Assembly (NCBI RefSeq): GCF_030282845.1
Contig: NZ_JASTWE010000019.1
Coordinates: 1 to 64,000 of the forward strand
Length of the DNA stretch: 64,000 nt
Source: Pseudodesulfovibrio pelocollis
GTDB taxonomy: Bacteria; Desulfobacterota; Desulfovibrionia; Desulfovibrionales; Desulfovibrionaceae
Reading direction: 5' to 3'
The notes under the pieces were generated by a model, which had not been told where the DNA came from, did no database searches, and saw only the letters and a program-made list of their open reading frames with translations. Made by a program: the position numbers and the translations under genes. Below, piece by piece: positions 1 through 64,000 of the stretch. Position 1 is the stretch's first letter, and the number at the start of each line of letters is the position of its first letter.

Positions 1-540
1 CTTGGTTCCCGTCGGGCCGTCGTTGTCCTGTTTCTCGAAGACCGTCTGACGCAGCCGCTTGATCCAGACCTCGCCGGTGCGGGTGTTGAACATGAGCTTG
101 CGCCCCTGGTTGCCCCCCACGTCCTGCGCGGTCAGCTCCAGCCGGGCGAAGCGCAGCAGCTTGCGCGCCATCTCCACATTGCGCCGCCCGATGTCGTAGG
201 ACGAATACTCCATGCCGCGCACCGCCAAGCCGGTCGAACCTCCGAAGAGTTTGAGCACCAGATCGCGCCGGGGCACCCCGACCTTGTCCATGGATTCGAG
301 CATGTTCTGTAGTGCGGTGTCCACGAACCGGCATATCTGCGGCTCGTTTCCCCCGCGCTTGCCTGCCGAACTGTCCGGCAGGAAGGCGTGACAGATGGCG
401 CCGATGCTCATCTTGGGCACATGCATGGTCACGGCCACGCACGATCCCAGTACCGTGGTGACCAGTGTCGGCGCAACGCCGAAAAAACAGTCTCCCGTCT
501 GGAGGAAGACACGGGGCAGCTCCTGCCCGTGGGTGCTCAT
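1..540 (-). CDS. cheD: Chemoreceptor glutamine deamidase CheD (partial, C-terminus cut by window edge)
   Basis: The protein reads open from an ATG at 540 to the left edge (180 codons, no stop reached). CheD deamidates glutamines on methyl-accepting chemotaxis proteins and can be a CheC partner in the cytoplasm. The conserved catalytic Cys lies in GSCVAV (Cys34) and the conserved His in GAICHAFLP (His51), the 17-residue spacing seen in known CheD proteins. Further on the family blocks LKLFGG and DIGRRN are present. Known CheD proteins are roughly 150-200 residues, so little is missing. The Shine-Dalgarno is weak, but no other in-frame ATG lies close upstream. Confidence 0.9.
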   Translation of the reverse strand, partial: MSTHGQELPRVFLQTGDCFFGVAPTLVTTVLGSCVAVTMHVPKMSIGAICHAFLPDSSAGKRGGNEPQICRFVDTALQNMLESMDKVGVPRRDLVLKLFGGSTGLAVRGMEYSSYDIGRRNVEMARKLLRFARLELTAQDVGGNQGRKLMFNTRTGEVWIKRLRQTVFEKQDNDGPTGTK

Positions 541-619
541 ATGGTGTTGCCCGCTACTGCCGGTTGCGTTCGTTTCCGGGGAGGAACCATTGTCAATTTG
601 TCCCGTGGAGCGTTCCAAG

Positions 620-1798
620 TCAAGCCCTGGCGGGCCCTTTGGCCAGCTCCGAGGAAACAAGCTGGCTGAAAAGCAGCGAGGCGAGGCTCAGGCCCGCCGC
701 GCCAAGAAACACGATCCGGTGGTCGGCCAGCCAGAGCAGCCCGCCCAGCAGGGGGATGATCACGGCCGCGATGTGGTTGATGGTGAAGCCCACGGCCATG
801 CCCGAGGCGATGTCTGCCGGGTCCGCGATCTTGTGGTAGAAGGTCTTGATGGCCATGGCCGCGTTGTAGAGGACATTGTTGACCACATAGAGCGCGCCCG
901 CCACAAGGCCGCTGTCGGTCAGGGCGTAGCCCGCGAAGACCAGGGTCAGGCCCGCGTACTCCACGCTGAGCACGGCCCGCTCGCCAAATCGGTTCACGGC
1001 CCGGCCCACCATCGGGGCCGCAAAAAAGTTGACCACGTTGTTGAGCACGAAGAGCGCGGTCACCTGCTCAATGGAATAGCCGAACCGCTGCACCAGCAAA
1101 AAGACGGCGAAGGCCACGAAGATCTGCCGTCTGGCTCCGCCGAGGAAGGTCAGGACATAGTAGAGCCAGTAGCGGGCCTTGAGGGTCATCCGCTTGCTCT
1201 GGAGGGGTATGTCGACGCTGGAGGGGTCGCGGGTCATGGCCCACAGCCCGGCGGCCACGGCCACGCCCCCGAGCAGGGCGAACATCCCGGTGTAGCCCAC
1301 TGCCCGGGCCAGGAAAAAGATGGCCGCGCCCACCGGGATGTTGGTCAGGGCCGCCGCGCCGCGCAGGCGGCCCATGACCAGCGGGGCCTCGGCGCGGCTG
1401 AAATACTGGAGCGTCAGCGACTGGTTCATGGTCTCGAAGTAGTGGAAGCCGAAGCTCATGAGCAGGGTGGTGAAGACCAGCCCGGCCGTGGTGGGCAGCA
1501 GCCCGGCCAGGGCCACGCCCAGGCCCAGGACGCAGACCGAGAGGGCGGCCAGCCGGTGCTCGCGGATGATGAGAAGCAGATACAGGGCGGTGAGGGCCAG
1601 AAAGCCGGGCACCTCGCGCACGGACTGGATCAGGCCCACATCGAACCCGGACAGGCCGCCCACTTCCACGGCGAAATTGTTGAAGAGCGTGCGCCACCCC
1701 TGGAACCCCACCTGCGTGCCTACCACGAGCACGAGCAGGAAGAGATACATGTGCCGCCGCCGGTATGCGTCGTCCACGGCCACCTCGCTGCGAGGCAT
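620..1798 (-). CDS. MFS family transporter
   Basis: A polytopic inner-membrane protein of about 392 residues with 11-12 hydrophobic segments and a central polar loop, typical of the major facilitator superfamily. The substrate cannot be read from the sequence. I chose the ATG at 1798 (MPRSEVAVDD): it leaves about 100 bp to the divergent DUF523 gene at 1896, whereas the longest frame (to 1915) would overlap that gene's start. No strong ribosome binding site precedes 1798, so the start is uncertain. The N-terminal half has charged loops between helices and the C-terminus is short and cytoplasmic. No partner gene helps to fix the function. Confidence 0.8.
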   Translation of the reverse strand: MPRSEVAVDDAYRRRHMYLFLLVLVVGTQVGFQGWRTLFNNFAVEVGGLSGFDVGLIQSVREVPGFLALTALYLLLIIREHRLAALSVCVLGLGVALAGLLPTTAGLVFTTLLMSFGFHYFETMNQSLTLQYFSRAEAPLVMGRLRGAAALTNIPVGAAIFFLARAVGYTGMFALLGGVAVAAGLWAMTRDPSSVDIPLQSKRMTLKARYWLYYVLTFLGGARRQIFVAFAVFLLVQRFGYSIEQVTALFVLNNVVNFFAAPMVGRAVNRFGERAVLSVEYAGLTLVFAGYALTDSGLVAGALYVVNNVLYNAAMAIKTFYHKIADPADIASGMAVGFTINHIAAVIIPLLGGLLWLADHRIVFLGAAGLSLASLLFSQLVSSELAKGPARA

Positions 1799-1895
1799 GC
1801 ACAATAGGACTTTGACATGCCGGAAATCAAGGATAGAATCGGTCTGGTGCCGATTGCGTATCGGCACGCCCCCAAATCCCCGGAGACCTTCGCCC

Positions 1896-2354
1896 ATGAG
1901 CCATTCCCCCGACACCCGTCCCTGCCCTGGTCCTGTCCTGGTCAGCGCCTGTCTGGCCGGGCAGCGCTGCCGCTACGACGGCACGGCCTCGCCCGACCCC
2001 CGGGTCATGGACCTGGTGGCCCGGGGCCGGGCCATTCCCTTTTGCCCGGAGATCGCGGGCGGGCTGCCCACGCCGCGCCCGGCCTGCGAGCTGCGCCATG
2101 GCCGGGTGGTGGACCGGGACGGCGCTGACCGTACCGACGCCTTCCTGCGCGGGGCCGAGCAGGGGCTGGATCTGGCCCGGCTGGCCCGTTGTGATCGGGC
2201 GGTGCTCAAGGCGCGATCGCCCTCCTGCGGGCTGGGTCATGTTTACGACGGCTCCTTCTCCGGCATCCTGGTGCCGGGCCACGGGCTCTTCGCGGCCATG
2301 CTCCTTGACGCGGGCGTCCATGTGGCCACCGAGGAAGACCGGGAGGCAGGATGA
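1896..2354 (+). CDS. DUF523 family protein
   Basis: A 152-residue Cys-rich protein with the DUF523 hallmarks: VSACLAGQRCRYDG near the N-terminus (Cys19, Cys25), CPEIAGGLPTPRPACE (Cys50 onward) and a later SPSCG. The conserved cysteines suggest metal binding, but no biochemical role is established that I know of. The ATG at 1896 has a GGAGA ribosome binding site at 1882-1886. The stop overlaps the next gene's start in an ATGA, so translation of the two is probably coupled. It is divergent from the MFS gene. Confidence 0.85.
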   Translation: MSHSPDTRPCPGPVLVSACLAGQRCRYDGTASPDPRVMDLVARGRAIPFCPEIAGGLPTPRPACELRHGRVVDRDGADRTDAFLRGAEQGLDLARLARCDRAVLKARSPSCGLGHVYDGSFSGILVPGHGLFAAMLLDAGVHVATEEDREAG

Positions 2355-3061
2355 CGCGCTACTGCGGCCTGCCCCTGACCGTGCGCGCCCACCCGAGCGC
2401 CCGGCGGGTGCTGGTCAAGCTGGTGCCGGGCCGGGGGCTGGAGGTGGTGGTGCCGCGCGGTTTTGATCAGGCCCTGGTGGAGGATATTCTCGATGCCCGG
2501 CGGCCGTGGATCGAGCGCACCCGGGCGGCCATGGAGGCCAGGGGCACGGATTTGACCGGGCAGGCCCCGGCCCTGCCCGAGACCGTGGAGTACCGGGCCC
2601 TGGGCCGCTGCTGCCGGGTGGACGCCCTGCACCGGCCGGGCCGGGCCGAAGTGGTCGAGAACGGCCCGCGCCTGATGGTGCGCGGCCCCCAGGACGACCC
2701 GGCCGCCCTCATTGAGGCCCTGGCCCTGTTCACGGCGCGCAAGGCGCGCGAGTTCCTGCTGCCGCGCCTGGACGCGGCCAGCCGCAGGCTCGCCATGCCC
2801 TACTCGGCCATGCGGGTGCGCCGCCAGCGGACGCGCTGGGGCAGCTGCTCGTCCCGGGGTGTCATCAGTCTCAACGCCAAGCTCCTCTTCCTGCCGCCCG
2901 AGTTGGTGGACCATCTGCTGCTCCATGAGCTGTGCCACACCCGCCACCTCAACCACTCCGACGCCTACTGGGCCCTGGTGGCCAGCCACCAGCCCGACTA
3001 CGAGCGCCTTGAGCGCGCCCTGACCCGGGCCGTGACCCTGGTCCCGCCCTGGCTTCGCTGA
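2351..3061 (+). CDS. YgjP-type zinc metallopeptidase-domain protein (DUF45/M48-like)
   Basis: A 236-residue protein whose C-terminal half carries the zincin motif HELCH (His192-His196) followed by the LNHS segment, the arrangement of the YgjP/SprT-like metallopeptidase domain. The block RWGSCSSRG before it is also diagnostic of this family. The N-terminal 100 residues resemble the usual family lead-in. The physiological substrate is unknown; a cytoplasmic protein is likely as no signal peptide is seen. The start overlaps the DUF523 stop (ATGA), making a two-gene unit. Confidence 0.85.
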   Translation: MTRYCGLPLTVRAHPSARRVLVKLVPGRGLEVVVPRGFDQALVEDILDARRPWIERTRAAMEARGTDLTGQAPALPETVEYRALGRCCRVDALHRPGRAEVVENGPRLMVRGPQDDPAALIEALALFTARKAREFLLPRLDAASRRLAMPYSAMRVRRQRTRWGSCSSRGVISLNAKLLFLPPELVDHLLLHELCHTRHLNHSDAYWALVASHQPDYERLERALTRAVTLVPPWLR

Positions 3062-3185
3062 CCTTCGGCACCCGTCGTGAGCGCCTCCCCGCGCCGTGCC
3101 GCCACCTCGGACAACGCCCGGGTCGTTCCGGTTGCCTTTTCCCTTTCTTCGGCTACAATGATCTTCCACAATCGGGAGTGCGGCC

Positions 3186-4469
3186 TTGGCGCGGGATGGC
3201 CCCGACGCATCCGCGAAGCAGCCGCTGGGAGGGAGATTGTCTTATATAACGAATGATTCCGTAGTCACAGTGGTGTTTGAGCTGTCATGGGAGAGCGCCC
3301 ATGCGGCCCATGTGGAGCGATATTACGCCGCCGGGGTCAGCTTTGTCCGCGACATCCTGCCCCTGGGCCTCAAGAGCCGCATGCGCGGCCTCGGGGTGGG
3401 CGATTCGGTGGAGATGGCCATTGATCCGTCCGAAATTCCCGAGTTCAAGCCGGGCAAGGTGCTGGACATGCCCCTGGCCCGGTTCAAGGCCCCCTTCATC
3501 CACAACCGCAAGCTCTGGCCGCGCCTGGGCCGATTCTACCCGCAGCACCTCATCGAGAACGTGCCCGGCACCCGGCCCGACTCTGACGCCCCCTTCCGCG
3601 TGGTGGAGACGGACAAGATCGGCTTCAAGGCGGACCTCAACCACCCCATGGCCGGGCGCGACGTGCGCATCCGGGCCAGAGTGCTCGGCATCCGGCCCCC
3701 CTCGGGGGAGAGCGGGGTGCTGCGCCGCTGGTCCGACATCCTCTTCCATGGCCCGGGCATGCAGGCCCAGCTGTCCGACGCGGCCACCGACTTTTTTGGC
3801 GACGAGCCCTTTGCCCGGGACGACGAGTCCTTTGCCCGAGACGACGAATCGGGCGACGCCCTGTCCCGGGCCACTCCCGGCCAGTGGCCCTGCCTGGACA
3901 GCCGGGCGTTGGCGGGCGTGACCGACATCCACGCCGGACTGCTGGGCAACGGCATGGACATCCTCGACCTCATGGCCGGGCGGGACTCCCGCCTGCCCCA
4001 AGGCCTGGCCCCGGCCTCGGTCACCGGCCTGGGCGTGAACGCGCGGGAGCTGGTCGCCAATCCGGCCCTGACTGCGTCCGTGGTCCACAATCCCAACCAG
4101 GAACCCACGCTGCCCTTTGCCGACGCCAGCTTCGACGCCGTGGTCTGCGCCCTGGCCGTGGAGTACCTGACCCGACCCTTTGAGGTCTTTGCGGAAGCGG
4201 CCCGCGTGCTGCGCCCGGGCGGGGTGTTTGTCCTGACCTTTTCCAACCGCTGGTACGAGCCCGGGGTCATTCGCGTCTGGGCCGAGCTGCTGGAATTCGA
4301 GCGCATGGGGCTGGTCAGCAGCTACTTCGCCCACACCGAGGGGTTCGGTGACGTGCGCACCATCAGCGAGCGCGGCTGGCCGCGCCCGGCTGACGACAAG
4401 GACACGGCCGCCGATCAGACCGCCCTGAGCGATCCAATCTATGCCGTGTGGGCGCGCCTGGATAATTGA
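3186..4469 (+). CDS. FKBP-like domain fused to class I SAM methyltransferase
   Basis: A 427-residue protein. The N-terminal ~100 residues look like an FKBP/SlyD-type prolyl isomerase fold (FELSWESAHA; RGLGVGDSVEMAI). Residues from about 240 form a type-11 methyltransferase: a glycine-loop-like MDILDLMAGRDSRLP, then LPFADASFDAVVCALAVEYL and RVLRPGGVFVLTFSNRW. Between them is an acidic linker with a perfect 7-residue duplication (FARDDES twice, 3810-3851). The likely start is TTG at 3186 behind GGGAG (3174-3178); a shorter version starting near 3270 is possible. The substrate is unknown. A rho-independent terminator follows at 4496-4530. Confidence 0.75.
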   Translation: MARDGPDASAKQPLGGRLSYITNDSVVTVVFELSWESAHAAHVERYYAAGVSFVRDILPLGLKSRMRGLGVGDSVEMAIDPSEIPEFKPGKVLDMPLARFKAPFIHNRKLWPRLGRFYPQHLIENVPGTRPDSDAPFRVVETDKIGFKADLNHPMAGRDVRIRARVLGIRPPSGESGVLRRWSDILFHGPGMQAQLSDAATDFFGDEPFARDDESFARDDESGDALSRATPGQWPCLDSRALAGVTDIHAGLLGNGMDILDLMAGRDSRLPQGLAPASVTGLGVNARELVANPALTASVVHNPNQEPTLPFADASFDAVVCALAVEYLTRPFEVFAEAARVLRPGGVFVLTFSNRWYEPGVIRVWAELLEFERMGLVSSYFAHTEGFGDVRTISERGWPRPADDKDTAADQTALSDPIYAVWARLDN

Positions 4470-4495
4470 TTCGGGCGGGAGTGCATGAGCGAAAA

Positions 4496-4540
4496 GCCGA
4501 TCCGGCAGGGGAGCGCCCCGCCGGATCGGCCTTTCGTTTC
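4496..4540. terminator. Rho-independent terminator
   Basis: A perfect 11-bp stem (GCCGATCCGGC at 4496-4506 with its complement at 4520-4530) closes a 13-nt loop and is followed by CTTTCGTTT. It lies between the convergent methyltransferase and HD-GYP genes and could serve both. Confidence 0.8.
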
Positions 4541-4552
4541 GTCGTCGGGCCG

Positions 4553-5560
4553 TCAGGCCAGCTGGGCGCGCGACAGGGTGGCGATGAGCCGCTTGAGCAG
4601 TTCCAGGTCGTAGGCCCCGCGCTGGGACTTGATCCGGGTCAGGGCCTCGAAGGGGGTCAGGGGCTTGCGGCCCGTGGCACCGCGCACCAGCCCGTCGTAC
4701 TCGTTGCACAGGGCCACGACCTTGACATAGGAGGGCAGCATGGCCCCGGACGCGCCCGAGGGATAGCCCGTGCCGTTTTCGCGCTCGTGGTGGAAGAGGA
4801 TGCACTGCAACGTTTCCTGGGGCAGGGGCAGGGACGAGCACACCCCCACCCCCAGGGCCGGATGGGAGCGGACCATGTCCAGCTCGGCCTGGCTCAGGGT
4901 GTCGCGCCGCCGGGCAAAGAGTTCGGCTGGCAGCTCCAGCTTGCCGATGTCGTGGAGCATGGCCCCCATGCCCACGGCCACCAGCAGGTCCGCGTCGTCC
5001 TTGACATAGGTGGCGAGCACGCTCACGGACAGGACCATGACCCCGATGCCGTGCCGGTACAGCTCGCTGCCCTCGGCGATGAAGCGCGAAAGCTCCCTGA
5101 GGGCGTCGTCGCGGGCCAGAAACTTCAGGCTGTTGGCGATGAGCGCCCGGATGCGGGCAAAGCTGCGCTTGTCCATGTCCTTGGGCAGGCTGGTCTCAAA
5201 GGCCTGCCGGGCCAGGGAGACCGTGGCGTCGTTCCAGGCCCTGGCCCGCTCGCGCACCGGAATGCTCTCGTCGTCCAGCAGTTCGAGCAGGTTGTCGTGG
5301 AGGTATTCCGCGTAGCGGCGGTAGTCCTCGGCGCGCACATAGAGGTGGTCCACGTCCAGCCGGGAGAGCCGCTCCTTGTGCTCGTCCGTGAACAGCTCGC
5401 CCTTCTCGGCGTAGAGCACATAGCCGTGATCCTGCTTGAGAAACAGGGAAAAGCCGCCCACCCGGGACGGGATGACCATGAAGGGCGAAACCTTGAACAG
5501 CGTTCCGGTCGGCTGCGTGGGGGTGTGGCCGTCATTGTCGGCCGGTGCGGTGGTTCCCAT
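4553..5560 (-). CDS. HD-GYP domain phosphodiesterase
   Basis: A 335-residue protein with an HD-GYP domain in its C-terminal half: the HD pair in MLHDIGKLELP and the second signature HHERENGTGYPSG, close to the HHExxDGxGYPxG consensus with Asn in place of Asp. HD-GYP enzymes hydrolyse cyclic di-GMP (some act on other cyclic dinucleotides). The N-terminal ~130 residues resemble the DUF3391-like input region often found in front of HD-GYP; no transmembrane helix is seen. The start at 5560 (MGTTAPADN) is chosen because an AGGAGG box lies at about 5565-5570; the open frame continues upstream without support. Confidence 0.88.
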   Translation of the reverse strand: MGTTAPADNDGHTPTQPTGTLFKVSPFMVIPSRVGGFSLFLKQDHGYVLYAEKGELFTDEHKERLSRLDVDHLYVRAEDYRRYAEYLHDNLLELLDDESIPVRERARAWNDATVSLARQAFETSLPKDMDKRSFARIRALIANSLKFLARDDALRELSRFIAEGSELYRHGIGVMVLSVSVLATYVKDDADLLVAVGMGAMLHDIGKLELPAELFARRRDTLSQAELDMVRSHPALGVGVCSSLPLPQETLQCILFHHERENGTGYPSGASGAMLPSYVKVVALCNEYDGLVRGATGRKPLTPFEALTRIKSQRGAYDLELLKRLIATLSRAQLA

Positions 5561-5963
5561 GGCTCCCTCCTGCATGGTCGGGCCGCCGGGATGCTCCTGA
5601 ACGCCGAGCCCGCGCAATGCGGCCCGGTCAAAGGATGCTCTGGCAACCCGGCTGTCTTCGCTCCCCTTGCGTTGTCCGGTCTGGGGCACAATCGCCGCAT
5701 ACCGCCCGGAAGGGGCAAAGACCCGTGGCTTTCCGTCCCCGCCTCGCGACGGGTTTGGCTTGTCTTCAGATAAGACCATACGCGCCCCGGCCATGCCTGT
5801 AAACCTCGGCCGACACGCTTGTCCTGAAACCGCACGGATTGGCGGTCAGGTCCGGCATTGGTGGGATTGATAGTTATTCGAGATGGATATGCTGGCCAAG
5901 CCTGTCGCGCCTCCACAGCATCATGCCCCTTGCCTTCGATCTGGGAATGTTTATCATCCCCCG
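5561..5963. other. Divergent intergenic region HD-GYP / uvrA
   Basis: About 400 bp between two divergent starts. It must hold both promoters, but I see no convincing -35/-10 pair, no LexA-like dyad and no convincing small gene. The open frames crossing it are extensions of the flanking genes without ribosome binding sites. Confidence 0.5.
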
Positions 5964-8750
5964 ATGCACAACACCGACCCCAAAAATGACATCCGTCCCC
6001 GGAAAGTCATCCGTATAGAAGGCGCCCGCCACCACAACCTCAAGAACCTGACCCTGGATATCCCCCGCGATCAGCTGGTGGTGGTCTGCGGGCCTTCGGG
6101 CTCGGGCAAATCCACCCTGGCCTTTGACATCGTCTATGCCGAGGGCCAGCGCCGCTACGTGGAGTCGCTCTCGGCCTACGCCCGGCAGTTCCTGCCCCAG
6201 ATGGACAAGCCGGACGTGGACAAGGTGGAGGGCCTTTCCCCGGCCATCAGCCTGGAGCAGCAGACCGCCACGCGCAACCCGCGCTCCACCGTGGGCACGG
6301 TCACCGAGGTCTATGATTTTTTGCGTGTGTTCTTCGCCCGGCTGGGCAAGTTTTACTGCCCCGAGTGCGGCAAGCCCATCGCGGCCCAGACCACGGACGA
6401 GATCGTCAACACCGTGCTGGCCATGCCTGAGGGCACCAAGTTCATGGTCATGGCCCCGCTGGTGGAACACCAGAAGGGCACCCACAAGGACCTCTTTGCC
6501 AAGCTCAGGAAGGAGGGGTTCGCCCGGGTGCGGGTCAACGGCGCGCTCCACGCCCTGGACGACGCGCCCGAGCTTGAGAAGAACAAGAAGCACACCATCG
6601 ATCTGGTGGTGGATCGCCTCGTCATCCGCGAAGGCATGGCCAAGCGGCTGACAGATTCCGTGGAACTGGCCCTGACCCGGGGTGACGAGCGCATGCTCGT
6701 CTCGGTCCTGGACGGCGACGGACCGGGCCGCGACATCTTCATGTCCACCCTGTCCACCTGCCCGTCGTGCAAGATTTCCATGCCGCGCTTGAGCCCGCAG
6801 CTCTTCTCCTTCAACTCGCCCCAGGGCGCTTGCCCCACCTGCAACGGCATCGGCAGCGTGGACTATTTCGAGCCGGACCTCATCGCGCCCAACCGGGGGC
6901 TCTCCCTCAACCAAGGGGGCGTCATCCCCTGGAAATCCGCCTATCGCCAGAGCCAGTACGGCCCGCAGCTCAAGAAGCTCGGCAAGGCCCACGGCTTCAG
7001 CCTGGACACCTCCCTGGCCGAGTATTCGCCCGAGGCGTGGCACGCGCTCTTTCACGGCGACCCGGCCACGGGCTGGCCCGGCGTGGTGCCCCTGCTCGAC
7101 CTGAGCCAGCAGCAGGCCGGGGTGTGGGACCACTGGACGGCCCGCTTTCGCCAGAGCCGCCCCTGTCCGGCCTGCCAGGGCGCGCGGCTGCGGCCCGAGG
7201 CCCTGGCCGTGCGCGTGGCTGACAGGAACATGGACGCATTCACCTCCATGTCCATCCAGCGCGCCCTGGAGTGGCTCGAAGGCCTGGAATTCGCCGGCCA
7301 CGAGACGCGCATCTCCGAGCCGCTGCTCAAGGAGCTGACCCACCGCCTCGGCTTCATGGTCAACGTGGGTCTGGAATACCTCTCGCTCGGGCGCAACATG
7401 AGCACCCTTTCCGGCGGCGAGGCCCAGCGCATCCGGCTCGCCTCCCAGCTCGGTTCCGGGCTGGTGGGCGTCACCTACGTGCTGGACGAGCCGTCCATCG
7501 GCCTGCACCCGCGCGACAACGAGCGGCTGCTCAAAACCCTGCGCTCGCTCCAGAGCCGGGGCAACACCGTGCTGGTGGTGGAGCACGACGAGCCCACCAT
7601 CCTCCACGCCGACCACGTCATCGAGATCGGGCCCAGCTCGGGCTGGCTCGGCGGCGAAATCGTCTTCCAGGGGCCGGTGGACCAGCTGCTCCAGGCGGAC
7701 ACCCTGACCGGCAAGTACCTGCGCGGCGACCTCTCCATCGCCCCGCCAGAGACGCGGCGCAAGGCCAGGGGAGCCATCGCCCTGCGCGGGGTGACCACCA
7801 ACAACCTCAAGAACCTGGACGTGAGCATCCCCCTGGGGGTGATGACCTGCGTCACCGGCGTGTCAGGCTCGGGCAAAAGCTCCCTGGTCATGGACTCCCT
7901 GTACCGGCACCTGCTCCTGCACATGGGTCAGAAAGCCAACAACCCCGGCATGATCGGCGGCATCGACGGCCTTGATCTGGTGGAGAAGGTCATCTCCATC
8001 GACCAGACGCCCATCGGCCGCACCCCGCGCTCCAACCCGGCCACCTACACCAAGATATTCGACGAGATACGCAAGATTTTCGCCGGGTCCAAGGAGGCGC
8101 GCACCCGGGGCTACCAGCCTGGCCGCTTCTCCTTCAACGTCAAGGGCGGGCGCTGCGAGGCGTGCAAGGGCGACGGCCAGATCCGGGTCGAGATGCATTT
8201 CCTGCCCGATGTCTATGTCACCTGCGAGGCGTGCAAGGGCAAGCGCTACACCGCCCAGACCCTGGAGGTGGAATACCGGGGCAAGAGCATCGCCGATGTC
8301 CTCGACATGACCGTGCGCCAGGCCCGCGAGTTCTTCGCCAATCACCCGGCCCTGGTCCGGCGGCTCGATGTGCTGGCCGAGGTGGGGCTGGAATACCTGC
8401 GCCTGGGCCAGCCCGCCACCACCCTGTCCGGGGGCGAGGCCCAGCGCATCAAGATCTCGCGCGAGCTGGGCAAGCGCAACCTGCCCGGCGCCCTCTACAT
8501 CCTCGACGAGCCCACCACCGGCCTGCACATGCACGAGGTGGGCAAGCTCATCCGGGTGCTCCACGCCCTGGTGGACAAGGGGGCCACGGTCATCGTCATC
8601 GAGCATAACACCGATGTGATCATGGCCTCGGACCACGTCATCGACCTCGGCCCGGGCGGCGGCGAGCACGGCGGGCGCATCGTGGCCTCGGGCACGCCCG
8701 AGGAGATCATCGCCAACCCGGAATCCGTCACCGGCAGCTTCCTGCTGTAA
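5964..8750 (+). CDS. uvrA: UvrABC excinuclease subunit A
   Basis: The damage-recognition ATPase of nucleotide excision repair, 928 residues from the ATG at 5964. Both ABC modules are complete: Walker A GPSGSGKST (from residue 43) and GVSGSGKSS, with ABC signatures LSGGEAQRIRLASQLG and LSGGEAQRIKISRELG. The zinc modules are visible as CPECGKPI, CPSCKISMP / CPTCNGIG and, in the second half, CEACKGDGQ / CEACKGKRY. The length is typical. The frame is open for another 27 codons upstream, but family alignment favours MHNTDPKND. It is monocistronic, ending in a strong terminator. Confidence 0.97.
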   Translation: MHNTDPKNDIRPRKVIRIEGARHHNLKNLTLDIPRDQLVVVCGPSGSGKSTLAFDIVYAEGQRRYVESLSAYARQFLPQMDKPDVDKVEGLSPAISLEQQTATRNPRSTVGTVTEVYDFLRVFFARLGKFYCPECGKPIAAQTTDEIVNTVLAMPEGTKFMVMAPLVEHQKGTHKDLFAKLRKEGFARVRVNGALHALDDAPELEKNKKHTIDLVVDRLVIREGMAKRLTDSVELALTRGDERMLVSVLDGDGPGRDIFMSTLSTCPSCKISMPRLSPQLFSFNSPQGACPTCNGIGSVDYFEPDLIAPNRGLSLNQGGVIPWKSAYRQSQYGPQLKKLGKAHGFSLDTSLAEYSPEAWHALFHGDPATGWPGVVPLLDLSQQQAGVWDHWTARFRQSRPCPACQGARLRPEALAVRVADRNMDAFTSMSIQRALEWLEGLEFAGHETRISEPLLKELTHRLGFMVNVGLEYLSLGRNMSTLSGGEAQRIRLASQLGSGLVGVTYVLDEPSIGLHPRDNERLLKTLRSLQSRGNTVLVVEHDEPTILHADHVIEIGPSSGWLGGEIVFQGPVDQLLQADTLTGKYLRGDLSIAPPETRRKARGAIALRGVTTNNLKNLDVSIPLGVMTCVTGVSGSGKSSLVMDSLYRHLLLHMGQKANNPGMIGGIDGLDLVEKVISIDQTPIGRTPRSNPATYTKIFDEIRKIFAGSKEARTRGYQPGRFSFNVKGGRCEACKGDGQIRVEMHFLPDVYVTCEACKGKRYTAQTLEVEYRGKSIADVLDMTVRQAREFFANHPALVRRLDVLAEVGLEYLRLGQPATTLSGGEAQRIKISRELGKRNLPGALYILDEPTTGLHMHEVGKLIRVLHALVDKGATVIVIEHNTDVIMASDHVIDLGPGGGEHGGRIVASGTPEEIIANPESVTGSFLL

Positions 8751-8762
8751 CTCCACGAAAAA

Positions 8763-8803
8763 GGCCGCTCCCCCTGCGTTGGGGGAGCGGCCCGTCTCGT
8801 TTC
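8763..8803 (+). terminator. Rho-independent terminator of uvrA
   Basis: A perfect 12-bp stem, GGCCGCTCCCCC (8763-8774) with its complement at 8781-8792, a 6-nt loop and a following CGTCTCGTTTCG. It lies between convergent uvrA and the M24 peptidase gene and may act in both directions. Confidence 0.85.
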
Positions 8804-8819
8804 GCGAATCGGCCGGGGG

Positions 8820-9902
8820 CTACATGACCCGGCAGCCGTCCTTGGTCACCACCACCTGATATTCCCAGCGGATGCCGCCCCAGGCCGGATCGTACAGGCC
8901 CGGCTCCACGGTGACCACCATGCCCGGCTCAAGCACGCAGCTGGCGGCCTTGCTCAGGCTCGGCGGCTCGTGGGTCTCAAGGCCGATGCCGTGGCCCAGG
9001 CCGTGGGTGAACTGGTGGGCCACCCCGGCCTTGTCGAACACGGCCCAGGCCGCTTCGTAGGCCTCAATGCAGGGCAGGCCGGGCCGGATGATGTCGATGG
9101 CCGCCTGCTGCGAGGCGCGCACCAGATCCATGGTCCGCCTGAAGCGGTCCGACGGGGTGTCGCCCACCCAGAAGGTCCGGGTCTGGTCCGAGTTGTAGCC
9201 TTGGCAGCGGCAGCCGGTGTCGATGAGCACCAGTTCGTTGTCGCGCAGCAGGGTTTCGCCGGGAATGGCGTGGGGCAGGGCCGCGTTGGGGCCGACCCCG
9301 ACGATGGTGGAAAAGGCCATCTCCTCGGCCCCGTTCTCGCGGAAGAATTTTTCCACCTCCCAGGCGATCTCGGTCTCGGTGCGGCCCGGTTCGAGCCGGG
9401 TCTCGATGTACTCGAAGAGGCGGTGGTTCAGCTCGATGGCCGCATCCATGCGCGAAAGCTCGTCCTCGTCCTTGATCACGCGCAGGGCCTCCACCAGGTT
9501 GTCCGCCCCGGTCAGGTCCGTCTTTTCCTTGAGCTTGTCGTAGTCGAAGAGGTGCAGCGCCTTGGGTTCGAAGCCGATGGTTCGGACCTTCATGCTCTCC
9601 AGGGTGGCCCGGACCAGATCGTGCTTGTCGCGGCTGTAGACGTGCAGTGCGCTGTCGTCCCAGACACGGCGGGCGGCGTCCACATAGCGGGGATCGGTGA
9701 AGAGGCGGTCGTCGCCCGAGGCCGTGACCAGGAGCCAGCCCGAGGATTCGTTGCACTGGGCGTCGTGCAGCTCGAAGCCGCTCAGGTAGAAGCGGTTGGC
9801 CGCGTGGGAGACGAGGAGCGCGTCGAGGCCCCTGGCGCGCAGCGACTCGCGGAGCCTCTCGCGCCGGGCGGCGAAGATGTCTGTGTTCATGCGGTGTTTC
9901 AT
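8820..9902 (-). CDS. M24 family Xaa-Pro peptidase
   Basis: A 360-residue creatinase/aminopeptidase-P-type protein: an N-terminal creatinase-like domain (LLVSHAANRFYLSGF) and a C-terminal pita-bread domain. The metal ligands are recognisable: Asp in VLIDTGC, Asp in NSDQTRTFWVG, His in GLGHGIGLETHE, Glu in VTVEPGLY, Glu in WEYQVVV. It should remove N-terminal residues preceding proline in the cytoplasm. The start at 9902 overlaps the stop of the upstream flavoprotein gene (ATGA coupling); an ATG at 9890 (MNTDIFA) is an alternative. The exact substrate cannot be told. Confidence 0.88.
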   Translation of the reverse strand: MKHRMNTDIFAARRERLRESLRARGLDALLVSHAANRFYLSGFELHDAQCNESSGWLLVTASGDDRLFTDPRYVDAARRVWDDSALHVYSRDKHDLVRATLESMKVRTIGFEPKALHLFDYDKLKEKTDLTGADNLVEALRVIKDEDELSRMDAAIELNHRLFEYIETRLEPGRTETEIAWEVEKFFRENGAEEMAFSTIVGVGPNAALPHAIPGETLLRDNELVLIDTGCRCQGYNSDQTRTFWVGDTPSDRFRRTMDLVRASQQAAIDIIRPGLPCIEAYEAAWAVFDKAGVAHQFTHGLGHGIGLETHEPPSLSKAASCVLEPGMVVTVEPGLYDPAWGGIRWEYQVVVTKDGCRVM

Positions 9903-11260
9903 TCCCAGCGATAAGTGGTTTCGGGAGCGCCGGTGACCATCCTCTGCGCCCATTCCACGCCCTGCATGACCGAGTGGTCCATGTTGCCCACCTCGTATTT
10001 CCAGCCGCCGAAGCGGCCGCGCGAGAAGATGTCGCGTGCTTCGAGCCGGGGCTGGATGGCCTTGAGCGCGCTGTCGCGCTGCAGGCAGGGCACGGGATAG
10101 CCGTAGTCCACGGTGGTCTCCCATCGGGTCAGGACATCGGCCACCCTGGCCGCGTCCAGCAGTGAGGTGTTTACCAGACCGTCGATGGTCCGGTCCATCA
10201 GTTCGTCGAGGTTCTCCTGCTTGTGGGCCGAGTAGGACGTCTCGCACATGAAGGCGAGCTGCTGGCCGGGCCGGGCCACGTTGTTTGGCGAGTAGTTGTG
10301 GAAGTTGGTCACCCGGTAGAAGGGGGCGTCCGGCTCCGGGAAATACATCCAGCAGCGCGGGTTGCGCTCGGCCTCGGATTTGATGTCGAGGCCCACCCCG
10401 GCCACGTGGACCGAGTTGTGGGTCAGGCGGCCCGCGGCCTCGACCATGGCCTCGTCCCTGTCTGCCAGCCAGCGCGAGGCGAGGATGTCCAGCGGCGCGG
10501 TGTTGAGCAGGGTCTCGTATTCCACGGTCAGCCCGGCCTTGGTGGTCACGCTCTTGGCCTTGGCGTCGATGCAGGCCACTTCCTGGCCGTACTCGATGAA
10601 CCCGTCGAGCCGGGCGGCCAGCCGCCGGAATATCTCGCCCGTGCCGCCGTGCAGCGGGAACTTGAAGGTGTTGTTCGGCCCCCAGGAGATGTCATCGCGC
10701 TCAAGGATGATGTTCTTGAGCACGCGGCGCAGGTCCACCACGCTGACCCGCTCGCCGATCCAGCCGAACTGCATCAGCTTCGGCGGCGTGGCCCAGACCT
10801 TGAAATTGTAGGGATTCATGAAATGTTTGGCGATGCCCGCCCCGAAGATGCGCTCGATCCACTGGCCGAAATCGGCGGGGGCGTCCTCGGGCCGGTTGCC
10901 GGGCAGAAGGCCCTCCACGCACTCCCAGCGCGCCTGGGGCGGCAGGTGGCGGATGTTGTTCTGAAAGGGATAGGGCACCCAGGTGGCGCAGGAGCGCACC
11001 CACGACTCGCGCTCGTGCTCCAGCCGCTCGTCGCCCAGCAGCGAATCGAGCAGGGCGTCGAAATACTCGTAGTGGGAGAAGACCACGTGCCCGCCGATGT
11101 CCCAGGTGAAGCCCTTGTCATCCTTGAAGCTGGCCGAGAGCCCGCCCGCGTGGCCGTGCCGCTCCAGCACGATGAAATCGTCCACCCCCAGTTCGCGCAG
11201 TCGGTGGGCCGCGCCGAGCCCGGTGGGCCCTGCGCCGATGATCAGGTATTTCTTTTTCAC
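9899..11260 (-). CDS. FAD-dependent oxidoreductase, UDP-galactopyranose mutase / protoporphyrinogen oxidase-like
   Basis: A 453-residue flavoprotein with an N-terminal Rossmann motif (LIIGAGPTGLGAAHRL) and the following GGLSAS and WDIGGHVVFSHYEYF blocks typical of the UDP-galactopyranose-mutase/amine-oxidase superfamily. A C-terminal FGGWKYEVGNMDHS replaces the usual FAD-closing motif. It may act on nucleotide sugars, but the substrate is inferred only from family resemblance. The start is GTG at 11260, preceded by AGGGAG with about 5 bases spacing. The stop overlaps the M24 peptidase start, so the two are translationally coupled although functionally dissimilar. Confidence 0.75.
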   Translation of the reverse strand: MKKKYLIIGAGPTGLGAAHRLRELGVDDFIVLERHGHAGGLSASFKDDKGFTWDIGGHVVFSHYEYFDALLDSLLGDERLEHERESWVRSCATWVPYPFQNNIRHLPPQARWECVEGLLPGNRPEDAPADFGQWIERIFGAGIAKHFMNPYNFKVWATPPKLMQFGWIGERVSVVDLRRVLKNIILERDDISWGPNNTFKFPLHGGTGEIFRRLAARLDGFIEYGQEVACIDAKAKSVTTKAGLTVEYETLLNTAPLDILASRWLADRDEAMVEAAGRLTHNSVHVAGVGLDIKSEAERNPRCWMYFPEPDAPFYRVTNFHNYSPNNVARPGQQLAFMCETSYSAHKQENLDELMDRTIDGLVNTSLLDAARVADVLTRWETTVDYGYPVPCLQRDSALKAIQPRLEARDIFSRGRFGGWKYEVGNMDHSVMQGVEWAQRMVTGAPETTYRWE

Positions 11261-11393
11261 GGATGCTCCCTGTGCTCTTCCTTGCGGAATATATTTCCAA
11301 TTCCGCCGGAACAATCAAGTTTGATGCCAAACGGGTCAGGCCGAGGGCACGGGAGTGGGAAAAGATCGGAGGGGATCAGCGCGGATGCAGCGG

Positions 11394-12341
11394 TCACGCG
11401 CTCGTGGGCGCGTCCGGCGTCGGTTGCGGCTCGTCCCCCCGGCCCAGGGCGATGGTTCCGGCCACGATGAGCGCCCCGCCCGCCACGGTCCAGCCGTCGG
11501 GAATCTCGCCCAGGATGGACGCGCCCCAGAAGGCGGCGAACACGATCTCAAGGCAGGTCACGGCGCTGATGCGTGCCGCCGACTCGATGGCGTAACCGCG
11601 CGTCATGAAGTACTGGCCCGCGTTCATGAAGGCGGCGATGCCGAGCAGGTACACCCACTCCAGCGCGGTGGGCCAGACCCAGCCCGAGGCCAGGATGGGC
11701 GAGAGCACGGTGATGACTAGGGGCGGGTAGAGCATGACCACGGCCGGGTGCTCTGTCCTGGCCAGGGTGCGCACCGCCAGGATGGCCAGGGAGGTGACCA
11801 CCACCCCGCACAGGGCCACGGTCACGGCCAGGGGGTCGAGATTCGAGGGGCCGCCGCCGAAGAGAAAGGCCGGGCGGCAGACCACGGCCACGCCGGTGAG
11901 GCTCACGGCCACGGCCATGAGCCCGCGCGGGCCGATGCGCTCGCCCAGTACCACCCAGGCCAGCAGGGCCACCACGGCCGGGTGAGTGAAGAGGATGACC
12001 GTGGCATCGGCCAGGGGCAGATGGATGATGGCGTAGAACTCGGCGAACAGGGCCGCGAATCCGATCACCCCTCGCAGGAGCAGCATCATCCGGCGCGTGC
12101 CGAGCATGCCCACCCCGGTGCGGCGCAGGATGAACCAGACAAAGCCGATGCCCACCAGACCCCGGATGAAGAGCATCTCAAGGGTCGGCACCCGCTCCCC
12201 CGCCAGTTTGATCAGCAGTGATCCCACTGAGAAGAGGAGGGTGCCCATGAGCATGTGCCGCATGCCCGGGGTGAGGATGGCGCGCATGGGCCGCACACTA
12301 GGCCCGTCCAGAACACGTGACAAGCGGAAATACCGCAACAT
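11394..12341 (-). CDS. EamA/DMT family membrane transporter
   Basis: About 315 residues with ten hydrophobic helices in two repeats, the layout of EamA-type drug/metabolite transporters; the second repeat ends GGALIVAGTIALGRG. Such proteins export metabolites or amino acids, but the substrate is not deducible. Three starts are possible: ATG 12341 (GGTGA box five bases upstream, preferred), ATG 12287 (MRAILTPGM) and TTG 12371. It is divergent from the glycosyltransferase at 12551. Confidence 0.8.
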   Translation of the reverse strand: MLRYFRLSRVLDGPSVRPMRAILTPGMRHMLMGTLLFSVGSLLIKLAGERVPTLEMLFIRGLVGIGFVWFILRRTGVGMLGTRRMMLLLRGVIGFAALFAEFYAIIHLPLADATVILFTHPAVVALLAWVVLGERIGPRGLMAVAVSLTGVAVVCRPAFLFGGGPSNLDPLAVTVALCGVVVTSLAILAVRTLARTEHPAVVMLYPPLVITVLSPILASGWVWPTALEWVYLLGIAAFMNAGQYFMTRGYAIESAARISAVTCLEIVFAAFWGASILGEIPDGWTVAGGALIVAGTIALGRGDEPQPTPDAPTSA

Positions 12342-12439
12342 ATCCGTCACCCGATCTCCACCCGTCCGCAAGGAACCGTCAGCCGAGTCCGGCTATGGTT
12401 CACTGGCATACGGAACACCGCACTCCTTCCCACTGTCCT

Positions 12440-12503
12440 GCGGGGTGGGGACTCCCCCCTCTCTCTTCCCCACCCCGCGCCCGGGGGCCTTGCGGCCCCG
12501 GGC
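12440..12503. repeat. Tandem GC-rich hairpins in divergent intergenic region
   Basis: Two adjacent palindromes: a perfect 12-bp stem GCGGGGTGGGGA (12440-12451) with TCCCCACCCCGC (12467-12478), then a second stem GCCCGGGGGCC / GGCCCCGGGC around TTGC (about 12479-12503). They lie between the EamA gene and the start of the glycosyltransferase. They could be a dispersed intergenic repeat, a leader structure or a leftover terminator. No U tract follows. Confidence 0.6.
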
Positions 12504-12550
12504 GGCCATCTCTTGCCAAATTCCGTGGAGTGTGGTTTCACTCTGGACTT

Positions 12551-13555
12551 ATGAAAACATTCCTCTTCCTGCCCCCGGCCAGCAAGCCCACAGGCGGCAT
12601 CACGGTCCTGCGTCAGATGGCGGACATCCTGCATCAGGCCGGGCGCGAAACGTATCTGGTGGAGCGCGAGGGCGGGAACTGGCGGCCCCAAGGGCTGACC
12701 GACGCGGCCCCGGTCCTGGCCTGGAAGGACATGCGCCTGACCCCGGACGATTTCTGGCTGGTGCCCGAGGGGTGGCCCAACGCCCTGGCTCCGGGGTTGG
12801 AGGCCCGCGCCCGCTGCGTGGCCTATGTCCAGAACTGGGCCTATCTCTTCTCGGCTCTGCCGCCGGGTGTGGCCTGGGGCGGCCTGCCCGTCTCGTTTCT
12901 GGCCGTGTCCGATCCGGTGGCCCACTTCATCCATGAATCCACGGGTCAGACCGCCCCGGTCCTGCGCCCCGGCATCGACCTCGAAATCTTCCGGTGCGAA
13001 AGATCCCGGCCGACGGTCGCCACGGACAAACCCGTGACCGTGGCCTTCATGCCGCGCAAGAACAAGGGGCTGGCCGCCCAGATCAGGGCGGTTTTCGAGC
13101 ACCGCAACGGGCCGGGTGCGGTGCGTTGGCTGCCCATCGAGGGACTGGACGCCTTTGGCGTGGCCAAGGCCTTGCGCTCGGCACACATTTTTTTGATGAC
13201 CGGATTTCCCGAGGGCTGCCCGCTGCCGCCGCTGGAGGCCATGGCCTGCGGCTGCCTGCCCGTGGGCTTCACCGGCCTTGGCGGGTGGGACTACATGCGC
13301 CAGGCCCAGGCCAGCCCCCGCTTCACCCCCTGGTGGCCCCTGCGCGAGGTGGCGTGGTCCGGCAACGGCCTGTGGTGTGCGGACGGCGATGTGCTGGACG
13401 CGGCCCTGTGCCTTGAGCAGGCCGCGGCGCTTCTTCGCGAGGGCGGGCCAGGGCTTGACGCCGTGCTCGCGGCAGGGCAGGAAACGGCCAGCGCGTATTC
13501 CACGGACGAGCAGAGGAATTCGGTTCTGGCCCTGTGGGACGCATGGTTGAAGTAG
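12551..13555 (+). CDS. Glycosyltransferase (GT4-like)
   Basis: A 334-residue protein starting MKTFLFLPPASKPTGGITVL, the N-terminal nucleotide-sugar-transferase fold of GT-B enzymes. The C-terminal half carries the donor-site pattern GFPEGCPLPPLEAMACGCLPVGF, the E-x7-E type motif of GT4 enzymes. It probably transfers a sugar in surface-polysaccharide or glycoprotein synthesis; donor and acceptor are unknown. It is cytoplasmic with no signal. It has no obvious ribosome binding site. It is followed directly by a 178-bp inverted-repeat element that begins at the stop codon. Confidence 0.75.
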   Translation: MKTFLFLPPASKPTGGITVLRQMADILHQAGRETYLVEREGGNWRPQGLTDAAPVLAWKDMRLTPDDFWLVPEGWPNALAPGLEARARCVAYVQNWAYLFSALPPGVAWGGLPVSFLAVSDPVAHFIHESTGQTAPVLRPGIDLEIFRCERSRPTVATDKPVTVAFMPRKNKGLAAQIRAVFEHRNGPGAVRWLPIEGLDAFGVAKALRSAHIFLMTGFPEGCPLPPLEAMACGCLPVGFTGLGGWDYMRQAQASPRFTPWWPLREVAWSGNGLWCADGDVLDAALCLEQAAALLREGGPGLDAVLAAGQETASAYSTDEQRNSVLALWDAWLK

Positions 13556-13732
13556 GCTGTTGAAAAACGTCCGATTGCTGCGTTGCTTCAAAAAGGTCAA
13601 ATCCTCGCGTACAGGAAGTACGCTTCGGCCTTGACCTTTTTTCGCGCCTATCGCTGCTGTCCTGATCCGTAGGATTCGCCGAAGACGGCTCATCAACGGC
13701 TCAAGGCTGCACTCGAACATTTTTGAACAGCC
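13555..13732. repeat. 178-bp inverted-repeat (MITE-like or palindromic) element
   Basis: Imperfect 28-bp terminal inverted repeats (22 of 28 identical): GGCTGTTGAAAAACGTCCG... at 13555-13582 and its counterpart ending TTTTTGAACAGCC at 13705-13732. Nested inside are AAAAAGGTCAA (13590-13600) with TTGACCTTTTT (13631-13641) and GCGTAC/GTACGC around AGGAA (13607-13623). It encodes nothing and sits exactly between the glycosyltransferase stop and tatD. The architecture matches a non-autonomous mobile or palindromic repeat; no clear target-site duplication is visible. Confidence 0.7.
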
Positions 13733-13785
13733 CAGGTCAACACGAAGTATTACGGTCAGAAAACAGACGAGAGCAACACCCCGAT

Positions 13786-14604
13786 ATGGCAAAAAAGACA
13801 ATCCGCCCGGAACCCGAGTCCCTGAACCTGCCGCTGGTGGGTGTGGAGTCCCACGCCCATCTCGACCTTGATGAGTTCGACGAGGACCGCGAGGCCGTCC
13901 TGGAACGCGCCCGCGCCGCCGGGGTGTCCCACCTGATCAACGTCTTTCTCGGCCCGGACGCCTTTGAGCGGGGCCGCCCGCTTTTCGACGGCCATCCCGA
14001 GGTGTCCTTCCTGCTCGGTGTGCATCCCAACGATGCGGACAAGCTCACGGACGAGTCCCTTGCGCGCATGCGCGCCCACTTTGCGGCCGACCCGAGGCTG
14101 CGCGGCGTGGGCGAAATCGGTCTTGACTACTACTGGGAGCGCGTTCCCCACGACATCCAGCAGCGCGCCTTTGTCCGGCAGCTGGAGCTGGCCCGGGAAC
14201 TGGGCCGCCCGGTGGTCATCCACTCCCGCGACGCCGATGCCGACACCCTGGCCCTGCTCATGGACAACGGATTCCGCGATTATCCGGTGCTCTGGCACTG
14301 CTTCGGCGCCGGGCTCGACCTGGCCCGTAGCGTGGTGGACAACGGCTGGCACGTCTCCATTCCCGGCGTCGTCACCTACAGGCGGACCGACGATCTCCAG
14401 GCTGCGGTGGCCCGCATCCCCCTGGAGCGGCTCCTGCTCGAAACAGACTGCCCCTTCCTCGCGCCCGAGCCATGGCGCGGCAAGCGCAACCACCCGGCGC
14501 TGATGGCCTTCACCGCCAAGCGCGTGGCGGAGATCAAGGGCCGCAGCGCAGAAGACATCTGGCGGATCACCGGGGACAACGCCCGGCGCTTCTTCGGCCT
14601 GTAG
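13786..14604 (+). CDS. TatD family metal-dependent hydrolase (DNase)
   Basis: A 272-residue TIM-barrel amidohydrolase-like protein. Metal ligands are visible: SHAHLDLDEF (His23, His25), the Glu in GEIGLDYYW, His in VVIHSRDAD, WHCFGA, and Asp in LLLETDCPFLAPEP. TatD proteins are Mg-dependent 3'-5' exonucleases acting in DNA repair or degradation; this member has a slightly divergent N-terminal extension of about 18 residues. The ATG at 13786 fits the family. It is convergent with the PhoH gene, whose end lies only 10 bp away. Confidence 0.88.
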   Translation: MAKKTIRPEPESLNLPLVGVESHAHLDLDEFDEDREAVLERARAAGVSHLINVFLGPDAFERGRPLFDGHPEVSFLLGVHPNDADKLTDESLARMRAHFAADPRLRGVGEIGLDYYWERVPHDIQQRAFVRQLELARELGRPVVIHSRDADADTLALLMDNGFRDYPVLWHCFGAGLDLARSVVDNGWHVSIPGVVTYRRTDDLQAAVARIPLERLLLETDCPFLAPEPWRGKRNHPALMAFTAKRVAEIKGRSAEDIWRITGDNARRFFGL

Positions 14605-14614
14605 CCCCGATCAA

Positions 14615-15805
14615 CTACAGCTTGGACTTGAGCACGATGTCCGTGATGGGGCCGCGCGAGCGGTCGCCCTTGAGGACCATGTGCGCGTAATTCTTGTATC
14701 CCTTGAGCTTTTTCACGGTCCAGTTGAGGCCGTTGTTGGACTCGTTGAGGTAGGGGTTGTCCACCTGCCGGGTGTCGCCAAGGCAGATGCACTTGACCCC
14801 TTCGCCCATGCGTGTGAGCAGGGCGCGCGTCTCTCCGCGCGAGAGATTCTGCATCTCGTCGATGATGACCACGGCGTTTTCGATGTTCATGCCCCGGATG
14901 AAGGCCACGGGCTGGATCTCGAACTTCTTGGGATTGAGCTTGAAGGACTCGCCTTCGGGGTTGGCAAAGATGCGGTTGGCCGGACGGATGTCGTGGAGCT
15001 TGATGAGCAGATCCTGGATGTACTTGATATATGGGAGCATTTTTTCCTCTATGTCGCCGGGCAGATAGCCCATCTTGGCCCCGATCTCCACCACGGGCTT
15101 GACCAGATATATCTTGCGGAAGGGGTTGTCCTTGCGCTCAAGGGTCAGGTAAAGGGCGGCGGCCAGGGAGAGAAAGGTCTTGCCATACCCGGCCTCGGAC
15201 TGGATGGAGACCAGATCGATGCCTTCCTCGATCATCAGCTCCAGGGCGAGGTTCTGATAGACGCTGCGCGGCTTGACCCCCCATATCTCGTGGGTGTAGG
15301 CGATGGGTTTCGGCCCCTCGGGGCCGTGGAACACCGGGGTGCCGCTCTCCCAGCGGAAGCAGTTGGGCACCAGTTCCTCGTCATCCTCCACAAACCCGGT
15401 GTAGCGCTGCGATTCCGAGCGGAACGGGTCGGAATCGCGGTACTCCTCGCTGGGGATGCCAAAGCACTTGGCCTTGAGTTGGAGGATGCGGTCGTTGGTG
15501 ATCAGGGTGGCCTCTATGGGCCCCATGTGCAGGATTTCCTTGAGGATGCGGTCATCCATCACATCGTCGGTGAGGGTCAGGGCAAAATCCGGCGGGAAAA
15601 TGGTGACCAGTTCGTCCCGGAGAATGGCCTGGACGGCCTGGGAGACGATGTGCCCGATGCGCGGGTCTTTCTTCAGCCCGTCCAGCTCGGTCAGGACGGT
15701 GTAGGGGATGTATATCTGGTTTTCCTGCCCGTTGCGCAGGGCAGTGATGCATTTGGGATTTTCAATGAGGACGTTGGTGTCGAGGACAAAGTGCTTCTGG
15801 GCCAT
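14615..15805 (-). CDS. PIN-PhoH family ATPase
   Basis: A 396-residue protein with an N-terminal PIN domain (FVLDTNVLIENP, acidic Asp9; later DDRILKEI and LITNDRIL) joined to a C-terminal PhoH ATPase domain. Walker A-like GYGKTFLSLAAALY and Walker B VVIIDEMQN are present, with CLGDTRQVDNPYL as sensor. PIN-PhoH (PhoH2) proteins act as ATP-dependent RNA helicase/ribonucleases, and some belong to toxin-antitoxin pairs; no antitoxin-like small gene is visible here, so a housekeeping RNA role is more likely. Confidence 0.9.
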   Translation of the reverse strand: MAQKHFVLDTNVLIENPKCITALRNGQENQIYIPYTVLTELDGLKKDPRIGHIVSQAVQAILRDELVTIFPPDFALTLTDDVMDDRILKEILHMGPIEATLITNDRILQLKAKCFGIPSEEYRDSDPFRSESQRYTGFVEDDEELVPNCFRWESGTPVFHGPEGPKPIAYTHEIWGVKPRSVYQNLALELMIEEGIDLVSIQSEAGYGKTFLSLAAALYLTLERKDNPFRKIYLVKPVVEIGAKMGYLPGDIEEKMLPYIKYIQDLLIKLHDIRPANRIFANPEGESFKLNPKKFEIQPVAFIRGMNIENAVVIIDEMQNLSRGETRALLTRMGEGVKCICLGDTRQVDNPYLNESNNGLNWTVKKLKGYKNYAHMVLKGDRSRGPITDIVLKSKL

Positions 15806-16143
15806 AATCCCCCGTCCGATGATTTGATGTTGGATCGACTGGCGTCGCGCCCCACCTGGACCATTGGCCTCACCGGGCCTGGCGTCACCGAATTGTCTTC
15901 ATTGGCACCTCCGCTGTCTTTTTCGGATTCATGTCCATATCGTGACCAGTTTTCCAGAAAATGTCTAGAAGCAAGATGCGCCATCCGGCGGGCTGCTGCA
16001 TGACGGCCCTGTGACATTTTTCGGGGCGGACGAGGACTCCCGTCATGGGGGCAGACGCCGAAGAAAACTGGCGCGGCTTTACACGTCCGGGATATTGCGG
16101 CTAGGATGGGGCCTCCCATCCACCCCAGCGACGCGAGGTTGCC
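15806..16143. other. Intergenic region phoH / PilZ gene
   Basis: About 340 bp between divergent genes. Apart from the ribosome binding site of the PilZ gene (GAGG at 16135-16138) I see no convincing promoter, repeat or RNA structure. Open frames crossing it look like extensions or shadows. Confidence 0.45.
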
Positions 16144-16794
16144 GTGGCCCCGGATACCCCCATATTCGTCCTTACCGACACCCCGGCCCTCTACGGCACT
16201 GATCTGCTGCTTGATGGACGGCCGCCGGTGTTCGTCAGGGACGCGGCCACCCTGCTGGCCCGGCTCAAGGATGCCGACTTCGCCGGGCTGGTCCTTGAGA
16301 TCGGCAAGGTCATGCGGGCCGGTCGGGCCGAGCGGGACCGGCTGTTCAGCTACGCCGGGTGTTTTCCGGTCCTGCGTACCAAGCCGCATCCACGGGTCGG
16401 CTTTGTGGCCTATCTCGATCCCAGGGACCGCTTCCTGGCCAGTCTGGCCGAGACTGCGGGCAAGAGGGTGCGCGCCCACGACAGGGTCGCGGCCCTGCTC
16501 CCCTGTCTCTTCTCGCGCGAGGACGACCCGAGTCTGGTCCATCCCCTGGAGGGCCTCATCCTCGACATCTCGCCCGGCGGCTGCTTCATCAAGGCCGCCA
16601 GGACCTTCCCGGGCGAGACCTTCGCCCACGTCAGGATTCCCCGCCTCGCCAACAGGCGGCCCATCTTTTCGAGCGTCCGGTGGTCCAGTGCTGGGGGGAC
16701 CCGGCCGGGCGTGGGTATCATGTTCATCGACATTGCCGAGGATCAGGCGGAAGAAATCGCGCAGCTGCGCGACGCCAAGGACAGCGGAGACTGA
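16144..16794 (+). CDS. PilZ domain protein (c-di-GMP receptor)
   Basis: A 216-residue protein. The C-terminal half carries the canonical c-di-GMP-binding pair: RxxxR in RAHDR (Arg110-Arg114) and D/NxSxxG in DISPGGCF (from Asp141). The N-terminal ~100 residues have no recognised domain. It should bind cyclic di-GMP and act as an effector, perhaps for motility or surface functions given the flagellar genes nearby. The start is GTG at 16144 with CGAGG five bases upstream. It is convergent with the CgeB-like gene, separated by only 17 bp. Confidence 0.82.
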   Translation: MAPDTPIFVLTDTPALYGTDLLLDGRPPVFVRDAATLLARLKDADFAGLVLEIGKVMRAGRAERDRLFSYAGCFPVLRTKPHPRVGFVAYLDPRDRFLASLAETAGKRVRAHDRVAALLPCLFSREDDPSLVHPLEGLILDISPGGCFIKAARTFPGETFAHVRIPRLANRRPIFSSVRWSSAGGTRPGVGIMFIDIAEDQAEEIAQLRDAKDSGD

Positions 16795-16811
16795 ACCAGA
16801 GTCCGCCGCGA

Positions 16812-18503
16812 TCAGCCCGCCGGGGCCAGACGGGCGGCCAGCAGGCCTGAGCGGTCGGCTGCGGCCAGGGCACGGGCAAAGGCGCGCTCCTGCCCCTGCG
16901 ACTTGGCCAGCCTTTGGGCCATGGCCAATTCCTCCAGGCCGGGTTCGACCCGGTATGAGCGCAGGTTGGCCAGCGCCAGATCCAGGGTCAGCCGCCAGTC
17001 GTCGCGCTCCCGCAGGGTCAGCGAAGAAAGCAATCCCACCCGCAGCTGCGAATATCCGGGCAGGGGCCTGAGCATGGTATCGAGCAGACGCATGATGGGC
17101 GGGTCCTCGGGCCGGTCGTTCAGTACGGCCAGCAGGCACTCGCTGGCCGAGGCGGGCAGGTGCGTGGCCGGGTCAAAGGCGAACCCGGACCGGATCACCG
17201 CCCCCCGGCGGGCCGCATTCCTGGCCCAGAGGATGCGCAGATCGTCCGGCGAGCCGGGCGGGCCGGGGTTTTTGATCCCGGTGTTGCGGATGTGGCGATA
17301 CCAGAAGGACTTGGCCGCGTCGAAACGGCCCAGGCGCAGGGCGGCCATGGACCCGGTCAGGTTCGCCTCGGCCGAATCCTCCCACAGCCCGGCGGCCAGC
17401 AGACTGTCCACCGTCGTGGCCAGGGGGGCGGTCATCCCGGCCATGGCCTGCACGCGCATGGCCGCGCAGACCATCTCGGGCGACACGGTCAGATCAATGG
17501 CCCCGGCGCCCCCGGCCAGCCGCGCCAGAACCTCCCGGGCCGATCCCCCGAACATGCCCGCTTCCCACATAGTGGCCACGGTCAGGGCCAGCCAGATATC
17601 GGCCTCGCGCCCCCTGGCCCGGAGGTCCGTGGCGTCGCGCCCGTATTCCAGGATGCGTTGCGCCCGATGCCGGACCGTGTGCTCGGCCAGCACCCGCGCA
17701 CGACCTGCCTGGCCCATGGCCTGGGTCAGCCTGGGGTTCTTCAGGTACAGGCCGAGCTTTTCCACAAGCTCCACCCCGTCGGCATAGGTGTCGAACTCGC
17801 GGCCCGGCTCGAACAGCGATGCCTGCTCCTCGCCCAGGTCCTGGCCCAGCACCAGACAGCCGCAGGACGCGCCCTCGAAGAGGCGGAAATTTACCTCGTC
17901 CAGAATCGATTCGTTGGGTACGATCCGCGCGTCGCGGTAGAGATCGAGCATGGCCCCGAAGGAGAGCCCCTCGGTCACGGTCAGTACATGCCCGGCGCAC
18001 GACCGCTCAAGCAGCCGTACCATCCATGTCCTGCCCGGCCGGGCGGCGCTCTGGCGGCCCACAAAGGCCACGTCGCGCGTGCGCTGCCCGTGGGCTGGAC
18101 TCGGCGAGGACAATCCGAAGGTGGGCAGCCAGCGCACATCGGCCGCGCCCCGCCCGGCAAGCGCCGGAATGGCCGCCCGCTGCGAGGAGCAGGTCAGGTC
18201 GAAAAGGCGCGCATAGGGCGCATGCCAATACCCGTTGAGGTGCGGGTCCATGCACCAGAGCATGGCCGGGCAGGCGAGCGAATCCAGCCCCGCTAGCAGG
18301 CATCGCCGCCCCAGGGACTCGATCTGCACGACGAGGTCCGGCACAAAGCCGCGCCCCTCCCGCGCCCGGGCCAGGGCCTCGCCCAGGTCCAGCACCGCTC
18401 CGCCGGAACCGGCGAGGCGCAGCACATCGCATCCCAGTTTATCGAAGGCAGTGGCAAGCAACTGGGGCCCGTCGATCAGGCACACGTTCTTGATTTCACC
18501 CAT
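16812..18503 (-). CDS. CgeB-like glycosyltransferase with C-terminal extension
   Basis: A 563-residue protein (ATG 18503, MGEIKNVCLI). The first ~320 residues resemble CgeB/spore-maturation-type GT-B transferases: WCMDPHLNGYW, VRWLPTFG, RDVAFVGRQSA, FRLFEGASCGCLVLG and LEHxE-like AEHTVRHRAQRILE. The remaining ~230 residues are helical and may form TPR-like repeats, as in large surface glycosyltransferases of this group. Donor and acceptor are unknown. A longer start at 18539 is possible but lacks better support. It could modify flagellin or cell-surface glycans. Confidence 0.68.
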   Translation of the reverse strand: MGEIKNVCLIDGPQLLATAFDKLGCDVLRLAGSGGAVLDLGEALARAREGRGFVPDLVVQIESLGRRCLLAGLDSLACPAMLWCMDPHLNGYWHAPYARLFDLTCSSQRAAIPALAGRGAADVRWLPTFGLSSPSPAHGQRTRDVAFVGRQSAARPGRTWMVRLLERSCAGHVLTVTEGLSFGAMLDLYRDARIVPNESILDEVNFRLFEGASCGCLVLGQDLGEEQASLFEPGREFDTYADGVELVEKLGLYLKNPRLTQAMGQAGRARVLAEHTVRHRAQRILEYGRDATDLRARGREADIWLALTVATMWEAGMFGGSAREVLARLAGGAGAIDLTVSPEMVCAAMRVQAMAGMTAPLATTVDSLLAAGLWEDSAEANLTGSMAALRLGRFDAAKSFWYRHIRNTGIKNPGPPGSPDDLRILWARNAARRGAVIRSGFAFDPATHLPASASECLLAVLNDRPEDPPIMRLLDTMLRPLPGYSQLRVGLLSSLTLRERDDWRLTLDLALANLRSYRVEPGLEELAMAQRLAKSQGQERAFARALAAADRSGLLAARLAPAG

Positions 18504-18889
18504 GCCTCGGACATAACCTGATTTCCCCCTGGTTGTCATGGGGTAACCCCCTCGCCATGCTGCCTTTTTTCACACCATGCCTCAGCTGCGACACGCATGG
18601 CCGCAGAAGCAACCTTCCGATATGACAGGGAGTTTCTTTGGCCGCAAATGCGCGGCCCAGGCCTAAGCCTAACGCGCGTCACTGCCGATAAGAGGGGTAA
18701 CCCGAGCGCTCAGGCCCGGCCCCGGCCCCGGGAAATGTATCCGGGACACGACCCGGGACAGGGCCGAAGGCAGCGAGGAGAGCCGTCTGCATGGACGCGG
18801 ACCAGGGTGCCGCAACGGACGGGGGGGAGACTGGGGGGATGGGCCGAAAGGTCCGTCCCCCACACCTTCAACGACCCAGGGAGGGGTTG
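18504..18889. other. Intergenic region upstream of the FlgM-like gene
   Basis: About 385 bp between divergent genes. It contains a sigma-28-like promoter (18664-18691), several short GC-rich hairpins such as CCCGGG repeats near 18735-18765, and no convincing additional gene. Confidence 0.5.
18664..18691 (+). promoter_or_regulatory. Sigma-28 (FliA)-like promoter
   Basis: The -10 element GCCGATAA at 18684-18691 matches the enterobacterial FliA consensus exactly. TAAG lies 16 bases upstream (consensus TAAA, 15 bases). It points at the FlgM-like gene 200 bp downstream. Confidence 0.55.
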
Positions 18890-19144
18890 ATGAAGAGGCA
18901 GGAATCAGGTCGCGACAGTGCGGCCGAAATAGAAACCGAACGCGTCCTCAGCGATTTCGATGCAGCCAGAGGGGAGCGCCCGGACCGCGCCCGCCTCGGC
19001 CGCGACCGCTTCGACCACGAGGAGGAGGCAGAGCGCGCCCGCAAGATCGCCCGGCTCAAGTCCCTGGTGCGCTCCGGCCAATACCGGGCAGACATCAAGG
19101 ACATCGCCAAGCTGCTCACCTCGGCCATGGACCCGACCCCATAA
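18890..19144 (+). CDS. FlgM-like anti-sigma-28 factor (tentative)
   Basis: An 84-residue charged protein with a strong GGGAGGGG ribosome binding site just upstream of the ATG at 18890. Its C-terminal part (RKIARLKSLVRSGQYRADIK then DIAKLL) resembles the FlgM sigma-binding segment, in which a short helix, SGxY and IAxxLL occur in the same order. FlgM binds FliA and holds late flagellar transcription until the hook is complete. The N-terminal half is acidic/basic mixed and probably disordered, as in FlgM. The sigma-28-like promoter upstream supports the assignment, but the match is short. Confidence 0.5.
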   Translation: MKRQESGRDSAAEIETERVLSDFDAARGERPDRARLGRDRFDHEEEAERARKIARLKSLVRSGQYRADIKDIAKLLTSAMDPTP

Positions 19145-19288
19145 GGAACCCCGCAGGGGCCACTCATGGGTGCCGGGCATCACGCATCCCGACCTTCGCC
19201 ATCCTGGCTGTCCAGTCACAATATCCAGAAATATTGGATGATCTCCTCTGGCTGACCCCTTGGGGCCGCCTCGGGCAACGGGGTCGCG

Positions 19289-19594
19289 TCAGCCCTTGCG
19301 GCCGGGCCGACCAGTGGCCCCGCCCGGGTCCAGGACTATCTCCACCGCCATCTCAGTGGCCGCGGCATCAAGAAAGGCGCGCATCTCGCGGCGCAGGTGC
19401 GGGCTGTAGCGCAGTTGCAGAATCCCGGTGAAGCGGTTGGTCACGGTGAATACCCCGAGGTTGTCGTGGGCTTCGAGCAGGAAGCGGAACAGCCCGATCT
19501 TGGACGGCTCCAAGCGCACATAGGTCCGCGCCGAGTGCAGGGGTGGCGGCGGACAGGCCCGCTTGCGTGGTTTTCGTCTGGACGTGTTCTTCAT
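19289..19594 (-). CDS. DUF4911 domain-containing protein
   Basis: A 101-residue protein with a basic N-terminus and the DUF4911-type core TYVRLEPSKIGLFRFLLEAHD followed by LGVFTVTNR. Function is unknown; similar short proteins occur in sulfate reducers. AGGACC precedes the ATG at 19594. It lies downstream of the DRTGG-protein gene on the same strand, but a terminator at 19651-19675 separates them. Confidence 0.6.
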   Translation of the reverse strand: MKNTSRRKPRKRACPPPPLHSARTYVRLEPSKIGLFRFLLEAHDNLGVFTVTNRFTGILQLRYSPHLRREMRAFLDAAATEMAVEIVLDPGGATGRPGRKG

Positions 19595-19645
19595 GGTTTG
19601 GTCCTAGCCCGAGTCCGGTCGGTTGGCAACAGGCGGGCCGACAGT

Positions 19646-19675
19646 GGAAGAAAAAGGCCCCGAAGACGGGGCCTT
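19646..19675 (-). terminator. Rho-independent terminator of the DRTGG-protein gene
   Basis: Read on the minus strand, AAAGGCCCC and GGGGCCTTT pair around GTCTTC and are followed by TTTTTCTTCC. It lies just past the stop at 19700. Confidence 0.8.
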
Positions 19676-19699
19676 TGGCTTTGATGGGATTGGCCGAGC

Positions 19700-20764
19700 C
19701 TACTTCAGCCCCAGCTCCTTCTTGATGTGCTGGAAGTCGAGGTGGCTGGCCACCAGTTCGGCTCCCTGCTTGATCTTGATGGCGTCGCGCAGCTTGTGGC
19801 GGGAGAGGATGTCGTCCATCTTCTTGGCCACGGTGAAGGTGTCCTCGCGGACCATGATGATGGGCGTCTCCAGCACCTCGGAGCGGGTCAGGATGATGTC
19901 GTTGGGGTAGAGGTTGCCGGTGAGCACCAGGCAGGGGCAGTCGCCTTCGAGCGCCACCAGCTGGACATCCGAGCGGTCACCGCCCACGATGATGGCCGAG
20001 TTCTTCTTCTTGCGGAAGTGGGTCATGAAGTTCTCCACCTGCATGGTGCCGATGAGGAAGGTCTCCACCACGCGCTCGGCCTTGTTGTGGGCCGAGATGA
20101 TCTTGCCGCCCAGCCGGTCGGCCAGATCGGCCACCTTGATGGCCCCCATGAGCGGGTCGTGGGGGATGACCCCGAGAATCTTGATGCCCTTGGCCTCCAG
20201 GGCCGGGCCGAGCAATTGGTCCACCTCGTCCATGAAGTGGGGCGGGATGTCGTTGAGGATGACGCCTGCCAGCTGATCGCCCAGGTGCTCCTTCATGACC
20301 ATGAGGTAGTCGTATTTCAGTTCCTTCTGGAAGCGGTCGATGATGATCGCCTTGATGCCCAGCTGCCTGATGACCGAGAGGGCGTCGGTGTTGCAGTATC
20401 TGCCGGAGTACATGGAGCCCGAGCCCGCCACCAGGGTGACATCCCTGGACGCGGACAGGGTCTTGTAGCTCTCCACGATCTTGTCCAGCAGCCCTTCCAT
20501 GTTGTTGGAGAACGCCTTGACCTTGAAATCCTGGGTGACCACCACGGGGGAAACCAGCTCCGGGTCCTCGTGAATGCCGAGCACGTCCTGGACAAAGACG
20601 GCGTCCTCGTCCCCGAGCTTGCCGTCCACCTCCATGGGCATGGCGCCGACGGGCTTCATGTAGCCCACGTTGAAGCCGTCCTTCTGGAGCTTGAGGCCCA
20701 GGCCCATGATGATCATGTTCTTGCCCGAATACCCGGTGGTCGAACCGATGTAGAGACCTGCCAT
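19700..20764 (-). CDS. Phosphotransacetylase-like DRTGG/AAA_26 domain protein
   Basis: A 354-residue protein. The N-terminal ~210 residues form a dethiobiotin-synthetase/cobyric-acid-like P-loop fold (GLYIGSTTGYSGKNMIIMGLG; LVAGSGSMYSGRYCNTDALS). The following part resembles the DRTGG domain found in the N-terminal half of long phosphate acetyltransferases. No catalytic Pta domain follows. The start at 20764 (MAGLYIGST) has GGGAGGAAA upstream. It lies 76 bp downstream of the ADP-forming acyl-CoA synthetase gene and is probably in its operon, suggesting a regulatory role in acetyl-CoA/acetate metabolism (inference). Confidence 0.75.
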   Translation of the reverse strand: MAGLYIGSTTGYSGKNMIIMGLGLKLQKDGFNVGYMKPVGAMPMEVDGKLGDEDAVFVQDVLGIHEDPELVSPVVVTQDFKVKAFSNNMEGLLDKIVESYKTLSASRDVTLVAGSGSMYSGRYCNTDALSVIRQLGIKAIIIDRFQKELKYDYLMVMKEHLGDQLAGVILNDIPPHFMDEVDQLLGPALEAKGIKILGVIPHDPLMGAIKVADLADRLGGKIISAHNKAERVVETFLIGTMQVENFMTHFRKKKNSAIIVGGDRSDVQLVALEGDCPCLVLTGNLYPNDIILTRSEVLETPIIMVREDTFTVAKKMDDILSRHKLRDAIKIKQGAELVASHLDFQHIKKELGLK

Positions 20765-20840
20765 GCCGAATTTCCTCCCTGGTTGTGAAGCGAGCGCGCG
20801 GCCTGGGCTCACGGCTCGTCTTGATGACATTGCGAAATAA

Positions 20841-22943
20841 TCAGCCGATGGTCAAGCGCAGGTCTGAAACAAGGGCGCCTTCGGCGTTGACCAGCACCGG
20901 GCTGAGCACGGCCTCCTGAATGGAGGGAAAGTCGTTTGCCAGCTGCGACATGGACAAGAGGATGTCCTCGATGGCCGTCAGGTTGACCGGCTCCTCGCCC
21001 CGCGCCCCGCGCAGGAGCGGAAAGGAGCGGATTTCGCGCACGATGTCCTGGGCATCCTGGAGCGTGAGGGGGGCCAGCCGGTGGCTGACGTCGCCGAGCA
21101 TCTCGGAGAGCGGCCCGGCCAGACAGAACGAGAGCAGCGGCCCGAACTGCGGGTCCTGGGTGAAGCGCACCTCCACCTCGCGCGCCTTGATCGGCCCCAT
21201 GGTCTGGACCATGCAGCCAGCGATGTAGGCGTCGGGGCGCTTGCGCTGGCAGCGGCTGGTGATGGCCAGCCAGGCGTCGCGCACGTCGCGCGGGGTGTGC
21301 AGGTCGATGGCCACGCCGCCCACATCGGCCCGGCTCTGGATATGGGGCGAGACGATCTTGAGCGCCACGGGATAGCCGAGCTTCTTGGCCGCGCGCACGG
21401 CCTGCTCGCTGGTGCGCACCAGCCGCGTCTCGGGCACGGGCAGCTCATAGGCCGCGGCCACGGTCATGGCGTCGGTAAAGGGCAGCTCGCTTAAGCCCAG
21501 CTTGCGCGCCTTGTCGATGACGTGTTCGGCCTTGCCCTTGTCGCGGCGAAAACAGACCTCCACCGGATGGGGCCGGTTGAGCCAACGGTGGTGGGCGAGT
21601 ATGGCCGCGATGGCGCGGATGGCCGGCTCGGGATAGGCGTAGCAGGGCACGCCCGCGGCCATGAGCATGTCGCGGCCCGGGCCGATGCGCTCGTGGCCCA
21701 TGAAGCAGGCGAACACGGGCTTGTCGCAGGTCTTGGCCGTGTCGATGATGGCCTGGGCCGTGGCCTTGATCTCGGCCGAGGCCGTGGGCGTGAGCAGCGT
21801 CAGGATGGCGTGGGTGGTCTCGTCGGCAGCCACGGCATCCAGCGTGGCCCGGTAGCGGTCCGCCTTTGCGTCGCCAATGATGTCGATGGGGTTGTAGATG
21901 GAGGCAAAGGGCGGCAGCGCCAGGGTCAGGGCCTCAAGGCACTGCTGGCCGGGACGGGCCAGGGAGAGTCCGGCCCCTTCGCAGGCATCGGCGGCCAGGA
22001 TGCCCGGGCCGCCGGAGTTGGTGATCACGGTCAGGTTCGGCCCCTTGGGCAGGGGCTGCTCGGCAAAGGCCCGGGCCAGATCGAAGAGCGCCTCCAGGTC
22101 GTGCACCTCGATGATGCCCGCCTGCCTGAATGCGGCGGTGGACGCATCAAGGGACCCGGCCATGGAGCCGGTGTGGCTCGATGTGGCCCGCGCGCCCGAA
22201 GGGGTGGTACCCGCCTTGATCATGATCACCGGCTTGGTGCCGGTCACGGCGCGGGCCTTGCGCAGGAATTTTTCGCCGTCGTCCACGCTCTCGAGGTAGC
22301 CGATGATGACCCTGGTGTCCGGGTCGTCGCCCAGGGCTTCGAGCACATCCGCCTCGGACAGGGCGGCCTTGTTGCCCAGGCTGACGAATTTGGAGAAGCC
22401 GAAGCCCTCGCCGTCGGCCCAGTCGAGGATTGCCGAGCACAGCGCCCCGGACTGGGAGAAGAAGCCGACCGAGCCCTTGGCGGGCATGGCCTGGGCGATG
22501 GTGGCGTTGAGGCCGCAGGCTGTGTTGATGAGCCCCAGCGAGTTGGGGCCGAGCAGGGTCATGTTGCGGCGCCGCGCCAGCTCGGCCATCTCCATTTCAA
22601 GCTCGAAGCCGTCGCGGCCCGTCTCGCGGAATCCGGCGGTGATGACGCACACGGAGCGGACGTTGGCTTTGGCCAGCTCGGCCAGGGTGGCCAGCACCTG
22701 CTTGCGCGGCAGGAGCACCACGGCCAGATCCGGCGCATGGGGCAGCTGGTCTATGGCGGTGTAGACCGGGAGCCCGAGGATTTCACCCCCGGCGGGATTG
22801 ACGGGAAACAATTTCCCCCTGTACCCTGCGCCCACCAGATTGGCGAGCACCACATGGCCGAGCTTGCCCGGATTGCGCGAGGCACCGATGACGGCCACGG
22901 AGTCGGGATTGAACAGGGTGGAGAGGCTGGCGTGTGACTGCAT
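20841..22943 (-). CDS. ADP-forming acetate/acyl-CoA synthetase
   Basis: A 700-residue fused alpha-beta enzyme that interconverts acetyl-CoA + ADP + Pi and acetate + ATP + CoA. N-terminal CoA-binding domain (VAVIGASRNPGKLGHVVLAN), succinyl-CoA-synthetase-like domains with the catalytic His in SSHTGSMAG (His257), and a C-terminal ATP-grasp domain (GYPVALKIVSPHIQSRADVG) are all present and full length. In a sulfate reducer it can conserve energy during acetate formation. The ATG at 22943 lies just 18 bp from the divergent rnc start; an upstream start would overlap rnc. Its promoter must therefore lie within rnc. Confidence 0.88.
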   Translation of the reverse strand: MQSHASLSTLFNPDSVAVIGASRNPGKLGHVVLANLVGAGYRGKLFPVNPAGGEILGLPVYTAIDQLPHAPDLAVVLLPRKQVLATLAELAKANVRSVCVITAGFRETGRDGFELEMEMAELARRRNMTLLGPNSLGLINTACGLNATIAQAMPAKGSVGFFSQSGALCSAILDWADGEGFGFSKFVSLGNKAALSEADVLEALGDDPDTRVIIGYLESVDDGEKFLRKARAVTGTKPVIMIKAGTTPSGARATSSHTGSMAGSLDASTAAFRQAGIIEVHDLEALFDLARAFAEQPLPKGPNLTVITNSGGPGILAADACEGAGLSLARPGQQCLEALTLALPPFASIYNPIDIIGDAKADRYRATLDAVAADETTHAILTLLTPTASAEIKATAQAIIDTAKTCDKPVFACFMGHERIGPGRDMLMAAGVPCYAYPEPAIRAIAAILAHHRWLNRPHPVEVCFRRDKGKAEHVIDKARKLGLSELPFTDAMTVAAAYELPVPETRLVRTSEQAVRAAKKLGYPVALKIVSPHIQSRADVGGVAIDLHTPRDVRDAWLAITSRCQRKRPDAYIAGCMVQTMGPIKAREVEVRFTQDPQFGPLLSFCLAGPLSEMLGDVSHRLAPLTLQDAQDIVREIRSFPLLRGARGEEPVNLTAIEDILLSMSQLANDFPSIQEAVLSPVLVNAEGALVSDLRLTIG

Positions 22944-22961
22944 ATACCACGGAGAGGTTGA

Positions 22962-23672
22962 ATGGACATCGGCGACCTGCAGCAATGTATCCATCATAGG
23001 TTTGGGCAAGTCAAGCTTGTGCGGGCCGCGCTGACCCACAGCTCCTATGCCAACGAGCAGGAGGGGGACGGCGACAACGAGCGGCTGGAGTTCCTGGGCG
23101 ATGCCGTGCTTGAGCTGTGCGTCTCCGAGGAGGGCTATCGCCGCTTTCCCGACGCCCCCGAGGGGCAGCTGACCCGCATCCGTTCGCAAATGGTCAAGGA
23201 GAAGAGCCTGGCCGCCATTGCCAGGGAGCTTGGGCTGGATCGGCACATCCTGCTGGGCAAGGGCGAGGAGCTGCAGGGCGGGCGCGACCGCGACGCCCTG
23301 CTGGCCGACGCCTTCGAGGCCCTCATGGGCGCGGTGTTTCTGGACGGCGGATTCGAGGCGGCCCGGCAAACCATCCTGCACATCTTCGAGCACCGGTGGC
23401 CCCGGCCCGAGATGCTGCCCGAGACCAAGGACTACAAGAGCCGGTTGCAGGAGGTGGCCCAGGAGCGGTTTCGCGATCGTCCTGTCTACGTGCTGGCCGG
23501 GAACAGCGGCCCTGAGCACGAGAAGATTTTCATGGTCGATGCCACCCTGCCCACGGGCGAGATATTTCGCGGCATCAGCACCAGCGTCAAGCGGGCGGAG
23601 CAGGAGGCGGCCCGGCTCGCCCTCGACGCCCTCGAACCCGACGAGAACCACACCCCCACTGAAGAGCGGTAG
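22962..23672 (+). CDS. rnc: Ribonuclease III
   Basis: A 236-residue double-strand-specific endoribonuclease that processes rRNA and structured mRNAs. The RNase III signature NERLEFLGDAVLE (residues 39-51) and the second acidic site in DAFEALMGAVFLD are intact, followed by a C-terminal dsRNA-binding domain (KDYKSRLQEVAQ ... RAEQEAARLALDAL). The ATG at 22962 has GGAGAGG four bases upstream. It is divergent from the acyl-CoA synthetase gene and convergent with flagellin. Confidence 0.95.
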   Translation: MDIGDLQQCIHHRFGQVKLVRAALTHSSYANEQEGDGDNERLEFLGDAVLELCVSEEGYRRFPDAPEGQLTRIRSQMVKEKSLAAIARELGLDRHILLGKGEELQGGRDRDALLADAFEALMGAVFLDGGFEAARQTILHIFEHRWPRPEMLPETKDYKSRLQEVAQERFRDRPVYVLAGNSGPEHEKIFMVDATLPTGEIFRGISTSVKRAEQEAARLALDALEPDENHTPTEER

Positions 23673-23730
23673 CCGACGCGGCGGGCGCAGGTCCTGCCTT
23701 TGGGCCGGACGCGCGCAGACGACCGGCGAC

Positions 23731-23767
23731 CGGAACCCGGCGGCCAGGGGCCGCCGGGCCGGTTCCG
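23731..23767. terminator. Large GC-rich hairpin between rnc and flagellin
   Basis: CCCGGCGGCC (23736-23745) pairs with GGCCGCCGGG (23749-23758), extended by CGGAA/TTCCG outside. It lies between convergent genes and probably ends transcription in both directions, although no long U tract follows. Confidence 0.6.
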
Positions 23768-23801
23768 ATCGTCTTCAGTCGCGTCAGCCGACCCGGTGCG
23801 G

Positions 23802-24734
23802 CTAGCCGCCGATGAGCTGCATGGCCATCCTCGGCAGGGAGTTGGCCTGCGCCAGCATGGCGACAGCGGACTGGGTCATGATCTGGTTGCGCACGAACTC
23901 CGTCATCTCCTGGGCGACATCCACGTCGGAGATGCGGGATTCTGCGGCTTGCAGGTTCTCGGCCTGGATTTCCAGGTTGGTGATGGTGTTTTCCAGCCGG
24001 TTCTGCATGGAGCCGAGGTTGGCGCGGATCTTGTCCTTGGAGATGATCGCGTCGTTGATGGCTGCCATGGCCGCCTGGGCCAGGGCCTGGGTGGAGATGG
24101 CCCTGCCCGCGACCTGTTCTTCCCAGGTGAGTCCTACGCCTTCCCTCAGGGCGGCATTGTGGCCGAGGCCCAGGGCCGAGGCCGTGGACCCCTGGATGGC
24201 TACATAGTAGTAGTCCTCGGAGCTGTCGTTGCCTGTGCCGAAGTGGATCTTCAGCGGGCCGGTGGGCGAGAGCCCGGTGCCGTCGTGGTCAACACCCGGG
24301 TTGCCCGAGAGGTTGCCGTTGAGCAGGTAAATTCCGTTGAAGTCGGTGGCCATGGCGATACGGCTGATTTCCGAAGACATGGCCTGGTACTCGGAGTCGA
24401 TGATCAGGCGCTGGTCGGAGTTGTACGTACCGGTGGACGCCTGCATGGCCAGCTCTTTCATGCGGATGAGTTTCTCATCAATGACCTGCAATGCGCCGTC
24501 GGCCGTCTGGATGAGCGAAATCGCGTCGGCAGCGTTGCGGATGCCCTGGTGCAGAGAGCTGATTTCCGAGCGCATGAGTTCGCGAATCGCCAGCCCGGCC
24601 GCATCATCGGCAGCCGTGCCGACACGCAGACCGGATGACAAACGCCGGGTCGAGACACCAAGGCGGCCGTAGTGGTCCGTCAGGTTCCTCTGGGCGTTCA
24701 TCGCCATCAGGTTGTGGTTGATAACTAAAGACAT
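23802..24734 (-). CDS. fliC: Flagellin
   Basis: A 310-residue filament protein. The conserved N-terminal D0/D1 helices (MSLVINHNLMAMNAQRNL, then RLSSGLRVGTAADDAAGLAI) and C-terminal D0/D1 helices (NLEIQAENLQAAESRISDVD and TQSAVAMLAQANSLP) flank a short central variable region of about 90 residues, so the filament surface domain is small. AAGGAGG precedes the ATG. A sigma-54 promoter lies 47 bp upstream. It is exported by the flagellar type III system, hence no signal peptide. It sits next to the hook operon and near several glycosyltransferases. Confidence 0.95.
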   Translation of the reverse strand: MSLVINHNLMAMNAQRNLTDHYGRLGVSTRRLSSGLRVGTAADDAAGLAIRELMRSEISSLHQGIRNAADAISLIQTADGALQVIDEKLIRMKELAMQASTGTYNSDQRLIIDSEYQAMSSEISRIAMATDFNGIYLLNGNLSGNPGVDHDGTGLSPTGPLKIHFGTGNDSSEDYYYVAIQGSTASALGLGHNAALREGVGLTWEEQVAGRAISTQALAQAAMAAINDAIISKDKIRANLGSMQNRLENTITNLEIQAENLQAAESRISDVDVAQEMTEFVRNQIMTQSAVAMLAQANSLPRMAMQLIGG

Positions 24735-24780
24735 CAGAACCCTCCTTGTTCAAACTTCAAATCCATTTGCGCTGTCTTAA

Positions 24781-24796
24781 GCACTATGTGTGCCAA
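24781..24796 (-). promoter_or_regulatory. Sigma-54 promoter of flagellin
   Basis: On the minus strand TTGGCACACATAGTGC has GG at -24 and GC at -12 with the required 12-base offset. The predicted transcript leader is about 35 nt. Confidence 0.75.
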
Positions 24797-25199
24797 ATAA
24801 AGTTTGTTAAGGAATATTAATATATTAACATTCTAAATAATGTCTAGACAGACATTTTTTGCCTAAGGGGAAATCGCCGGGAGCCCTTGGCTCGTCAAGG
24901 GATTGCCGCCATGGGGCAGCAAAAAAAGCTCTGTTGGCGCGGCCGTTGGGCGATGGTTCGGCCCGGCCAATGTCTGGGTGAGGGCGAGGCCAGGGACCTG
25001 GAGCGAGCCGCAGGGGGTGGCTGGCTGGTCTGGCGTGGTGATCGCGGCCCCGTGATCGCCCCGTGATCGGGTGGTGCAGGGGGTGGCGATTTGATGGCGG
25101 ACAGGGAGGCCAGGGCGTCGCGGGCTCGGAGTCCGGCTGAAGGGGGGGCCGGGCTGGGCCGCGCCTGCCGGTGGGGCTTGCGGGCGGCAGAACCGGATC

Positions 25200-25226
25200 G
25201 GCCCGGCAGGATGTTCCTGCCGGGCC
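25200..25226 (-). terminator. Hairpin downstream of flgE
   Basis: A perfect 12-bp stem (GGCCCGGCAGGA at 25200-25211 with its complement at 25215-25226) around TGT, about 90 bp after the flgE stop. No U tract, so termination is only likely. Confidence 0.5.
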
Positions 25227-25315
25227 GGTCGGTGCGGTGCTCCACGCGGGTCAGACGCGGAGCGGTCTTGGAGAAGGCGTCCTCGCGCTGTGGGCGGGAC
25301 GTCTTGGGTACGTTT

Positions 25316-26980
25316 CTAGCGCTTCATGGCGATCACTTCGCCGAGCATGGAGTCGACGGTGGTGATGACCTTGGTGTTGGCCTGGAAGCCGCGCTGGGTG
25401 GTGATCATGCGCACGAATTCCGTGGCCATGTCCACGTTGGACAGTTCCAGGGCGTTGCCGTCCACGGTGCCCTTGCCGCTTGAGCCTGCCTGGCCGGTCA
25501 GGGCCGGGCCGGACTCGCGTGTCTCGGAGAAGAGGTTGCCGCCCTCGCGGCGCAGCCCGTGCTTGTTGGTGAAGGTGGCCAGGGTCAAGGCGTAGAGCTC
25601 AAGCACCTGCCCGTTGGAGTAGTGGCCGGTGAGCACGCCCTCGCGGGAGACCGAGATGTTCTGGAGGATGCCCGCCGAGTAGCCGTTCTGGCTCTGGAAC
25701 AGGGTGGATGAGCCGCCGGTGTTGTAGCTCTGGGTGGCCAGGGCGCTGATGGATGGGTCCCTGAAGTTGGGCAGCCTGCTGGTGTTGGTGGTGTAGGAGA
25801 GGGACGCCGCTGCCGCGTTGTCAGGCAGGCCGCCGACGGGCACGGTCCATCCGGTGCTGCCTAGGTCCTTGTTGGACATGCCGAAGTCCATTTGAATGAG
25901 GGTGGCGTTGTCGTCGCCGGTCGAGCTGGCGTTGGACTTGCCCAGGAAGTTGGCGGTGAACACGGGGTAGCCGCCGGTGGAGAAGTCGGCCAGGGTCCAG
26001 TTGCGCAGATCCTTGGGCCCGCCAGTGCTGCCGCCGTTGGACTTGAGGGTGAAGGCGCTCATGCCGGTGAGCTGGCCGGTGGAGAAGGTCAGGGTGCCGA
26101 TCATGAGCACGCCGGCGGCTGAGGTCAGGCCCTTGCCGATGGGGGTCAAGGAGCCGTCCGCGCCGCTGAGTGTGCGCTTGTCCACCTGGGGATTGACCGT
26201 GACCATGAACTCCCACACAGTGTCGCCGCCCGCGTTGCTCAGGGTGACCGGGTCGAAGTACACGGTCACGTTGTGGGCGGTGCCGATGTCGTCGAACACC
26301 TTCATGGTGGTGGAGTAGGCAAAGCGGTTGTTGTCAAGCGGTTTCTCCGCAGCGCCGTTCCAGTTCTCGAACATGGCGAAATAGGGGTGGTCGGTGCTGT
26401 TGGACTTGCTCGTGGCCGTGGGGTCGAGGTTGGTCACCACGGTCATGGTCGTGGTGGCCCTGGGCGCGGACTGGAAGTTGTCGAGCCTGATGTCCGTGGG
26501 GGTGCCCACGATGCGGGTGGAACCGCTGCCCGTGGGGGTCGCGGTTCCGGCGGCCGACACGGTTGTGGTGGCCTGCTCGACTTCCCAGCCTTGGACCACG
26601 TAGCCGTGCGGGTCCACCAGGTAGCCGTCGTTGTCGAAGCGGAAGTTGCCTGCCCGGGTGTAGAGCCTGGCGTCGGTTCCCTTGGGGGAGACGATGAACA
26701 TGCCGTCACCGGAGATGGCCATGTCCGTGGCCTCGGTGGAGGACTCGAAAGAGCCCTGGCCGAAGTCCGAATAGATGGTGGATATGCGCACGCCGCGACC
26801 CACCTGGCCGATGCCGTTGACCGTGGCGAAGTCCTGACTCATGAGGTCCTCGAACTGCATGGTGGTGCCTTTGAAGCCCACGGTGTTGACGTTGGCGAGG
26901 TTGTTGCCGATGACCGTCATGCGCTCCGAGTGCACGGTCAGGCCGGTGATGCCCGCGTAGAGAGATGACCCTAAACCCAT
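25316..26980 (-). CDS. flgE: Flagellar hook protein FlgE
   Basis: A 554-residue hook subunit. The N-terminal rod/hook motif NNLANVNTVGFKGTTMQFED and the C-terminal ELSNVDMATEFVRMITTQRG block, both needed for axial assembly, are intact; the middle contains the FlgE D2-type regions. MGLGSSLYAG at 26980 is the start, with AGGAGGT five bases upstream. It is the last gene of the fliK-flgD-flgE unit on the minus strand. It is longer than the enteric FlgE (about 400 residues), which is common in Desulfovibrionaceae. Confidence 0.95.
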   Translation of the reverse strand: MGLGSSLYAGITGLTVHSERMTVIGNNLANVNTVGFKGTTMQFEDLMSQDFATVNGIGQVGRGVRISTIYSDFGQGSFESSTEATDMAISGDGMFIVSPKGTDARLYTRAGNFRFDNDGYLVDPHGYVVQGWEVEQATTTVSAAGTATPTGSGSTRIVGTPTDIRLDNFQSAPRATTTMTVVTNLDPTATSKSNSTDHPYFAMFENWNGAAEKPLDNNRFAYSTTMKVFDDIGTAHNVTVYFDPVTLSNAGGDTVWEFMVTVNPQVDKRTLSGADGSLTPIGKGLTSAAGVLMIGTLTFSTGQLTGMSAFTLKSNGGSTGGPKDLRNWTLADFSTGGYPVFTANFLGKSNASSTGDDNATLIQMDFGMSNKDLGSTGWTVPVGGLPDNAAAASLSYTTNTSRLPNFRDPSISALATQSYNTGGSSTLFQSQNGYSAGILQNISVSREGVLTGHYSNGQVLELYALTLATFTNKHGLRREGGNLFSETRESGPALTGQAGSSGKGTVDGNALELSNVDMATEFVRMITTQRGFQANTKVITTVDSMLGEVIAMKR

Positions 26981-27038
26981 AACTACCTCCTGTATCTTCT
27001 CCAAGAAGCCGGGGCGTTGCCGCTCCGGCGGTTATTGC

Positions 27039-27773
27039 CTATCCTTCAGCCCCTTCCGAGGTGTCGGTGTCGTCCGTGATGCTCTTGCTGCCCGGGTCCA
27101 CGATTTCCTTGACGTTGAGGAAGCTGATGAAGCGGCCGTCCTTGAGGCGCAGGTACTGGGTCCCGCCCTCGTTGACCACGGCATCGACCGTGCCCGAGAT
27201 TTCCGTCTGGACCATGACGGCACCGCCGCTGACGTCGCGGCCCAGGATGCCCACGCCGTAGATGCCGTCGGGCATCAACTGGCCCGCCTCGTTCCGGCCA
27301 TCCCACTTGTACTGGTAGGTCCCGGCCTCCTTGCTGCCCAGCTCCACGGTGCGGATGATGGCGCCCTCGCCGTCGTAGATGTTCATGAAGATGTTGGTCA
27401 CGGGCTCGCCAAAACCGTAGTAGATGGTCGAGGCGTTGCCTTCGTTGATGCTGATCTTGTAGCCTTCGGCCTTGATCTCCTTGCCGATGTAGGCGGCGGC
27501 GGAGAGCATGTCGGTCTGGGTCATGGCGGAGTTGAGGGACTTGACGCCATCGTTGATGCCGGTCAGCTGCTCAAGGCTTGAGAACTGGGCCAGCTGCGAG
27601 GTCATGTCCGTGTCCTGCATGGGGTTGAGCGGGTCCTGGTGCGTCAGCTGGGCCACCAGCAGGGTCAGGAAGTCCTGCTGGGCAAGACTCGTCTTGTTGG
27701 TGGGGGTGTTGGACGCGGCCAGCCGCTGCTCCTGTGCGCCAAGATAGACGCCGGTGGTGTCGTAGTATCCCAT
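27039..27773 (-). CDS. flgD: Flagellar hook assembly (capping) protein FlgD
   Basis: A 244-residue hook scaffold. The hallmark N-terminal block QQDFLTLLVAQLTHQDPLNP followed by MTSQLAQFSSLEQL is present, then a FlgD Ig/Tudor-like core (TYQYKWDGRNEAGQLMPDGIY). FlgD caps the growing hook while FlgE polymerises and is removed afterwards. It lies between fliK and flgE, 12 bp after fliK. Confidence 0.95.
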   Translation of the reverse strand: MGYYDTTGVYLGAQEQRLAASNTPTNKTSLAQQDFLTLLVAQLTHQDPLNPMQDTDMTSQLAQFSSLEQLTGINDGVKSLNSAMTQTDMLSAAAYIGKEIKAEGYKISINEGNASTIYYGFGEPVTNIFMNIYDGEGAIIRTVELGSKEAGTYQYKWDGRNEAGQLMPDGIYGVGILGRDVSGGAVMVQTEISGTVDAVVNEGGTQYLRLKDGRFISFLNVKEIVDPGSKSITDDTDTSEGAEG

Positions 27774-27785
27774 GACAAACCTCGC

Positions 27786-29633
27786 TTAGGCGATGACGTG
27801 AATGCCGTTTTCGGTTCGCGGTGCGTGGACCGGTTCGCTGAGACCGGCCGCGGCTTCCCCGCCTGTTTCGCCGCGCATGGCACGCATGTGCCTGCGCATG
27901 GCGGTCATGATCTCGCGTTCGCGGGCCAGGTTGTGCTGGTCGTTGCCCGCCCAGGTGTTGTCCTGGTTGCCAGCCAGTCCGGCCTGCACGTCGAGCTTCT
28001 CGACCTTGAGTCCCTGGCCTTCCAGAGCGCTGCGGATCACTTCGATGTTTTCATTGATGACCCTGGCGGCCTCGGCGTTGTCGGCCCGGATCACGGCGTT
28101 GACTTCCTTGCCCTGGACCTGGAGCACGATGCTCAGCTTGCCAAGATTTTCGGGGGTCAGTTGCAGGGTGAGCTGCTTGGTGCCGTTGGTCAGGTTCCTG
28201 AACACGGCGTTTTCCACTTGGCGCATCACCTTGGGGGCGTCCACTTTTTCCCAGGCCCGGCTCTGGGTCCTGGAGGCCGTGTCGGCCGCGTCGGTTTTCA
28301 GCGCCTGCTCCATGGTTTCGGTCCTGACCTGGGTGCGGCTCTCGGCGGTGCCGGAGTCATCCCTCAGTCTGCCGAAGAAATTGTTCCACGCCTTGTTTGA
28401 ATCGGACTCGGATTCGGTTCTGGCTTCCGGCTTGGCATCAGCCTTGGCTTCTGATTTGGACTCGCGCCGACCGTTGTCGGTCGTGCTCTCGCCATACTTT
28501 TCGGGCAGGGGCTGGCCGCTCTTGCGGGCAACCTCGGCTCCGGCGTTGTCCCGACGGGTGTCCACCGCCTCCTTGAAGTCTTCCTGGACTTGGGCCTGGA
28601 CTTGGGGCTGGGGCTGGGCCTGGACTTGGGGCTGGACCTGGCTCCTGGCCTGGTTCCTGGCCTCGGCCCTGGGGGCGTCCTCGGCCACCCTGGGCTTGAG
28701 GTCCACCGCCGCTTCAAGGTTGCGGGCCGCGCTGCTCTCGCGGGCCTGCTCGCCCATGGCCTGGGCAAAGACCTTGCCCACGGCGCGGACCAGGGAGCGG
28801 TCCTTGGCGTCCATGTCGGCCATCTCCTGGCGGATGAGGGTGAAGGCCTCCCGCATCTCCTTGACCGTGGTGGTGGAGCCGAACATCTCCTTGAGCTTGG
28901 CAGTGAACTCGCCGGAAAATCCCATGGCTGACGAGAAGGCGACAACCTCCTCCTTGGTCAGCAGAAGCTGCCGGGCCTTGGGCAGTTCGGCCAGCCTGGA
29001 CTGCAACTCGCTCATGACCTTGTCCTGCTCGCCGTTCTCAAGCCTGGCCACGAGGGTGGCGGACTCCTCGGCCGAGAAGCCGAGCTTGGCGAAGAAGCTG
29101 CCCAGCGCGTCCTTGTCCTCGTCGCCAAGGGCGGCCTTGCGCGTCATTTCCATCTTCTCGGCCAGGGCGGTCACGAATTCCTTCCAGGTCATGCCCTCGT
29201 CGCTGGTAATCTTCTTTTCCAGGGCCTTGATCTCGTCGTCGCTCAAACCGTAGGCCTTGAGGTCGTCCCTGACCTTTTCAAGGTCCTCCCTGGTCATGCG
29301 CTCGTCGCGCTCGTCGCGCTCGGCACGTTCGTCCCTATTGGCGTCGCGAGCCTCGCGGGCGGGCCGGATCGCCTCTTTCCCGGCTTCGCGGGAGCGGTTC
29401 TTGGGGTCGCTGGCAACCGTGCGGATTTCTTCCTGGCGCACCGGCGCGGCGTCGAGCATCTTCTCCCTGGTGGCGACCGGGGCCATGGACAGCTCGTTCT
29501 CCACCGAGGCGGAATGCATGGCAAAGACCTCGGCAAACATGGACTGTTGATCGTTCCTGCCAAAGGCGGAGAACTTTTGGCCCTTGAGCCTGTCCGTGGT
29601 GTCTTGCAAGGGGATGCCGGGAATATTCTGCAT
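27786..29633 (-). CDS. fliK: Flagellar hook-length control protein FliK-like
   Basis: A 615-residue protein. The C-terminal Flg_hook domain is recognisable (LTLQLTPENLGKLSIVLQVQ, then AVIRADNAEAARVINENIEV), the part that switches export specificity in FliK. The N-terminal and central parts are long, charged and probably disordered, with a low-complexity Gln/Val/Ala/Pro stretch at about 28580-28665 (QVQPQVQAQPQPQVQAQVQ). Such extended linkers are expected of a molecular ruler. AAGGAG precedes the ATG. It is the first gene of fliK-flgD-flgE and has a sigma-54-like promoter. Confidence 0.88.
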   Translation of the reverse strand: MQNIPGIPLQDTTDRLKGQKFSAFGRNDQQSMFAEVFAMHSASVENELSMAPVATREKMLDAAPVRQEEIRTVASDPKNRSREAGKEAIRPAREARDANRDERAERDERDERMTREDLEKVRDDLKAYGLSDDEIKALEKKITSDEGMTWKEFVTALAEKMEMTRKAALGDEDKDALGSFFAKLGFSAEESATLVARLENGEQDKVMSELQSRLAELPKARQLLLTKEEVVAFSSAMGFSGEFTAKLKEMFGSTTTVKEMREAFTLIRQEMADMDAKDRSLVRAVGKVFAQAMGEQARESSAARNLEAAVDLKPRVAEDAPRAEARNQARSQVQPQVQAQPQPQVQAQVQEDFKEAVDTRRDNAGAEVARKSGQPLPEKYGESTTDNGRRESKSEAKADAKPEARTESESDSNKAWNNFFGRLRDDSGTAESRTQVRTETMEQALKTDAADTASRTQSRAWEKVDAPKVMRQVENAVFRNLTNGTKQLTLQLTPENLGKLSIVLQVQGKEVNAVIRADNAEAARVINENIEVIRSALEGQGLKVEKLDVQAGLAGNQDNTWAGNDQHNLAREREIMTAMRRHMRAMRGETGGEAAAGLSEPVHAPRTENGIHVIA

Positions 29634-29659
29634 GGTTCACTCCTTCGGCATGGCTACAA

Positions 29660-29675
29660 TCAAAAGGTGTGCCAA
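29660..29675 (-). promoter_or_regulatory. Sigma-54-like promoter of fliK-flgD-flgE
   Basis: On the minus strand TTGGCACACCTTTTGA has a perfect -24 element; the -12 element reads GA instead of GC. It is 27 bp upstream of the fliK start, and the match is otherwise at the correct spacing. Confidence 0.55.
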
Positions 29676-29799
29676 AGGTGAAATGCAGTCATTTCAGGGC
29701 ATTGATCCGAGCCGACAGCGGCAGAAAGCGCCGATGAGCGCTTTTGGGCCGAGCCGAGTGGCCTTCCTTGCCGGGTTGGGGGGTGGGGCGGGGTCGGAT

Positions 29800-31209
29800 T
29801 CAGGCGCTGACGGCGATGAACCCTTCGAGCATGTCCAGGGCATCTGCCCAGGCGCGGCGGGAGTGGCTGCCGTTGGCCAGGGCCATCTGGACAAAACCGG
29901 TCAGGGGCCGGGCCACGGCCGGGCTGTCTGCCCAGAAGGAGTTGGTCAGGAGCGTGCCGGTGCGCAGGCCGTGCTTGAACTGGCGGCCCATCTCCGGAAT
30001 GTGGTCCAGCAGGGCTCGGGCGGCCTCGGGCGCGGCCTGGGCCACCTCGCCCCAGGCTGCCACTGCAGGGGTCTCGGTGCGGCCGCCCAGCCGCCAGAGG
30101 AAGAAGGCGTGCCAGAAGCGGGAGACGAGCCGGTCCGCGTCGGGCGGGGCGGCGTCGAGCCGGTGCAGGGCGTAGAGCCCGCGCCGCCGGGCCGTCCTGA
30201 AGAGGGTCAGGCCGGGAAGGGTCAGCCCGGCCAGCTTGTCCGGCCCGTCGCCAGCGACCACGCGCGCGGTCAGGACCGCGATGCGGGCTGGCGTGAAGGG
30301 GTCGTGGCAGTGGAGCCTGTCGAGGGAGCACTGCCAGCAGCCCCGGGCGCAGTCCATGTCGGCCCGGAGCACGAGGTGGCCCGGGCCGTAGGGGCCGGTC
30401 TCCCACGGGTTGACGTGGCCCATGGACAGGTTGAGGCACTTGAGTCCGGTCCAGGCGGCCAGATGCATGGGGCCGGTGTCCGGGGTGATGAGCAGGGCCA
30501 GGGTCTGGCCCACGACCCCGAACTCGTCCAGACCCAGGGTGCCGCACAGGTTGAGGGCCGGAGCCTTGGCCAGGGATATGACCCGGCGGCCCAGATCCTT
30601 TTCGGCCGGGCCGCCAAAGAGCACGGGCCGCAGCCCTCGCCCCAGCAGCTCGCGCACGAGATCGGCCCAGAACCGGGCCGAGGGGCGCTTGGCCGGCTCG
30701 CTCGCGCCCAGGAACAGGCCCACCCTGACCGTGTCGGGCGGCAGAGTGCGCGGCGGGTCGAAGCGGGTGGTTCCCATGGCCTTGGCCGGGATGGCGTCCA
30801 GGGCGTTGAGGTCGGCCCAGTGAAAGCGATTGTAGCGGTTGTTGCCCACCAGGGAGGCCCGGTAGAGCTGCCAGGGGCCGTGGACAAAGCGCACGCCCTC
30901 CGGGGTCTGGGTCGGCCCGAGCCGGGCCTCGGCCCGCAGATCGTGGGCCAGCCGGGCCGCTTCCTCGCGGATGCTCAGGTTGATGACCAGCTCGAAATGG
31001 TGCTGGCGCAGGCTGTGGACCCCTGTCCACGGCACATAGGTGGCCTTGGGCGAAATGCGCATCAGCGGCTTGGAGAATATCTCCTCGGCGGCCACGAACA
31101 GGGGGTGGCCCGGATACTGCCGGGCGAGCCAGAGCATGAGCGGGTAGGAGAGGATCAGGTCTCCCATGCGCTGCATCTGGAGGATGAGAATGGGGCGTTT
31201 GGCGCTCAT
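29800..31209 (-). CDS. Glycosyltransferase family 9 (heptosyltransferase-like)
   Basis: A 469-residue protein. The N-terminus ILILQMQRMGDLILSYPLML and the donor-site region VGLFLGASEPAKRPSARFWA with LITPDTGPMHLAAWTG are typical of GT9/heptosyltransferases. A Cys-rich CARGCWQCSLDRLHCHDPF follows, and about 150 C-terminal residues extend past the GT9 core. It starts 13 bp after the stop of the upstream CgeB-like glycosyltransferase, so the two are an operon. Position beside the hook genes makes flagellin or lipopolysaccharide glycosylation plausible; the acceptor is not known. Confidence 0.82.
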   Translation of the reverse strand: MSAKRPILILQMQRMGDLILSYPLMLWLARQYPGHPLFVAAEEIFSKPLMRISPKATYVPWTGVHSLRQHHFELVINLSIREEAARLAHDLRAEARLGPTQTPEGVRFVHGPWQLYRASLVGNNRYNRFHWADLNALDAIPAKAMGTTRFDPPRTLPPDTVRVGLFLGASEPAKRPSARFWADLVRELLGRGLRPVLFGGPAEKDLGRRVISLAKAPALNLCGTLGLDEFGVVGQTLALLITPDTGPMHLAAWTGLKCLNLSMGHVNPWETGPYGPGHLVLRADMDCARGCWQCSLDRLHCHDPFTPARIAVLTARVVAGDGPDKLAGLTLPGLTLFRTARRRGLYALHRLDAAPPDADRLVSRFWHAFFLWRLGGRTETPAVAAWGEVAQAAPEAARALLDHIPEMGRQFKHGLRTGTLLTNSFWADSPAVARPLTGFVQMALANGSHSRRAWADALDMLEGFIAVSA

Positions 31210-31222
31210 GGGCGGACCGGGG

Positions 31223-32437
31223 TCAGGCGAAGGTGTCGCGCATGATGGCCATGAGCCGGGCCATGCGATGGTCGTAGGTGTGCTCGGCCAGCACGCGCCT
31301 GCGCGCGGCCTGGGCCACGCGGCGGCGCTTGTCCGGGTCGTTTCGGTAGATGTCCACTAGCCCGGGGATCTCGTCGGGGTGGTTGTAGAAGATCACCTCG
31401 CTGCCCGGCTCGAACAGCTCCTCCATCTGCCTGCGGTAGTCGGTGAGCAGGAACGCGCCGCAGCAGGGCACGTCGAAAACGCGCTGGTTGACCGCGCCCT
31501 TCATCTGCTGGCTGGTGCAGTTGAAGTTGATGTCGCTTTGGGGATAGAAGTCGGGCAGGTCGTCGTAATAGGACAATTCGGGGTGGTAGCGCCAGCCCTT
31601 GCGGCCTGCCAGCAGTTGCTTCCAGCCCGGGTCGCCCACGATGAGCGGGGCGTGGTCCAGGATGCGCAGCACGCAGTCGAGCCGATAGAGCAGGGTGGCC
31701 TGCCAGGTGAGGAAGGTCTCGAAGGCCTGGATGCGCTCCGGGCTGCCCAGCCCTTCGAAATCCTCGCGCAGCTCGGGGAAGTGGCGCGCCAGGAAGCGGC
31801 CCGAGCAGCGCTCGTCGGATTCGCCAAAGGCCCGGGCCACCATGATGCCCGCCTCCACCAGCCGGGGCGGCGGGTTGGACGCCTCCAGCCGCTTGAGGGT
31901 CTTGCCCAGCATGGAGTTGCCCACAAAGGAGATGGGCGCGCGCCACGCGGCCACAGGTTTGGTACGGTGCGGCACGAGGCGGGTGGGGTCTGCGGCCAGG
32001 GGCAGGTGGTGGACATTGGTGAAGCCCATGGTCTTGAGCGAGTCGATGTTGTCGGCATCCCAGGTGAAGATGGCCGTGCGCATGCCGTGCAGGTTCTGAT
32101 AGGTGCCCAGGATCAGGTGCGGGTTGTCCACGAACCATGAGGCCAGGGGTACGTCGAAGCGGTGGAGCAGGGCGGCCAGCACGCCCTCGCGGTCCACGCC
32201 CAGGTGGTTGACCGTGAGCACGAAATCGGGCCTGAAGGCGGTCAGGGCCGTGACCATGCGCGAGACAAAGGCGTCGAGGTCCATCTCTCTGGTCCCGAAA
32301 TCCATAACCTGATGCTCCACGCCGAGGCGTTCGCACGCGGCCCTCAATTCGCCGGTCAGGAAATACTGGCTGGTGAGCAGCAGGATGCGCGGCGTGGCGC
32401 GGTGGAATTTGGGCCAGGGGCTGGGGGAGGACTGCAT
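31223..32437 (-). CDS. CgeB-like glycosyltransferase (DUF3880-type)
   Basis: A 404-residue protein from the ATG at 32437 (MQSSPSPWPKFH). The N-terminus RILLLTSQYFLTGEL and the centre SWFVDNPHLILGTYQNLHGM match DUF3880/CgeB-type proteins. The C-terminal region KGAVNQRVFDVPCCGAFLLT, YNHPDEIP and AEHTYDHRM is the glycosyltransferase donor domain. It probably acts with the GT9 gene 13 bp downstream. GAGAGTGACT serves as ribosome binding site. The longer open frame has no better start. Confidence 0.78.
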   Translation of the reverse strand: MQSSPSPWPKFHRATPRILLLTSQYFLTGELRAACERLGVEHQVMDFGTREMDLDAFVSRMVTALTAFRPDFVLTVNHLGVDREGVLAALLHRFDVPLASWFVDNPHLILGTYQNLHGMRTAIFTWDADNIDSLKTMGFTNVHHLPLAADPTRLVPHRTKPVAAWRAPISFVGNSMLGKTLKRLEASNPPPRLVEAGIMVARAFGESDERCSGRFLARHFPELREDFEGLGSPERIQAFETFLTWQATLLYRLDCVLRILDHAPLIVGDPGWKQLLAGRKGWRYHPELSYYDDLPDFYPQSDINFNCTSQQMKGAVNQRVFDVPCCGAFLLTDYRRQMEELFEPGSEVIFYNHPDEIPGLVDIYRNDPDKRRRVAQAARRRVLAEHTYDHRMARLMAIMRDTFA

Positions 32438-32544
32438 AGTCACTCTCACTAACGGCACCCCCGGTTTTTGTCCACTCCGGCGATGGCCGGGCTGACATGG
32501 CGCATCGGGGTGTTGCAGCCATGCCCCGGATCGGCCCAAGACGC

Positions 32545-32579
32545 AAAAACGCCCGCGTCGGCGTGAACCGGCGCGGGCG
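32545..32579 (-). terminator. Rho-independent terminator of the PpiD-like gene
   Basis: Read on the minus strand, CGCCCGCG and CGCGGGCG (32550-32557 with 32572-32579) form an 8-bp stem followed by TTTTTGCG. Confidence 0.7.
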
Positions 32580-32603
32580 CGGGATGTCTGTCGGTGCCGC
32601 GGA

Positions 32604-34502
32604 TCAGTTGAGCAGGTCGGGCCGGGCGATGTCAACGTCCGCCTGCTGGCGCAGGTTGGTCATGTAGGCGTTGAGGGCCTCGAACTGGTAGTTGCGGTTG
32701 GCCTGTTCGAGCCATGCGTCCTTCTGCTCCGCCCAGTCGGCATCCGAGGCCGGGATGATCTCCTTGAGCCGGGCCACGATCACGCCCGCCTCCAGGGCAA
32801 AGGGCTCGGGCAGCCACTCGCTGCCCGTGGCACCGAAGGCGGCGTCGGCCAGATTACGGTTCTGGCCCAGGCCGGGCACGAAGCCTTGGCGGTCAAAGGA
32901 CTCGGAGGTTTTGATGCGTCCCGCCAGTTCAGCCGCTGCCCGCTCGGCGTCAGGGCCGGTCAGACGCTCAAGGACCGCCTGGGCGTCGGCCATGGCCAGC
33001 TCAAAGGCCTTGCGCTGGGAGATGGAGGCCATGATGGACTCGCGCACCTCGTCCAGCGGCAGGGGCGCGGCCGGGATGTCCTCGACCTTCTCCACCAGCA
33101 TGTAGCCGCCGTCGATGGAGAGCGGGGTCTTGTGCGATTCGCCCGTGGGGATGCGCATGACCACGCCCGCCGCCTCGGGAGTCAGGCCAAAGCCCTGGAC
33201 AAGCCCCTGGGCCGGGATGGGGCTGGAGGTCACGGCGAGCATGCCCAGCTCGTCGGCCACGGCGTCGAGGGCCATGCCCGAGGCCAGGAGGTCCATGGCC
33301 TCGTCGAGCAGGTCCGAGACCTGATCCGACGCCTTTTCCTCGGCAATGGCCCGACTGATGTCCTGTCTGACGTCGTCAAGGGCCAGTTCCCCGGCCTCCT
33401 TGCGGTCCTCGACAAATATGATGTGCCAGCCGAACTGGGTGCGCAGCGGCTCGGTGACCTGTCCCTCGGGGGTGGCAAAGGCCGCCGCCTCGAACTCGGG
33501 CACCATGTCGCCCCGGCCGAACCAGCCGAGGTCGCCGCCGCCAGGGGCGCTGGGGCCTTCGGAATGCTGCCGGGCCAGTGCCGCGAAATCGCCGCCCGCC
33601 TTGGCCAGGGCATGCACCGCGTCGATGCGTTTGCGGGCGTCGGCCTGTTTCTCTTCGGAGTCCGAGTCGCTAGTCTGGATCAGGATGTGGCTGGCCTTGA
33701 CCGCCTCCTCCTGGCGCATGGTGGCGGCGTTGGCCCGGAAGTAGGCCTCGATCTCCTCGTCGCTCACCTCCTGGCGGGCGGCGAGGTCCCTGGGCGTGAA
33801 GAGCAGATAGCGCACGCGCACCTGCTCGGGCACCATGAAGCGGGCCTCGTTGGCCGTGTAGAATTCCTCCACCTCGGCCTCGTTCACGCTCGCGCGGGCG
33901 AGAAAATCGGCCGGGGCGGAAAGGATGTAGTCCACCCGCGCCTCCTCGCCGACCCAGTCGAAGATCTGGCGGGCCTGTTCGGGCGTGGCCAGGGCGGTCC
34001 TGCGGATCATGTCCGTGACCTTGCCCGCGATGAGTTCGCGCTTGAAACTGGTTTCGAACTGGGTGGGTGTCATGCGGATGGAGCGCAGGGCGGCCAGATA
34101 GATGTCGCGGTCAAAGGCCCCGGCCTGGTTCCAGAAGTAGGACTGGCGGGTGATGGCCGCAAAGACTTCTTCGTCCGAGGCGGTGATGCCCAGCCGGGCG
34201 GCTTCGTCCAGGAGCAGCCGGTTGTTGATCAGCTCGCCCAGCACCATCTGCTTGAACTGCGGGTCCTGCAACTGGGCCGGGGTCACTTCGGGATTGGTGC
34301 TGCGCAGCCCCTCGGCCGCGCGCTGAAAGGCGTCCTCGAACTCGGCCCTGGTGATGATCTGGTTGTTGACCGTGGCCAGCACCGGGTCCTGTCCGGTGTC
34401 GAGCCCGCTCATGCCAAAGGCGAAGACAAAGACCACGATGATGATACCAAACAGGATCTTGACGATCCATCCCGAGGCGTTTTCACGCATTATTTCTAGC
34501 AT
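32604..34502 (-). CDS. PpiD/SurA-type periplasmic peptidyl-prolyl isomerase
   Basis: A 632-residue foldase. Residues about 12-30 (VKILFGIIIVVFVFAFGM) are a single membrane anchor, then a SurA_N-like chaperone domain (NNQIITRAEFEDAFQRAAEG) and a parvulin domain whose motifs GGDLGWFGRGDMVPEFE and FGWHIIFVEDR are intact. It should assist folding of exported proteins in the periplasm as a PpiD-like protein. The ATG at 34502 fits the usual short cytoplasmic N-terminus; MRENASG four codons later is an alternative. Confidence 0.9.
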   Translation of the reverse strand: MLEIMRENASGWIVKILFGIIIVVFVFAFGMSGLDTGQDPVLATVNNQIITRAEFEDAFQRAAEGLRSTNPEVTPAQLQDPQFKQMVLGELINNRLLLDEAARLGITASDEEVFAAITRQSYFWNQAGAFDRDIYLAALRSIRMTPTQFETSFKRELIAGKVTDMIRRTALATPEQARQIFDWVGEEARVDYILSAPADFLARASVNEAEVEEFYTANEARFMVPEQVRVRYLLFTPRDLAARQEVSDEEIEAYFRANAATMRQEEAVKASHILIQTSDSDSEEKQADARKRIDAVHALAKAGGDFAALARQHSEGPSAPGGGDLGWFGRGDMVPEFEAAAFATPEGQVTEPLRTQFGWHIIFVEDRKEAGELALDDVRQDISRAIAEEKASDQVSDLLDEAMDLLASGMALDAVADELGMLAVTSSPIPAQGLVQGFGLTPEAAGVVMRIPTGESHKTPLSIDGGYMLVEKVEDIPAAPLPLDEVRESIMASISQRKAFELAMADAQAVLERLTGPDAERAAAELAGRIKTSESFDRQGFVPGLGQNRNLADAAFGATGSEWLPEPFALEAGVIVARLKEIIPASDADWAEQKDAWLEQANRNYQFEALNAYMTNLRQQADVDIARPDLLN

Positions 34503-34575
34503 TGCTACTCCACAGGGGCGCGTTTGACCGCACGGCCGGGGCGGACCCGGGCGGCGGCAGCGTTCGTGTCAGTCG

Positions 34576-36504
34576 TCAGGACTGGTTGTTGCGGACCGCG
34601 TTGAGCAGGCCACCTGACTGGATAATCTCCAGTTCCTTTTTGGTCAAATCATTTGTGACGGCCACGCTTTCGCCGTTGGCGAGGCGGATGGCCACGGTGT
34701 TGCCCGGTTTGATCCCGGCGGCCGGGATGGTCAGGCTCGCGTCCTGTTCGAGGCGGTCGTAGTCGCCGGGCTCCACGAGCAGCAGCGGCAGGATGCCGAA
34801 GTTGACGAGGTTGGCCCGGTGGATGCGCGCCAGGGACTTGACGATGACCGCCCGGACGCCCAGGTGGCGCGGGCCCAGCGCTGCGTGCTCGCGGCTCGAC
34901 CCCTGGCCGTAGTTCTCGCCGCCCACGATGATTCCGCCGCCAAGCCCCTTGATGCGGGACACGAACTCCTTGTCCACCCGGCTGAAGATGTACTGGCTGA
35001 TGGCCGGGATGTTGGAGCGCAGGGCCGTGATCTCCGCGCCTGCGGGCAGGATGTGGTCGGTGGTGATGTTGTCGCCCACCTTGAGGGCCACGGTGGTCTC
35101 GATGGCGGCGGGCAGGGCGTCGAACTCCTCCAGGGCCACGATGTTGGGGCCGCGCAGGATTTCCACGGACTCGGCGTCATCTCCGGCGGGAGGGAACACG
35201 AACAGGTCTCGGATGGAGGGCACCTCGGCGGGCAGCTCCACCCGCTCGGGCGCGTCGCCCCAGGTGGCGGGGTCGGTGAATTTGCCGTCCAGGGCCAGCC
35301 GGGCCGCGGTCTGGGCCGAGGCGAGGTAGACCTGCCCGTCCTGGGTGCCGGAGCGGCCCTCGAAGTTGCGGTTGAAGGTGCGCACGGACACGCCCGCGCT
35401 GACCGGCGAGCCGCCCATGCCGATGCACGGGCCGCAGGTGCATTCGAGCACCCGCGCCCCGGCGTCGAGGAGCGGCTCGATGAGCCCCTCGCGGGCCAGC
35501 AGCTTCATCACCTGCTTGGAGCCGGGGGAGATGAGCAGGTCGGTGCTCGGCGGAATCCTTCGTCCGGCCAGGATCTGGGCCGTGTTCTTCAGGTCCGAGT
35601 AGGACGAGTTGGTGCAGGAGCCGATGGCCACCTGGTCAATGGCCTTGCCCGCCAGTTCGCTGACCCGGCAGACCCGGTCGGGCATGTGGGGCTGGGCCAC
35701 CAGGGGCTCCAGCGCGCCGAGGTCGATCTCGATGATCTCGTCGTAGGCGGCGTCCGCGTCGGCGGAAAGTTCAGTGAAGTCAGAGCCACGGCCCATCTTT
35801 TCCAGAAATTCGCGGGTGCGTGCATCGGCCGGGAAGATGGAGGTGGTGGCCCCCAGCTCCGCGCCCATGTTGGTGATGGTGGCCCGGTCGGGCACCGAGA
35901 GCGAGGCCACGCCCGGCCCGCCGTACTCGAAGACCTTGCCCACCCCGCCCTTGACCGTGAGCAGGCCGAGCAGGTGGAGGATGACATCCTTGCCCTGGGC
36001 CCAGCCGGTCAGCGCGCCGGTCAGGTGGACCTTGACCACCTTGGGCATGGGGATGAAGTACGGCTCGCCCGCCATGGCCAGCGCCACGGACAGCCCGCCC
36101 GCGCCCATGGCCATGGAGCCGATGCCGCCCGCCGTGGGCGTGTGGGAGTCGGAGCCGATCAGGGTCGCGCCGGGTTTGGCGAAGTTCTCCAGGTGAAGCT
36201 GGTGACAGATGCCCGTGCCCGCCGGAGAGAAGACCGCGCCGGATCTGGCGGCCACGGTGCGCAGGTAGCGGTGGTCGTCCGGGTTGCGAAAGCCCATCTG
36301 CAGGGTGTTGTGGTCCACGTAGCTGACCGAGAGGTCGGTGCGGACCTTGCCTATGTTGATGGCCTCGAACTGGAGCCAGGCCATGGTGCCGGTGGCGTCC
36401 TGGGTCAGGGTCTGGTCTATGCGCAGCCCGACCTCGCGGCCGGGGATCATCTCGCCCGAGACGAGATGCTTCTCGATGATCTTGTGGGTGATGCTTTTGC
36501 CCAT
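34576..36504 (-). CDS. Aconitate hydratase
   Basis: A 642-residue aconitase. The [4Fe-4S] ligands appear as IGSCTNSSYSD and the pair in CTCGPCIGMGG; active-site blocks GSDSHTPTAGG and GGENYGQGSSREHAALGPRH are intact. Length corresponds to the short, aconitase-A-type enzyme without the extra C-terminal domain fusion of AcnB. It isomerises citrate and isocitrate; sulfate reducers use it in an often incomplete TCA cycle. AGGAGAGG lies three bases before the ATG at 36504. It is upstream of the ppiD-like gene on the same strand. Confidence 0.92.
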   Translation of the reverse strand: MGKSITHKIIEKHLVSGEMIPGREVGLRIDQTLTQDATGTMAWLQFEAINIGKVRTDLSVSYVDHNTLQMGFRNPDDHRYLRTVAARSGAVFSPAGTGICHQLHLENFAKPGATLIGSDSHTPTAGGIGSMAMGAGGLSVALAMAGEPYFIPMPKVVKVHLTGALTGWAQGKDVILHLLGLLTVKGGVGKVFEYGGPGVASLSVPDRATITNMGAELGATTSIFPADARTREFLEKMGRGSDFTELSADADAAYDEIIEIDLGALEPLVAQPHMPDRVCRVSELAGKAIDQVAIGSCTNSSYSDLKNTAQILAGRRIPPSTDLLISPGSKQVMKLLAREGLIEPLLDAGARVLECTCGPCIGMGGSPVSAGVSVRTFNRNFEGRSGTQDGQVYLASAQTAARLALDGKFTDPATWGDAPERVELPAEVPSIRDLFVFPPAGDDAESVEILRGPNIVALEEFDALPAAIETTVALKVGDNITTDHILPAGAEITALRSNIPAISQYIFSRVDKEFVSRIKGLGGGIIVGGENYGQGSSREHAALGPRHLGVRAVIVKSLARIHRANLVNFGILPLLLVEPGDYDRLEQDASLTIPAAGIKPGNTVAIRLANGESVAVTNDLTKKELEIIQSGGLLNAVRNNQS

Positions 36505-36623
36505 CTGCCTCTCCTGCGGGTCGTTGGGGTGTCGGGTTCTCTCGTGTCCGCATGCGCGCCCGGCGGCGGGACAAGGGGGCCGGACCTCTCATAATCCGGC
36601 CCTCCCGGGCATGCGCACAGCCG

Positions 36624-36926
36624 CTAAAACAGGAAGCCGTTCTTCGGCTCGCTCGGGCCGAGGCCGTCGATGCCGAGGTTGATGCGGTTGATCTTGTTCA
36701 CCCGGAACTGGATGTCCACGTCCAGGCGCAGCTTGTCGCGCTGGAGTTCGAAGATTTCCGCGTTGTGGTATATGCCCTCACTGGGCCTTTCGGCAGCCAT
36801 CAGCTCGCGGATGGTCCGGATGGTCGTCTCGCGCTCCAGAGTCAGCGCGGCGATCTCGGCCTCCAGGGTGGGGATGTCCTCGGAGAGCCGCTGCTCAACG
36901 GATCTTGATTCGTCTGCGTGTGTCAT
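36624..36926 (-). CDS. Small coiled-coil hypothetical protein
   Basis: A 100-residue, charged protein with heptad-like spacing (EQRLSEDIPTLEAEIAALTL), so coiled coil is likely. No known family was recognised. GGAGA precedes the ATG at 36926 with six bases spacing. Its start overlaps the last 32 bp of the upstream EPSP-synthase-like gene, so the two are probably cotranscribed. Confidence 0.65.
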   Translation of the reverse strand: MTHADESRSVEQRLSEDIPTLEAEIAALTLERETTIRTIRELMAAERPSEGIYHNAEIFELQRDKLRLDVDIQFRVNKINRINLGIDGLGPSEPKNGFLF

Positions 36927-38646
36927 CTTTTTTCTCCGCGACCGGCTTGGGCTTCATCTTGCCCGTGGGAAGCGAGTTGTAGAAGTTCCAGAATTCGGGC
37001 CAGGTGGAGGTCACTTCGCCGTGGTTCTCAAGGATGATGCCGGGCACGGCGTAGGCGGCCAGGGCGCAGCCCATGGACCAGACGGGCGAGGGGCTGTACC
37101 ACGTGCCCTCCCAGGTCCGGCCGCCGGGCTTGATGGCCACGCCCTGTTCGGTCTGCTCGTAGGCAGCGCCCATGCGGTCGAGGAGTTCCATGACCGTTTC
37201 GTCCGCGCCCTGGAGCACGGTGTCCTCGCCCTTGAGGGCCAGGGCCAGGGCCAGGGGGAGCAGGTCCGGGTCGCTGCCCATGGTGATGACCGCGCCCCGG
37301 GGCATGTCGGCCACCCTGGTGGCAATGAGGTTCTCGGTGGCCGTGTCGATGCGCAGGCCAAGGCCGGTCAGCTCGTCCAGCACGCGCCTGCCCTTGTCGT
37401 TCATGGGCCAGGAGCCCTGGATGTTGATGGAGCCGCCGCTCATGATGGGCAGGGCCAGCAGCAGGCCGCACAGGGACACGGACAGGGGAAGCGTAGGCGC
37501 GTCCTCGATGGCCGGGGTGCCCTTGCGGACCGTGACCGTGTCGCCGGAAAGCTCGGCCTGGATGCCGCAGGCGGTGAGCACGGCCACTGCCTCGGCCACC
37601 CGCTCGCGCGCCTCGGGGCCGAGGCCCTTGATGGTCAGCCCGTCCCGATACGTCCATGCGGCCAGGGTCAGGGCTGCGGCAAGGTCCGGGTCCAGCGAGC
37701 CGGGCAGGGTGATTGTCTTGTCCATGACCCCGCCGCATTCCAGGCGGGCGGGCAGGCCGGGGTTGCTGGGATTCATGGGCACCAGCCGCGCGCCCAGGCT
37801 CGGCAGCACCTTGTTCAGGGCCGCGATGTCCATGAGCTGCAATCCGGGCTTGCCGGTGAACTTGCACCGCCCGGCATGGCCCAGGGCCAGGGCCAGGAGC
37901 AGATAGAAATTGAAGGAGTCCTCGCCCACAAAGACCATGGTGCCCTCGAAACCGAGGGTGCGGCCGCCGTCGTTGCGGATAAAGTCGTCGTCCCAGTGGA
38001 TGGGCGCGCCCACTTGCTTGAGCGCCTTGGCCAGGTCCTTGTTGGGCGCGTTCATGGTCACCGGTGCGAGGGTGGTGCGCGCCCCGGCGCAGGCAGCCAT
38101 GGCCAGCAGCATGCGGGTGTGGCGGAAGGAGCGCGGGCCGGTGATGGCCGCCTCCAGAGGCTCCACGCGAGGGGCGAGCTTGTAGCCATCGCCGGTGAAT
38201 TTCTTGCGCGCGTCGGCCAGGGAGAACTGGTTGAGCAGGGTGAACAGGGAGCGGGCCAGCTTGGCGTCCAGGCCCAGATCGCTGGCCGTCTGGTCCAGGG
38301 AGCCGCGCAGGAGTTTTTCGAGCTTGGGGTCCACCAGGGATTTCTGGCGCGACTTGCGCCACGCGCCTTCCTTGCGGATGAGGAACGAGCGTTTTTCGAG
38401 CAGGCGCAGGATTTGCGCGTCGATCTCGGATATGTCGGTGAAGCGGTGCTGGGCCACATCCGCGGACTTGTCAGCGAAATCCTCGCTGGATTCGATGTGG
38501 TCGCCTGCCGCATCGCGTCGGCTTTCGGGTTGGGAGGGGCGTTTGTTGAACTTCACGGGCGCGCCGCCGCGGGCCGGGCGAGTGTCCCTGCCCCTGCCTT
38601 TGTCGGCCGGGGCGCGGCCGCCGTCTTCCTTGCGGATCTTGATCAT
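36895..38646 (-). CDS. Divergent EPSP-synthase-like protein with N-terminal chorismate-mutase-like segment
   Basis: A 583-residue protein (ATG 38646, preceded by GGAAA). After a basic, disordered N-terminus, residues about 70-145 (ISEIDAQILRLLEKRSFLIR then SLVDPKLEKLL) look like an AroQ chorismate-mutase helix bundle. The rest resembles EPSP synthase in overall pattern, with the usual inside-out barrel repeats. However, the substrate-binding GSKSxxxR is GPRSFRHTR, and the E-S/T-D-R type motif reads ADETVMEL. It may be a specialised or catalytically altered AroA. Whether it makes EPSP cannot be told from sequence. It is followed by the small coiled-coil gene. Confidence 0.7.
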   Translation of the reverse strand: MIKIRKEDGGRAPADKGRGRDTRPARGGAPVKFNKRPSQPESRRDAAGDHIESSEDFADKSADVAQHRFTDISEIDAQILRLLEKRSFLIRKEGAWRKSRQKSLVDPKLEKLLRGSLDQTASDLGLDAKLARSLFTLLNQFSLADARKKFTGDGYKLAPRVEPLEAAITGPRSFRHTRMLLAMAACAGARTTLAPVTMNAPNKDLAKALKQVGAPIHWDDDFIRNDGGRTLGFEGTMVFVGEDSFNFYLLLALALGHAGRCKFTGKPGLQLMDIAALNKVLPSLGARLVPMNPSNPGLPARLECGGVMDKTITLPGSLDPDLAAALTLAAWTYRDGLTIKGLGPEARERVAEAVAVLTACGIQAELSGDTVTVRKGTPAIEDAPTLPLSVSLCGLLLALPIMSGGSINIQGSWPMNDKGRRVLDELTGLGLRIDTATENLIATRVADMPRGAVITMGSDPDLLPLALALALKGEDTVLQGADETVMELLDRMGAAYEQTEQGVAIKPGGRTWEGTWYSPSPVWSMGCALAAYAVPGIILENHGEVTSTWPEFWNFYNSLPTGKMKPKPVAEKKDDTRRRIKIR

Positions 38647-38771
38647 GATCTTTCCGTCTTCCTTATTAATGATATGGTTCCCCGAACGGGGAAACGGTTC
38701 TCTATCCCGAAAGACGCGGCGTGGCAAGCCCTGCCGGGGCGTGGTTCCCGGCCGGGCCGGGGGATTGGAAA

Positions 38772-38804
38772 GGGGGAGGCAGCACAGGCTGCCTCCCCCC
38801 GGAG
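38772..38804 (-). terminator. Rho-independent terminator of sat
   Basis: An 11-bp perfect stem (GGGGGAGGCAG at 38772-38782 with CTGCCTCCCCC at 38789-38799) and a short CTTTCC tail on the minus strand, just past the sat stop. Confidence 0.75.
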
Positions 38805-38824
38805 TTGCAACGGGCGAGAGCCCC

Positions 38825-40105
38825 TTACTTCATGGAAGCGCCGGAGGCGGCCTTCTGCATCTTGACCTCGACCTTTTCGGTCAGGCTGGCGTAGTATGCG
38901 CGCAGGATGTCCAGAACTTCTTCGCGGCCGAAGTGATCCGGGATCGGGGCGCCTTCGGACAGGCCCTTGCGCAGGGCGGTGCCGGACAGGATGACGCGGT
39001 CTTCCTTGGCGTGCGGGCAGGTGCGCAGGGAGGCCATGCCATCGCACTTGTAGCAGTAGAAGGTCCAGTCGATCTTCAGGGGCTTGGTCTGCAGGGCCTT
39101 GCCGGCATCGGTGCAGGCCTCGTTGGCGTAGGGAATCTTTTCGAAGATGGTCTGGGCCTCGAACATGCCGTAGAAGTCGCCGACGCCAGCGTGGTCACGG
39201 CCGACGATGAGCTTGTTCATGCCGTAGTTCTGGCGGAAGGTGGCGTGGAGCAGGGCCTCGCGCGGACCGGCATAGCGCATGTCCAGCGGGTAGCCGGCCT
39301 GGATCACGTTGTCCTTCACGAAGTAGTGCTCGACCAGGGTGTCGATGGCCTTGACGCGGACTTCGGCCGGGATGTCGCCGGGCTTGAGGGCGCCAACCAG
39401 GGAGTGGATGACAACGCCGTCACACACTTCCACGGCGATCTTGCACAGGTACTCGTGGGAGCGGTGCATGGGGTTGCGCAGCTGCAGGGCGGCCACGTCG
39501 CCCCAGCCCTTGGCGTCCATTTCGGCGCGCAGCTGGGCAGGGGTCTTGTAGACGCCGGGGAACTTGGCGGGGAAGTCGCCCTCGGAGAGGACCTTCACCG
39601 GGCCGGCCAGGCAGAATTTCTTGCGGGCCAGAACCATCTGCACGCCGGGGTGATCCTTGGTGGCGGTGCCCATGAAGTCGCCCTGGCTGTCAGCGCCTTC
39701 GCCCTTGTAGACCATCTCGCATTCCCAGGTCTTCTCGGCATCGGAAAGCTCGAAAACCTCGGAGACCTTCATGGTGGCCATCACAACGCCGTTGCGCTCA
39801 AGGGTGATTTCCTCACCGGCCTTGATGGAGGCGTCGTCGGTGGCGAGCATGACGGGGATGGGCCAGAAGGTGCCGTCGGACAGGGTGATCTTCTCGCAGA
39901 CGCTCTTCCAGTCGGCCTTGGACATGAAGCCACTCAGCGGGGAGAAGCCGCCAATGCCCATCATGATGAGGTCGCCCTTCTCCTGGGAGGAGATTTCGAT
40001 TTTCTTGAGGCCAGCGGCCTTCTTGGTTTCAGCAGCGAGTTCCGCGCCTTCGAGCAGGCAGCAGACGAGCCCTTTTCCACCGTGCGGTGCTACGAGTTTG
40101 GACAT
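38825..40105 (-). CDS. sat: Sulfate adenylyltransferase (ATP sulfurylase)
   Basis: A 426-residue enzyme that activates sulfate with ATP to adenosine 5'-phosphosulfate (APS) and PPi, the first step of dissimilatory sulfate reduction in the cytoplasm. The nucleotide-binding motif [11 protein letters not shown] lies at residues 208-218, and [12 protein letters not shown] follows. There is no C-terminal APS-kinase domain, as expected of the dissimilatory enzyme. A CYKC...CP segment near the end is typical of sulfate-reducer Sat and probably binds zinc. AGGAGG precedes the ATG. It is divergent from aprBA. Confidence 0.97.
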
Positions 40106-40213
40106 GTAAGCCTCCTAAATAGTTTGTCTAAAGATTCCATAGCCTTCGTTCATGGCGCGTTCGAGTGAGCGCTGGGTGACCATGATTGTGTCCCACATAC
40201 GAGGGTAAGCCCT

Positions 40214-40242
40214 TTAATGGCCGTTTGTGAAAGTCGTGTCAA
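40214..40242 (-). promoter_or_regulatory. sat sigma-70 promoter with overlapping Rex-like operator
   Basis: On the minus strand -35 TTGACA (40237-40242) and -10 CATTAA (40214-40219) are 17 bases apart. The plus strand reads TTGTGAAAGTCGTGTCAA (40225-40242): a perfect TTGTGAA half site and a partial second half (consensus TTGTGAANNNNTTCACAA), overlapping the -35 and spacer. Rex has been shown to repress sat in Desulfovibrio vulgaris. Confidence 0.6.
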
Positions 40243-40411
40243 GCGCTTTTTCCCGCCGCTGGTCGGCGTTTCGATCCGTGGCGGGAAGGGTTTTTGGCTA
40301 GAGGTTTTCGCGAGATTGTCTAGAGACAACCTTCGGAAAGCGTTGGTTTTCCGACCATGGCAGCGGCAGGTGGCTGATACGTGATTGTCGCTTTGGAAGA
40401 TCAAAAAAGGC

Positions 40412-40441
40412 TTGCACTCAACGCGAAAAATGCCCTATAAC
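40412..40441 (+). promoter_or_regulatory. Possible upstream aprBA promoter
   Basis: TTGCAC (40412-40417) and TATAAC (40436-40441) with 18-bp spacing. It would give a leader of about 275 nt. Confidence 0.45.
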
Positions 40442-40567
40442 TGGTGGTAGTAATGTCTCGTTGGCCCCTGTTTGGCCGTGGGAGCGCCTTTTTGGGTGCT
40501 TGCGTGGGTGAAATCGGCCTGTGCGGCCGCATGGCGCGGTTCCAGACATGAGGGGGCGGCGGTGAGC

Positions 40568-40619
40568 TTGTTAAAAAATTCACTTTCTCGTTGACAAGCT
40601 GGGCGCAGTCTTGCTAGTT
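40568..40619 (+). promoter_or_regulatory. Possible proximal aprBA promoter with Rex-like site
   Basis: TTGTTAA-AAAA-TTCACTT (40568-40585) resembles a Rex operator and lies 6 bp before a perfect -35 TTGACA (40591-40596). The -10 candidate CTAGTT/TAGTTC at 40614-40620 is weak. Confidence 0.45.
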
Positions 40620-40722
40620 CCAAAATTCCCATCGGCTTCAACCCGATGCGATGCAAATTTTTTGTTTAGGTAGAGGACGTCGGTTATTGTGAATAATAAA
40701 ACCCTATTTAGGAGGAGAAGTT

Positions 40723-41223
40723 ATGCCGACCTTTGTTAACCCGGAAAAATGTGACGGCTGCAAGGGTGGCGAAAAGACCGCTTGCATGTACATTTGCCCG
40801 AACGATCTGATGATCCTGGATGCCGACGAGATGAAGGCATACAACCAGGAGCCGTCTGCGTGCTGGGAATGCTACTCCTGCGTGAAGATTTGCCCCCAAG
40901 GCGCCATTGAAGCCCGTCCGTACGCCGACTTCGCCCCCATGGGTGGTACCTCCATCCCCATGCGTTCCGCCGAGGACATCATGTGGACCGTGAAGTTCCG
41001 CAATGGCAGCGTGAAGCGCTTCAAGTTCCCCATCCGCACCACTCCCGAAGGCTCCATCAAGCCCTTTGACGGCAAGCCCGAGCCGACCGACCTGGAAAAC
41101 GAGCTGCTCTTCACCGAGACCACGCTTGTGACCCCCAAGGCCACCCTCATGGAGACCGCTACCATCACCGAGGCTGACCTGAAGAAAGAGTGGAAGGCGG
41201 AAGACTACGCGAACCTCGTGTAA
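40723..41223 (+). CDS. aprB: Adenylylsulfate reductase subunit beta
   Basis: A 166-residue iron-sulfur subunit of APS reductase. Two [4Fe-4S] clusters are coordinated by cysteines 10, 13, 21, 25 and 47, 50, 53, 57 (motifs CDGCKGGEKTACMYICPND and CWECYSCVKICPQG). It carries electrons to the flavin of AprA, which reduces APS to sulfite and AMP. The C-terminal tail wraps over AprA in known structures. TAGGAGG gives a strong ribosome binding site. It forms the first gene of aprBA, 67 bp before aprA. Confidence 0.97.
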   Translation: MPTFVNPEKCDGCKGGEKTACMYICPNDLMILDADEMKAYNQEPSACWECYSCVKICPQGAIEARPYADFAPMGGTSIPMRSAEDIMWTVKFRNGSVKRFKFPIRTTPEGSIKPFDGKPEPTDLENELLFTETTLVTPKATLMETATITEADLKKEWKAEDYANLV

Positions 41224-41290
41224 TACGTGGTTTTTGCGTTGATTTGTCGTTAGTGACTGCTTGAAACAAGAATATTCCTAGGAGGAAATT

Positions 41291-43288
41291 ATGCCTCTGC
41301 TTCCCAGCAAAGAAGCGTCCAAAGGTGTGGCCCTGGCCGAGCCGGTAATCGTCGAGAAACACGTCGACCTCCTGCTCGTCGGTGGTGGTATGGGCAACTG
41401 CGGCGTGGCCTTCGAGGCCATGCGCTGGATCCAGAAAGTGGACCCGAGCCTGAGCCTGGAACTGGTTGACAAGGCCGCCCTCGAGCGCTCCGGCGCCGTG
41501 GCCCAGGGCCTCTCCGCCATCAACACCTACGTTGGTGAAAACGATGTGGACGACTACGTCCGCATGGTCCGCACCGACCTCATGGGCCTGGTCCGCGAAG
41601 ACCTGATCTTCGACCTGGGCCGCCACGTTGACGATTCCGTCCACCTCTTCGAAGAGTGGGGCCTCCCCATCTGGGTCAAGAAGGACGGCAAGAACGTTGA
41701 CGGCGGCAAGGCCAAGGCCGAGGGCCTGGCCATCCGCAAGGGCGATGCCCCGGTTCGTTCCGGCCGCTGGCAGATCATGATCAACGGTGAGTCCTACAAG
41801 TGCATCGTGGCCGAGGCCGCCAAGAACGCCATCGGCGAGGACCGCTACGTCGAGCGCGTCTTCATCGTGAAGCTGCTCCTGGACGCCAACGAGCCCAACC
41901 GAATTGCCGGTGCCGTCGGCTTCTCCACCCGCGAGAACAAGGTGTACGTCTACACCTGCAACGCCTGTGTCGTCGCCTGCGGCGGCGCGGTCAACGTCTA
42001 CCGCCCCCGTTCCACCGGTGAGGGCATGGGTCGCGCCTGGTACCCGGTGTGGAACTCCGGTTCCACCTACACCATGGTCGCCCAGGTCGGCGGCGAGATG
42101 ACCATGATGGAAAACCGCTTCGTGCCCGCCCGCTTCAAGGACGGTTACGGCCCGGTCGGCGCCTGGTTCCTGCTCTTCAAGGCCAAGGCCACCAACTACA
42201 AGGGTGAGGACTACTGCGTCACCAACCGCGCCATGCTGAAGCCTTACGAGGATCGCGGCTACGCCAAGGGTCACATCATCCCCACCTGTCTGCGCAACCA
42301 CATGATGCTCCGTGAAATGCGTGAAGGCCGCGGCCCGATCTTCATGGACACCAAGACCGCCCTGCTGACCACCGTCAACGGCGACCTGACCGGTCCCGAG
42401 TGGAAGCACCTCGAGTCCGAGGCCTGGGAAGACTTCCTCGACATGTGCGTCGGCCAGGCCAACCTGTGGGCCGCCACCAACTGCGCTCCCGAGGATCGCG
42501 GTTCCGAGATCATGCCCACCGAGCCGTACCTCCTGGGCTCCCACTCCGGCTGCTGCGGCATCTGGGTTTCCGGTCCGGACGAGCCCTGGGTTCCCGAGTC
42601 CTACAAGATCAAGGCCGACAACGGCAAGGTCTACAACCGCATGACCACCGTCAACGGCCTGTGGACCTGCGCTGACGGCGTGGGCGCTTCCGGCCACAAG
42701 TTCTCCTCCGGTGCCCATGCTGAAGGCCGCATCGTTGGCAAGCAGATGGTGCGCTGGTGCGTGGACCACAAGGGCTTCAAGCCGACCCTGAAGGAAAAGG
42801 CCGCCGACCTGGCCAAGGAAATCTACCAGCCGTGGTACACCTACGAGGCCCACAAGGGCGGTTCCACCGACCCGGTCGTCAACCCGGCCTACATCACCCC
42901 GCACAACTTCATGATGCGCCTCATCAAGTGCACCGATGAATACGGCGGCGGCGTTGCCACCCTGTACATGACCTCCAAGGCCCTGCTGAACACCGGCTTC
43001 TGGCTGCTCGGCATGATGGAAGAAGATTCCCAGAAGCTCGCCGCTCGTGACCTGCACGAACTGATGCGCTGCTGGGAGCAGTACCACCGCCTGTGGACCG
43101 TGCGCCTGCACATGCAGCACATCGAGTTCCGCGAGGAGTCCCGTTACCCGGGCTTCTACTACCGCGGCGACTTCATGGGCCTGGACGATTCCAAGTGGAA
43201 GTGCTTCGTCAACTCGAAGTTTGATCCCGCCACTGGCGTGACCACCATCTTCAAGAAGCCCTTCGTGAAGATCATCCCCGACGCCTAA
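41291..43288 (+). CDS. aprA: Adenylylsulfate reductase subunit alpha
   Basis: A 665-residue FAD subunit of APS reductase. The flavin-binding N-terminus (VDLLLVGGGMGNCGVAFEAM) and fumarate-reductase-like blocks (VVACGGAVNVYRPRSTGEGM; SGPDEPWVP) are present and the length is typical. It reduces APS to sulfite and AMP in the cytoplasm as an alpha-beta dimer. TAGGAGG lies just before the ATG. Codon use is biased to a few C-ending codons, consistent with very high expression. A strong hairpin follows at 43365-43414. Confidence 0.98.
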   Translation: MPLLPSKEASKGVALAEPVIVEKHVDLLLVGGGMGNCGVAFEAMRWIQKVDPSLSLELVDKAALERSGAVAQGLSAINTYVGENDVDDYVRMVRTDLMGLVREDLIFDLGRHVDDSVHLFEEWGLPIWVKKDGKNVDGGKAKAEGLAIRKGDAPVRSGRWQIMINGESYKCIVAEAAKNAIGEDRYVERVFIVKLLLDANEPNRIAGAVGFSTRENKVYVYTCNACVVACGGAVNVYRPRSTGEGMGRAWYPVWNSGSTYTMVAQVGGEMTMMENRFVPARFKDGYGPVGAWFLLFKAKATNYKGEDYCVTNRAMLKPYEDRGYAKGHIIPTCLRNHMMLREMREGRGPIFMDTKTALLTTVNGDLTGPEWKHLESEAWEDFLDMCVGQANLWAATNCAPEDRGSEIMPTEPYLLGSHSGCCGIWVSGPDEPWVPESYKIKADNGKVYNRMTTVNGLWTCADGVGASGHKFSSGAHAEGRIVGKQMVRWCVDHKGFKPTLKEKAADLAKEIYQPWYTYEAHKGGSTDPVVNPAYITPHNFMMRLIKCTDEYGGGVATLYMTSKALLNTGFWLLGMMEEDSQKLAARDLHELMRCWEQYHRLWTVRLHMQHIEFREESRYPGFYYRGDFMGLDDSKWKCFVNSKFDPATGVTTIFKKPFVKIIPDA

Positions 43289-43313
43289 GCTGCAATTAGG
43301 TAGTGATCGACCC

Positions 43314-43342
43314 GTGACCGCGGGCCCCCGGCCCGCGGTCAC
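43314..43342 (+). repeat. Perfect 13-bp palindrome after aprA
   Basis: GTGACCGCGGGCC (43314-43326) pairs with GGCCCGCGGTCAC (43330-43342) around CCC, 26 bp after the aprA stop. No U tract follows, so it may stabilise the 3' end of aprBA mRNA or assist the second hairpin. Confidence 0.65.
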
Positions 43343-43364
43343 ATTCCCATCTGCCGGGGCTAAA

Positions 43365-43419
43365 ATGGTCTGAATCCGGGCCGGGATGCCGCTCCCGGTC
43401 CGGGTTTAGGCCATTTTTT
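43365..43419 (+). terminator. Strong terminator/attenuator between aprA and qmoA
   Basis: A 22-bp stem (43365-43386 with 43393-43414, several G-U pairs) with a 6-nt loop and a T6 run (43414-43419). Partial read-through would place qmo below apr in expression; qmo could also have its own promoter. Confidence 0.8.
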
Positions 43420-43456
43420 GGCGAAGCCTCAACATTACTCGGGAGGAATGAAGAGA

Positions 43457-44692
43457 ATGTCGAATAACAGTATTCTCGTGGTAGGCGGGGGGTTCGCAGG
43501 AATCACCGCCGCCCTCGAAGCAGCCGAAGTGGGCTACGAGGTGTACATCGTTGAAACCAATCCCTACCTTGGTGGCCGGGTTGCGCAGCTCAATCAGTAT
43601 TTTCCGAAGCTGTGTCCCCCTTCCTGCGGCCTGGAGATCCAGTTTCAGCGCATCAAGAACAACCCCAAAGTCAAGGTGCTGACCATGGCCTCGGTGGCGT
43701 CGGTTTCCGGCTCGGCCGGGGACTACGACGTCAAGATCACCCAGCGCCCCCGCTATGTGAACGAGCGGTGCACCGCCTGCGGCGACTGCGAAACAGCCGC
43801 CGTGACCACGGTGGACTCCGAGTTCGACTTCGGCGTGGGCAAGCGCAAGACCGCGTACAAGACCCATCCCTTCATGTTCCCCATGCGCTATGTGGTGGAC
43901 GCGGACAATGCGTCCGACTCCGAGCTGGCCGCCATCAAGGACGCCTGCAAGTACGACGCGGTGGACCTGGACGACAAGGCCAGGAGCATCGACCTCAAGG
44001 TCGGAACCATCGTCGTGGCCACGGGCTGGAAGCCCTACGACATCGCCAAGCTGACCAACCTCGGCGGCGGCAAGGTGCCCAACGTGGTCACCAACATGCA
44101 GTTCGAGCGGCTGGCAGCGCCCAACGGCCCCACCGGCGGCAAGATCCTGCGTCCCTCCGACGGCACCGAGCCCAAGCGCATCGCCTTTGTCCAGTGCGCC
44201 GGGTCGCGCGACCAGAACCATCTCAACTACTGTTCGTACATCTGCTGCATGGCCTCCCTGAAGCATGTCCGCTACATCCGCGAGCGCGGCGACGCGAACG
44301 TCACGGTCTACTACATCGACCTGCGCACCCCGGGCCGCTATGACAAGTTCAAGGTCATGACCGAGGCCGACGACAAGCTCACCCTTGTCAAGGGCAAGGT
44401 GGCTGCCATCGTTGACGACGGCTTCGGCAACCCCGTGGTCACCGTGGAGAATGCCATCACCGGCATCAAGAGCGACGAAAAGTACGACATGGTTGTGCTG
44501 GCCACCGGCATGGAGCCCAGCATAGCCGGACTCAAGGTCCCGGCCGGGGCCGTTGATGCCGACGGTTTTGTCATTGACGGCGATGGCATCATTGCCGCCG
44601 GTTGCGCCAAGCAGCCCTTTGACGTCATGAAGACCGCCCAGTCCGGCACCGCCGCCGCGATGAAGGCGATCAAAACCGTGGTAGGGAGGTAA
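43457..44692 (+). CDS. qmoA: Quinone-interacting membrane-bound oxidoreductase subunit QmoA
   Basis: A 411-residue flavoprotein similar to HdrA. The FAD motif ILVVGGGFAGITAALEAAE is at the N-terminus, then GGRVAQLNQYFPKLCPPSCG and CTACGDCETAAV, and a second nucleotide-binding part (KYDMVVLATGMEPS). The three Cys in CTACGDC lack the fourth Cys of a full ferredoxin motif. With QmoB and QmoC it carries electrons between menaquinol and AprBA. The ATG at 43457 is 10 bases after GGAGG; ATG 43448 is an alternative. It is the first gene of qmoABCD. Confidence 0.93.
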   Translation: MSNNSILVVGGGFAGITAALEAAEVGYEVYIVETNPYLGGRVAQLNQYFPKLCPPSCGLEIQFQRIKNNPKVKVLTMASVASVSGSAGDYDVKITQRPRYVNERCTACGDCETAAVTTVDSEFDFGVGKRKTAYKTHPFMFPMRYVVDADNASDSELAAIKDACKYDAVDLDDKARSIDLKVGTIVVATGWKPYDIAKLTNLGGGKVPNVVTNMQFERLAAPNGPTGGKILRPSDGTEPKRIAFVQCAGSRDQNHLNYCSYICCMASLKHVRYIRERGDANVTVYYIDLRTPGRYDKFKVMTEADDKLTLVKGKVAAIVDDGFGNPVVTVENAITGIKSDEKYDMVVLATGMEPSIAGLKVPAGAVDADGFVIDGDGIIAAGCAKQPFDVMKTAQSGTAAAMKAIKTVVGR

Positions 44693-44695
44693 GCA

Positions 44696-46978
44696 ATGGC
44701 TGAAAAGCTTGGAGTATATATCTGTGGCGGCTGCGACATCGGGGCCAACCTCGATGTCGACGCCTTGGCCCAATTCGTCGCCGGGGGCAAGCACTCGGCA
44801 GCGGTCACGGTGGCCAAGGCCAACCCCGTGCTGTGCAGCCCCGAAGGCAAGGCCGAAATCGAGGCCGACATCGCCGCGCAGGGACTCGACGGCGTGGTCT
44901 GCTGCGCCTGCACCCCCCGCGCCAAGTGGGATGTGTTCAGGTTCGGCGAGAAGGTCCAGGTGGAGCGTGTCAGCCTGCGCGAACACTGCGTGTGGTCGTT
45001 CCAGGACGATCCCGCCTTCCCTGGCCAGATGGAAGTCATCGCGAAAGATTACATCAACATGGGCGTGTCCAAGCTCACCAAGAGCCGGATTCCCGCCCCC
45101 GAGATCACCGAGTCCTACAAGACCGTGCTGGTGGTCGGCGGCGGCTACGCGGGCCTGAACGCGGCCCTCAACGCCGCCAGCCTGGGCTACCCGGTGGTGC
45201 TGGTCGAAAAGGCCGACACCCTGGGCGGCAAGGCCGCCACCATGTACAAGTCCTTTCCCCTGTCCGGCTCCTTTGGCGACAAGACCCAGGAGATCGGCGT
45301 CAAGGAGCTGATCGCCGAGGTCCAGGCCAACGACAAGATCAAGGTCATCACCGGGACCACAGTGGAGTCCCTGGCCGGAGCGCCCGCCAAGTACAAGGCC
45401 ACCATCGGCGGCACCGTGTACGAGATCGGCGCGGTGGTCATGGCCACCGGCTGGGTTCCCGGCAAGACCAAGTTCCTGGCCCCGCTGGGCTATGGCAAGG
45501 TCAAGAACGTGGTCACCTCGGCCGAGTTCGAGGCCATGGCCAAGAACGGCGGCATCAAGACCGCCGAGGGCAAGGCTCCGACATCGGTGGCCTTCATCGT
45601 GGACACCTCGCTGCTCATGAAGGGCGTCAACTACGACGCCTGCGGCGCGGCCTGCGCGGCCCCGGAAGACATGCCCTGCAAGGAAGACCAGCCCGCCGAG
45701 GCCGCTGACGAGTGCGAGGTCTTCACGTACGAGGACAAGGAATCCGCCAAGCACCTGGCCTACAGCTCTGAGCTGACCTCCCTGGTCGCCCTCAAGCAGG
45801 CCAACTATGTTCGCGAGCTGGCTCCCGACGCCATGGCCTACGTCATCTACGACCACATGATGGTCCCGGGCATCAACGAGAAATACTACCAGACCGCCCA
45901 GGACGATCCGGGCATCATGCTGACCAAGGGCACCGTCACCTCGGTGGAGGAAGCGGGCAGCGAGGTGGTGATCAAGGCCAAGAACACCCTGATCGGCGAC
46001 GACATCGCCATCAGCGCGGACCTGGTGGTGGTGCCCACGGCCATCGTGCCCACCACCGCGGCCGACCCGACCATGAACTTCGTCTACCGCCAGGGCCCGG
46101 CCTTCCCGGACCTGGATCTGTTTGACGGGTTCGCGGACTCCAACTACATCTGCTTCCCCTACGAGACCCGCCGTACCGGCGTCTACGCCGCAGGCTGCGT
46201 GCGCCAGCCCATGGGCCTGGGCCTCGCCGCCGAGGACGCGGCCGGTGCCGCCCTCAAGGCGATCCAGTGCATCGAGTCGGCCAACCGGGGCGTTTCCGTG
46301 CATCCGCGCTCGGGCGACCTGAGCTTCCCGGAGTTCAACTTCATGCGCTGCACCCAGTGCAAGCGGTGCACCGAGGAGTGCCCGTTCGGCGCGCTGGACG
46401 ACGACGAGAAGGGAACGCCGATGCCCAACCCGACGCGCTGCCGCCGCTGCGGCACCTGCATGGGCGCCTGCCCCGAGCGCGTCATCTCCTTTGCCAACTA
46501 CGGCATCGACCAGATCGGCTCGGCCATCAAGGAAGTCAAGGTGCCCGACACCCTGGACGCCGGCGGCCCGCGCGTCATCATCCTGGCCTGCGAGAACGAC
46601 GCCTACCCGGCGCTGGACATGGCCGCCATGCGCGGACGCAGCTGGAGCCCCTATGTGCGCTTCCTGTCCGTGCGCTGCCTCGGCTCGGTCAACGCCATCT
46701 GGGTGGCCGATGCCATGAGCAAGGGCGTTGACGGCCTGCTGATGCTTGGCTGCAAGTACGGCGACGACTACCAGTGCCACTTCGTCAAGGGCTCCGAGTT
46801 GTGCAACCGCCGCAAGGAGAACATCGCCGAGTCTCTGGGCCGTTTGGGCGTCGAGCCCGAGCGCGTCGAGCAGTACGAGGTCTCCATCGACATGTACGAC
46901 AAGGTTCCCGACATGATCGACGACTTCGTCTCGAACATTGTCAACAACTTCGGCCCCAACCCGTTCAAGGGCTACTAG
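44696..46978 (+). CDS. qmoB: Quinone-interacting membrane-bound oxidoreductase subunit QmoB
   Basis: A 760-residue HdrA-like flavoprotein. An N-terminal HdrA-type region is followed by the FAD motif LVVGGGYAGLNAALNAASLG (near residue 142), the C-terminal double ferredoxin motif (CTQCKRCTEECPFG and CRRCGTCMGACPERV), and finally an MvhD-like domain (LMLGCKYGDDYQCHFVKGSE). It contacts AprBA and transfers electrons. It begins 4 bp after the qmoA stop, with GGGAGG upstream. Confidence 0.95.
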   Translation: MAEKLGVYICGGCDIGANLDVDALAQFVAGGKHSAAVTVAKANPVLCSPEGKAEIEADIAAQGLDGVVCCACTPRAKWDVFRFGEKVQVERVSLREHCVWSFQDDPAFPGQMEVIAKDYINMGVSKLTKSRIPAPEITESYKTVLVVGGGYAGLNAALNAASLGYPVVLVEKADTLGGKAATMYKSFPLSGSFGDKTQEIGVKELIAEVQANDKIKVITGTTVESLAGAPAKYKATIGGTVYEIGAVVMATGWVPGKTKFLAPLGYGKVKNVVTSAEFEAMAKNGGIKTAEGKAPTSVAFIVDTSLLMKGVNYDACGAACAAPEDMPCKEDQPAEAADECEVFTYEDKESAKHLAYSSELTSLVALKQANYVRELAPDAMAYVIYDHMMVPGINEKYYQTAQDDPGIMLTKGTVTSVEEAGSEVVIKAKNTLIGDDIAISADLVVVPTAIVPTTAADPTMNFVYRQGPAFPDLDLFDGFADSNYICFPYETRRTGVYAAGCVRQPMGLGLAAEDAAGAALKAIQCIESANRGVSVHPRSGDLSFPEFNFMRCTQCKRCTEECPFGALDDDEKGTPMPNPTRCRRCGTCMGACPERVISFANYGIDQIGSAIKEVKVPDTLDAGGPRVIILACENDAYPALDMAAMRGRSWSPYVRFLSVRCLGSVNAIWVADAMSKGVDGLLMLGCKYGDDYQCHFVKGSELCNRRKENIAESLGRLGVEPERVEQYEVSIDMYDKVPDMIDDFVSNIVNNFGPNPFKGY

Positions 46979-46988
46979 GAGGTACGGA

Positions 46989-48260
46989 ATGTCCAACACC
47001 GTAAAGGTACAACCGGACCTTAAGTTCGTGAAAGAGTTGCAGGCCGTTGGCGGCGACTCTTTGAAGAAATGCTACCAGTGCGCCACCTGCTCGGTTGTCT
47101 GCCCGCTTTCGCCGGACGACAACCCCTATCCCCGCAAGGAGATGGTCTGGGCCCAGTGGGGTCTCAAGGATCGCCTGGTCAATGATATAGACATCTGGCT
47201 GTGCCACAACTGCGGCACCTGCTCGGACCTGTGCCCCCGCGGGGCCAAGCCGGGCGACCTGCTCTCCGCGCTGCGCAACATGGCCTACCGCAACCTCGCC
47301 CCGCTGCCCATCATCGGCAAGTGGATGAGCAGCTCGGCGGGCATGCTGCCCCTGGCCGCCATCCCGGCGCTGATCTACGGCATCATCTGGGTGCTCATGG
47401 CGGGCAAGGTTGGTTCGTTCCTGCCCCGCTTCGAGTGGGACGCGGCCAACCATGCCTGGATTCCCACCGCTGACGGCAAGATCGTCTTTGGCGGCCTCTT
47501 CCCCGGCGACTACACCATCGACCCCATCTTCATGGCCGTGTTCGCCTTCATGCTCTGGGCGTTCTATGCCGGTGTGCGCAACATGATCAAGGCGTTCGAC
47601 GCGCAGCCCAAGACCTTCATCGTGGGCCGCAAGTCCGCGCCGACCATGCTGGCGGCGTTCATCGACACCGTCAAGTACGAGATCCTGCAGCACACCCAGT
47701 TCAACGACTGCAACGACGCCGACGCCGACGAACTGGACGTGAAGCGCGCCAAGGGCCATCGCTGGCTCATGTTCGCCTTCATCGCCCTGCTGATCGTTAC
47801 CGGCGTGGTGGCCACGGGCCACTGGGGCGGCTGGCTGCTGCGCACCCTGGGCATCACCGGCCTGGGCGAGATCGTCTCGGCCATCGGCCACACCCCGATG
47901 CCCTTCTACCACCCGATCAAGCTGCTGGCCCTGGTGGGCGCCGGTCTCGGCGTGTACGGGCTTGTGGCCCTGACCAAGCGCAGGGTCAACCTGGACGCTG
48001 CCAAGCAGTCCTCCAGCTGGTACGACTGGTATCTGATCACCCTGGTCTGGGTCGTGTTCGGCACCGGCATCGGCGCCATGGTCTTCCGGGTCATGGGAGC
48101 CGGCCTGCTGGCCTACCCGACCTACTACGTGCACCTGATCTCGGTCTTCATGCTGCTTGCGTACCTGCCCTGGTCCAAGCTGGGCCACCTCGTGTACCGT
48201 ACCGTGGCATTGTCCTACGCCAAGAAGATTGGCCGCATCCCCATGGGCGCCGACAAATAG
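46989..48260 (+). CDS. qmoC: Quinone-interacting membrane-bound oxidoreductase subunit QmoC
   Basis: A 423-residue membrane subunit. An HdrC-like N-terminal domain with two [4Fe-4S] motifs (CYQCATCSVVCPLS and CHNCGTCSDLCPRG) is joined to an HdrE-like membrane domain of about six helices with His residues likely to bind heme b. It takes electrons from menaquinol at the cytoplasmic membrane and passes them to QmoAB. TAGGAGG lies in front of the ATG at 46989. Confidence 0.95.
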   Translation: MSNTVKVQPDLKFVKELQAVGGDSLKKCYQCATCSVVCPLSPDDNPYPRKEMVWAQWGLKDRLVNDIDIWLCHNCGTCSDLCPRGAKPGDLLSALRNMAYRNLAPLPIIGKWMSSSAGMLPLAAIPALIYGIIWVLMAGKVGSFLPRFEWDAANHAWIPTADGKIVFGGLFPGDYTIDPIFMAVFAFMLWAFYAGVRNMIKAFDAQPKTFIVGRKSAPTMLAAFIDTVKYEILQHTQFNDCNDADADELDVKRAKGHRWLMFAFIALLIVTGVVATGHWGGWLLRTLGITGLGEIVSAIGHTPMPFYHPIKLLALVGAGLGVYGLVALTKRRVNLDAAKQSSSWYDWYLITLVWVVFGTGIGAMVFRVMGAGLLAYPTYYVHLISVFMLLAYLPWSKLGHLVYRTVALSYAKKIGRIPMGADK

Positions 48261-48310
48261 TCGCCTGGGTGAACATACTAAAGAAGCTTACTTAGTTAAG
48301 GAGGCATCAA

Positions 48311-48967
48311 ATGGCTGAAGCTAAGGTTTTCCCCATGAACGCTTTTGTGTCTGTGCTTCGCGGCGACGCCGCTGACCAGACTCAGCTCGATATGCTGGCT
48401 TATATCACCCAGGCCGAAACCCTTGACGCGGAATTCGCCCCGGTGGCGCAGTCCCTGTCCAAGGCCTGGATCTACGAGCAGGAGCCCGGCCTGACCAAGT
48501 ACGCCGAGGGCGACATCGCCAAGCTCGGCAACCAGGTCAAGATCGAGGCGCTGCCCGCTGCCCAGGCTGCCCGCGCCCAGAAGGTGCTGGAAGTGCTCGG
48601 TGCCATCAAGGCCGAGAACGAGGCCCTCAAGGCCCAGGTGGAGGCCCTGACCGCAGAAAAGGCCGACCTGGCCGCCAAGATCGCGCCCCTGGAGGCCCAG
48701 GCCAAGACTGTGGCCGCCCAGAACGCGGCTGGCGAGCAGAAGGTCACTGTGGCCTCCGGCAAGCTGGACGAGATGACCAAGAAGCTCAACGACCTGATGG
48801 CCGAGGTGGAGAAGGTCAAGAGCCAGGGCGTCGTGGTCGCCGGTGTTGCCGGTGGCGCGGGCGCGGCGGCTCCTGATGCCGGCGTGGCCGCCGGTCCCCA
48901 GGTGGGCGGTGAGCCCGAAGCCGACTTCGGCCTTGGCGGCGACGCCTTTGGTGGCGACACCTGGTAA
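48311..48967 (+). CDS. qmoD: QmoD-type protein
   Basis: A 218-residue protein in the position of qmoD, the promoter-distal gene of qmo operons in Desulfovibrio. Residues about 95-170 form a long heptad-rich coiled coil (AENEALKAQVEALTAEKADL); residues 175-218 are a Gly/Ala/Pro-rich tail ending FGLGGDAFGGDTW. QmoD is reported to be needed for the function of the sulfate-reduction electron pathway in D. vulgaris, but its mechanism is not known. GGAGG precedes the ATG. The operon ends in a strong terminator at 48992-49021. Confidence 0.85.
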   Translation: MAEAKVFPMNAFVSVLRGDAADQTQLDMLAYITQAETLDAEFAPVAQSLSKAWIYEQEPGLTKYAEGDIAKLGNQVKIEALPAAQAARAQKVLEVLGAIKAENEALKAQVEALTAEKADLAAKIAPLEAQAKTVAAQNAAGEQKVTVASGKLDEMTKKLNDLMAEVEKVKSQGVVVAGVAGGAGAAAPDAGVAAGPQVGGEPEADFGLGGDAFGGDTW

Positions 48968-48991
48968 GCCGACCCCTGATCCATTGATTCC

Positions 48992-49024
48992 AAGGCCCCT
49001 GCGCGCGAGCGCAGGGGCCTTTCT
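48992..49024 (+). terminator. Rho-independent terminator of the qmo operon
   Basis: A perfect 13-bp stem AAGGCCCCTGCGC (48992-49004) with its complement (49009-49021), a GCGA tetraloop and TTTCTC. Confidence 0.9.
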
Positions 49025-49617
49025 CATTGCCGACATCAGAAACGCCCCTTGCGCTGCCTGCGGGCGGATCGAAGCGCATCGCCGAAAGGGACACTGGCCG
49101 CCCCCGACTGGGCGGAATCCGCGCGCCCGGATCAGGCGAATACCGTTGGTATACAATGGAATTCAGGAGATCATGGGCCAAGCAAAATTTCGCGTCAATT
49201 CATGCGTTTGACAATGCTCATCAATTTATATATTGTTCATCATATCAAAGTGGCGTTCTACAGAATCTCGGCCAATGATTGTGGATTTCCGACAGATACG
49301 AGACGAGCATGAAGATGCTTCGTAAGCCACTGTTGAAAAATGCGATGTGCATCGTACAATCTTGAATTGATACAGTCATAATCCACCATCACTGCACACA
49401 CATGGCATTGTCACATCAAATACTGCATGACCGCATCACCCGGTCCACGGCATGGGCGCTCGGCCAGTGCCAGAGCCCTCCGTCACATCCCGGCGTGGCG
49501 GCCTTCCGGGGCCTGCGCGATCGCTACCCGGTACTCTGACCCCCTCGCGCGACGAGTCGTGTACTGGTCGGTCCCGGCGTGGACCGGTCTTGTCCCTGTC
49601 ATTTCATGGAGCGTTCA
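49022..49617. other. AT-richer intergenic region upstream of proV
   Basis: Nearly 600 bp with distinctly lower GC than the surroundings. TTGACA at 49208-49213 is followed by TATATT/TATTGT at 15-17 bases, a plausible promoter with a leader of about 370 nt. CTGTTGAAAAATG at about 49331 resembles the outer end of the 178-bp element at 13555. No convincing gene is seen. Confidence 0.5.
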
Positions 49618-50832
49618 ATGGAAAAGATACGAGTTGAAGGATTGTACAAGATTTTCGGCCCCAACCCCCAAAAGGCCCTGGGCCTGCTTCGGGAAGGGGC
49701 GGACAAGGAGTCGGTGAACGAAAAGACCGGCATGACAGTGGGGGTGGACAATGCGTCCTTCTCCATAGAGGCCGGGGAGATTTTCGTCATCATGGGCCTT
49801 TCCGGTTCGGGCAAGTCCACCATCGTGCGTCTGCTCAACCGGCTCATCGAGCCCACGGCGGGCAAGGTGTTCGTGGACGGCCAGGACGTGACCGCCATGA
49901 GCCACGACGAACTGGTCACCTTTCGGCTGCACAACATGAGCATGGTCTTCCAGTCCTTTGCCCTCATGCCTCACTTGAACGTGCTGGACAACGCGGCCTT
50001 CGGGCTCGAGCTGGCAGGACTCGGCCGCGAGCAGCGCTACGAGCGCGCCCGCGAGTCCCTGGCCCAGGTGGGGCTGGCCGGATGGGAGGAGTCGTACCCC
50101 CGCGAACTGTCGGGCGGCATGCAGCAGCGTGTCGGGCTGGCGCGCGGGCTGGCAGTGGACCCGGACATCCTGCTCATGGACGAGGCCTTTTCGGCCCTGG
50201 ACCCCTTGATCCGCACCGAGATGCAGGACGAGCTGGTCAAACTCCAGGAGGAGCAGAAGCGGACCATCGTCTTCATCTCCCATGATCTGGACGAGGCGTT
50301 GCGCATCGGCGACCGCATCGCCATCATGGAGGGCGGCCGCGTGGTGCAGGTGGGCACGCCCGAGGAGATATTGCAGAACCCGGCCGACGACTATGTGCGC
50401 GCCTTCTTCCGGGGGGTGGACCCCACCGGCGTCATCTCGGCAGGGGACATCGCGCGCGACAGCTACCCCACGGTCATCAAGTCCAAGCAGGGCAGCCTGC
50501 GCGCCCTGCACGAGATCATCAGCGGCAGCGACCGCGACTATGCCTACATCCTGGACACCAAGCGGCGCTTTCTGGGCGTGGTCTCGGCCGACTCCATCGG
50601 TGCCTGCATGGAGCGCGGCGCGCCCGACGCGCCCATTGATCAGGCTTTCATCGAGGGAGCCCAATCGGTCAGCGCCACGGACAACATGCAGGTCATTCTG
50701 CCCCTGGTGGCGTCGCGCCATCACCCGATTCCGGTGGTGGACGAGGAGGGGCGCTACCGTGGCGTGGTCTCCAAGAACCGCTTCCTGCGAACCCTGCACC
50801 GTACAGAGCAGGAGATGACCGATTCCGTCTAG
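49618..50832 (+). CDS. proV: Glycine betaine/proline ABC transporter ATP-binding protein
   Basis: A 404-residue ATPase of the ProU/OpuA type. Walker A GLSGSGKST, Q-loop FQSFALMPH, ABC signature LSGGMQQRVGLARGLA and Walker B ILLMDEAFSALDPL are intact, followed by two CBS domains (YILDTKRRFLGVVS; PVVDEEGRYRGVVSKNRFLR) that respond to ionic strength in relatives. It drives uptake of betaine or similar osmoprotectants. GGAG lies seven bases before the ATG at 49618. It starts the proVWX unit. Confidence 0.93.
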   Translation: MEKIRVEGLYKIFGPNPQKALGLLREGADKESVNEKTGMTVGVDNASFSIEAGEIFVIMGLSGSGKSTIVRLLNRLIEPTAGKVFVDGQDVTAMSHDELVTFRLHNMSMVFQSFALMPHLNVLDNAAFGLELAGLGREQRYERARESLAQVGLAGWEESYPRELSGGMQQRVGLARGLAVDPDILLMDEAFSALDPLIRTEMQDELVKLQEEQKRTIVFISHDLDEALRIGDRIAIMEGGRVVQVGTPEEILQNPADDYVRAFFRGVDPTGVISAGDIARDSYPTVIKSKQGSLRALHEIISGSDRDYAYILDTKRRFLGVVSADSIGACMERGAPDAPIDQAFIEGAQSVSATDNMQVILPLVASRHHPIPVVDEEGRYRGVVSKNRFLRTLHRTEQEMTDSV

Positions 50833-50834
50833 TC

Positions 50835-50880
50835 GGTTGCTGACAAAGGTCCGAGATTTCTCGAACCTTTCTGAGCAGCC
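50835..50880. repeat. Imperfect hairpin between proV and proW
   Basis: GGTTGCTGACAAAGGTCCGAG at 50835-50855 pairs imperfectly (18 of 22 positions including the next base) with 50859-50880 (ending GAGCAGCC). It begins right after the proV stop and resembles the outer end of the 178-bp element at 13555. Confidence 0.6.
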
Positions 50881-50924
50881 CCCGAGACGTAACTGAATAC
50901 AAGGCAACGGCTCAGGAGATACGC

Positions 50925-51752
50925 ATGTTTGAAGAACAAGTCATACCCATGGACGTCTGGGTTTCCAAGGGCGTCGATTGGCTGGTGGTGAACCATCGCG
51001 AGGTGTTCCAAGCCCTCAAGTGGCCCGTGGAGCAGACCCTCAACGGACTCGATGCCGGGCTCAACGCCCTGCATCCGCTCATTGTCATCGCGGTGGTGGT
51101 CTTTGTGGCCCTGTGGTTCGTGGGCAAGCGCATGGCTGTCTTCACGCTGTGCTCGATGGTCCTCATCGGCATGCTCGGCCTGTGGGAGGACTCCATGACC
51201 ACCCTGGCCATGGTTCTTTCCTCGGTGGTCTTCTGTACCGTGGCGGGTATCCCCCTGGGCATCGCGTCCGGCCGCAGCGACCGTTTCGAGTCGGCCCTGC
51301 GCCCGGTCCTTGATGCCATGCAGACCACCCCGGCCTTTGTCTATCTCGTGCCCATCGTCATGCTTTTTTCCGTGGGCAACGTGGCCGGTGTGCTGGCCAC
51401 CATCGTCTTTGCCCTGCCGCCCATCATTCGGCTGACCAGCCTCGGCATCCGGGGTGTCCACCCCGAGCTGATCGAGGCGGCCCAGGCCTTTGGGGCCACC
51501 CGGATGCAGGTGCTGGTGCGGGTGCAGATTCCCCTGGCCATGCCCACCATCCTGGCCGGGCTCAACCAGACCATCATGATGGCCCTGTCCATGGTCGTCA
51601 TCGCCGCGCTCATCGGCGCGGGCGGGCTCGGCTCGCCCGTGGTCCTCGGTCTCAACACCCTGGACATCGGGCGTGCGGTCATCGGCGGCCTGGGCATCGT
51701 GCTCATGGCCATCATCCTCGACCGCATCACCCAGTCCATGGCCCGAAAATAA
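50925..51752 (+). CDS. proW: Glycine betaine/proline ABC transporter permease
   Basis: A 275-residue permease with about seven membrane helices. The EAA loop (EAAQAFGATRMQVLVRVQIP) that contacts ProV is clear, and TTPAFVYLVPIVMLF is a ProW hallmark. GGAG precedes the ATG. It is 92 bp after proV, with a hairpin in between, and 48 bp before proX. Confidence 0.93.
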   Translation: MFEEQVIPMDVWVSKGVDWLVVNHREVFQALKWPVEQTLNGLDAGLNALHPLIVIAVVVFVALWFVGKRMAVFTLCSMVLIGMLGLWEDSMTTLAMVLSSVVFCTVAGIPLGIASGRSDRFESALRPVLDAMQTTPAFVYLVPIVMLFSVGNVAGVLATIVFALPPIIRLTSLGIRGVHPELIEAAQAFGATRMQVLVRVQIPLAMPTILAGLNQTIMMALSMVVIAALIGAGGLGSPVVLGLNTLDIGRAVIGGLGIVLMAIILDRITQSMARK

Positions 51753-51800
51753 TGCTCCCGCCTTGTGTGGCGGGGCTCCAAACCATTTGAGGAGGAACTC

Positions 51801-52829
51801 ATGAAACTGAAGAAAATCCTGCTTGCAGCAGCCTGCGTGCTGGTCATGACGGCCACTGCCAACGCCTCGGCCGACAAGCCCGGCCAGGGCGTCACTGTCA
51901 GCCCGGCCCGCGCCACGTGGAACACCGGCTTCTTCCAGGAGGCGCTGGTGCGCAGGGGCCTGGAAGAACTCGGGTACACGGTCAAGAAACCCAAGGACCT
52001 GGCCAACCCCCTGGCCTACCAGTCCATCGCCCTGGGCGATCTGGACTATTGGACCAACGGCTGGTTCCCCATGCACGAGGCCCAGCTGCCCGCCGGATTC
52101 GCCGACAAGGGCGAGGCCATTGGATACGTGGCCAAGGCCGGTGGCCTGCAGGGCTACCTGGTTTCCAAGAAGCAGGTGGAGGAGCTTGGCATCAAGTCCC
52201 TGGAAGATTTCAAACGGCCCGAGGTGATCAAGGCCTTTGACTCAAACGGCAACGGCAAGGCCGACCTGACCGCCTGCCCTGCCGGATGGGGCTGCGAAAA
52301 GGTCATCGACCACCACATGGAGGTCTACGGGATGAAGGATTACATCAACCCGGTCAAGGCCTCCTACGAGGCGGGCATGGCCGGTGCCGTGGGCGCGCAC
52401 CGCAGCGGCAAGCCCGTGTTCTTCTATACCTGGACGCCCAACTGGACCACCTTTGTCTTCAAGCCCGGCACTGATGTCATGTGGATCAACGTGCCCGAAA
52501 TCAATCCGAGCGACGCCCAGAAGGGTGCCGAGGACAGGATGACCGTCTCCGGCGTCCAGGGCGCGGTCTCCGATCCCATCGACCTCGGCTTCGTGGTCTC
52601 GGACATCCGGATCGTGGCCAACAAGAAGTTCCTGGGCGACAACCCGGCTGCCCGCGCCTTCTTCGAGGTGTTCACGCTTCCCCTTGCCGACATCAACGCG
52701 CAGAACGCCCGGATGAACGAGGGCGAGAAGTCGCAAAGGGCCATCGAGACCCACGCGGACGAGTGGATCGCCGCCAACAAGGCCACCTGGGACGGCTGGC
52801 TCAAGGCCGCCCGCGACGCTGCCAAATAG
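51801..52829 (+). CDS. proX: Glycine betaine/proline ABC transporter substrate-binding protein
   Basis: A 342-residue periplasmic protein with a Sec signal peptide (MKLKKILLAAACVLVMTATA, cleavage near ANASA). Trp residues (YWTNGWFPMH, FYTWTPNWTTF) probably form the aromatic box that binds the quaternary ammonium of betaine. GAGGAGG precedes the ATG at 51801. It completes proVWX and is followed by a terminator at 52869. Confidence 0.93.
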   Translation: MKLKKILLAAACVLVMTATANASADKPGQGVTVSPARATWNTGFFQEALVRRGLEELGYTVKKPKDLANPLAYQSIALGDLDYWTNGWFPMHEAQLPAGFADKGEAIGYVAKAGGLQGYLVSKKQVEELGIKSLEDFKRPEVIKAFDSNGNGKADLTACPAGWGCEKVIDHHMEVYGMKDYINPVKASYEAGMAGAVGAHRSGKPVFFYTWTPNWTTFVFKPGTDVMWINVPEINPSDAQKGAEDRMTVSGVQGAVSDPIDLGFVVSDIRIVANKKFLGDNPAARAFFEVFTLPLADINAQNARMNEGEKSQRAIETHADEWIAANKATWDGWLKAARDAAK

Positions 52830-52868
52830 TCCCGAGCGGAACACCCGCTGACCCAGTCCGATACCACC

Positions 52869-52903
52869 GGGGCCGGAGCGCACGCTCCGGCCCCGGCTTG
52901 TTT
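52869..52903 (+). terminator. Rho-independent terminator of proVWX
   Basis: A perfect 12-bp arm pair GGGGCCGGAGCG (52869-52880) and CGCTCCGGCCCC (52883-52894), then GGCTTGTTT. Confidence 0.8.
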
Positions 52904-53216
52904 GCTGGCCGGGGGTGTCCCTGCGCCCCAGCCAGTGCGCAGGAAGGCCTTTCGGGGCAATCGACGTTTGATCTGGTGATGTGGCGAATGACAGTCGTCA
53001 TATGGCTGTTTATGCAAAACTATCTTCTGCCTATCGAGAAAATTTAAAAACAATGAACGGAAGATGTTCATTGTTGGCGGGAATTAGACAATTTTTCGCA
53101 AATAGTGTAAGGATGTGCGTCCTGTCCGAAAAACCGCGCCGGGCCTGAGTGTCGGCCGTGGCGGCGAATGATCTTCCAGTTGAAAAAGATGTTTTTTACC
53201 ACTTGATTGGGTTTTT
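52895..53216. other. Intergenic region upstream of livG
   Basis: About 320 bp with an AT-rich second half carrying a perfect dyad at 53049-53075. No clear -35/-10 pair could be assigned with confidence. Confidence 0.5.
53049..53075. promoter_or_regulatory. Perfect 10-bp dyad, candidate operator of the liv operon
   Basis: AACAATGAAC and GTTCATTGTT are separated by 7 bases (GGAAGAT). The dyad lies 141 bp upstream of livG in an AT-rich stretch and is not followed by a U tract, so a protein-binding site is more likely than a terminator. The cognate regulator is unknown. Confidence 0.5.
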
Positions 53217-53972
53217 ATGGCGAATCTCATTCTTGACGACATCTGTGTCCGCTTCGGCGGACTACAAGCCCTGACCGATGTCTCGTTCTCCCTTGCCGAG
53301 GGTGAGGTGGTGGGGCTCATCGGCCCAAACGGCGCTGGAAAGACCACGGTCTTCAACGTCATCACCGGCGTGTACAAGGCCTCGTCGGGCGCGGCCACCT
53401 ACGACGGCAAGCGCATCACCGGGCTGCGGCCCTATCAGGTCCTGGCCATGGGCATCGCGCGCACCTTTCAGAATATCCGCCTCTTCCCCAGGATGACCGC
53501 CCTGGAAAACTGCATGGTGGCCCAGCATTCGCGATCGTCCGTGGGGGTGGTGGGGGCGGTGCTGCGCAGCCCCTCCCAGCGGCGCGAAGAGGCGCGAATC
53601 CAGGAAAAGTCCCAGCGCGCCCTCGACTTCATGGGTCTTGGCGACATGGCCGACGAAATCTCATCCAATCTGCCCTACGGCCACCAGCGCAGGCTGGAGA
53701 TCGCCCGTGCTCTGGCCAGCGAGCCACAGACCCTGCTCCTCGACGAGCCAGCGGCCGGTCTCAACCCGTCGGAATCACGGGAGTTGATGGAGGCCATCGG
53801 GCACATCACCGATCTTGGCATCAACGTGCTCATGGTGGAGCACGACATGAAGGTGGTCATGGGCATCTGCAACCGCATCGTCGTTCTTGACCATGGCGTG
53901 ATGATCGCCGAGGGACGGCCCGAGCAGATTCAGCGCGACCCCAAGGTGATTGAGGCATATTTGGGCCAGTGA
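53217..53972 (+). CDS. livG: Branched-chain amino acid ABC transporter ATP-binding protein LivG
   Basis: A 251-residue ATPase. Walker A GPNGAGKTT, signature LPYGHQRRLEIARAL and Walker B LLLDEPAAGLNPSE with the LivG-type AGLNP are complete. It powers uptake of leucine, isoleucine, valine or related amino acids. The ribosome binding site before the ATG at 53217 is weak. It is the first gene of the order G-K-H-M-F, which is unusual since the binding protein more often leads. Confidence 0.93.
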   Translation: MANLILDDICVRFGGLQALTDVSFSLAEGEVVGLIGPNGAGKTTVFNVITGVYKASSGAATYDGKRITGLRPYQVLAMGIARTFQNIRLFPRMTALENCMVAQHSRSSVGVVGAVLRSPSQRREEARIQEKSQRALDFMGLGDMADEISSNLPYGHQRRLEIARALASEPQTLLLDEPAAGLNPSESRELMEAIGHITDLGINVLMVEHDMKVVMGICNRIVVLDHGVMIAEGRPEQIQRDPKVIEAYLGQ

Positions 53973-54012
53973 CGAGAGGCTGGCCGCAACCGCAACAACG
54001 GAGAGAGTGTCA

Positions 54013-55170
54013 ATGAAACGGTTAATCGTACTGGGAGTGGCCCTGGCCGCTCTGGCCCTGGTCCTGGCGGGCTGCGGCAGCGATGGCGCTGAAGAGAAGC
54101 AGGCCGATCAGGTTTTGAAGATCGGAACCCTGTCGCCCCTGACCGGCCCCTATGCCGCTGACGGCAACGACATCAGGCAAGGTGCCGAGGCCGCCGTGGC
54201 GGTCATCAAGGCCCAGGGCGGCATCCCGGGCTTTTCGGACATCGTCGTGGTCCCCGCTGACTCCGCCTGCGATCCCAAGCAGGCCGTGGCAGCCGCCAAC
54301 AAGCTGATCAACGACAAGGTCCCGGCTGTCGTCGGCGCCTACTGCTCCAGCGCCACCATCCCGGCCTCCGAGACCCTGGCCGAGGAAGACATCATCATGA
54401 TCACCCCGGCCTCCACCAGCCCGGTGGTCACCGAGCGCGGTCTGCCCTACATGTTCCGCACCTGCGGCCGCGACGACCATCAGGCCCCGGCCGCCGTCAA
54501 GTTCATGAAGGAAGTGGCGGACGTGAAGAGCGTCTTCATCGTGGACGACAAGACCACCTATTCCCAGGGCATGGCCGACGGCGTGGCCGCCGCCGCCAAG
54601 GAGGCAGGCATCGAGGTGCTGGGTCACGAGCACGTCAACCAGGGCGACAAGGACTTCTCCGCCGTCCTGACCATGGTCAAGGACCGCAACCCCGATCTGT
54701 TCTACATCTCCCTGCAGAACTCCTCCTCGGGTGCCACCATGGTCATCCAGGCCCGCCGCATGGGCATCAACGCCATCCTCATGGGCCAGGACGCCGTGTT
54801 CCATCCCAAGCTCATCGAGTTCGCCAAGGCCGATGCCGAGGGCATGTTCTGCACCTTCGGCGACATCGACACCACCACCCAGGGCTACCTGGACTTCCTG
54901 GCCAACTACTCGTCCAAGTACTCCGCCCCGGGCGCGTACTCCGCCTACTCCTACGACTCGGCCATGGCCTACCTGCTGGCCGTCAAGGCCGCCGGCACCA
55001 CCGACCCGGCCGCAGTGCGCGCGGAGCTGCTCAAACTCTCCTTCGACGGCGCGTCCAAGACGGTCAGCTACGACGAGAAGGGTGACTCCGGCTCCAACTA
55101 CACGGTCTACCAGGTGCGGGACGGCCAGTTCGTGCCGTACTGGAACTCCCTGACCGGCCAGAAGTACTAG
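54013..55170 (+). CDS. livK: Branched-chain amino acid ABC transporter substrate-binding lipoprotein
   Basis: A 385-residue periplasmic binding protein with a lipobox LVLAGC (Cys21), so it is probably anchored to the membrane. The Leu/Ile/Val-binding fold is recognisable (KIGTLSPLTGPYAADGNDIR; SSATIPASETLAEEDI). GGAGAGAG lies before the ATG at 54013. A perfect hairpin immediately after it (55215-55240) may cap its mRNA and allow higher expression than the permease genes. Confidence 0.92.
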   Translation: MKRLIVLGVALAALALVLAGCGSDGAEEKQADQVLKIGTLSPLTGPYAADGNDIRQGAEAAVAVIKAQGGIPGFSDIVVVPADSACDPKQAVAAANKLINDKVPAVVGAYCSSATIPASETLAEEDIIMITPASTSPVVTERGLPYMFRTCGRDDHQAPAAVKFMKEVADVKSVFIVDDKTTYSQGMADGVAAAAKEAGIEVLGHEHVNQGDKDFSAVLTMVKDRNPDLFYISLQNSSSGATMVIQARRMGINAILMGQDAVFHPKLIEFAKADAEGMFCTFGDIDTTTQGYLDFLANYSSKYSAPGAYSAYSYDSAMAYLLAVKAAGTTDPAAVRAELLKLSFDGASKTVSYDEKGDSGSNYTVYQVRDGQFVPYWNSLTGQKY

Positions 55171-55214
55171 CCAAGGGGCAGGCCCGGCCTGCCGCGACAC
55201 CTGCAACTTCGAGA

Positions 55215-55240
55215 GCGGAGCCCCGTGCGCGGGGCTCCGC
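55215..55240 (+). repeat. Perfect hairpin between livK and livH
   Basis: GCGGAGCCCC (55215-55224) pairs with GGGGCTCCGC (55231-55240) around GTGCGC, 16 bp before the livH start. No U tract, so a processing or attenuation role fits better than full termination. Confidence 0.65.
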
Positions 55241-55255
55241 CACTCCCGGAAGCAC

Positions 55256-56158
55256 ATGGATTACTTCATTCAGCAGCTCATCAATGGCCTGACCCTGGGC
55301 GGGGTATACGCCCTCATCGCCCTGGGCTACACCATGGTCTACGGCATCATCCAGCTGATCAACTTCGCCCACGGCGAGTTCTTTGCAGCAGGCGGATACA
55401 TGGGCGTCATCTTCATCTCCTGGCTGGCCGCCCAGGGGGTGCATCCCTACGTCTGTCTGGGCATCGGGCTGGTGCTGGCCATGCTCTACTGCGCCATGCT
55501 GGCCATGGCCGTGGAGCGGCTGGCATATCGCCCGTTGCGGCAGGCGTCGCGGCTGGCCGTGCTCCTGTCCGCCCTTGGCATGTCCATCTTTCTGCAAAAC
55601 GGGCTGATGCTCACCCAGGGCCAGTACGACAAGGCCTATCCCACCGAGATCACTGCGGGCGGGTTCCAGCTCGGCGGGCTGTACATCTCCTACATGCAGT
55701 GCCTGATCGTGGCCCTGACCATCTTCCTGCTGGTGGTCCTGAACCTGCTGGTCTTCAAGACGCGCATCGGCAAGGCCATGCGCGCCACGGCCCAGGACAA
55801 GGTCATGTCCGCCCTGGTCGGCATCAACGCCAACCACATCATCGCCCTCACCTTTGCCATCGGTGCCGGGCTGGCCGCGGCCGCAGGCATCATGGTCGGC
55901 CTGTACTACGGCACGGTCAGCTACTCCATGGGCTTCGTGCCGGGCATCAAGGCCTTTGCCGCAGCCGTGCTCGGCGGCATCGGCAACATTACCGGGGCCA
56001 TGATCGGCGGGCTAATCATCGGCATGGTCGAAATCTTCGCCGCCGGATACATCTCCAGCCAGTACAAGGATGTGTTCGCCTTCATCATTTTGATCGGTGT
56101 GCTCTACTTCAAGCCCACCGGCATCATGGGAGAGAACGTTGACGATACAAGAGTCTAA
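55256..56158 (+). CDS. livH: Branched-chain amino acid ABC transporter permease LivH
   Basis: A 300-residue permease with about eight helices. LivH-type blocks GGVYALIALGYTMVYGIIQL and INFAHGEFFAAGGYMG are present, and the cytoplasmic EAA-like loop region (GKAMRATAQDKVMSALVGIN) contacts the ATPases. The ATG at 55256 follows the hairpin at 55215 without a strong ribosome binding site. livM starts inside its last codons. Confidence 0.93.
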   Translation: MDYFIQQLINGLTLGGVYALIALGYTMVYGIIQLINFAHGEFFAAGGYMGVIFISWLAAQGVHPYVCLGIGLVLAMLYCAMLAMAVERLAYRPLRQASRLAVLLSALGMSIFLQNGLMLTQGQYDKAYPTEITAGGFQLGGLYISYMQCLIVALTIFLLVVLNLLVFKTRIGKAMRATAQDKVMSALVGINANHIIALTFAIGAGLAAAAGIMVGLYYGTVSYSMGFVPGIKAFAAAVLGGIGNITGAMIGGLIIGMVEIFAAGYISSQYKDVFAFIILIGVLYFKPTGIMGENVDDTRV

Positions 56159-57329
56159 GCGATTGTGGGTCAGCCTGGGCGTCGGGCTCTTCTGGTTCCT
56201 GATGCTGCTGTGGCCGCTTCTGGGCATCAAGCCCGGGGGATTGGAGTTTTCCGAGACCTGGGCCGTCTTCAGCAAGATCGCCGTGGCCGCCGTGCTCATC
56301 GTGGCCGTCTATCACCTGCGGCAGGCGGGCGTCCTCGACTTCATCGGCACCCCCCTGGTCAAGGCGAGCGAAGCCGTGGGCAGGGGCTACCAGAAGGCCC
56401 CCACCTGGCTGCTGCTGGCCGTGGTCCTGGCCGCGGCCCTGATCTATCCCCAGTTCGCGGGCCGCTACGGCAACGACGTGGCCATCTCGGTTCTCATCTA
56501 CATCTGCCTTGGTCTCGGCCTCAATGTCGTGGTCGGGCTGGCCGGGCTGCTCGACCTCGGCTACATCGCCTTCTACGGCGTGGGGGCCTATGCCTATGCC
56601 CTGCTCAGCCTGCATTTCGGCCTGTCCTTCTGGACCTGTCTGCCCATTGCCGCGATGCTGGCCGCCATCTCGGGCTGCATCATCGGGTTTCCCACCCTGC
56701 GCATGCGCGGCGACTATCTGGCCATCGTCACCCTCGGCTTCGGCGAGATAGTGCGCCTCATACTCAACAACTGGATGACCCTGACCAACGGCCCCAACGG
56801 CATCCTCGGCATCCCCAGGCCCGACTTCTTCGGCTACAACTTCGCCTCCCTCTCCTCGCTCTACTACGTCATCCTGGGCATTGCCGTGTTCACCGTGCTG
56901 GCGGTTTACCGGCTCAACCATTCGCGCATCGGCCGGGCCTGGGAGGCCATCCGCGAGGACGAGACAGCGGCCGAGCTCATGGGCGTGAACACCTTTCTGC
57001 TCAAGCTCCTGGCCTATGCCATGGGCGCGACCTTTGCCGGGCTGGCCGGGGCGTTCTTTGCCTCGCGCATGCGCTTTGTCGGGCCGGAATCCTTCACCTT
57101 CCTCGAATCGGCCATGGTCCTGGCCATGGTGGTGCTCGGCGGCATGGGCTCCATCCCGGGCGTCATCCTCGGCGTGCTGGTCCTGGTGGCCCTGCCAGAG
57201 CTGTTCCGCGACTTCGAGCTGTACCGCATGCTCGTCTTCGGTGGCGTCATGTGTACCATGATGCTGGTGCGCCCGGCCGGGCTGTGGCCCGCCAAGCGCG
57301 TGGGCCGCAGGTCCGAGGAGATGGAGTAG
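56139..57329 (+). CDS. livM: Branched-chain amino acid ABC transporter permease LivM
   Basis: A 396-residue permease with about ten helices. LivM blocks LNVVVGLAGLLDLGYIAFYG and TLRMRGDYLAIVTLGFGEIV followed by GPNGILGIPRP are clear. No ATG gives a sensible N-terminus: the best start is TTG at 56139, preceded by GGGAGAG, overlapping the last 20 bp of livH. The N-terminal ~75 residues (to the first conserved helix) are longer than usual. Confidence 0.9.
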   Translation: MTIQESKRLWVSLGVGLFWFLMLLWPLLGIKPGGLEFSETWAVFSKIAVAAVLIVAVYHLRQAGVLDFIGTPLVKASEAVGRGYQKAPTWLLLAVVLAAALIYPQFAGRYGNDVAISVLIYICLGLGLNVVVGLAGLLDLGYIAFYGVGAYAYALLSLHFGLSFWTCLPIAAMLAAISGCIIGFPTLRMRGDYLAIVTLGFGEIVRLILNNWMTLTNGPNGILGIPRPDFFGYNFASLSSLYYVILGIAVFTVLAVYRLNHSRIGRAWEAIREDETAAELMGVNTFLLKLLAYAMGATFAGLAGAFFASRMRFVGPESFTFLESAMVLAMVVLGGMGSIPGVILGVLVLVALPELFRDFELYRMLVFGGVMCTMMLVRPAGLWPAKRVGRRSEEME

Positions 57330-57480
57330 GGAGAGGATGGGCTGACCGCAAGACGGCGCACACGAGTGCAATGTGCGACTGGGACAGATGACAATGAACG
57401 AAGAAAACGGTGCGTCCGGCCTGTGGATGACGACAGGCCTGCCAGCGCCGTTTACCAAAAAAAGTTTTGGAAGGTTCTTA

Positions 57481-57504
57481 GGAAACCTTTTTCAAAAGGT
57501 TTCC
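57481..57504. repeat. Perfect 11-bp palindrome in the livM-livF gap
   Basis: GGAAACCTTTT (57481-57491) pairs with AAAAGGTTTCC (57494-57504). It is part of a longer motif (about 57450-57525) with TTTTGGAAGG upstream and AAGCCGCCGGAGGCATTC downstream, which I recall as common near genes in Desulfovibrio genomes (recollection, unverified). Confidence 0.6.
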
Positions 57505-57529
57505 CAAGCCGCCGGAGGCATTCCCCCTT

Positions 57530-58258
57530 ATGAATCAAGACAGCAGACAGCCCATCCTCGAACTGCGGAACGTGGTCTCGGCCTATGGCCGGATCAGGGC
57601 GCTCAAGGGCATCTCTCTCAAGGTCTTTGATGGCGAGATCGTGACCATCATCGGTGCCAACGGCGCGGGCAAGTCCACCACGCTGATGACCATGTGCAAC
57701 GTGGTCAAGGCCGTGGAGGGCGACATTTTCTACAAGGGCGAGCGCATCAACGACGTGGCCCCGGACCAGCTGCCCACCAGGGGGTTGTGTCAGGTGCCCG
57801 AGGGGCGGCGCATCTTTCCCCGGCTGACGGTCACCGAGAATCTGGACATGGGCGCGTTTTTCCGCCGCGATTCGGCCGGAATCAAGGAGGATCTGGAGCG
57901 GGTGTACGATCTGTTTCCCAAGCTGCGCGAGCGGCGCAGGCAACTGGGCGGCACCCTTTCCGGCGGCGAGCAGCAGATGCTGGCCATGGGCCGGGCCCTC
58001 ATGTCGCGCCCCAGGGTGCTGCTGCTCGACGAACCGTCCATGGGGCTGGCCCCGCTGCTGGTCAAGCAGATATTCGACATCATCGCCACCATCAACGGCC
58101 AGGGCGTGACCGTGGTCCTGGTGGAGCAGAACGCCAACCTCGCGCTCCAGTGCGCCCAGCGCGGCTATGTGCTCGAAACCGGCTCGGTGGTCATGGAGGA
58201 CGAGGCCTCGGCCTTGCTCCACAACCCGGACATCCGCAAGGCCTACCTCGGCGAGTAA
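57530..58258 (+). CDS. livF: Branched-chain amino acid ABC transporter ATP-binding protein LivF
   Basis: A 242-residue ATPase. Walker A GANGAGKST, signature LSGGEQQMLAMGRALM and Walker B VLLLDEPSMGLAPLL (LivF-type GLAP) are intact. It lies 200 bp after livM, separated by a hairpin-bearing spacer, unlike the tight packing of the preceding genes. GCCGGAGG lies about 12 bases before the ATG at 57530. Together with LivG it powers the LivHM permease. A terminator follows at 58289. Confidence 0.93.
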   Translation: MNQDSRQPILELRNVVSAYGRIRALKGISLKVFDGEIVTIIGANGAGKSTTLMTMCNVVKAVEGDIFYKGERINDVAPDQLPTRGLCQVPEGRRIFPRLTVTENLDMGAFFRRDSAGIKEDLERVYDLFPKLRERRRQLGGTLSGGEQQMLAMGRALMSRPRVLLLDEPSMGLAPLLVKQIFDIIATINGQGVTVVLVEQNANLALQCAQRGYVLETGSVVMEDEASALLHNPDIRKAYLGE

Positions 58259-58288
58259 CCCCCGACCGGACATTCACGACACGCAAGC

Positions 58289-58320
58289 AAGGCCCCTCCC
58301 GGATTTTCGGGAGGGGCCTT
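58289..58320 (+). terminator. Rho-independent terminator of the liv operon
   Basis: A 13-bp perfect stem (AAGGCCCCTCCCG at 58289-58301 with its complement at 58308-58320) and a GATTTT loop. A T-rich tail is short. Confidence 0.8.
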
Positions 58321-58391
58321 GGTCGTCCGTTCAAACACGCGAAGACCCGGACGGCGGGGGCTGTCCGGGTCCTGCGGGAAGGGCGGGGCGG

Positions 58392-58862
58392 CTAGATGTA
58401 GTCGCCCCGGTTGAACTTGAACCGCTCGGCGGCGGCCAGGGTGTCCAGTTCCTCGACGATGGACTGAAGGCCCGGATGGCGGGAGGCCAGGTCCGGGCTG
58501 TCGGTCCTCACGGACTGCACTTCCGCCGCGATCTGGTCCAGGGTTCCGTAGGCGTCCTTGAGGCTGGCCCCGGGGCTCTGGAGGGTGGCGGCGTAGCTGT
58601 CCCACTTGTCGAGGATGGATTCTACCCGATCGGCCACGGCCTCGGCCGTGCCGTCCACCTGCTGCGAGGCGCTCAGGGCACCGGTGGCGAGCAGGGGGTT
58701 CACCAGCAGGGGCGGCGGCGGTGCCTGGGCGGCAACCGCAGTCGTTCCCTTGGCCACTTCCTGGCTGAGGAGATCGCCGAAGGCCTGACCCGGGGCAACA
58801 GGGGATTTCCGTTGCGTCTGTTCCGGCTGTATACCTTCGATCTGATCAGGACGGATCTTCAT
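58392..58862 (-). CDS. Hypothetical protein under a sigma-54 promoter
   Basis: A 156-residue soluble protein (ATG 58862, GGAG eight bases upstream) that I do not recognise. The N-terminus MKIRPDQIEGIQPEQTQRK and AFGDLLSQEVAKG are followed by a Pro/Ala-rich link (QAPPPPLLVNPLLATG) and helical parts containing GTAEAVADRVESILDKWDSY and GLQSIVEELDTLAAAERFKF. It has no signal peptide or membrane helix. The near-consensus sigma-54 promoter 37 bp upstream, of the same kind as those for flagellin and fliK here, makes a flagellar or motility role plausible (inference). Confidence 0.65.
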   Translation of the reverse strand: MKIRPDQIEGIQPEQTQRKSPVAPGQAFGDLLSQEVAKGTTAVAAQAPPPPLLVNPLLATGALSASQQVDGTAEAVADRVESILDKWDSYAATLQSPGASLKDAYGTLDQIAAEVQSVRTDSPDLASRHPGLQSIVEELDTLAAAERFKFNRGDYI

Positions 58863-59175
58863 GGTTCGCACTCCTATCCTGTGGTTTGCCTAGTGTGGTG
58901 CAAGGAGCTTGCCAAGGGGCGCGGCTGCGCATCAATTCGAAAATATTGCATTTTTCCTGGGAAATGGTAGGAAAATTATGCCGGGCCCGCCGGGGCGTGC
59001 CCAGGCCATGTCTGCATGGTAATACACAAGAAAAAGGTTGTCTATCCTCCCGGCCTCTGGCAAAAAATAGATGGGAGACTCCGAATCTTCAGCCCCGAGG
59101 CCCGGAGCGGCGCGACCTTTGGCGTGTCGCCCGGGCAAGGCGGGGATGTATAACCGCAAGCCAAGGAGAGCGACA
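58863..59175. other. Divergent intergenic region, sigma-54 gene / usp
   Basis: About 310 bp. The left part holds the sigma-54 promoter of the minus-strand gene. The rest is AT-richer; no clear promoter for the usp gene could be fixed. Confidence 0.5.
58899..58915 (-). promoter_or_regulatory. Sigma-54 promoter, near consensus
   Basis: On the minus strand TTGGCAAGCTCCTTGCA has GG and GC exactly 12 bases apart and a full TTGCA -12 element. The start codon of the unknown protein is 37 bp downstream of the -12 side. Confidence 0.8.
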
Positions 59176-59616
59176 ATGGCAATTGTGAAAAAAGTGTTGT
59201 GCGCGGTGGATTTCTCTGACTACAGCCCCAAGGTGGCCGAATACGCCAATATGATCGCCGGATGCGCCGGGGCGCAGGTGGTGGTCCTCTATGTGGCCCC
59301 TTCCTTGAGCCAGTACGTGGGCTTCCATGTGCCACCCAGCTCCATCGAGAGCTTCGTGGGCGAGATCGTCACCGGGGCCGAGGACACCATGAACGAGTTC
59401 GTCAAGGACAACTTCAAGGATCCCGCCACGGTGGGCAAGGTCGTTACCGGCTACCCGGCCGAGGAGATCCTGGCCATTGCCGAGGCCGAGAAGTGCGACA
59501 TGATCGTCATGGGCACCCACGGCCGCAAGGGCATTGATCGCATCCTCTTCGGTTCCGTGGCCGAGAAGGTGGTCAAGGCCTCCACGGTTCCGGTGCTCAC
59601 GGTCCGGCCCAGCTAG
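59176..59616 (+). CDS. Universal stress protein (UspA family)
   Basis: A 146-residue cytoplasmic protein. The N-terminus KKVLCAVDFSDYSPKVAEYA and the ATP-binding signature GTHGRKGIDRILFGS (G-2x-G-9x-G-S) are complete, so it should bind ATP like MJ0577-type Usp proteins. Its role is usually stress survival, but a specific partner is not apparent. AAGGAGAG precedes the ATG at 59176. Monocistronic, terminator at 59649. Confidence 0.93.
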   Translation: MAIVKKVLCAVDFSDYSPKVAEYANMIAGCAGAQVVVLYVAPSLSQYVGFHVPPSSIESFVGEIVTGAEDTMNEFVKDNFKDPATVGKVVTGYPAEEILAIAEAEKCDMIVMGTHGRKGIDRILFGSVAEKVVKASTVPVLTVRPS

Positions 59617-59648
59617 CCCGGCCCTTTACTGGGACCCGTAAAGATTAT

Positions 59649-59676
59649 AAGGGAACGGCTCCGGCCGTTCCCTTTG
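59649..59676 (+). terminator. Rho-independent terminator after usp
   Basis: A perfect 11-bp stem AAGGGAACGGC (59649-59659) with its complement (59664-59674), TCCG loop and TTT. Confidence 0.85.
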
Positions 59677-59726
59677 CCATGCCGTCGCCTTGGCGACCGT
59701 CGGGCCATACAGCACTTGGGGGTATC

Positions 59727-60827
59727 ATGAGAGATTTCAGCGTCCGTCCCGAGATACGGGATTTCAGCCCGTACACGCCGGGGCTGACCATCGAGCGGAT
59801 CAAGGAGATGTACGGGCTCGACACCGTCATCAAGCTGGCCAGCAACGAGAATCCGCTGGGCGTCTCGCCCGTGGTGCAGAAGGTCATCGCCCGCAATGCG
59901 GCCCGCGTCTTCCGCTATCCCGAGAACCATTCGCCGCGGCTGGTGGAGGCCATCGCCCGGAGTGTGGGCGTGCCGCCCGAGTGCGTGGTGGCGGGCAACG
60001 GCTCGGACGAGATCATCGACATGCTCTTTCGCATCCGGGCCGTGCCGGGCACGAGCAACGTGGTCTGCTACGAGCACAGCTTCTCCATGTACCGCATGTG
60101 CGCCAGACTGGCCGGGGTGGAATACCGCGAGGTGCCCCGGGGCGCGGACTTCGAACTGCCGCTGGACGCCATGGCCGAGGCGGCGGACGAGAACACCATC
60201 ATGGTCTTTGTCACCAGCCCGGACAACCCCACGGGCCAGGCCGCCAGCGCGGAAGACCTCTCGGTGCTGGCCGGGGTGCTGCCGCCCGACTGCCTGCTGG
60301 TGGTGGACGAGGCGTACATCGATTTTGTCTGGCCGCCCGAGTCCTACACCCCGGTCCAGGCCTTTGACCGCTTCGAGAACCTCGTGGCCCTGCGCACCTT
60401 TTCCAAGGCCTACGGGCTGGCCGGGCTGCGTGTGGGCTACGGCGTCATGCCCGCCCAGGTGGCCGCGCACATGAAAAACTCGCGCATCCCCTTCACGGTC
60501 AATCTGCTGGCCGAGGAGACCGCCCTGGCCGCCCTGGACGACGACACCTTCTACAACGAGACCCTGTCCGTGGTCATGCGCGGCCGCGAGTTTTTGCTGA
60601 AGGAGCTGCCCGGCATCGGCTGCCGGGTCTGGCCCAGCCAGGCCAACTTCGTCATGTTCGAGCCGCCCAGGCCCGCCCGGCGGGTGTTCGAGGCCCTCCT
60701 TGAGCGCGGTATCATCGTGCGTCCCCTGGCCAGCTTCGGCCTGGGGGAGATGATCCGGGTCAACATGGGCACCGATGCCGAAAACCGGGCCTTTATCGCG
60801 GCCCTGGCCGAGGTGCTCGATGGCTGA
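59727..60827 (+). CDS. hisC: Histidinol-phosphate aminotransferase
   Basis: A 366-residue class I/II PLP aminotransferase of the HisC type. N-terminal IKLASNENPLG, cofactor-site blocks TSPDNPTG and DEAYIDF, PLP lysine in FSKAYGLAGLRVGYG, and C-terminal IRVNMGTDAENRAF are present. It transaminates imidazole-acetol phosphate in histidine synthesis, and the enzyme may act on aromatic substrates too. GGGGGT precedes the ATG at 59727. Its last codons overlap the start of cmk by 8 bp. Confidence 0.9.
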   Translation: MRDFSVRPEIRDFSPYTPGLTIERIKEMYGLDTVIKLASNENPLGVSPVVQKVIARNAARVFRYPENHSPRLVEAIARSVGVPPECVVAGNGSDEIIDMLFRIRAVPGTSNVVCYEHSFSMYRMCARLAGVEYREVPRGADFELPLDAMAEAADENTIMVFVTSPDNPTGQAASAEDLSVLAGVLPPDCLLVVDEAYIDFVWPPESYTPVQAFDRFENLVALRTFSKAYGLAGLRVGYGVMPAQVAAHMKNSRIPFTVNLLAEETALAALDDDTFYNETLSVVMRGREFLLKELPGIGCRVWPSQANFVMFEPPRPARRVFEALLERGIIVRPLASFGLGEMIRVNMGTDAENRAFIAALAEVLDG

Positions 60828-61482
60828 TCCGCTCATCGTCACCATCGACGGCCCGGCCGGGGTGGGCAAATCCACCATGGCCAAGCGGCTGGCGCGCGCT
60901 CTCTCCATCCCCTACCTCGACACCGGGGCCATGTTCCGGGCCGTGGCCCTGCGCCTGGGCGACGGGGCGTGGGAGCGCGGCGAGGCCGACCTTGCCTCGG
61001 CTCTGGCCGGGATGGAATTCTCCCTGTCCGGCGTCGGCGAGGACTCGGTCCTGTCCCTGGACGGCGCACCCATCGGCGACGAGGTGCGCACCGAGCAGGT
61101 GGCCATGTGGGCCTCGAACCTCGCCACCTTGCCCGTGGTCCGGGCCAGCCTCAAGGCGGCCCAGCAGACCCTTGGCAAGCGGTTCTCACTGGTGGCCGAG
61201 GGGCGCGACATGGGCAGCGTGGTCTTCCCGACCGCCCGGCGCAAGTTCTTCCTCGACGCCACGGCCGACGAGCGCGCCCGGCGTCGCCTGCGCCAACTGG
61301 CGGACATGGGGAAAACCGCCGACTTCGACGACTTGCGCGAGCAGATAGCCCGGCGCGACCACCAGGACCGCAACCGGGCCGAGGCCCCGCTCAGGCCCGC
61401 GCCCGACGCGGTGATCATCGACACCACCAGCCTTGCCATCGACGAGGTCTTCGCGGCCCTGGTCCGGGGTGTGCGCGGCTGA
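60820..61482 (+). CDS. cmk: Cytidylate kinase
   Basis: A 220-residue nucleoside-monophosphate kinase phosphorylating CMP and dCMP. The P-loop GPAGVGKST lies at residues 11-19, followed by YLDTGAMFRA (CMP site), VAEGRDMGSVVFP and the lid RDHQDRNRAEAPLRPA. Length and motifs are typical of short Cmk. The start overlaps the hisC end, so hisC-cmk is an operon. It is followed by a terminator at 61513. Confidence 0.93.
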   Translation: MADPLIVTIDGPAGVGKSTMAKRLARALSIPYLDTGAMFRAVALRLGDGAWERGEADLASALAGMEFSLSGVGEDSVLSLDGAPIGDEVRTEQVAMWASNLATLPVVRASLKAAQQTLGKRFSLVAEGRDMGSVVFPTARRKFFLDATADERARRRLRQLADMGKTADFDDLREQIARRDHQDRNRAEAPLRPAPDAVIIDTTSLAIDEVFAALVRGVRG

Positions 61483-61512
61483 TTTTTCTGGCGACACGGA
61501 TTTCACGTCATT

Positions 61513-61552
61513 CGGCCTCTCCTGCCTTGGGCAGGGGAGGCCGGTTCCTTTT
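61513..61552. terminator. Rho-independent terminator between cmk and the BaiN-like gene
   Basis: A 13-bp stem with one G-U pair, GGCCTCTCCTGCC (61513-61525) and GGCAGGGGAGGCC (61529-61541), then GGTTCCTTTTC. It lies between convergent genes. Confidence 0.75.
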
Positions 61553-61569
61553 CGGCCCGCTACCCGCTG

Positions 61570-62766
61570 CTACTCACCCCGACTTTCCGGCAGCCCCTGG
61601 GCGCAGGCTGCGGCCGAGGCGAATGCCCAGTGCAGGTTGTAGCCGCCCAGGTGGCCGGTGACGTCCAGGGTCTCGCCGATGATGTAGAGGCCCGGCACGG
61701 TTGAGCATTCAAAGGTCTTGGACGAGATGTGGGCAGTGTCCACGCCGCCCACGGTCACTTCGGCCTTGGCGTATCCCTCGGTCCCGGCCGGGGTGATGCG
61801 GAAGCGGTGGACCCGCCCGGCCGCGTCCTCCATCTGCCGCTTGCTCAGCTGGCTGATCTCGGTGGCGGCCAGGGATTCGGCGAGGATGACCGGGACCAGC
61901 CGCTTGGGCAGCGCCTGGCCGAGCAGGGTGCCAAGCTGCATGGTGGAGGCGCGGTTCGTCTCGATCAGATCAGCCACGCGGTCATGGGGCAGAAAGTCGA
62001 TGGTCAGGGTTTCGCCATCGCGCCAGAAGGACGATATCTGGAGCACGGCCGGGCCGGAAAAGCCCTTGTGGGTGAAGAGCAGGGGATCGGTGAAGCGGAC
62101 TGAGCCGCACCCGATGGTCACGGGCAGGGCGTTGCCCGCCAGCGGGGCGAAGCGCTCCCGGTCGCCCGGGGCCAGGGTGAGCGGCACCAGCCCGGGTCTG
62201 GGCCTGACCACCTCCAGGCCGAACTGCCTGGCCAGCCGGAACCCGAGGTCCGTGGCTCCCACCTGCGGCCAGGAGGGGCCGCCCAGGGCGACGACCAGGG
62301 CATCCGCCTTGATTATTTCGCCCCCGGTGCTGACGCGAAACGGGCCGGGCCTGTCCACGGCTTCGATCTTGCGGCCCAGGAGCAGGGTCACGCCGAGCTT
62401 GTGGCAGCGGTCCACCAGAATGCCCGCCAGATGCCCGGCCCCGGTCAGGGTGAAGAGCTGGCTGTGCTCGCGCTGCTCATGGGTCACGCCGTGTCCGGTG
62501 AAGAAGTCGACGACCTCCCATGGCGAGAGCCGGGCCAGAGCGGACTTGACGAAATGGGGATTGGCGCACAGGTAGTTGGCGGGCGAGACATCGAGGTTGG
62601 TGAAGTTGCACTTGCCCCCGCCCGAGACGCGGACCTTGCGTGCGGGCTTGTCCGCGTGATCGATCACCGCCACCCGCAGGCCGCGTTCTGCGGCGCGCAT
62701 GGCGCAGAAGAGGCCCGAGGCCCCGGCCCCGAGGATGATGGCGTCACAGTGTGTTGGTGTTGTCAT
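61570..62766 (-). CDS. BaiN/HI0933-like NAD(P)/FAD-dependent oxidoreductase
   Basis: A 398-residue flavoprotein of the HI0933 family. FAD motif AIILGAGASGLFCAMRAAER, the family block KVRVSGGGKCNFTNLD, and C-terminal GETLDVTGHLGGYNLHWAFA are complete. Family members include BaiN-type bile-acid enzymes, but most are of unknown substrate. MTTPTHCDA at 62766 is the favoured start. The gene is divergent from the 28-residue microprotein gene. Confidence 0.85.
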   Translation of the reverse strand: MTTPTHCDAIILGAGASGLFCAMRAAERGLRVAVIDHADKPARKVRVSGGGKCNFTNLDVSPANYLCANPHFVKSALARLSPWEVVDFFTGHGVTHEQREHSQLFTLTGAGHLAGILVDRCHKLGVTLLLGRKIEAVDRPGPFRVSTGGEIIKADALVVALGGPSWPQVGATDLGFRLARQFGLEVVRPRPGLVPLTLAPGDRERFAPLAGNALPVTIGCGSVRFTDPLLFTHKGFSGPAVLQISSFWRDGETLTIDFLPHDRVADLIETNRASTMQLGTLLGQALPKRLVPVILAESLAATEISQLSKRQMEDAAGRVHRFRITPAGTEGYAKAEVTVGGVDTAHISSKTFECSTVPGLYIIGETLDVTGHLGGYNLHWAFASAAACAQGLPESRGE

Positions 62767-62879
62767 GGCGCGACAGTAGCAGGCTTGGCCCGGCCGGGCC
62801 AGAGGGCAAAACCGTCTTTTCATTCACGAAGATTTCTGCTACGGGTTGGGTTCCAACAAGCAAACAGGAGGGTGTGGTT

Positions 62880-62966
62880 ATGGGTTTCTTCTGGTTTTTC
62901 CTGGGTCTGGGCATGACCATCGCCACGCTGGTGATGATCAAGATCAGCACCCCCGACGAGGATTAG
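62880..62966 (+). CDS. 28-residue single-helix membrane microprotein
   Basis: The peptide MGFFWFFLGLGMTIATLVMI followed by KISTPDED is a single hydrophobic helix with an acidic tail, as in small membrane subunits such as CydX-like peptides. An AGGAGGG box lies eight bases before the ATG at 62880, and a terminator hairpin follows at 63037-63063 with no other gene between, so it looks like its own transcription unit. No homologue is recognised, and the function is unknown. Confidence 0.6.
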   Translation: MGFFWFFLGLGMTIATLVMIKISTPDED

Positions 62967-63036
62967 TCGGCAGGCCGTCCATCGTCCGCCAGGGCGGCGC
63001 GGCAGCGGGAATTTCGCCGGGCGACCGGCGCTTGCG

Positions 63037-63066
63037 AGGGGAACCGGCAGATGCGGTTCCCCTTTT
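63037..63066 (+). terminator. Rho-independent terminator after the microprotein gene
   Basis: AGGGGAACCG (63037-63046) pairs with CGGTTCCCCT (63054-63063), followed by a T4 stretch within CCTTTTCC. It ends only 16 bp before the exonuclease start, so xth may start transcription in this same stretch or rely on read-through. Confidence 0.75.
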
Positions 63067-63081
63067 CCATTGGAGGCGCGC

Positions 63082-63852
63082 GTGATCATCTACTCATGGA
63101 ACGTCAACGGCTACCGGGCCGTGCTCAAGAAGAACTTCCGCGACTGGCTCGACGGCTGCGGCGGCGATGTGGTCATGCTCCAGGAGACCAAGGCCCACCC
63201 GGACCAACTCGCGCCCGAAGAGCGCGAGCCCGATTCCTACGCCAACCACTACTGGAATTGGTCCAAGAAGAAAAAAGGCTACTCCGGCGTGGCCTGCTTT
63301 GCCAATCCCGAGCCTCTGGCCGTGACCACCGGCCTGCCCGACGCGCGATTCCGCGACGAGGGGCGCGTGCTGCACCTGGAGTATCCCGACTTCCACCTCT
63401 TCAACATCTATTTCCCCAACGGCCAGATGGGCGACGACCGCCTCGCCTTCAAGATGGGCTTCTACGACGCCTTCCTGGCCCATGCCGAGACCCTGCGCCA
63501 GACCAAGCCCATCGTGGTCGGCGGCGACTTCAACACCGCCCACCGCGAGATCGACCTCAAGAACCCCAAGGCCAATGCGCAGCACTCCGGCTTCCTGCCC
63601 GAGGAGCGCGCCTGGATCGACCGCTTCATCGCCCACGGCTATGTGGATACCTTCCGCCTGTTCGAGGACGGCCCCGGCCACTACTCCTGGTGGTCCTACC
63701 GCTTCAACGCCCGCCAGAACAATGCGGGCTGGCGCATCGACTACTTCTTCGTCTCCGAAGAGCTGCGCCCCAAGGTGGTGCGCGCCTGGATCGAACCCGA
63801 CGTGCCCGGCTCGGACCACTGCCCGGTCGGGGTGGAGATAGACACGGCGTGA
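63082..63852 (+). CDS. xth: Exodeoxyribonuclease III / AP endonuclease
   Basis: A 256-residue exonuclease III-family enzyme for base-excision repair. IYSWNVNGYRAVLKK, MLQETKAHPDQL (catalytic Glu), GGDFNTAHREIDL (Asp/Asn), and GSDHCPVGVEI (catalytic Asp-His) are all in place. The start is GTG at 63082 with TTGGAGG immediately before it; TTG at 63070 is less likely. It acts on AP sites in DNA. Confidence 0.92.
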   Translation: MIIYSWNVNGYRAVLKKNFRDWLDGCGGDVVMLQETKAHPDQLAPEEREPDSYANHYWNWSKKKKGYSGVACFANPEPLAVTTGLPDARFRDEGRVLHLEYPDFHLFNIYFPNGQMGDDRLAFKMGFYDAFLAHAETLRQTKPIVVGGDFNTAHREIDLKNPKANAQHSGFLPEERAWIDRFIAHGYVDTFRLFEDGPGHYSWWSYRFNARQNNAGWRIDYFFVSEELRPKVVRAWIEPDVPGSDHCPVGVEIDTA

Positions 63853-63900
63853 GGCGCGGCGAAGGGTGTCGGGAAGGGGCCGTGTCAGGGGAATGCTATC

Positions 63901-63918
63901 ACTGTACACACTGTACAC
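63901..63918. repeat. Tandem 9-bp repeat ACTGTACAC
   Basis: Two perfect adjacent copies (63901-63909 and 63910-63918), about 50 bp after the exonuclease stop and directly before a hairpin. Too short to class as a mobile element. Confidence 0.6.
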
Positions 63919-63919
63919 A

Positions 63920-63977
63920 AAAAAAGTGAGAACTACGAGATGACAATCCCACCCCACTTCGAAGTTCTCACTTTTTT
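63920..63977. terminator. Bidirectional terminator-like hairpin at the right end
   Basis: A perfect 15-bp stem (AAAAAAGTGAGAACT at 63920-63934 with its complement at 63963-63977) around a 28-nt loop. A and T runs on both sides fit a terminator in either direction. The sequence beyond 63977 is too short to interpret. Confidence 0.65.
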
Positions 63978-64000
63978 AACTTGTTGCGCTTGAGGCTTAC

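Follow-up and report, generated by a model that had tools for sequence, protein, structure and literature searches.

The gene under study, called here the FliX-like gene, occupies positions 58392..58862 on the minus strand of the window (the whole 64-kb stretch of DNA that was analysed) and encodes a protein of 156 amino acids, with an ATG start at 58862 and a stop codon at 58392-58394. An alternative GTG start at 58871 would yield 159 residues, and AGGAG, read in the sequence at 58871..58875 on the same strand, resembles a ribosome-binding site. Upstream, also on the minus strand, lies a sigma-54 promoter, TTGGCAAGCTCCTTGCA (58899-58915), having its GG element at 58913-58912 and its GC element at 58901-58900. 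It is preceded by an FlbD-type box, GGCA-TAATT-TTCC (58970..58982, minus strand), which has one mismatch to GGCA-N5-TGCC and is located 56 nt upstream of the GG. The promoter coordinates and the 156-residue reading frame claimed by an earlier note on this DNA were borne out when the sequence was re-read and, regarding the other sigma-54-type promoters of the window, flagellin, fliK and a FlgE are located where that note placed them. A universal stress protein gene (59176..59616, plus strand), oriented divergently from the FliX-like gene, belongs to its context and is not part of the device proposed below. Of 128 loci, which include 52 outgroup loci, 54 have such a gene beside the FliX-like gene; hisC is found in 47/128 and cmk in 42/128.

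Taken by itself, the 17-mer was rejected as a meaningful signal, since a match of its quality is no more than chance would produce in 64 kb. If up to two mismatches are allowed, the window contains 62 copies of the pattern TGGCACN5TTGC, against 82 expected; if at most one is allowed, it contains four, three of which precede flagellin, fliK and the FliX-like gene. The promoter is accepted as real because it is conserved across homologues, and not from the single match. The homologue set combined 30 members, drawn from the 53 relatives in which a match was found, with 68 loci from a genome-wide peptide scan, giving 98, from which L097 (truncated) and seven loci with a protein identical to an earlier one were dropped, leaving 81 Desulfovibrionales and nine outgroup homologues. 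A site was counted when it scored at least 12 bits within the 150 nt preceding the start, using a generic sigma-54 weight matrix. Conservation in orthologues had been proposed in the earlier note as a check, and the promoter is kept, as a site is present upstream of all 81 distinct Desulfovibrionales homologues, with the GG and GC invariant and a distance to the start of 35 nt as the mode (range 25-91). As controls, sites were seen at 6 of 408 neighbouring ORF starts, which are mechanical calls and in some cases not true gene starts, and in 5 of 1620 mononucleotide shuffles. Among the outgroup homologues of this first set, no sigma-54 site was found near the start (0/9). A looser scan of the outgroup loci L132-L171 gave sigma-54-like sites in 14/40; it has no control, so it is not used as evidence.

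The FlbD-type box was also rejected as meaningful by itself, because its frequency in the window is that of chance (69 one-mismatch boxes compared to 67 expected), and consequently only its fixed position counts. In the stretch from 30 to 160 nt before the GG, 41/81 Desulfovibrionales homologues carry an exact GGCA-N5-TGCC and 62/81 a copy with at most one mismatch, compared to 10/4050 and 184/4050 in shuffles, and to 2/81 and 14/81 in in-gene stretches, respectively. For 44 of the 81 homologues (44 of the 62), the box with up to one mismatch ends 53-59 nt upstream of the GG. The FlbD motif of Caulobacter, as given in the accessible part of PMC3333781, consists of GGCA, five spacer bases and TGCC, which fits the box upstream of the FliX-like gene. 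The motif shown there for DVU1063, an FlbD homologue, has four spacer bases and differs from the five-base box found here. When both spacers were compared from -300 to +150 of the start, the four-base form was exact in 0/81 homologues and the five-base form in 41/81. One-mismatch boxes of this type are also present at the flagellin promoter (window 24781-24863), 56 nt upstream of the GG, and at the fliK promoter (window 29660-29732), 46 nt upstream of the GG.

Regarding the protein itself, the earlier note had stated that it matches no recognised family, which did not hold, as it lies near a known one, FliX. The top Pfam family of the window protein is FliX (PF10768), with 22 bits and E 2.5e-4 against a curated cut-off of 25 bits, followed by a second weak match, to DUF7260, with 19.6 bits; the NCBIfam search with the window protein gave no FliX match. 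Extending these searches to 50 diverse homologues, the Pfam FliX model was matched at E <= 0.1 by 13 of them and an NCBIfam FliX model by 12, and no other family was matched by as many. When 247 genomes of the order were searched in six frames with Pfam FliX, 50 of them gave matches at E <= 1, in most cases located elsewhere than the gene. The Pfam cut-off was exceeded in four of the 247 genomes, by orthologues of the gene (27.7-31 bits), and the six best matches of this search are all the FliX-like gene. In the window's own genome the gene was not reported by the six-frame search, the best match lying elsewhere with E 0.135, and an earlier six-frame search of six genomes found the gene in G003 (E 0.0036), a genome unlisted in the 247-genome search. 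As the first pass of the six-frame search is loose, such absences count little.

For a direct comparison of profiles, the FliX profile was composed of two alphaproteobacterial sequences only: an Erythrobacter plasmid protein annotated as FliX, whose gene is divergent from a flgI-like ORF, and a relative from Niveispirillum. These two true FliX proteins score 126 and 78 bits with the Pfam model. The 50-row homologue alignment compared to them by hhalign reached a score of 44.5 (probability 92.6, E 4.7e-7, 118 columns), the similarity covering most of the protein length. Controls gave at most 20.0 for 150 column shuffles, 13.4 for the reversed alignment and at most 21.2 for 40 other families formed from neighbouring ORFs of the same loci. 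Sub-profiles scored 41.0 when restricted to outgroups and 33.4 when restricted to Desulfovibrionales. In the reverse search, the homologue profile finds the Niveispirillum FliX with E 8e-4, in a small set, and scores the Erythrobacter FliX at 9.3 bits, compared to 6.1 for the best of 2000 shuffles.

The position of the window protein below the Pfam cut-off, its lack of an NCBIfam FliX match, the six-frame search that did not report the gene in its own genome and the use of a two-sequence FliX profile could all be expected if the likeness were a generic helical resemblance and the gene encoded an unrelated protein of the flagellar regulon. This explanation is very unlikely, however, as the shuffle and other-family controls are far lower, the best six-frame matches fall on the FliX-like gene itself, and the MKI, GxxF and NPL motifs are colinear in the Niveispirillum FliX. 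As judged from its sequence, the gene appears to encode a divergent FliX, a distant relative of that of Caulobacter. It shares with the family (PF10768, NF009426, NF050808) an N-terminal MKI, a central NPL region, a helix with ILDxxD and, close to the C-terminus, a last helix with PxLxxxxxEI/EL, these motifs being colinear, as well as the presence in the same genomes of an FlbD-type activator with a degenerate receiver. Besides these similarities, there are differences: most members tested here fall below the curated cut-offs, and a [KR]xxRGDY-type C-terminal tail is present here and absent from the two FliX examined. Moreover, fliX of Caulobacter is described as early and CtrA-dependent in the available text of PMC3930126, whereas the gene studied here is preceded by an FlbD-type box and a sigma-54 promoter. 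Since four orthologues exceed the Pfam cut-off, some database records may already be named FliX.

The AlphaFold2 model presents helices at residues 71-95, 101-121 and 130-152, with pLDDT mostly above 90, and, combined with the hhalign columns, it delimits a predicted three-helix domain common with FliX (codons 71-152; 58407..58652, minus strand). The N-terminus is modelled with low confidence, except for a short helix at 28-37. Foldseek of this model against the PDB gave no match at E <= 0.001, a three-helix bundle being uninformative, and the top matches of a PDB sequence search are weak and correspond to helical proteins, with a best E of 0.011. A small and helical protein, expressed from the same promoter class as flagellin, could also act as a flagellar export chaperone of the FlgN/FliT kind, serving a sigma-54-dependent late substrate. 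Nevertheless, no flagellar chaperone family is found among the matches listed, FliX leads in two libraries and the Foldseek search against the PDB is empty at the threshold above, making this role highly improbable.

The N-terminal region leads to another alternative, as FxxxL is a gate motif in early flagellar export substrates and, among the 50 homologues, F28 is invariant and L32 is near-invariant, within a presumably disordered N-terminus bearing the helix at 28-37. Thus, the protein could be exported, as an early flagellar substrate or an accessory of assembly, using this motif at the export gate and having a helical domain that works at the basal body or beyond the cytoplasm. The homology to FliX across most of the length and the co-occurrence with FlbD, which holds even within flagellin-bearing genomes as seen below, argue against export, and this possibility is considered unlikely.

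Within the preferred assignment to FliX, two regions may be compared to functionally important parts of the Caulobacter protein. As described in the accessible sections of PMC3096577, the L85K substitution in Caulobacter FliX abolishes both FlbD binding and function. The position of L85 was mapped by numbering offset, anchored on D117-D118 and on a run of charged residues near R71, the Caulobacter numbering being about 4 ahead of the Niveispirillum FliX. By this mapping, L85 would be the second leucine of ILDRLD in FliX and would align to W87 of ILDKWDSY, placing the presumed position within LDKWDSYA (codons 84-91; 58590..58613, minus strand). The ILDKWDSY stretch is well conserved among homologues in the 50-row alignment, and both the central and C-terminal regions are aligned with FliX by hhalign. 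The second region is the C-terminal tail, FKFNRGDY (codons 148-155; 58398..58421, minus strand), which does not vary across the 50-row alignment; of the 128 loci that form the wider set, all have RG[DEN][YFL] and 93 have the exact KFNRGDY. The fliX1 allele of Caulobacter carries R16G together with a changed and extended C-terminus and bypasses the checkpoint (PMC3096577, same sections); consequently, the tail described here is a candidate for the sensor end.

If the protein acts as FliX does, its partner should be sought among the sigma-54 activators, 19 of which were found in the genome of the window (two weak matches left out). The best match to the Erythrobacter activator is G000:C45:14795-16201, with 35% over 447 residues, its lead being modest (243 bits compared to 225 for the next of the 19). 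The Erythrobacter query adjoins flhA and is located on the FliX-bearing plasmid; it is read here as FlbD from its place and its own divergent receiver. The receiver of G000:C45:14795-16201 lacks the acidic pair and the phospho-acceptor and stays below the Pfam receiver cut-off, resembling the degenerate receivers reported for FlbD and DVU1063. Unusual N-termini also occur in a few further activators of the window genome. FlbD of Caulobacter and DVU1063 are thereby compared to the proposed partner of the FliX-like protein, not to a relative of it.

The distribution of both genes was followed in 60 relatives, accepting one FlbD orthologue per genome at E <= 1e-100. FlbD is present in 55 of them and the FliX-like gene in 53: both occur together in 53, the gene without FlbD in none, FlbD without the gene in two and neither in five. 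The genomes having FlbD and flagellin without the gene are G053 (99% complete) and G029 (82% complete), and those lacking both the gene and FlbD are G019 (87% complete), G037, G040, G046 and G054. The co-occurrence gives a Fisher value of 3.8e-6, and of 3.5e-5 among flagellin-bearing genomes, in a test that ignores phylogeny and includes few independent losses. As four of the five genomes without both have a flagellin match, the presence of the gene seems tied to FlbD and not to flagella in general; the flagellin model used (PF00669) also takes flagellin-like hook proteins, so that its matches can overstate, and G046 has one weak flagellin match (E 2.9e-16). On a wider scale, a sample of 297 phylum genomes includes 88 with the gene, 186 with flagellin and 85 with both. 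A flagellin match is therefore present in 85/88 gene-bearing genomes compared to 101/209 of the others, so that flagellin occurs without the gene in 101 genomes of this sample. Taken together, the conserved sigma-54 promoter, the box of FlbD type and the co-occurrence with flagellin and FlbD strongly support membership of the flagellar regulon, for which the earlier note had proposed the protein as a candidate.

The window gene is the probable orthologue of DVU1032 of Desulfovibrio vulgaris Hildenborough, because of its single copy per genome in relatives, the like promoter and the gene order, in which DVU1032 presumably neighbours a universal stress protein gene. According to the accessible part of Kazakov 2015 (PMC4641369), DVU1063, an FlbD homologue, has DVU1032 among its targets, listed under Flagella, and DVU1032 belongs to a group of four genes for which 5'-RNA-seq agrees with the predicted sigma-54 promoters. 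DVU1032 thus shares with the window gene a sigma-54 promoter and the association with an FlbD homologue. That part of the paper gives nothing on the function of DVU1032 past the heading Flagella. If DVU1032 is indeed the orthologue, the protein is not a new member of the flagellar regulon, contrary to what had been proposed, since this link was already published (PMC4641369, same part). The literature search for DVU1032 returned only PMC4641369, and among the papers searched none was found calling DVU1032 FliX, combining FliX with Desulfovibrio, combining FliX with Deltaproteobacteria and flagellar, or containing DVU1029-DVU1031. The assignment to FliX would provide a testable function for a gene whose probable orthologue is a known member of the FlbD regulon in a model sulfate reducer.

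In Caulobacter, FliX binds FlbD, restraining it until the early basal body has been completed and stimulating it from then on, as stated in the available portions of PMC3096577 and PMC3930126; its regulatory mechanism is described as not understood in the available portion of PMC7064773. The FliX-like protein is likely to be an FlbD partner of this kind, coupling flagellar assembly to sigma-54 transcription and being itself controlled by FlbD and sigma-54. The proposal is based on the conservation of the promoter and the box, the homology to FliX, the presence of an FlbD-type protein and the co-occurrence with FlbD. The three-helix C-terminal domain would bind the FlbD-type enhancer-binding protein of the genome, and the FliX-like protein would then adjust FlbD activity to the assembly state of the basal body, both the sensing and the direction of the effect being presumed. 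As a result, sigma-54 genes, such as the hook and flagellin genes, would be turned on at the proper stage. For its part, FlbD would bind the GGCA-N5-TGCC box and activate the sigma-54 promoter of the FliX-like gene itself, thereby forming a feedback loop, and the RGDY tail may also take part in this mechanism.

This pattern suggests that the FliX-FlbD checkpoint is not confined to alphaproteobacteria, and a second, distant FliX branch with a near-invariant tail offers a comparative handle on the sensing end relative to the FlbD-binding end. A broader and more tentative proposal, for which the chances appear somewhat against, is that the checkpoint, which is described for alphaproteobacteria, is a widespread device of Desulfobacterota, in which the near-invariant [KR]xxRGDY tail would sense or touch the assembled basal body and the placement of FliX under FlbD and sigma-54 would create a self-resetting feedback. 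If this is true, the fliX1 allele of Caulobacter would be the alphaproteobacterial counterpart of losing the tail sensor.

Concerning the outgroup loci, an activator gene lies within four genes of the homologue in 6/52 loci (7/352 neighbour ORFs), which is not clearly enriched. This neighbourhood was dropped as evidence for an activator partner, as six of 52 loci are not clearly above chance. In one locus, the neighbour adjoining the outgroup homologue is L158:2379-3848, a protein that combines a response-regulator receiver with a phosphofructokinase domain. In several others, a protein of 107-111 amino acids (L090:2630-2962 and relatives, a cluster of 8) is encoded 38 nt before the homologue; no Pfam match was obtained in the two members scanned, and it may be another flagellar protein. 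A small protein also adjoins the homologue in L137:4013-4372 and four other loci (a cluster of 5), carrying in L137 the flagellar rod C-terminal domain Flg_bbr_C. Finally, two matches to the FliX-like family are present in each of the outgroup genomes G074, G148, G177, G205 and G231.
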